A DNA stretch of 22,748 nucleotides from IMG/VR virus record IMGVR_UViG_3300027754_002436, positions 1-22,748 of that record, one strand, 5' to 3'. The notes under the pieces were generated by a model. That model saw nothing but the letters and a program-made list of their open reading frames with translations. It did not search any database and was not told where the DNA came from. Origin of the DNA: a virus. The position numbers were made by a program, and so were the translations under genes. Of this stretch, positions 1 through 22,748 are shown in pieces. How positions within the stretch are numbered: position 1 is the first letter of the stretch; the number at the start of each line of letters is the position of its first letter.

Positions 1-74
1 GCATACTGAACAAGTTGTTTGCTAATATCTGTCAGGACTCCATCCAGATCAAGGGCAATAACTTTATTGCTCAT
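1..74 (-). CDS. HAD-family phosphatase, 5' part only
   Basis: Only the first 24 codons are in the window; the rest lies beyond position 1. The start ATG (74-72) overlaps the TGA of the upstream methyltransferase (ATGA), so the two are translationally coupled. The visible N-terminus carries a hydrophobic strand and then LDLDGVLTD, which is HAD motif I (DxDGxxxD): the first Asp is the nucleophile and the second the general acid/base. HAD enzymes dephosphorylate nucleotides, sugars or polynucleotide ends; which substrate applies cannot be told from this fragment. Its coupling to a methyltransferase suggests a shared modification or nucleotide pathway, but that is inference. The family call is fairly sure because motif I sits at the expected place, right at the N-terminus. 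Confidence 0.75.
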   Translation of the reverse strand, partial: MSNKVIALDLDGVLTDISKQLVQY

Positions 75-595
75 AAATCACCTTTTAAAACATAAACACC
101 GATCTGCTGTCCACAATAAAACTTTATTACGTCAGGAAAAGATTCCATGACTTCATTGTGTGACCAATCATCTTTGACATGGATCTCATAACTATTATCG
201 TTAATTGCATCTTGAGGCCATTTAATAATAGGAATAGAAATAATAAAATATTTACAAATAGATTTAAATTTAGCAAAGACTGCAAGAGCTTCATCTTTAG
301 ACATATGCTCTAAAACATCTCCAGCAATTACTAAGTCATATAAGTGCCCTGAAACATCAAACGTTCTAACATCTTCATTGTATATATTAGTATAAAAATT
401 TTTTAAACCAAAATTATCAATATAAGGCTGCCAAGCCTCAACGCAAGACCAAACAGTCTCAGGTATATACCTATTCAATACATGATAGTAAGTACCTTGA
501 CCAGCACCAATATCTAAAACACTTTTAATACTTTCGCTAACAGACTGAACAAAAAAACTTGACCACTCTTTGCCCTCATAAGAACTGTTACCCAT
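71..595 (-). CDS. Class I SAM-dependent methyltransferase
   Basis: A 174-residue protein with a Rossmann methyltransferase core. SAM-binding motif I is VLDIGAGQGTY at residues 26-36; an acidic residue at the end of strand 2 (CVEAW, Glu53) would bind the ribose; DLVIAGDVLEHM (87-98) is the motif IV region usual in small-molecule and glycan methyltransferases. A later block with SYEIH and DDW (about 135-144) resembles sugar- or O-antigen-type methyltransferases seen in phages. The NPPY/DPPY motif of DNA amino-methyltransferases and the Pro-Cys motif of C5 enzymes are both absent, so a DNA base methylase is unlikely. The ATG at 595 has a strong AAGGAG site 5 bases upstream. The gene follows a hairpin at 612-647 and overlaps the HAD gene by four bases. 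The substrate is unknown. Confidence 0.8.
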   Translation of the reverse strand: MGNSSYEGKEWSSFFVQSVSESIKSVLDIGAGQGTYYHVLNRYIPETVWSCVEAWQPYIDNFGLKNFYTNIYNEDVRTFDVSGHLYDLVIAGDVLEHMSKDEALAVFAKFKSICKYFIISIPIIKWPQDAINDNSYEIHVKDDWSHNEVMESFPDVIKFYCGQQIGVYVLKGDL

Positions 596-611
596 AAATC
601 TCCTTAACTAG

Positions 612-647
612 ATAGCAAGGGGTAGCCATATAGCCACCCCTTGCTAT
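612..647 (-). terminator. Stable hairpin after the replication genes (terminator-like, no U-tract)
   Basis: A perfect 12-bp inverted repeat (612-623 with 636-647) extends inward by three more pairs in the minus-strand transcript, one of them G-U, leaving a loop of about six bases. It is the only strong secondary structure in the gap between the ssDNA-binding-like gene and the methyltransferase. No run of U follows on either strand, so it may be a weak or factor-dependent terminator, an RNA-processing site or a 3'-end stabiliser rather than a classical intrinsic terminator. Confidence 0.5.
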
Positions 648-657
648 GACTAATTGA

Positions 658-1296
658 TTACCAACTGTCCTTAGCAACTTCACCTGTAGTGAAGAACGCT
701 TCCTGCTTTGCATAAGGCAAAGTCATGTAAACGCTGTTAAGGTCATGTACTGGCAAAGACTTAATATTATCTGGCATTGGCGACTGATCCAACGGAATCA
801 AAGTGTAATTAGTATCCTGAGCACCAGAACCAGTGCGCGAGTACTTGTAGTAACGATCAGTAATAGAACCGAACTCCTTTGCGTACTCCATCAAGATTAA
901 ACCAATATGACGTTGATTAAACGTAGTGTCAATAATACGCGGTTCCCAAGTACCAGGCTCAGTCTCAATAGCAACGTTAATAAGCAAGTGAGTCTTTGGT
1001 CTCCAACGACCATCCTTTGTAACCTGCTCACTAGCCCAGCAACGATAATTGAACTTCTCAAGCCCAGAAGTTGAGGCTGCACGCCACTTCCAGTTAATCG
1101 GCGATGTAACAACTGGTACAGGGATTGCTGTACCGATTTGCTCATCAAAGTTTTTTGAATCTTCTGTCAATTCCTGACGGAAGCGAATCTTAAAAGTTTC
1201 ACCCGATGAGATCGTGAAAAACTTCTTTGTACCCGACGCGCTTTGTGACGGAATATTCTTCTCTAAGTCTTTTAGTGTTTTTAATGATTGAAACAT
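658..1296 (-). CDS. Probable phage single-stranded DNA-binding protein
   Basis: A 212-residue soluble protein with no signal or membrane segment. Its early part has a beta-rich FKIRFRQELTEDS block (about 34-46), followed by conserved-looking W and Y residues (INWKW, NYRCW). This resembles phage ssDNA-binding proteins that begin with a similar F-x-I-R-F strand; I recognise the pattern but cannot run a profile. The location directly after helicase and primase fits a replisome partner that coats the lagging strand. The C-terminus ends in Trp but lacks the long acidic tail of bacterial SSB. The ATG at 1296 is preceded by overlapping GGAGG and AGGA sites, the strongest ribosome-binding region in the replication cluster, which fits a protein needed in stoichiometric amounts. 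Alternative: an unrelated early protein. Confidence 0.55.
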   Translation of the reverse strand: MFQSLKTLKDLEKNIPSQSASGTKKFFTISSGETFKIRFRQELTEDSKNFDEQIGTAIPVPVVTSPINWKWRAASTSGLEKFNYRCWASEQVTKDGRWRPKTHLLINVAIETEPGTWEPRIIDTTFNQRHIGLILMEYAKEFGSITDRYYKYSRTGSGAQDTNYTLIPLDQSPMPDNIKSLPVHDLNSVYMTLPYAKQEAFFTTGEVAKDSW

Positions 1297-1299
1297 TTC

Positions 1300-2226
1300 C
1301 TACCTACCTCCAATAATTGTTTGTTTGTTTTGATATGATTTTTGTATTTCCTGCTCGGACATTTCGCATGGGTCTTTTACATGATCTGAAATGATCATGC
1401 GACTCAAGTCCTTGCCTTCGCAAGATCTAATTATAGCATCACACATGGCATCTCCAGCGTCATCTCTGTCAGAAAAAATAATTATTTTATCAAACCATTT
1501 TCTCAACATAGATGACTGATTCTCTGACACCTTCGCACCAAGTGTTGCTACACAATTTTTATAACCAGCTTGAATCACCTTTGCACAATCTAAACTTCCT
1601 TCTACAACTATGCACTCATCAAACTTTTTTGCGTTCTGTATATTGAATAATATATCTGCTCTTTTAAATCCCTTATTGTAAAGATACCTTGGATCTTGCC
1701 AGTCGTGGATAGCCCTACCAATTAAACCTACAACATTATATTTTGTATCTCTAACTGGTATTACTATTCTATCTTTGACCTTTGAAAATCCAATCTCTAA
1801 ATAAGCTAAAGTTTCTTTAGTCAACCCTCTTTCAATTAATGGTTGCAATAGATTTAACTCATCACTATTGTAATCAATCTTAATTGAATCAGTTGTTAAC
1901 TCCTCGACCTTTGCTGGATTTAAAGATCTTTCTAATTGGTATTGCAAATTTACAGGATCAACTACGTTTTCACGACCATATGATTTACCAGTAACATGCT
2001 TATATAGTTGCCTAAAGTTACCTTTTCTATCACATGATGGATTAAAGCATTGCCATAGCCCGGTCTTCAAGTTTATATAAAAAGCAGGGCTATGTGTATT
2101 CTTATGGAATGGACAATAAAGAGTTGCCTCTTTACCACTCTCTGTCTGAATATTTATATTATTATCAGAAAACAATCTTCTGATATCTGACTCAAGGTTA
2201 CTTGATGAATACAATTTTGAATTCAA
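1300..2226 (-). CDS. DnaG-type DNA primase, compact
   Basis: Makes RNA primers for phage DNA replication. The N-terminus has a CHC2-type zinc-binding domain: C38, H41, C60 and C65, in the contexts YCPFH and CFNPSC. A core block with DRIVIPVRD (152-160) follows, then a TOPRIM domain: Glu209 in VVEGSLD, and the D253/D255 pair in FSDRDDAGDA for metal binding. DHVKDPCE (281-288) matches the KDP element that closes TOPRIM in primases. At 308 residues it is much shorter than cellular DnaG, with no helicase domain; the helicase is encoded separately just upstream. The chosen start is TTG, with AGGAG about 10 bases before it, because no in-frame ATG or GTG lies nearby. It overlaps the preceding small gene by 29 bases, so expression is probably coupled. 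Confidence 0.9.
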   Translation of the reverse strand: MNSKLYSSSNLESDIRRLFSDNNINIQTESGKEATLYCPFHKNTHSPAFYINLKTGLWQCFNPSCDRKGNFRQLYKHVTGKSYGRENVVDPVNLQYQLERSLNPAKVEELTTDSIKIDYNSDELNLLQPLIERGLTKETLAYLEIGFSKVKDRIVIPVRDTKYNVVGLIGRAIHDWQDPRYLYNKGFKRADILFNIQNAKKFDECIVVEGSLDCAKVIQAGYKNCVATLGAKVSENQSSMLRKWFDKIIIFSDRDDAGDAMCDAIIRSCEGKDLSRMIISDHVKDPCEMSEQEIQKSYQNKQTIIGGR

Positions 2227-2389
2227 AAGTCTCAGTCTCCTGTTTGTAATCTGTATAAAGTTTGGTACTAGAAAACTTGTACTTCTCCTTTACTTCATCT
2301 TCCATCCAAGGCCTAAGTCTAATAATAGATTCAACATCACGACTTGTCCCCTTAAGAACATATGCTACTGAATTATCTTTTGTTTTCAT
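2198..2389 (-). CDS. Small unknown protein between helicase and primase
   Basis: I do not recognise this protein. It is about 63 residues, charged, with no Cys, no membrane segment and no visible motif. Two starts are possible: an ATG at 2401, or an ATG at 2389 that overlaps the helicase stop in an ATGA arrangement. I chose the latter because neighbouring genes use the same coupling. Its 3' end overlaps the primase start by 29 bases. Being sandwiched between helicase and primase in one operon suggests a replication accessory role, but nothing in the sequence shows it. The sequence gives no sign of decay and the frame is intact. Confidence 0.65.
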   Translation of the reverse strand: MKTKDNSVAYVLKGTSRDVESIIRLRPWMEDEVKEKYKFSSTKLYTDYKQETETFEFKIVFIK

Positions 2390-3606
2390 CCTAAATCCCA
2401 TTCTTCATTCCACTTACCAGTTTCAAGATTCCATCTTAGATAAAAACCAAAATGGCTTGCTCGTCTGACCTTGCGTGATACAACCTGAAACAGATCAGAA
2501 TTATATTCACGATGAATCGCCAAAACTAGGTCGGCATCATAAGCCAATTGCTTTGACCATGCTACTTCCTCAAGTTCGGGTGGTCTGTCTCCATGACCTT
2601 CTGCCATAGTTACTGCTGCTACGTCAATAATAGGAATATTGTTTTTAACAGCAATTCTTTTAAAAGCTTTTGAAAGGTTCTTTGCTTTTTCTGTTTCAGT
2701 CTTTGCACCGCTTGAATCATCAAACAGACCATGATAGTCAAGAATAACCATATCTGGTTGGTACTGGTCAATCTTAGCCTGAACCATGTTCTGGTCTGCT
2801 GTCTCAAGCCCCTCTGATGTAATCAGATAGATTGGTTGCTTACCCTCAAAAGTCTTCTCAGCCCATGAAGCATATCTATCCACAATCTTGGCATTGGCTT
2901 TAACAAGGTCAGTATTAGTAAAGTTACCTTCACCATTATTTAATAATGTATCTAGTCTTTGACCTTCTTGGAGTTTATTCATTTCTAATGAAATAATCAT
3001 TGGTCTATAGCCAGCTCGCCAAGCATTAGCAGCAAATAGTCTTGCAATAAAAGACTTGCCAACGCCTGTCCAACCTAGCAACACAATAAAGTCACCAGCC
3101 TGCCAACCACCAAACACTTTATCAATAACACTAATACCGCTGGGGATACCAACAATATCACTATCAGGATTGAGCGAACGTTCACGCAGTTCATTACTAC
3201 GGTCACGCCATTCACCCGCCAAGTCAGTATCCTTTAGATTACTAGAATATTTATACAACTTAGAAGTATTTTCCATTAGATAAGACAAAGCCTCTTTTGG
3301 ACCAAGTTCACCTAAAAGAGAATGAGCCTGGGCAACAATTCTTCTAGTTTGCAAAGCCAAAGATTCTCTCTTAGCCTGTTCAACATAGTAACCTAAAGGC
3401 TCTGTCGCTGTAATAAACTCAAAGTCAGAGAAATGAGATTTAATAGTATCTTTTGATGGTGGTTTACTATGCTTATCGTAATGACTTAGAATAAAATTCC
3501 AGATATCCCGATACTCAGCAAATACACCGTCAACCCCCTCGTTTACAGCGGTAACCATGTCACCGCTTTCAACAATTGAGTTAATCAATCGCATTTCATA
3601 GTTCAT
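2386..3606 (-). CDS. Replicative DNA helicase, DnaB family
   Basis: Hexameric 5'-3' helicase that unwinds the fork and recruits primase. Counting from the ATG at 3606, the protein has 406 residues. The N-terminal part (about 1-120) resembles the DnaB N-terminal helical domain (YEMRLINSIVESGD). The RecA-like motor follows: Walker A GWTGVGKS at about 178-185, the SLEM element with Glu near 208, Walker B MVILDYHG at about 286-293, and a distal ADLVLAIHRE element matching the DnaB motif H4 region. A TTG three codons upstream (3615) is a possible alternative start; the ATG is preferred although its ribosome-binding site is weak. It overlaps the preceding gene by 11 bases and the next by four, so this is a coupled operon. 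Confidence 0.93.
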   Translation of the reverse strand: MNYEMRLINSIVESGDMVTAVNEGVDGVFAEYRDIWNFILSHYDKHSKPPSKDTIKSHFSDFEFITATEPLGYYVEQAKRESLALQTRRIVAQAHSLLGELGPKEALSYLMENTSKLYKYSSNLKDTDLAGEWRDRSNELRERSLNPDSDIVGIPSGISVIDKVFGGWQAGDFIVLLGWTGVGKSFIARLFAANAWRAGYRPMIISLEMNKLQEGQRLDTLLNNGEGNFTNTDLVKANAKIVDRYASWAEKTFEGKQPIYLITSEGLETADQNMVQAKIDQYQPDMVILDYHGLFDDSSGAKTETEKAKNLSKAFKRIAVKNNIPIIDVAAVTMAEGHGDRPPELEEVAWSKQLAYDADLVLAIHREYNSDLFQVVSRKVRRASHFGFYLRWNLETGKWNEEWDLG

Positions 3607-3916
3607 ATTCTTCAATCAACTTTCTTGTCTCGGCAACTGTTTGTTTAAATTTATCAATTGATAAACGTTCTTTCTTTACTTTATCAACAAAGTCTCTTGA
3701 TTTAATAGCAAAATCAAAAACAAGAATTGGACCGTATTCTGATTTTACATATAATTTGATAGCATTAAGCAAATCATCACTATCGTAATGCTTTGCTATG
3801 CTATCGGCTATATCTTCTTGACGAGGGGAATCTGGAATAAACAATCTACCTTCCGATTCGCACACTACTTTAAACACTTGAATTAAATCACTACCAGTAA
3901 TTGACATTGGTATCAT
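3596..3916 (-). CDS. Small protein in helicase-loader position
   Basis: A 106-residue protein with charged, predicted helical sequence and no Cys, signal or membrane segment. A central stretch with EYGPILVFDFAIKSRDFV (about 60-77) looks conserved and may be a structural core; the C-terminal third is a likely coiled or extended helix rich in Lys, Glu and Arg. Its ATG overlaps the TGA of the WhiB-like gene (ATGA), and its end overlaps the helicase start. Many phages encode a helicase loader immediately upstream of the DnaB gene (for example G39P in SPP1), and size and place fit, but I see no diagnostic motif and there is no Walker A, so it is not a DnaC/DnaI-type ATPase. Function is inferred from context only. 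Confidence 0.7.
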   Translation of the reverse strand: MIPMSITGSDLIQVFKVVCESEGRLFIPDSPRQEDIADSIAKHYDSDDLLNAIKLYVKSEYGPILVFDFAIKSRDFVDKVKKERLSIDKFKQTVAETRKLIEEYEL

Positions 3917-4140
3917 CCATCTTTTTGAAATTTGATAATTAATCTTTCATATTCGGATACGCCAGCAATTACGCCAACAACAACGTCACTATCACTACTA
4001 AAAGCGTTAGTTAAACATTGTTTGTGCATAGTGCACTTGGCGCAACCACTCTTGGCATATTCTATATCAAGAAGGTTATAAGATAACCATCTTTGTGAAT
4101 GCTCATCTTGTGAGCAAACCGCTTTACTAAGCCATGTCAC
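3913..4140 (-). CDS. WhiB-like (Wbl) Fe-S transcription factor
   Basis: A 75-residue protein with the four-Cys signature of WhiB proteins: C9, then C33, C36 and C42 (spacing C-x23-C-x2-C-x5-C). In the family these ligate a 4Fe-4S cluster. The family's GVWGG turn appears as GVIAG at 56-60, followed by an acidic residue and YER like the usual E-R after the turn. Wbl proteins bind the primary sigma factor and alter promoter use; phage versions such as TM4 WhiBTM4 interfere with host WhiB. The usual basic AT-hook-like C-terminal tail is very short here. The start is GTG, overlapping the upstream TGA (GTGA). The first spacing is a little shorter than in many cellular members and the Trp of the turn is missing, so it is a divergent member. 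Confidence 0.72.
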   Translation of the reverse strand: MTWLSKAVCSQDEHSQRWLSYNLLDIEYAKSGCAKCTMHKQCLTNAFSSDSDVVVGVIAGVSEYERLIIKFQKDG

Positions 4141-4331
4141 TTATCAAGTTCTTTAAGCTTTGCCTCAATTTGTTCGTCAAGAGCAGCCCAAAGTTTTTTC
4201 CATGATGATTCATCTTCCATTGAAGATGCCATAATCTTAGCACCAGCATCAAGGCGAAGAGATTCGTAGTTACCAAGGTTCTTGGTAATACCTACCGATG
4301 CCCAAATTTCTGCTTTATCATTGTCAATCAT
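4137..4331 (-). CDS. Small phage protein with a GITKNLGNYES motif, function unknown
   Basis: A 64-residue acidic protein. The N-terminal half has a beta-like stretch with VGITKNLGNYESLRLDAG (about 13-30); the C-terminal half is one amphipathic helix rich in Glu, Lys and Leu. Sequences with a T-x-NLGNYES core recur in small phage proteins, in my recollection without an assigned function. It lies in an overlapping chain: ATG overlaps the TGA of the MerR-like gene (ATGA) and its own TGA overlaps the GTG of the WhiB-like gene. Co-translation with two regulators hints at a regulatory or nucleic-acid role, which is inference. Confidence 0.7.
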   Translation of the reverse strand: MIDNDKAEIWASVGITKNLGNYESLRLDAGAKIMASSMEDESSWKKLWAALDEQIEAKLKELDK

Positions 4332-4759
4332 AATTTGTTAACCTTTTCTCGTAAAGAAACAATGCTGTTTCTTATGTTGTTGTTTTTAACATTAGCAGGT
4401 CTTCCAGACTTCCTGCCAGAAAAGAATGCTACCACATCGTAAACATCGGATTCTGTATAAAACCGCCAATTTTTATACGCCTCACTTTGTTCTGCTTCCA
4501 ATGCTGGTCTGGCAAGCAATCCATTCTTTTCATATTTTCTGATTGTATCAGATCTTTTACCAGTAATTTTAGATAACTCACCAATAGTGTACAAACGACT
4601 TAAAAGTAATTCACCACCATTGAAGGGGACAATTTCTTCATTCTCTTCTAACAGGAATTTTACAATTACACTGTTAGAAGAGCGATGAATCTTTTTTACT
4701 TTTACAATAAGTGTTTTATATAAATAAAACTTATTTTCTATAATTTTATTTGTTATCAT
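4328..4759 (-). CDS. MerR/excisionase-type winged-helix DNA-binding protein with N-terminal extension
   Basis: A 143-residue protein. Residues about 57-115 form a MerR-like winged helix-turn-helix: YTIGELSKITGKRSDTIRKY is the recognition HTH, and a later RFYTESDVYDVV segment matches the R-x-Y-x-x-x-D-V wing and helix of MerR or excisionase proteins. Residues 1-50 are unusual: basic beta strands (VKVKKIHR, VIVKFLLEENEEIVPF) like a small SH3 or Tudor-type barrel. The C-terminus is basic (RKSGRPANVKNNN) and lacks the metal- or drug-binding Cys of classical MerR. It overlaps the zinc-ribbon gene by 14 bases and the next gene by four. A perfect inverted repeat lies inside its coding sequence at 4643-4682. 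Likely a phage transcription regulator; with no integrase here, an excisionase role is not supported. Confidence 0.75.
   Translation of the reverse strand: MITNKIIENKFYLYKTLIVKVKKIHRSSNSVIVKFLLEENEEIVPFNGGELLLSRLYTIGELSKITGKRSDTIRKYEKNGLLARPALEAEQSEAYKNWRFYTESDVYDVVAFFSGRKSGRPANVKNNNIRNSIVSLREKVNKL
4643..4682. repeat. Perfect 12-bp inverted repeat inside the MerR-like gene
   Basis: CTCTTCTAACAG at 4643-4654 is matched exactly by its reverse complement CTGTTAGAAGAG at 4671-4682, separated by 16 bases. It encodes residues about 26-39 of the MerR-like protein, in the linker between its strands. It could be a hairpin in the mRNA or a DNA operator. Codon choice alone does not force this symmetry. 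Function is unproven. Confidence 0.7.
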
Positions 4760-4934
4760 TTCTTATCTTTTCTAAGATTTTATTTAGTTTATCAACTTGA
4801 ATATCAGCAGAATGACCACACTTTATGCATGTAACATCTACCCAGTATTGTCCTAAACTATAATACTGCTCTCCAATGTATTTTCTACCACCGCATTTAA
4901 TGCAGCGCATATACACATCTGAGAACTTAATCAC
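4746..4934 (-). CDS. Zinc-ribbon protein
   Basis: A 62-residue protein with two CxxC knuckles: C11/C14 (RCIKCGG) and C36/C39 (TCIKCGH), the pattern of a zinc ribbon. Aromatic residues lie between the knuckles and a charged helix forms the C-terminus. Such proteins bind nucleic acid or protein partners; no enzyme motif is present. The GTG at 4934 lies one base after the holin-like gene's stop, consistent with coupled translation; an ATG eight codons in (4910) is an alternative, and neither has a strong ribosome-binding site. The gene overlaps the MerR-like gene by 14 bases. Its placement with DNA-binding proteins suggests a regulatory or DNA-metabolism role, which is inference. Confidence 0.75.
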   Translation of the reverse strand: MIKFSDVYMRCIKCGGRKYIGEQYYSLGQYWVDVTCIKCGHSADIQVDKLNKILEKIRNDNK

Positions 4935-4935
4935 C

Positions 4936-5139
4936 TTACTTTTTTAGTGTTGATGCCGAACTAGGATCTCCAACTTGAGTCGCAAGAAAACCTTTAAGAA
5001 CGCTAATACCAGCTGCCAAAGCAGCAGCAGTAGCCGACTTAACTTCATCAACACCACCAACAGTGTAAATAGCAATAAATGCCTGGGCAGCTGTCCACAG
5101 TGCTCTTTCAGCAATATCTTTATATAGTTTGTTATTCAT
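4936..5139 (-). CDS. Putative holin
   Basis: A 67-residue protein with a short charged N-terminus, then two hydrophobic segments (about 13-28, with ALWTAAQAFIAIYTVGG, and about 35-54, rich in Ala, Leu and Gly) separated by a DEVKS turn, and a polar Ser-rich tail ending in two lysines. This matches the small holins with E-R-A-x-x-T-x-A-Q and S-V-L-K motifs seen in phages of Gram-positive hosts (r1t-like). Holins form the timed membrane lesion that releases lysin. The ATG has an AAGGAG site that overlaps the stop of the upstream phosphoesterase gene. No endolysin gene adjoins it in this window, so the assignment rests on sequence features alone; another small membrane protein is possible. Confidence 0.65.
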   Translation of the reverse strand: MNNKLYKDIAERALWTAAQAFIAIYTVGGVDEVKSATAAALAAGISVLKGFLATQVGDPSSASTLKK

Positions 5140-5148
5140 ATTATCTCC

Positions 5149-6321
5149 TTATAGCCAGCAGTTATATTCTGCTGTTACAATACCCTTATCTGGATGAACA
5201 AACATTAGCGGTTGTGATGGTTGCCCAATGGCCGCTAGGCTCTCCATTGCATAAGTGTTTGTAGATTCTGGACTACCAGAAATTCTGAACTGTACAGTAT
5301 TAAATGTCATCTTAGTTGGTGTGTGGAAGTGTCCACAGTAAACATCAGTGAAATCTTCTTGTACAGCCCCAACTTTCCAGCCATAAACTTTCTTTTGAAA
5401 GCCATAAAGCGTAGAAAGACTACCAAATTGATCGCCATGAATCAACATTGACTTGTAGTTACCAATTGAGTCAATAGCATACCAATTTCTCTCTCCACGA
5501 CCATCAGGGATCTGGAAACTAATTCTCTTTTCATCTTCATACATCAACTGAATGATGCGATAAAGCATTCTATCGGCATTAGTTTCTGGATCATGATCTC
5601 TACGTGAACGACCACCAATAGCACCATGATTACCAATAACACCGACAAAAACAACCTTCTCAAAGTTCTCCAACATTTTGTTGATAAACTTTCTCATAAT
5701 TCTTGGACCATCAACAGTTACCTGGCGATATAGTCCACCATCAACTAAGAAACTTTGCCCAGGGAAAATAAGTTCACCCTCAACAATATCTCCAAGACAC
5801 CAAATATGAATTTCATTAATTGGATGATCTGCTCTTTGAACATTTGTTACATCAACAACTTTTTGAGCAAATCTTTCAATACGCTCTTCACATACAGTTG
5901 AATTATAATCTGGTGTAACCTTAGCAAGTTGCCAGTCTGCTAGAACAGCAACTGCTACTTCTTCATTCTTATTATTCTTTTTGCTTTTAGTTGCAAAAAA
6001 GTTTCTATCAATTTCAGTAGGCTTTTGTTTTACAATTGTATCTTTAACAGCTGAATACACAGCAGAAGCAATCTCATCCTGCTTACTCTTAACCTTTTCA
6101 TATTCTGAAAGAAGTTTATTGTAAGCAACACGCAGCGCAGCATCGCTAACACTTTCGCTAGAAGCATCTAGACCGGGGATATCCACAATTCCATTTTCCT
6201 TTCTAAACTTGCATAAACCAAGAACGTCTATTGATTTACGACATGATGATTGAGCATACTTTTGATTGGGTGAATTGGGTTCAAACTCAAGTTCACAATT
6301 CTTGCCTTCACATTTCTTCAT
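5149..6321 (-). CDS. Metallophosphoesterase (calcineurin-like) with Cys-rich N-terminus
   Basis: The start is the ATG at 6321, which has AGGAGGG just upstream; an in-frame TTG further upstream is rejected. The protein is 390 residues. Residues 4-37 hold four Cys (C4, C9, C27, C37) in a small zinc-finger-like knot; a charged helical linker leads to the phosphoesterase domain from about 121. Its motifs are in the normal order: LADWQ (D129, Q131; the usual DxH is DxQ), LGDIVEG (G177-D178), GNHG (N231, H232), HGD (295-297) and GHFH (330-333), which bind two metal ions. These enzymes cut phosphodiester or phosphomonoester bonds; phage members near replication genes are suspected nucleases. The gene starts a group running into the holin-like gene and is preceded by an inverted repeat at 6335-6360. 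Confidence 0.85.
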   Translation of the reverse strand: MKKCEGKNCELEFEPNSPNQKYAQSSCRKSIDVLGLCKFRKENGIVDIPGLDASSESVSDAALRVAYNKLLSEYEKVKSKQDEIASAVYSAVKDTIVKQKPTEIDRNFFATKSKKNNKNEEVAVAVLADWQLAKVTPDYNSTVCEERIERFAQKVVDVTNVQRADHPINEIHIWCLGDIVEGELIFPGQSFLVDGGLYRQVTVDGPRIMRKFINKMLENFEKVVFVGVIGNHGAIGGRSRRDHDPETNADRMLYRIIQLMYEDEKRISFQIPDGRGERNWYAIDSIGNYKSMLIHGDQFGSLSTLYGFQKKVYGWKVGAVQEDFTDVYCGHFHTPTKMTFNTVQFRISGSPESTNTYAMESLAAIGQPSQPLMFVHPDKGIVTAEYNCWL

Positions 6322-6334
6322 TGTCCCTCCTACG

Positions 6335-6360
6335 GGTTTTGTCAATCGTACCACAAAACC
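6335..6360. promoter_or_regulatory. Inverted repeat just upstream of the phosphoesterase gene
   Basis: GGTTTTGT (6335-6342) and ACAAAACC (6353-6360) are exact reverse complements, 10 bases apart, 13 bases upstream of the start codon and directly before its AGGAGGG site. It lies in the 56-base gap between the HNH and phosphoesterase genes. It may be an operator or a leader hairpin controlling access to the ribosome-binding site. No U-tract follows, so it is not a classical terminator. Confidence 0.35.
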
Positions 6361-6377
6361 AAGGAGTTATTTTGTCA

Positions 6378-6815
6378 TTAGGAAAGTTTTTTTTGCATAT
6401 TTATTCTTTTAGAAAAATCACGCTTTTGCGTATGAGGTTTAGTATTTTTAACATTTTCCCTCATCTTATCTCTCTGCTTCATATTAGGTTTTCTACCTTC
6501 CATATGAAGAGCACTATGTTCTTTATGAGTACAAAGAAAAAAGTTTTCAACTCTATTATCGACCTTAATCTCATTTATATGATGAACAGTTTCCCAAGGC
6601 TGAAGATAGCGACCAAGATAGGTTTCCATTACGAGCCTGTGCTCATAAACATAACCACGAATATTTCTAGGATGATCTGGTAACAGTATTCTTACATAAC
6701 CTTTATCATCAATATACTTACCGCCAGCAAAGTTAGGATTATTAGAACCACCATTATTTTTAGGTGTCCATTTTATATCTTTTCTTTTAGAAGCTAACTC
6801 TCTTCTAGCGTGCAA
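6378..6815 (-). CDS. HNH homing-type endonuclease
   Basis: A 145-residue protein of the phage HNH family. A GYVRILLPDHP strand region (about 39-49) leads into YVYEHRLVMETYLGR and then VHHINEIKVDNRVENFFLC (about 78-96), which supplies the His-His/Asn/His metal-binding catalytic centre; HKEHSALH closes it. The C-terminal third is basic, with a KQRDKMREN element like the DNA-binding repeats found in homing endonucleases. Such genes are selfish elements that nick genomes lacking them. The only available start is TTG, two bases after the stop of the minor tail gene, with no clear ribosome-binding site, so it is probably poorly translated or relies on re-initiation. The catalytic block looks intact. 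Its insertion at the boundary between the tail and middle genes fits a mobile intergenic gene. Confidence 0.85.
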   Translation of the reverse strand: MHARRELASKRKDIKWTPKNNGGSNNPNFAGGKYIDDKGYVRILLPDHPRNIRGYVYEHRLVMETYLGRYLQPWETVHHINEIKVDNRVENFFLCTHKEHSALHMEGRKPNMKQRDKMRENVKNTKPHTQKRDFSKRINMQKKLS

Positions 6816-6817
6816 AT

Positions 6818-7492
6818 CTAGGCACCGCCGACATCTTCAACATAAATTTGTACAGGCGAACTAGCAGACCCTTCAATTCTCCAAGCAGGAGCATTATTAG
6901 TATTGGCACCAGCAGATCTAGATACTGTCAAGAAAAAAGTTTGATTATTTAGCGGTGTGCCAACGTTAGAAACTCCTACTACGCTATATGTACCACCAGC
7001 CATTTTGCTAAGGTACACATTGCTCTTTATTGCTTCATTAGAAATATTCGCGCTACCGTTTGCTACGTTTATAAAACTAAAAGTATGCGGTGTAAACTCC
7101 CAAGAACCAATTTTTGATCTGCCATTGTCTAATAGGTTTAAACCATTATATATATTTATAACATACTTTGAATCTTCGCACCCGGCATTTAACACAGAAA
7201 TTGTAGGAACATTGACAGTTACTTTATAATACCTATTTTCAAGAATATTTACTCGCTTATCAGAACCACCAGTACCAGTATCATCTTGTAAAAAAATAAC
7301 TTCGTTTTCTGTAAAGTTAGTATTAGCATATACTATTTGAGCAGTTGATTGATTAAATGACAACATGCCAAAAGGCTTGACATCAATAACATCTCTAACC
7401 TGCTCAATATTTGTAGACATCTGAGCAAGACGTGCGCTACTTAAAGGCGTTCCATCTGTCCAAGAAACAAAATTATAATTTTCGTAAGCCAT
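6818..7492 (-). CDS. Minor tail / fibre-associated protein
   Basis: A 224-residue protein beginning with a SWTDGTPLSSARLAQM segment (about 10-25). Similar openings (W/V-D-G-T-P-L-x-x-A-R-L) occur in phage minor tail proteins, where this helix appears to dock the protein to a tail partner. The rest is beta-rich, Asn- and Ser-rich and low in charge, as expected for an exposed trimeric or jellyroll-type structure. No enzyme motif, signal peptide or membrane segment is seen. ATG at 7492 has an AAGGAG site 4 bases upstream, and the gene begins 8 bases after the fibre gene ends. It is the last gene of the tail block. Exact role (fibre tip, fibre connector) cannot be set from sequence. Confidence 0.65.
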   Translation of the reverse strand: MAYENYNFVSWTDGTPLSSARLAQMSTNIEQVRDVIDVKPFGMLSFNQSTAQIVYANTNFTENEVIFLQDDTGTGGSDKRVNILENRYYKVTVNVPTISVLNAGCEDSKYVINIYNGLNLLDNGRSKIGSWEFTPHTFSFINVANGSANISNEAIKSNVYLSKMAGGTYSVVGVSNVGTPLNNQTFFLTVSRSAGANTNNAPAWRIEGSASSPVQIYVEDVGGA

Positions 7493-7500
7493 AATTCTCC

Positions 7501-9252
7501 TTAACTATTATACCCTAATTCACTTTCTAAGTGTTCAATTCTAGATTTAAGTTCCTTTATTGCAGCAACACAAACTGCGATTACACCAGGTTCAGACCAA
7601 TAATGAGGAATCCACTCATCAAGAGCATTAATAGCATGTTGTTTCTCATCCTCGCTCAAACCATCAATATCATTAGGCTTCCAGCAGGCTAATCTCGGAT
7701 TTACTTCAGCAACTTCTTCAGCAATAAAACCAAAATCTCTAATAAAAGGCCTTAAACTTGCTTCAAATTCAGTATCATTAGGTAAAGGTTTCCACTCAAA
7801 TGTAGATGGTTTTAATAAACTTATGATATCTAAACCATTATTAATTTCTTCAATATTTTTTTTCAAATTACGACTTGAAGCAACGTAACCAAGGTTTGTA
7901 AAACCAAAAGCATTTGCTGTCCCTGCAATTCGTGAAGCATTAGTTGTAACTGGTGTTCTTATAATTACATCGGTTGCAGTAAAATATGCACCTAAAACAC
8001 CAGCAGCTGCTATCCCCATTTGACCAGATGCTACCTGATATAGCCCCGTAGCCGTGTCGCCTACAAACCCAACGGCAGGAGAAGCCAGTGAACCACCAGT
8101 AACAGCAATTCTTTGCCCAACATCTAATATTTGACCACCGCCATAACCAGAAGTAAAATAAGCCTTGAACCCACTAGGGTCAAGAGTGTAAGTAATAACA
8201 GTATTACCACCAGTAACAGAACCACTGCCAACATTAATAGATTTACCAGAAGACATTGTGATATTACCATTACCAGTTATACTATTATTCAATGTAATAG
8301 TATTATTAATAATTGTTGCCCCAGCAACAGTCAAACCACCATTGACAGTAGTAGTGCTACCAGAAGTATTACCAATAGTAATAGTAGTACCTTTAACATT
8401 TAAATTTCCATCAACAGTAGTTCCGCTATTAACCTGCAAAGTACCTGCGATAGTAGTAGTACTTCCAACACCACCAACATTAATAGTTGTACCGCCAACC
8501 GTAAGATTACCAGAAATATTACTATTACTAGTAACATTCAAAGCACCAGAAATATTAGCAGTATTTGAGACAGTTAAAACACCAGCAACATTTGTTGCAC
8601 CAAGAGTAGAAATTGTTACAAGACCATTACCGACAGTAGTAGCACCATTTGATGACACTCTAAAAGGGGCACTGCCGAACGTTCTATGACCAATCCAAAG
8701 ATTGCCATCAGTATCAACTTGTAAAGAAGCGTTATCTGGACCGCCAATATCAAGCGATCCTCTAAAAGTACCAGAGCCAAAAGATACATCACCATTACTA
8801 AGCAAAGCCCAGCCAGTTAAATTATTAGCAGCGTACTGGGAACTTTGTACTACTTGAGCATTAAAAGTAATAGTATTAGCCAAATCTGAAGCAGTTATTG
8901 TACCAGTCTGGATCTCATTTGACGTAATAGTATTAGCAGCAATATTGTTAGCGGTAATTTCATTAGCACCAATATGGATTCCTCTAACCGAATTTTCTAG
9001 CAATTCAATCCCTGCTGGGGCAAGAACCTGTGTTGAAATAAAATTAGCAATATATTGATTAAACCTATTTAGATTATTGGTTCTAGCCGACTCCCTTGCG
9101 CGATCTTGACTGCCAGTTGTAATATCTGTACCAAAATCAAAAATACTGTACTTTGAAGTATCAATAATAGAAGACGTAACCCCGTCATGTTTATGACCAG
9201 ATGACCTAAAAAATGTTACTTTTGTTTCTGGGACTGGAGAAATATTAGACAT
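7501..9252 (-). CDS. Tail fibre with C-terminal S74 intramolecular chaperone
   Basis: The start is the ATG at 9252, which overlaps the upstream stop (TAATG) and has AAAGGTGG before it; an upstream in-frame start inside the neighbour is rejected. The 583-residue protein has an N-terminal tail-attachment region (about 1-95), a helix-to-strand zone with repeated N-x-I-x-A-N-x-I units (about 90-125), and a long Thr/Asn/Gly/Ser/Val repeat region (about 215-350) typical of a trimeric beta-helix shaft. From about 455 comes a peptidase S74 domain: SSRNLKKNI with Ser and Lys five apart, the usual self-cleavage dyad spacing, then DFGFIAEEVAEV, and a terminal coiled coil (AIKELKSRIEHLESEL). In this family the domain aids trimer folding and then cuts itself off. 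It is the likely host-recognition fibre. Confidence 0.88.
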   Translation of the reverse strand: MSNISPVPETKVTFFRSSGHKHDGVTSSIIDTSKYSIFDFGTDITTGSQDRARESARTNNLNRFNQYIANFISTQVLAPAGIELLENSVRGIHIGANEITANNIAANTITSNEIQTGTITASDLANTITFNAQVVQSSQYAANNLTGWALLSNGDVSFGSGTFRGSLDIGGPDNASLQVDTDGNLWIGHRTFGSAPFRVSSNGATTVGNGLVTISTLGATNVAGVLTVSNTANISGALNVTSNSNISGNLTVGGTTINVGGVGSTTTIAGTLQVNSGTTVDGNLNVKGTTITIGNTSGSTTTVNGGLTVAGATIINNTITLNNSITGNGNITMSSGKSINVGSGSVTGGNTVITYTLDPSGFKAYFTSGYGGGQILDVGQRIAVTGGSLASPAVGFVGDTATGLYQVASGQMGIAAAGVLGAYFTATDVIIRTPVTTNASRIAGTANAFGFTNLGYVASSRNLKKNIEEINNGLDIISLLKPSTFEWKPLPNDTEFEASLRPFIRDFGFIAEEVAEVNPRLACWKPNDIDGLSEDEKQHAINALDEWIPHYWSEPGVIAVCVAAIKELKSRIEHLESELGYNS

Positions 9253-12200
9253 TACACCACCTTTCTTAAAACCATTTGCTGTGTATATCCAGTTCCAACA
9301 CTTGTTGCAATAGATATCACCCAATAGTCACTATTAATTATATCAAATTGATCAAGTGTAGATATTCTAATTTTATCTCCGACTTGAATTTCAGGAATAA
9401 GAGTCGTTGTAACCTCAATAATTGGGATTGGTTCAGACAGCTTTTCAATAATAAAATCAGCAATAATCTGTGCCTGTACCGAATCTGTAATAAATGGGCT
9501 ATCAATAACAACTTCTTTTAGACCGTACTTTCTTCTATTTTCAGAGTTGTAGGCTTTTTGCTCAACAACTTGATTGCTACTATCTGTAATTTGTATTGGA
9601 ATTCCAGCTATTGAAGTAAAAGCCTGCTTAGAGGTCACAGGGTTAGTTCCTTCAGCAAAAACAATTGTATTAGCATCATTGGTATCAGAAGCAGATATAA
9701 TCAAATTGGCTTTAAATGGAGATGCTGACCAATGAAGAATATTTATCTGATCTGGCTCTTCAAACAAGATTCCTGTAATAAAAGGGTTCTTAACGTTTAT
9801 TGAAGGTATTTTATCGTATTCAAAATTAAAATATTTAACTTCTCTAACCTTTGAATTAGCATTGTGAGAAACAGCAGTTGTCCCTAAAACACCTCTTTCA
9901 ATAGATAAAAAGTTAAGATTATCTTTATTATTATATTTAATAATTTCATTATCAATAACAACATATCCAGATTTTGGAAATGGAACTAAATCAAAATTTG
10001 AAACAGAAATAGAGTTTGCACTATTTGACAAGTTGGCTGTTAGAGTTAAAACACCAAGAGTAGTGGGGTCTGGTGCTCTCCAGATTGGTTGAGTAGTAAG
10101 ATTATTTGATGCAACCCCAGAAATTTTAACAACAACACTATTAACCTGTAGCGTTTTTTGAATAGTCGCATCCATAATAAAATCATTATCAGATATTGTT
10201 TTTTGAACATTTGCATGCTGGCTTAAGGAGTTTTCAAACAAAGCATAATAATTTTCATATACAGCATTATCTTTTTCATCAATAAAAACTCTTCCAAGAT
10301 CAGCAAAAGATGTGTTTTGAATAATTTGATACACAGAGTCATTAATGCCATATAGGAAGGGGAACTTTTTAATCTCTTTTATCTGTGTTTCTTGATAACG
10401 CTTTAAAACATCAGCTGATGAAATAGGTTTGTTATATATAATAAATTCGTCAACATAAAGATTAATACCAGCATTGTTAATTGATGATGTAGGTTTAGCA
10501 GCACCACCATATGTGTGAGCATCAAACTCTCTTAAAGAAGACGATTGTTCAAATAAAACATTATCAAATTTAGTTGTCCAACCAGCAGTTAAGCCAGTAG
10601 TCCCTGATGTCAAAAATATTCTTGCTTTAGCAGCAGTTGCTGGGGCAGTCCCAAAAGCAGACCTTCTCACCCAGCCAGCAGCTGTGGATAAACTACCTTG
10701 CGAAGCACTGTTCACTTCAGATATATAAGCATTAGCGGATGTAAACCATTGAATCCCAATATAGATTGTTCTTGTAGAACCAGAAACATTACGGCAATAA
10801 GCGCTTAGATAATATGGCATATTTGGTGTAACAGTAATAAAATCATGTTGAGCCAAGTTGTAGTCTGTTGCGCTTGAAGTAACAAGAAGAGCGCCAGAGC
10901 CAGCATAAGGAGAAACAGTATTTCTACTTAATGTTGCACCACCACTGCCAAGCCAATAACTGGTGTCAACACTAAAATCTGGATTCAGAATTAAATTAGT
11001 CGGAGATGTAAAATATACACCTCTTCCACCAAATGTTAAATCATTTGTTCCAAAATCTGGTTCATATCCACTTGTTAAAGTAGCACTACCATGCTGCACT
11101 CCATCAACATAATACTTCAAAACATTATCAGAATAATCATAAGTAGTAATAACATGGTTCCAGCCAGTTGACTCTGGCATTGCTGTAGAGCTTGTAACAG
11201 TGCTAGTCGCTGTTGCACTATTTGAGGTGTTTAAAATTTTTAATTTAACGCCATGATTTGTTGAAGAAATATAAAAAAACTCAATACCAGCAGTTGATGA
11301 GCTATTTGACCAACTACTTATATACTCCCCAGAAGCGCCTAGACCGCCCTGTGGTGACTTGAATATGTACTCAATGGACCAATCACGGTTTGTATTAGTA
11401 GAATTTGATGTCACATCCCAAGAAGTGTCATAAGGTAGTCTAATAAAAGAATCAACCGTAGATCCGCCAGATATAGTATTAGACAAATAAACACTTTTAT
11501 CATCAGTATTCCAAGCCATAGAAGGACTGTTTGCAAAATTAACAAAAGTGCTAGGGATAGCATTATTCCTATGCCTATTTCTATTAGAGCCAGTAAACCC
11601 AGCATCTCTAGAACCAATACTATCCAAAACAACATTGGTTAACAATTCAGAAGACTCAATCGCGGTCCTAGCGGCCTCCTTAGTGAGATTAAGGTCAAAA
11701 GTATCTGTATTACCCGTATGATAAAATTCTAAACGAATTTTATATGGGATACCAGCAGTCCAACTATAAGTAGCTGAAGTATAAGTAGCAACTGTTACTG
11801 TGTACCACTGATCTAAAATTAAATTGTCATCAATATATAACCTATAACCACCCTCATCAATCTCAACACCGATTTCTTCATCTACAGCAGTGTCTATAGG
11901 TATAAAATAGCCGTCAAAAACACCTTGATAAAATTTATTATTTAAAGAAGCACTATCAGTGCTTAAATTATATGATACTAAATCAACACTAGATTTAACC
12001 CCAACATAAGATGGAGAAACTGATGACGATAACCCAAGAGCTTTGTCTAAATCAGACAAAACTTTTTCATTAGCATCTAGTTGAAGATCTTTAACAGTAT
12101 ATTCAAAACCAGATGCTGGTTGATAAACTCTATACCTCAACCCCGGATAAACATAAGAGTTGCCAGTGTTCTTAGTATCATCATTAAATTTTAGGTGCAG

Positions 12201-13634
12201 AACTGCATTGTTAACTGCCGGGCTATCTTGGAACCTATCAAACTTTATAATTTTATGATTGGGAAAATTACCGTAATACAATAAATCAGTTATTGCTTCT
12301 CCAACAGTGGAGTTATCTTTAAAAAATCCATTTTGAGGTATCTTGTCATTTAAAAATTTAAACCTATCTTGAAGAGATAGCGATACTGTCATGTCAGTAG
12401 TCGAAGAAGATATCTCTTCAATAAAAAATGTTCCAATATCTACATACTCAAATGGATCAAAAGTTATTACAGCACTAGCACTGTGGGCTGAGGCAGTTGT
12501 TCCAGCGTAACCACGCTCTGCAACCTCAAGACCCCAAGTATCACCACTTATAATAGTTTTTTTCTTAATAAGAATTTTTTCTTCAGAAAATAGATTTTTA
12601 TCTACAGTAACTAGATAATAGTTAGCCTCAAGATTTGTATTGGCAGTATCCCCGTAAGGAAATTCATTTAAGTTACTAACATAAATACTAGTAGCACTAC
12701 TGGAAATATTGGAAGTTAAATATGATTCAACAACATTGTCAGTAGACTCATAGGACTTCCACCCATAAGATATATTAACTTTAACATCTTTTTGCAAATA
12801 CTTCCCATAGTCGGAAGAAGTATTTAGAATGTTAAACTTTTTACTTGAATTATCAATGGTAATACTAGAAGAAGTTTGGGAAGTACCAGCTATTGGTAAA
12901 GATGTTTCATGTAGATCCCTGACACGATTTTCGTTAGTATACATAACATAATCAGAAATATCCAGTTGATAAATGGGAGATACAGACAGAATTCTTGCAT
13001 AGTCCTCTGGATTCTTAGTTGATACCACTGTTATCAATACTTTAGAGACATTGGTATGTGTAGAATCTAAGTTAATTATTTTTTCAAATTCATCATTATT
13101 TGTATCAAAAGATATTGTTTGACTAAGTAATGTTGTTAATTGATCATCAAGAACAGAAATTGTAAATGATTTAATTTGACCTAAATTTCTAGATGTAATA
13201 ACTTTAACTTTATTAATAGTAGTAGGTGTAAAAGCAATATCAACATAAGGATTAGTTACAAATAAACCACTAGCCTCACTTTTGCTATTAGACCACCATC
13301 CATACTTCAAATTATCAGTAGAATCACTAGGCATAGCTCTATACTTACCATTAGCAGTAATTACATTATCAAAATTATCCTTAGCATCGGTTACAGCCCA
13401 AGGAAAAGTTTCATATTCACCACTATTAACGACTTGTTCTTTAGTGAAATAACTACCCAAACGTAATGGTGGTCCAACAGAGTGAGCATCGTTAGTTGTG
13501 ACTACAACGTTAGTAAGATGCCTTGCGTCTTGGAAATCAATGATTACTCTTGGTTTAACAAATTGAGCATAAGAAGTAGCAGCAGATTTAAAAGAATTAC
13601 TAAGTTCTTTACCATTTACATCAATCGTCTGCAT
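9252..13634 (-). CDS. Large baseplate / receptor-binding protein with carbohydrate-binding-like domains
   Basis: A 1460-residue protein starting directly after the stop of the gene upstream, with AGAGG before its ATG. The N-terminal 220 residues look like a discoidin-type beta sandwich. Two ERGxxGTTAxxH motifs (about 372 and 1245) are typical of tail-tip proteins of actinobacteriophages. Between them lie a PA14-like domain (about 566-648, with EGGYRLYIDDNLILDQW), a LamG/concanavalin-like domain (about 752-872, with YVDGVQHGSATL), and a CBM4/9-like jellyroll (about 879-1032, opening NLILNPDFSVDTSYW). The C-terminal 150 residues contain a GDKIRIST element common in tail-hub proteins. It is probably the tail-tip protein that binds surface sugars; no peptidase or glycosidase centre is evident. 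Domain borders are by eye. Confidence 0.78.
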   Translation of the reverse strand: MQTIDVNGKELSNSFKSAATSYAQFVKPRVIIDFQDARHLTNVVVTTNDAHSVGPPLRLGSYFTKEQVVNSGEYETFPWAVTDAKDNFDNVITANGKYRAMPSDSTDNLKYGWWSNSKSEASGLFVTNPYVDIAFTPTTINKVKVITSRNLGQIKSFTISVLDDQLTTLLSQTISFDTNNDEFEKIINLDSTHTNVSKVLITVVSTKNPEDYARILSVSPIYQLDISDYVMYTNENRVRDLHETSLPIAGTSQTSSSITIDNSSKKFNILNTSSDYGKYLQKDVKVNISYGWKSYESTDNVVESYLTSNISSSATSIYVSNLNEFPYGDTANTNLEANYYLVTVDKNLFSEEKILIKKKTIISGDTWGLEVAERGYAGTTASAHSASAVITFDPFEYVDIGTFFIEEISSSTTDMTVSLSLQDRFKFLNDKIPQNGFFKDNSTVGEAITDLLYYGNFPNHKIIKFDRFQDSPAVNNAVLHLKFNDDTKNTGNSYVYPGLRYRVYQPASGFEYTVKDLQLDANEKVLSDLDKALGLSSSVSPSYVGVKSSVDLVSYNLSTDSASLNNKFYQGVFDGYFIPIDTAVDEEIGVEIDEGGYRLYIDDNLILDQWYTVTVATYTSATYSWTAGIPYKIRLEFYHTGNTDTFDLNLTKEAARTAIESSELLTNVVLDSIGSRDAGFTGSNRNRHRNNAIPSTFVNFANSPSMAWNTDDKSVYLSNTISGGSTVDSFIRLPYDTSWDVTSNSTNTNRDWSIEYIFKSPQGGLGASGEYISSWSNSSSTAGIEFFYISSTNHGVKLKILNTSNSATATSTVTSSTAMPESTGWNHVITTYDYSDNVLKYYVDGVQHGSATLTSGYEPDFGTNDLTFGGRGVYFTSPTNLILNPDFSVDTSYWLGSGGATLSRNTVSPYAGSGALLVTSSATDYNLAQHDFITVTPNMPYYLSAYCRNVSGSTRTIYIGIQWFTSANAYISEVNSASQGSLSTAAGWVRRSAFGTAPATAAKARIFLTSGTTGLTAGWTTKFDNVLFEQSSSLREFDAHTYGGAAKPTSSINNAGINLYVDEFIIYNKPISSADVLKRYQETQIKEIKKFPFLYGINDSVYQIIQNTSFADLGRVFIDEKDNAVYENYYALFENSLSQHANVQKTISDNDFIMDATIQKTLQVNSVVVKISGVASNNLTTQPIWRAPDPTTLGVLTLTANLSNSANSISVSNFDLVPFPKSGYVVIDNEIIKYNNKDNLNFLSIERGVLGTTAVSHNANSKVREVKYFNFEYDKIPSINVKNPFITGILFEEPDQINILHWSASPFKANLIISASDTNDANTIVFAEGTNPVTSKQAFTSIAGIPIQITDSSNQVVEQKAYNSENRRKYGLKEVVIDSPFITDSVQAQIIADFIIEKLSEPIPIIEVTTTLIPEIQVGDKIRISTLDQFDIINSDYWVISIATSVGTGYTQQMVLRKVV

Positions 13635-14471
13635 TTAAACCTCTTGCAACCCTAAAGAAAAGTCCCAGTAATACTCATCACTGTTCAAATCCCTTCTTAC
13701 TAGATTTTCATTAAAATCAGTTACTAATACATTATAACTTGTTTCAGTATGATTTGTAAGACCATTAGTATCCATTTCTCTTATTTTTAGAATATGTGAC
13801 GAAGGATCTAAAGCTATTTGCTTGATATAGTCCCTACTGGCATGTGAATCAACAGTGTTTTCTCTTTTGCCCGGAGCAAAAGACCATTGCAATGAAAAAG
13901 TTTTTTTGTTAGTACTTGTTTTAAAATACACACTTGATCTATTTGCCCAATTTTTATTCTGTGAATAGTTTGGTTGAGATACAATAGAAGTTTTTCTATT
14001 ATGCTCAGTCAACGGAATGCCATCTAATATAAAGAATGGTTTGATATCCCCAGAGTCCTCAACAAGGCCAGTTCTTAAAATATCTATTGAACTAATAAGA
14101 ATTTTTGAACTTGAAGATATATCAGATTGAATATTAACGTAATATCCAACAGTTGACAATGAAACAGTAACATTAGGAGTAATATTAATACTTGACGATG
14201 CATTAACAATTAAAGCTGCACCAGTTATAGAAACATTAGGCAATATTGATATGCCAGAAGAAATAGAATTAACAATTAAAGCTTCACTAGTTACTGATGA
14301 ATTAGATAATACATCTGATGATATAACATATCTATAAATATAAGCATTAGAAACAACACTAGTATTAACTAATATATCTGAACTAACACTAATAAAATCA
14401 TTAGTTGTAGAAAGGTCAAATCCAGAAGAATGAATAGATATACTATAATAAGTATCGTCATAACTACTCAT
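13635..14471 (-). CDS. Distal tail-type protein with N-terminal repeat block (paralogue of its neighbour)
   Basis: A 278-residue protein in two parts. Residues about 20-130 are Ser-, Ile- and Val-rich with four to five copies of a roughly 22-residue unit (S-x-x-I-x-x-N-x-S-V-x-x-x-A-x-I), likely stacked beta strands. Residues about 147-278 match the neighbouring 132-residue protein: both have TEHNR, an F-x-L-x-W-S strand, TVDS and a RD(Y/F)I helix in the same order. The shared domain is a probable tail-tip ring component. ATG overlaps the upstream TGA (ATGA) and is preceded by GGAGG. Duplication of the gene followed by gain of the repeat block is the simplest reading. I see no enzyme motif. 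Confidence 0.75.
   Translation of the reverse strand: MSSYDDTYYSISIHSSGFDLSTTNDFISVSSDILVNTSVVSNAYIYRYVISSDVLSNSSVTSEALIVNSISSGISILPNVSITGAALIVNASSSINITPNVTVSLSTVGYYVNIQSDISSSSKILISSIDILRTGLVEDSGDIKPFFILDGIPLTEHNRKTSIVSQPNYSQNKNWANRSSVYFKTSTNKKTFSLQWSFAPGKRENTVDSHASRDYIKQIALDPSSHILKIREMDTNGLTNHTETSYNVLVTDFNENLVRRDLNSDEYYWDFSLGLQEV
14203..14285 (-). repeat. 66-bp direct repeat coding for a 22-residue unit
   Basis: The stretch beginning TTAACAATTAAAGC occurs at 14203 and again at 14269, exactly 66 bases apart, followed each time by similar bases. It corresponds to the ALIVN part of the repeat unit in the distal tail-type protein. More degenerate copies continue toward 14400. The DNA identity suggests fairly recent in-frame duplication. 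Confidence 0.65.
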
Positions 14472-14866
14472 CCTATATCCTCCAAAGTTATAGATACATC
14501 ATAGTACCTACACTGACTTTGCAAAACATTTTTTAACATATCTTCATTATAAGATGATACAACACAAGTGTATTGTTCCCAATTATCTTTTGAATCTTCT
14601 TGAATTAAAAGAGTAACTAAAGAACCACTAGTAATAAGGGAGTGAATGAAATCACGACCAACTCTTGAATCAACAGTCTTATTTGCCTTATCTGGTAAAT
14701 ATGACCAACTTAAATTAAATACCCTTTTAGAAGGCTTATAGAATCTACGATTTGAACCAGAAGATAACTGCATATCAGTATTATCATAAGTGTTAATAAT
14801 ACTTATTCTTCTATTATGTTCAGTTATTTCAGTTCCATTAATTTTAACAAGTGCATTAAGAGACAT
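14468..14866 (-). CDS. Distal tail-type protein
   Basis: A 132-residue single-domain protein following the tape measure gene, the usual place for the distal tail protein that starts the tail tip. It shares its whole length with the C-terminal half of the next gene (TEHNR, F-x-L-x-WS, TVDS, RDFI). Beta-rich with no Cys pair, signal or membrane segment. Its ATG overlaps the tape measure stop (TAATG) with an AGAGG site upstream, and its own stop overlaps the next start (ATGA). Size is smaller than the classical Dit protein of Gram-positive phages (about 250 residues), closer to small tail-completion or tail-ring proteins. The assignment is by position and fold-like pattern. Confidence 0.7.
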   Translation of the reverse strand: MSLNALVKINGTEITEHNRRISIINTYDNTDMQLSSGSNRRFYKPSKRVFNLSWSYLPDKANKTVDSRVGRDFIHSLITSGSLVTLLIQEDSKDNWEQYTCVVSSYNEDMLKNVLQSQCRYYDVSITLEDIG

Positions 14867-17800
14867 TATCGACCTCTTGCAAGACCAGAATAACTACTAA
14901 TTACTCTATTCTCCATACCAGCAGCCTTTTGTTTTCCGGGGAGAACATTCATATTGTATTGTTTAATCATTGAGTTAAACCATTCATCTTCACCGATAAA
15001 GTTTTCAACATAAATATTTGTTGTAGAAGTAGACGTATGAGAAGTAGCGTTCTGACCAGATATCTGATCTGGCTTATTAAATCTCATATTGTTAAGAGTC
15101 TGTAGAGTTGCCATACCAATATTCTTAACAGCCCCAGCGTTAATAACAAATTCACCACCATGAAGAAGAGCGGGCATACCTTGTGAAGCAAAACCAGGTG
15201 TACCAAATCCACCATAACCGAATCTTGGAACACGACCACCATTAGCCCAACCGCCTCCACCGCCTCCACCGCCACCACTGCTTCCGCCACCGCCAGCAGA
15301 TTGAGTTGTTGTTCCTGCAACCATATTCATAATATTTTTTGCTGGTGTAAAATTATACAATGACAATATATTTCTAATACGAGTAGACATATTGTCTGTG
15401 CCAGCAAAAACCGATTTAGCAGTAGCTACTGTATATTTACCAGTCATAATATCAAAGAATGCTGTTTGCAAATGAGTTCTTATATTTCTTTTTTCAGCAG
15501 TCTCAGACGAGTAGTATGCACCAATTCTTGTTTCAATATCAGTATTGAGTCTTGTTCTTGCTCTTTCAAGAGCAGCACCATACGTACCTCCCGTTGTAGA
15601 GGTAGAAAGATCACCAGCAACAGCCCCTCCAGTAGTATTATTCCCACCAGCACCGCGACCTCCAGCATTTCCGCCTCCGCCTCCTCCACCTCCTCCGCCA
15701 CCGCCTCCGCTACCACCACTGGTAGCATTCTCAATAGCAGTCTGAGCAAGACCAGCATCAACAACAGCCTGAGCAAGTTCAGCAGCCATCTCGTCAACAG
15801 CACTTGCAACATGCCCAACAGTAGAGCGCATCTCATTAAAAATAATTATATTTGCATTCTTAACAGCATCAGTAAACACCTTGAATGGATCGTTGTCAGT
15901 AAACACTGTTTCTATTGCAGTAAGAGCATCAGGAAGAGTTACATCCTTCATAGAAGCAAAAGCAGCAGCAGTGTCAGTTTGAATTTGAGTAAAAATTTCA
16001 CCAAAAGATCCAACTATGCCCTCAGTACTACCAACAATTTGGTTATTGACACCAGCCAACATTCCAATAGTTGAACCAATAATTGTACTATTATCTTCAG
16101 CACTAGTACCAAGACCATACTTTTCAACAGCGGTTGCTACAAGAAGATCAAGACCAGTTGTAAAAGCCCCAACTGTCTGATTTGGCATAACGTCATTAAT
16201 AGTTGTTGCCATACCAGTAATGGCACTAGCAAAATGCTCTCCATTTGTTGTAGCAGCTTCTTGAGCTATTGCATTAAGACCATCAAGTTGAGTCCTGTAT
16301 TCTTCCAAAGTTACTGGAGGAATCTTTGTTATTTCTTTGGCAGCATTTTGGAAATTAGCAATTGTCTCTTCAAAGAACTTTGCAGTCTCATCAGAAGCCA
16401 ACTTAATAGCATCCTTAATAGCATCTCTATTTTCTTGCGCTAAATCTTTTGCCCTACTAGCATCTACTTTTTGGAGAGAAGAAGTGTAGTCTTGATTATT
16501 TTTAAGTTCTTCTAAAGAAAGAACTCTGGCATCATCAATTCTGCCTTCATAAATCGCCAAAGCCCTATTGCGCTGGTAGTTAGCGACCTGTAGAGCACGC
16601 TCTTGAATCATCTGGCGACGTTCAGACTGATATTCCTGCTCCCTTGTTAAAGACTCTTCCGCTTTTTCAAGTTTATTAATAGTTTCAATCTGTGCATCAA
16701 ATACCTTCAAAGCAGCTTCTTTTTGCTTTTCTAAGGCATCAGTCATTCCGCTTGTTGCATCACCCAGTGCTTCAGACAAAGAACCTTGAACAAGATCTAC
16801 AAGTTTTTGAGCAAGACCCTTGAAGGTCTCCATCATCTTTCCAGCAGCAGCATCAGCGAACCCTTCGCCAGCATCACCACCAGCATCAACAAATGGATCA
16901 ACCATTTCTTCAGCAACTTCCTCAGCCCCATCCGCTACAGGCTTCATAAAATCTTTTCCAGCACCCTTGGTTATAGTATTCTTACCAAGACCCATCAAGA
17001 AGGTAGCAAATGTTTTTCCAAGACCAGCAACGCTATCTGAAAAACCGCCAATAAAAGAATTTATTCCATCAGCAATGCCGTTAACGTTTCCAATTAAACC
17101 ATGAAAGAATCCGTCAACTGCACCAGTTAAACCATCAGCAAAACCAGCAACAGAATTCCCAATTCCATCAAAAAATTCAGAAATACCACTAACGCCATCT
17201 TTTAGACCATCAAAGAATCCATCAACAGCGCCTGTCATTCCGTCACCAAAATCAGATACCGAATTACCAATACCATCAAAGAACGATCTAACCTGCGCTC
17301 CCTTCCCAGCAAAATCTGTTTCTGGAATAAGACCCCCAGTAATTGAACTAAAGAAACCACTTACGCCATCAACAGCCCTACCAATTCCTTCAATAAAGCT
17401 GGCAATAAGACCACCCGCAACTCTAATGGCAGCACCTAAAGCATCAGGTATCACTTGAGCAACACGAACCCAAGCCTGAGCAATTACTCTGTAATAATCA
17501 AGAACAAAATTAATAAATGTTTCAATAATACCGCCAGCGACTCTAATACCCATTCCAAGAGCATTAGGAATAAATTCAGCAACACCAGCGATACCATCAG
17601 CAACAAGTCTCCACTCTTGGATAATTAATACAACAAATTTTCTAGTAATATTAACAACAGCAATAAGTGCAAATTCAAAAGCCTGAACAATACCTTCAAC
17701 AACTTTAAAAACTATGTTGGAAATTACTGCAAATACTGGACCAAGGAAAGCAAGAATTGCACCACCCCATTGCACAATTCCACTAAAAATTTGACCAAGA

Positions 17801-20800
17801 CCTTTCTTCCAATCACCCTTAAAAATATTTATGACACCTTTAATAATCTTAACAATTCCCTTTATAATTGTTCCAAGAGCAGTAAGGACACGATATATAA
17901 TCGGAACAACATAATCATCAATAAAACCTTTAATAGCAGTAGCAGCAGTCTTAATTGTTTCAGCTACTACATTAAATGTATTAGCAAGACCCTGAACCTT
18001 CCCCGCACCCTTGTCAGCACCAGCAAAATTAGCAAAGAAATCAAGGAAAGGGGCAAGCAGTGCTTTCCCAATTTCAATTAAAGTTTTTAATGTTGCTTTT
18101 AGAGCATCAATACCAGGCTGAACTTGTGTTTTAATTTTATCAAAATTCTTTACAACAACAAGAACAAGCCCAGCAATCAATAATAAAACTGCACCAATAC
18201 CAATACCTAAGAAAAGAGTTTTTAATTTACTAGTAAATCCAATTGCTTCATTCAAACCACTAGCAAAACCTCTTGCACCGCTCCTCGCTTTGCCAAAAGT
18301 TCCAGGGGCAGACTTACCTAATTTAAGATTCTTTCTTAATAAATCATCTTGAGCAACTCTTGCACTTTGCATTGCTTTACCAAAAGATCTGGCTGGACCA
18401 GAATCAAGAGCTTTAGTTTTTATAGAAGTTCCAATACTAGATGCAAGACTGCCAGCAGTGCCTACTACACCCCCAGGAGCAGCTCTTGCCTTAAGAATGG
18501 CAGAACCAATCCTACCTCTAGCACCGCCTCTAATCAATGTTCTTTGTTGACGGGCTGAAAGAGTTTTTGTTCCAAGGAAAGCTTGACCTTCAGGCCCAAG
18601 ACTAACACCAGCACCAGTTAAAGCCTGTATTCTATCATTTACAATACTATTAAGATCTGCTGTTGATAATCCAGCTAATGCCTTAGTTTTGCTTACAAAA
18701 GATTTTCCTTTACCTTTACCGCCAATAGATCTAAATCTTTTAGACGCTGGGCCATATTGAGAAACTCTTTCGGTACCAGTAAAACCACGTAGCATAGTTG
18801 ATTCTTGACCAAATATTGCACCTGGACCATCAAGTTCTAAGCCAGTTGGGTTCAGCATTTGAGTTCTTGCTAAATTTCTTAAAGCTTCCTTATACATGGT
18901 ATTAGTATTTACGCCCTTTGGCATTTTTGCAAAACGACCACCTTTACGTAGTTGTCTATTGGGCATAGCCATAGGATCAAATTTATGCCCAGTTGTAGCA
19001 AATAATCTTTGCACTTCTTCATCTAATAAATTAATTTGAGCTTTATTAAGAGCAGGACCAGGAATAGCAGTAGGAAATAAATTAGTCAATGCTGCCGTTG
19101 CAGTGGGGGGCGCGGGGGGACCAATAAGTCCACCAGCACCAGAAAGCACTGCGCTTGGTGTAGTAGACGCAGCCATTTTCATAGCATTAGAAGCACTAGC
19201 TTTCATAGCATCAACTTTTGCAACAACATCAGCAGCAGCAGTAGAAGTCTTACTTAAAATACCAGTAAATTGACCAAACTTTTGAGCAATTGAAGCAATC
19301 GGCCCCTTACCACTAGCCAAAGTAGCAACAAGATTAGAAAACTTGCCATTAGTATTAACAATAGTATCGCCAGTTAAAGTTAAACCATTTTTTAAGAAAA
19401 GAAGTTTTTCAGCACCAGCAATAGACTCAATAGTCACATTTCTAATACCAGGAAGCAAACTTGTCAGTCCGCCAAGAGCAACACCAGCAGCCAATCTCAT
19501 CTGACCAAAAATAAACACTAGTGGACCAATCCCAGCAACAAATACCAATACGCCTGCTATAACCTTTTTGATAGTTGGACTTAAACCAGCAAACCACTTA
19601 GTAAATTCTTGAACTTTGATAGCAGCATTTTTAATTGCTGGACCAAACTCTTTAATCATATCTGCTGCAAAGTTTTTAAAAGAGTTCTTTATTTGATCAA
19701 TAGAAAATGAAACAGAAGATTTTGCTTTATCTAATTCTTGAGTAGCAATATCAGAAGCATTAGCAGCACCAGCAAGTTCAATAGCCATTGCTTTACCAGC
19801 TTCACTAGTAATATCCTCAATAGCATTTCTGCCTTTTTCACCTTCAGATTTAATATAATCTCTTAAAGCTTTACGAGCTTTTCTAGCCGTATCAATATCC
19901 GCTTGAGTAACTGCTCTTCCAAGAGAATCAATTTGATCTCCAGCTTTAGCAGCAGCAATTCTAGCAACTACCCCCATATCGGCAACATTTTTAATAGCAG
20001 GAACAGCACTACCAGACATTGCATTAGCAGCAGAAGTAGCATCATTAAAAGATTTAATTAAACCATACTGAGATGACGTTGTATCTTGTAGACCATTTTG
20101 AAAAGCAACTAAATCTTGAATTGGTAGTAACATTCTAGTACCCTGCCTGACACCAAAAAGTTTTGCATAAAATTTTAGAATAGATTCATCACTACCAGTT
20201 TTTTGCAATTCAGCAGTGACATCAATTAAACCTTGAATTGCGGGCATGCCAACGCCTTGAATATTTTCAAAAGCCTGTTTCATTCCTGGAGTAGTTTTTT
20301 CAAAAGCATCCCCCATAGTCGCAAGCATCTTGGCATTAGCCTGAGTGGGGGCAACCATTCTTTGCAAAGAGACTTTAATAGAGTTAGCAGAAGCACCAAC
20401 CTCAATACCAGCAGCTTTCATAGGCGCAAGCATTGCTGCCATTTCTGCAAAAGTAAGACCAAATTGTGTAGCAGCCGCAGAAACTTCAGGAAGCGCATCA
20501 GCCAAATCTTTAAAAGACAATGCTGTTGAGTTTTCAATAGCGTTAAAAAGATATAGACTTGAAGTAACAGATGTCATTGCTGCTTCTTGTTTTGCAGCAG
20601 CACTTGTAAAAGTTCTACCCATCATATCAAATGTTCTCATTGTTCCCAAGAACATTGTCTGCGTTAAAGTCTGAGACTCAGAGACATCCAAGTTACCCAA
20701 AAGAGAAACTTGAGCAGTTACCTTTGTCAACCCAGCAATAACATCAGAAGCATTGATACCAAGTTCAGCAAAGTCACCAGAAACAGCAGTAACTAATTCT

Positions 20801-21495
20801 CTTGATATAGCAAATTCATTGCTAATAGCCAGACTTGCTTTTTCTAGAGCTTGCATGCGTGTTGTAGTCTTATCAAGTTCAACACCAAGCGACTTAAAAC
20901 CAGCAATTTCGTTTGCACCAGGGACAGCCTGACCTAGACTGCCTAACAACTTAGTTAATCTAATAGTTTCTTTATCTAAAGAATAAAAAGCAGATAAAGC
21001 TTTCCTACCAAATGCTAACAATGGCATTGTCAAACCAATAATCAAACTTCTACCGACGAATTGAGCATCTTTACCCAATCGTCGCATCTCAAGACCGACA
21101 CCTCTAAGATCAGATATCAAAGCCTTAGCCTTAATATTCTTAAGGTTCTTATTAGCCAATGCTAAATCTTTAGTAAGACCACCCATCCCAAGGGAATTAG
21201 TGCTAGCTAAAGAAACTTTCAGCCCTTTAAGATTTAATGTTGTCTTTCTAATTTCAGCGCTTAAAGTAGATTGATTAGCAATCAATTGACGCATTGATTT
21301 AGCATGCTGACCAAGAGAAGACCCTGTATTACCCAGAGCAGCATTAAGAGAACGCTGACGAGCATCAAGATTTCTGACAGAGCGGATATTACCATCCGCA
21401 GCAAGAACTAGTGACCGTAAAGAGGCCGATAATCTTTGTATATCTTCTTCGCCAGTAGCTTTAAGAATTACATCAATTTCAACTTTTTCAGCCAT
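14866..21495 (-). CDS. Tail tape measure protein
   Basis: A 2209-residue protein that sets tail length and helps DNA pass the membrane. The N-terminus is a helical coiled region (about 1-150). A TP901-type tape measure core follows, with a characteristic block around 328-384 (ADALPEVSAAATQFGLT, APTQANA). Hydrophobic segments lie near 640-665, 1091-1117 and 1246-1298. Internal repeats occur at about 1305-1370 (40-residue unit with PNALG/PDALG...IRVAGG) and about 1400-1465 (36-residue unit with GLTGAVDGFF). A coiled coil rich in Lys, Glu and Gln lies at about 1580-1690; two poly-Gly linkers lie near 1930 and 2070; the C-terminus has ALLHGGEFVINAGAVKNIG, a common tape measure end motif. By the usual rule of about 0.15 nm per residue the tail would be roughly 330 nm. 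Its ribosome-binding site is weak (GGTGA). Confidence 0.95.
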   Translation of the reverse strand: MAEKVEIDVILKATGEEDIQRLSASLRSLVLAADGNIRSVRNLDARQRSLNAALGNTGSSLGQHAKSMRQLIANQSTLSAEIRKTTLNLKGLKVSLASTNSLGMGGLTKDLALANKNLKNIKAKALISDLRGVGLEMRRLGKDAQFVGRSLIIGLTMPLLAFGRKALSAFYSLDKETIRLTKLLGSLGQAVPGANEIAGFKSLGVELDKTTTRMQALEKASLAISNEFAISRELVTAVSGDFAELGINASDVIAGLTKVTAQVSLLGNLDVSESQTLTQTMFLGTMRTFDMMGRTFTSAAAKQEAAMTSVTSSLYLFNAIENSTALSFKDLADALPEVSAAATQFGLTFAEMAAMLAPMKAAGIEVGASANSIKVSLQRMVAPTQANAKMLATMGDAFEKTTPGMKQAFENIQGVGMPAIQGLIDVTAELQKTGSDESILKFYAKLFGVRQGTRMLLPIQDLVAFQNGLQDTTSSQYGLIKSFNDATSAANAMSGSAVPAIKNVADMGVVARIAAAKAGDQIDSLGRAVTQADIDTARKARKALRDYIKSEGEKGRNAIEDITSEAGKAMAIELAGAANASDIATQELDKAKSSVSFSIDQIKNSFKNFAADMIKEFGPAIKNAAIKVQEFTKWFAGLSPTIKKVIAGVLVFVAGIGPLVFIFGQMRLAAGVALGGLTSLLPGIRNVTIESIAGAEKLLFLKNGLTLTGDTIVNTNGKFSNLVATLASGKGPIASIAQKFGQFTGILSKTSTAAADVVAKVDAMKASASNAMKMAASTTPSAVLSGAGGLIGPPAPPTATAALTNLFPTAIPGPALNKAQINLLDEEVQRLFATTGHKFDPMAMPNRQLRKGGRFAKMPKGVNTNTMYKEALRNLARTQMLNPTGLELDGPGAIFGQESTMLRGFTGTERVSQYGPASKRFRSIGGKGKGKSFVSKTKALAGLSTADLNSIVNDRIQALTGAGVSLGPEGQAFLGTKTLSARQQRTLIRGGARGRIGSAILKARAAPGGVVGTAGSLASSIGTSIKTKALDSGPARSFGKAMQSARVAQDDLLRKNLKLGKSAPGTFGKARSGARGFASGLNEAIGFTSKLKTLFLGIGIGAVLLLIAGLVLVVVKNFDKIKTQVQPGIDALKATLKTLIEIGKALLAPFLDFFANFAGADKGAGKVQGLANTFNVVAETIKTAATAIKGFIDDYVVPIIYRVLTALGTIIKGIVKIIKGVINIFKGDWKKGLGQIFSGIVQWGGAILAFLGPVFAVISNIVFKVVEGIVQAFEFALIAVVNITRKFVVLIIQEWRLVADGIAGVAEFIPNALGMGIRVAGGIIETFINFVLDYYRVIAQAWVRVAQVIPDALGAAIRVAGGLIASFIEGIGRAVDGVSGFFSSITGGLIPETDFAGKGAQVRSFFDGIGNSVSDFGDGMTGAVDGFFDGLKDGVSGISEFFDGIGNSVAGFADGLTGAVDGFFHGLIGNVNGIADGINSFIGGFSDSVAGLGKTFATFLMGLGKNTITKGAGKDFMKPVADGAEEVAEEMVDPFVDAGGDAGEGFADAAAGKMMETFKGLAQKLVDLVQGSLSEALGDATSGMTDALEKQKEAALKVFDAQIETINKLEKAEESLTREQEYQSERRQMIQERALQVANYQRNRALAIYEGRIDDARVLSLEELKNNQDYTSSLQKVDASRAKDLAQENRDAIKDAIKLASDETAKFFEETIANFQNAAKEITKIPPVTLEEYRTQLDGLNAIAQEAATTNGEHFASAITGMATTINDVMPNQTVGAFTTGLDLLVATAVEKYGLGTSAEDNSTIIGSTIGMLAGVNNQIVGSTEGIVGSFGEIFTQIQTDTAAAFASMKDVTLPDALTAIETVFTDNDPFKVFTDAVKNANIIIFNEMRSTVGHVASAVDEMAAELAQAVVDAGLAQTAIENATSGGSGGGGGGGGGGGGGNAGGRGAGGNNTTGGAVAGDLSTSTTGGTYGAALERARTRLNTDIETRIGAYYSSETAEKRNIRTHLQTAFFDIMTGKYTVATAKSVFAGTDNMSTRIRNILSLYNFTPAKNIMNMVAGTTTQSAGGGGSSGGGGGGGGGWANGGRVPRFGYGGFGTPGFASQGMPALLHGGEFVINAGAVKNIGMATLQTLNNMRFNKPDQISGQNATSHTSTSTTNIYVENFIGEDEWFNSMIKQYNMNVLPGKQKAAGMENRVISSYSGLARGR
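15251..15297 (-). repeat. Poly-glycine codon tract, C-terminal copy
   Basis: A run of GGN codons (interrupted by Ser) near residue 2070 of the tape measure protein. Synonymous codons vary (GGT, GGC, GGA), so it is not a pure microsatellite; it probably encodes a flexible linker before the conserved C-terminal end motif. Confidence 0.8.
15671..15718 (-). repeat. Poly-glycine codon tract, upstream copy
   Basis: Thirteen or so consecutive Gly codons near residue 1930 of the tape measure protein, again with mixed synonymous codons. It separates the helical body from a folded segment of about 110 residues. The C+G-rich tract creates long spurious open frames on the opposite strand. Confidence 0.8.
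17105..17285 (-). repeat. 108-bp direct repeat in the tape measure gene
   Basis: About 72 bases starting AAGAATCC at 17105 recur 108 bases later (17213-17285) with scattered substitutions. They encode the 36-residue unit DGIGNSV...GLTGAVDGFF. Older, weaker copies seem to continue on both sides. The unit may form an amphipathic segment. Confidence 0.7.
17402..17577 (-). repeat. 120-bp spaced repeat in the tape measure gene
   Basis: The segments at 17402-17457 and 17522-17577 are similar and exactly 120 bases apart, coding for IPDALGAAIRVAGG and IPNALGMGIRVAGG. This 40-residue periodicity lies next to the hydrophobic region at about residues 1246-1298. Confidence 0.7.
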
Positions 21496-21510
21496 AATTC
21501 ACCAAGTTTA

Positions 21511-21539
21511 ATTATCCCATTTTTTTAATAAAAATGCAA
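21511..21539 (-). promoter_or_regulatory. Possible sigma-70-type promoter before the tape measure gene
   Basis: On the minus strand, TTGCAT (21534-21539) and GATAAT (21511-21516) are 17 bases apart, in the 44-base gap before the tape measure start. The -10 matches consensus at five of six positions, the -35 at only three. The gap is very AT-rich, so a chance match is likely. Confidence 0.25.
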
Positions 21540-22168
21540 TCAACTAGGTGCTTCATATCCAAGACCAATAGGCAAGAATCTAAAGTCACTAGCCCCTAAT
21601 GTCGGGATTTCCTTAGGCGGTGCAGGATCATACCAATCATCATCCCAATCAACATCAGCACCCATAGATGCAGCTTGTGATTTAAGATTCATAGTGAATT
21701 GATCATTGGCTGCTCTATATAAAAGAAACAATTCTTCTAACGTTAATTGTTCTTCTAATTCAAATATGTTCTTCCAAGCAGCACATCTTACAAAGAGTTC
21801 TGCTTCATATTTAAGGAGGGGAATGTCAGACCACTCAAGGCCTTCTCCACCATCACCCTCCTTTACAGATTTGGGTCGTTACCCATAGCAGCAGCCATGA
21901 GCAAACTGAAACACCTTAAATCCAAAATATCTTCCAAAGCATCAGCATCACCAGCGAGTTCTGGATCAACCTTTGCCAAAGCAATAGAGGCTGCTTCAAC
22001 CATCTTGTCAATATCTTCATCCGACATTTCGGCATCGGAACGAACCTGCAACTGATTAGCTACCTTCATAAACTTGCGAAGCTGCCTAATTGTCAAAGGC
22101 TTAATAATTCTTTTCTTACCATCAGCAAAAACAATTTCCTGACCTGCGTGTAAATCTTTGTTTGTCAT
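21540..22168 (-). CDS. Tail assembly chaperone, long form (GT-type, -1 frameshift product)
   Basis: Predicted fusion made when ribosomes slip back one base at CCCAAAT (21869-21875). The first 100 residues are those of the short form; reading then continues in the -1 frame as SVKEGDGGEGLEW for 109 more residues to the TGA at 21540, 209 in total. The extension is open all the way, has a well-formed protein sequence (WSDIPLLKYEAELF, and an acidic WDDDWYDP segment), and has no ATG or GTG start close to its beginning, so independent translation is unlikely. In lambda and other siphophages gpGT links the tape measure protein to tail tube subunits. Position directly before the tape measure gene fits exactly. 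Coordinates span both frames; base 21869 is read twice. Confidence 0.85.
21813..21863 (-). promoter_or_regulatory. Hairpin downstream of the slippery site (frameshift stimulator)
   Basis: In the transcript AAGGAGGG (complement of 21856-21863) pairs perfectly over 8 bp with CCCTCCTT (complement of 21813-21820), closing a loop of about 35 bases. Five bases separate the slippery heptamer from the stem, the usual spacing for a -1 frameshift stimulator. The stem hides a Shine-Dalgarno-like AGGAGG, which limits start-up at the mini frame behind it. Confidence 0.6.
21863..22168 (-). CDS. Tail assembly chaperone, short form (G-type)
   Basis: A 101-residue acidic, helical protein between tail tube and tape measure genes, the standard place for the gpG-like chaperone that coats the tape measure protein during tail assembly. 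A conserved-looking FADGKKRIIKPLTIRQLRKF segment (about 14-33) is followed by an acidic helix and a hydrophobic Ala/Met-rich end (AAAMG) at the slip site. I chose the ATG at 22168 because AAGGA lies five bases before it; an in-frame ATG two codons upstream (22174) and a TTG at 22192 are poorly spaced. It ends at TAA 21865-21863, three bases after the slippery heptamer. A strong terminator lies upstream at 22194-22227. Confidence 0.88.
   Translation of the reverse strand: MTNKDLHAGQEIVFADGKKRIIKPLTIRQLRKFMKVANQLQVRSDAEMSDEDIDKMVEAASIALAKVDPELAGDADALEDILDLRCFSLLMAAAMGNDPNL
21869..21875 (-). other. Slippery heptamer CCCAAAT for -1 frameshifting
   Basis: In the short-form frame the bases read C CCA AAT, matching the X XXY YYZ rule for tandem -1 slippage; after the slip both tRNAs re-pair on CCC and AAA. 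It sits one sense codon before the short form's stop, exactly where siphophage G/GT shifts are found. Confidence 0.85.
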
Positions 22169-22193
22169 ATCCATCCTTGTTATAAACGGCAAA

Positions 22194-22227
22194 AAGCCTC
22201 AGATGTATTTTACCACATCTGAGGCTT
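22194..22227 (-). terminator. Intrinsic terminator after the tail tube gene
   Basis: A perfect 13-bp stem (22194-22206 with 22215-22227) with an 8-base loop, followed in the minus-strand transcript by a run of five T (22195-22191). It lies between the tail tube gene stop and the chaperone start. It probably lets most transcripts end after the abundant tail tube gene, with read-through supplying the less needed tail genes. Confidence 0.9.
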
Positions 22228-22251
22228 CTTGTGTTTAAATAATTAGTTATT

Positions 22252-22748
22252 TCACGTTTGGTCAATAATTTTGCCGTATTCATATCCTACGTCAGCACTA
22301 ACAGGAAGAATTCTGAAAGAAACAGCGAAAACTGTTGCCTCTGCTCTCTTCATGCTGATTGTTGACGATTCCATAGAAATGGCTCGCTTTGTATTAAACT
22401 TACGTGTCTTAGTGGTTGAAGCATCCGAACCGACAGCGTTTCCAACAATCTGGATAGCCTTTTCGTAAGGATAAACATTCTGAACACCGAACAAGAAAGT
22501 TCTAGTGTTAGCACCATCATTATTAGAAATAATGTCTGCTCCACCAGTTGTGCTATCATAACTCCATGACATAGCAAGGTTATTCAAAGTAGCTTCAGCA
22601 AGAGTCGTCTTGACCATCACCTTAACCTTTGATTGAATAACTTTAGCAGCATCTCCGTACTGATCAACTTCAATGTCAACCATATCTGGTTCCCATGAAA
22701 TTTCAACTCCACCTTGAGTACCGCCGACCGAAGTCAACGAATCAAAGT
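22252..22748 (-). CDS. Major tail tube protein, 5' end missing
   Basis: The frame is open from the window edge to the TGA at 22252-22254; about 165 residues are visible and the true start lies outside. An in-frame TTG at 22737 is not a convincing start because open sequence continues upstream. The protein is beta-rich with no Cys or membrane segment: a GGVEISWEPDMVDIEVDQYG strand pair (about 10-30 of the visible part) resembles the beginning of phage tail tube proteins, and a Ser/Thr-rich beta half with MESSTISMKRAEATVFAVSF follows. Hexamers of such proteins stack to form the tail tube around the tape measure protein. Position before the G/GT chaperone and a strong terminator supports this. 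A tail terminator or other tail protein is less likely. Confidence 0.78.
   Translation of the reverse strand, partial: FDSLTSVGGTQGGVEISWEPDMVDIEVDQYGDAAKVIQSKVKVMVKTTLAEATLNNLAMSWSYDSTTGGADIISNNDGANTRTFLFGVQNVYPYEKAIQIVGNAVGSDASTTKTRKFNTKRAISMESSTISMKRAEATVFAVSFRILPVSADVGYEYGKIIDQT

Follow-up and report, generated by a model that had tools for sequence, protein, structure and literature searches.

In phage lambda, the slip site of the tail assembly chaperone gene is GGGAAAG. Like lambda G/GT (Levin 1993; Xu 2004, 2013, 2014, cited in PMC5009743), the locus described here is flanked by the genes for the major tail protein and the tape measure protein, and it would share the -1 direction of the shift and the production of G and GT from one start. 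Its slip site is a different one, CCCAAAT, and is followed by a hairpin for which the support is good. Lambda wants a low rate of GT, 30:1 (PMC5009743). In E. coli assays, C_CCA_AAG is among the strongest sites, with CCCAAAG/AAG-ending heptamers far more efficient, AAR codons slipping better than AAY and the heterogeneous A-site codons AAU and AAC being weaker (PMC4066793).

Frameshifting of this kind is well known in phages, and the present locus, from an uncultured, long-tailed phage (its tape measure protein counts 2209 amino acids), is a well-supported further case and not a new mechanism. The whole stretch of DNA that was analysed, an IMG/VR record of 22748 bases, is called the window. 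An earlier note, made from its letters, had proposed that a programmed -1 frameshift gives rise to G and GT tail chaperones, and on sequence grounds we consider such a lambda G/GT-type shift highly probable, because 61 homologous regions conserve slip site, second frame and hairpin, and because gene order and joined annotations in isolated phages agree with it. The window combines the gene place, an overlapping -1 open reading frame without a start and an in-frame heptamer with conservation, homology to known chaperones and a downstream RNA structure, the last being a common and not an obligatory mark of these systems. A gene caller will overlook the GT fusion.

The chaperone locus and its neighbours

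On the minus strand, the major tail protein gene is followed by G/T, the tape measure protein gene and further genes (Table 1), among which one encodes a protein with CBM and PA14 domains and another a protein ending in a Peptidase_S74 chaperone domain. The slot that G/T occupies is the standard place of tail assembly chaperones. The major tail protein gene, which is probably truncated with its 5' end near the contig edge, also has weaker matches to PHROG major tail protein families, and its best family, PHROG 2175 ('protein with Ig domain'), is the one annotated at the same position in Streptomyces relatives. Within the tape measure gene, positions 15545-15745 (minus strand) hold a long glycine-rich run, a low-complexity linker in the protein.

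Table 1 Features of the chaperone locus in the window
Feature	Position	Strand	Basis
Major tail protein gene, directly upstream of G	22252..22737	minus	PHROG 2175, E 6e-25
G gene, tail assembly chaperone short form	21863..22174	minus	ORF, PHROG, AF2 model, BFVD
Nearest upstream -1-frame stop, TAA	21879..21881	minus	sequence
Slippery heptamer C_CCA_AAT	21869..21875	minus	in frame; conserved in relatives
G 0-frame stop codon TAA	21863..21865	minus	sequence
T extension, 109 codons + TGA (21542-21540), read after -1 shift	21540..21869	minus	ORF, without own start
Candidate stimulatory hairpin	21813..21863	minus	arms AAGGAGGG (21863-21856) and CCCTCCTT (21820-21813), plus inner helix
Tape measure protein gene, directly downstream of G/T	14866..21495	minus	Pfam PhageMin_Tail 8e-11, PHROG tape measure 5e-33

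The G protein has 101 amino acids when started from the ATG at 22168 and 103 from the ATG at 22174, and it matches PHROG 10504 (E 1e-11), while the T frame matches PHROG 10474 (E 1e-4). Its AF2 model (pLDDT 84) retrieved a 'Tail assembly chaperone' from BFVD (E 6e-12, 66% identical). The best PDB match of the model was the HK97 tail assembly chaperone 2ob9, a protein of similar size, with a TM-score of about 0.42, 15% identity and a non-significant E-value (0.44), so that this likeness between structures, one of them predicted, is suggestive only. The match of G to Pfam Phage_TAC_19 was below the cut-off.

At the DNA level the window gave no match to isolated phages, distant mode included. By tblastn, G hit 118 phage records, 116 of Streptomyces and two of Rhodococcus phages; the T extension, being too diverged, had no match in this phage collection. 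A prophage or host search among genome contigs found no relative, and we infer an actinobacterial host only from the fact that the relatives infect Streptomyces and Rhodococcus. G is homologous, at about 30-36% identity, to its counterparts in Stanwilliamsviridae (Streptomyces phages Yaboi, Stigma, Emma1919, Annadreamy and Francob) and, at 43% over a 37-residue stretch, to that of Rhodococcus phage Francesca, all of which have the gene order of the window (major tail protein, chaperone, tape measure). In Yaboi, Stigma, Emma1919 and Francesca, a joined CDS annotated 'tail assembly chaperone' follows the gene of the major tail protein (or of its family) and precedes that of the tape measure protein.

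Slip site, second frame and downstream hairpin

The 3' end of G reads GGT AAC GAC CCA AAT CTG TAA, in which CCCAAAT is phased as X_XXY_YYZ and followed by one sense codon (CTG) and the stop, just as the earlier note had described it. Its further readings of the letters also hold: the -1 frame is open for 109 codons, the N-S junction falls after residue 100 when counted from the ATG at 22168, and a 5-base spacer (CTGTA) leads to a perfect 8-bp stem (AAGGAGGG/CCCTCCTT). Since the nearest upstream stop in the -1 frame lies so close, any -1 fusion is confined to about 16 nt, and the heptamer is inside that gap. Among the other genes of the window, in-frame X_XXY_YYZ heptamers occupy 22 of 5138 codon positions (0.43%), and the chance of finding one within the roughly four available codons is p ~0.017. 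CCCAAAT as such is not rare in the window (two seen, 3.7 expected), so the weight rests on its position and frame.

Homologues were collected by a protein scan of viral contigs, which gave 39 loci, and an alignment-based scan, which gave 80 more; the sets overlap, and together they collapse to 61 distinct regions. In 48 of these, an in-frame CCCAAAC/T (CCCAAAC in 44, CCCAAAT in four) stands at the same place at the end of G, and the remaining 13 have C_CCT_TCC (GAC CCT TCC T) there. The comparison of homologues called for in the earlier note thus finds CCCAAAC/T kept in place and frame in most regions, and the note's view of CCCAAAT as a less common site does not apply within this phage's family, which normally has CCCAAA[C/T]. 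CCA is preceded by C in 48/48 regions, even where the Asp residue becomes Ala, Asn or Ser, while GAC makes up only 34% of Asp codons elsewhere; likewise the Pro codon is CCA in 48/48 against a background of 42%. Codon choice at the slip site being this far from background, the constraint acts on nucleotides and not on residues. The T frame is kept in all 61 regions and, wherever the contig is long enough, extends at least about 104 codons beyond the stop of G. Its pN/pS against relatives is 0.28-0.60 (for the near-identical L002/L003, pN 0.015-0.019 and pS 0.16-0.19), values that place it under purifying selection; the arrangement is conserved among homologues with both frames under such selection, as judged for T from pN/pS and for G from protein conservation.

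The hairpin begins 5 bases past the slip site, and its 58-nt fold has a predicted energy of -23.4 kcal/mol (z -3.3), with 0 of 200 shuffles as stable. Against a null in which synonymous codons were redrawn in the -1 frame, leaving the protein unchanged, the hairpin lies below the null mean in 58 of 60 regions, with a mean z of about -2.9 overall, -2.76 in the CCCAAA class and -3.21 in the CCCTTCC class. Across relatives, the usual distance from the heptamer to the 5' arm is 5-8 nt. RNAalifold on one MAFFT alignment of the relatives recovered no consensus pairing, since the register of the helix differs from one relative to the next, and a register-free arm-swap test took the place of the fixed-column consensus fold: native arms scored 20.5 against 17.3 (sd 0.4) for swapped arms, a difference reached in 0 of 5000 permutations, with relatedness not fully controlled. 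The homologue comparison proposed in the earlier note is therefore favourable for the stem also, with the qualification that its register shifts.

These results bear on the alternative that the hairpin is a by-product of coding, in which acidic and glycine codons happen to face conserved Pro-Leu-Leu codons and the structure has no part in slippage. Its 3' arm does overlap the invariant PLL codons, its 5' arm is purine-rich, and a few relatives are weakly structured (L008, L111 and L056, of which L008 and L111 show no hairpin above the synonymous-codon expectation). Both the synonymous-codon null and the arm-swap test, the latter within its limits, argue against this alternative, which we regard as unlikely; as far as sequences can tell, the strength of the hairpin goes far beyond what protein coding would account for, and its arms coevolve.

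Less likely still, and largely refuted, is the production of T as a separate protein, either by termination-reinitiation or by internal initiation from the Shine-Dalgarno-like AGGAGGG past the stop. AGGAGGG is found right at the G stop codon, and in one relative (L018, positions 3295-3299) TGATG makes a T-frame ATG overlap the stop of G. In the window, however, the T frame has no ATG, GTG or TTG over its first 45 codons, and the ATG/GTG codons beside AGGAGGG are in the 0 frame and lead to a 21-codon dead end. Although 30 of the 61 regions have a Shine-Dalgarno-like stretch, a T-frame start 3-12 nt downstream of it is present in 0 of 61. There is thus no start for the Shine-Dalgarno-like stem to block, as the earlier note had suggested it might, and the case which that note named as contrary to frameshifting, a homologue whose T has its own start and ribosome-binding site, was not found among the 61 regions, L018 having a TGATG that would permit reinitiation. 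In that relative, TGATG could allow reinitiation alongside frameshifting.

That a sequencing error or a real indel has split one gene, as might be feared of a single metagenomic contig, is refuted by the relatives and has hardly any probability left, the same two-frame layout and slip site recurring across many samples, in 61 distinct regions, as well as in Streptomyces phage isolates. Transcriptional slippage would yield the same fusion protein and is just as improbable, since it needs long homopolymer runs, whereas the runs at this site are CCC and AAA and give way to CCCTTCC or CCCGGAA in relatives, and since it leaves the conserved hairpin 5-8 nt downstream unexplained.

Under programmed -1 frameshifting, most ribosomes would stop at TAA and release the short chaperone G, and a minority, slowed by the hairpin, would slip one base back on C_CCA_AAT, with tRNA-Pro re-pairing from CCA to CCC and tRNA-Asn from AAU to AAA. 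Reading would then continue as TCT GTA AAG... for 109 further codons, giving a GT fusion of about 209-211 amino acids, for which the predicted tryptic peptide across the G-T junction is CFSLLMAAAMGNDPNSVK, or ...NDPK if slippage precedes decoding of the A-site codon. If the roles known from phage lambda apply here, the tape measure protein would be coated by G, the T part would bring in the major tail protein, and both chaperones would be missing from the virion. The occurrence of slippage, its frequency and the chaperone roles are what we infer. With AAU/AAC A-site codons being weaker in the E. coli assays, the rate in the phage's host is uncertain; slippage on CCCAAAY may be modest, in keeping with lambda's low rate of GT.

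Possible exchange of slip sites among relatives

At the homologous position, Streptomyces phages Francob, Annadreamy, Stigma, Emma1919 and Blueeyedbeauty have CCCAAAT exactly as in the window, whereas CCCGGAA is found in Yaboi, Mildred21, Coruscant, Tomas, Jay2Jay and TomSawyer, and GGGAAAA in Rhodococcus phage Francesca. In the Streptomyces phages, 12-18 further G codons separate the slip site from the stop, compared to one in the window, and those with CCCAAAT have a -1-frame TGA directly before CCC.

Among the metagenomic regions, GACCCTTCCT is invariant at the end of G in 13 loci (L011, L048, L087, L093, L107, L109, L112, L113, L116, L117, L118, L122 and L124). In these, CCCAAAC/T is replaced by an apparent slip site, CCCTTCC, which is not an X_XXY_YYZ heptamer, and the Ser codon is TCC in 13/13 against a background of 7%. 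L109 has a -1-frame TGA right before CCC and the G stop right after TCC, so that any -1 fusion there must use CCCTTCC. This heptamer sits at two places on the tree, though it may still have a single origin (AU test, p 0.06).

CCCGGAA is the commonest form of the hypothetical 'threetwotwo' motif (XXXYYZZ) of PRFect, which was proposed from annotation (PMC10885494). Both CCCTTCC (13 relatives) and CCCGGAA (the Yaboi group) fit XXXYYZZ as it is given there, and the window differs in having the canonical X_XXY_YYZ; a mention of CCCTTCC was not found in the excerpts of that paper. We think it reasonably likely that the phage family swaps CCCAAAC/T for XXXYYZZ sites at a single homologous codon position (CCCTTCC in 13/61 metagenomic regions, CCCGGAA in several Streptomyces phages), with the -1 frame retained, as is the hairpin in the metagenomic set, and that selection thereby maintains -1 slippage in which the A-site tRNA would re-pair only via a middle G-U wobble. 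If this is true, slippery-site rules are broader than X_XXY_YYZ. The about 60 distinct relatives form a natural experiment in which CCCAAAC, CCCAAAT, CCCTTCC, CCCGGAA and GGGAAAA vary at a fixed position, and this series permits direct testing of the heptamers that host ribosomes accept.

A hairpin upstream of the chaperone gene

In the gap that separates G from the major tail protein gene, the minus strand of the window holds a terminator-like hairpin of at least 13 perfect pairs (22194-22227), whose loop contains an extended -10-like motif, TGGTAAAAT (22215-22207). Hairpins of about -21 kcal/mol or stronger surround this motif in 53 of the 61 homologous regions; their stems have diverged and the loop motif TGNTATA(A/C)T is conserved. 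Judged by its sequence, the element may be a promoter lying within a terminator, or else a sigma-dependent pause site; a description of such a nested hairpin and -10-like element was not found in a literature search.

Streptomyces phages (L041, L043, L127, L130 and L133, and L042, L044 and L128) have a separate terminator-like hairpin some 120 nt before the chaperone gene and, a few tens of nucleotides past it, TGATATAAT, TGCTATAAT, TGGTAAACT or a similar stretch. In the Streptomyces relatives inspected, the terminator-like hairpin and a TGNTAnAnT-like motif thus appear to lie side by side and not nested, the situation in Francesca being unclear. Elsewhere on the minus strand of the window, near 6353 at the start of a 401-aa gene, an imperfect hairpin has TGGTACGAT in its loop and may be another copy of the nested element.
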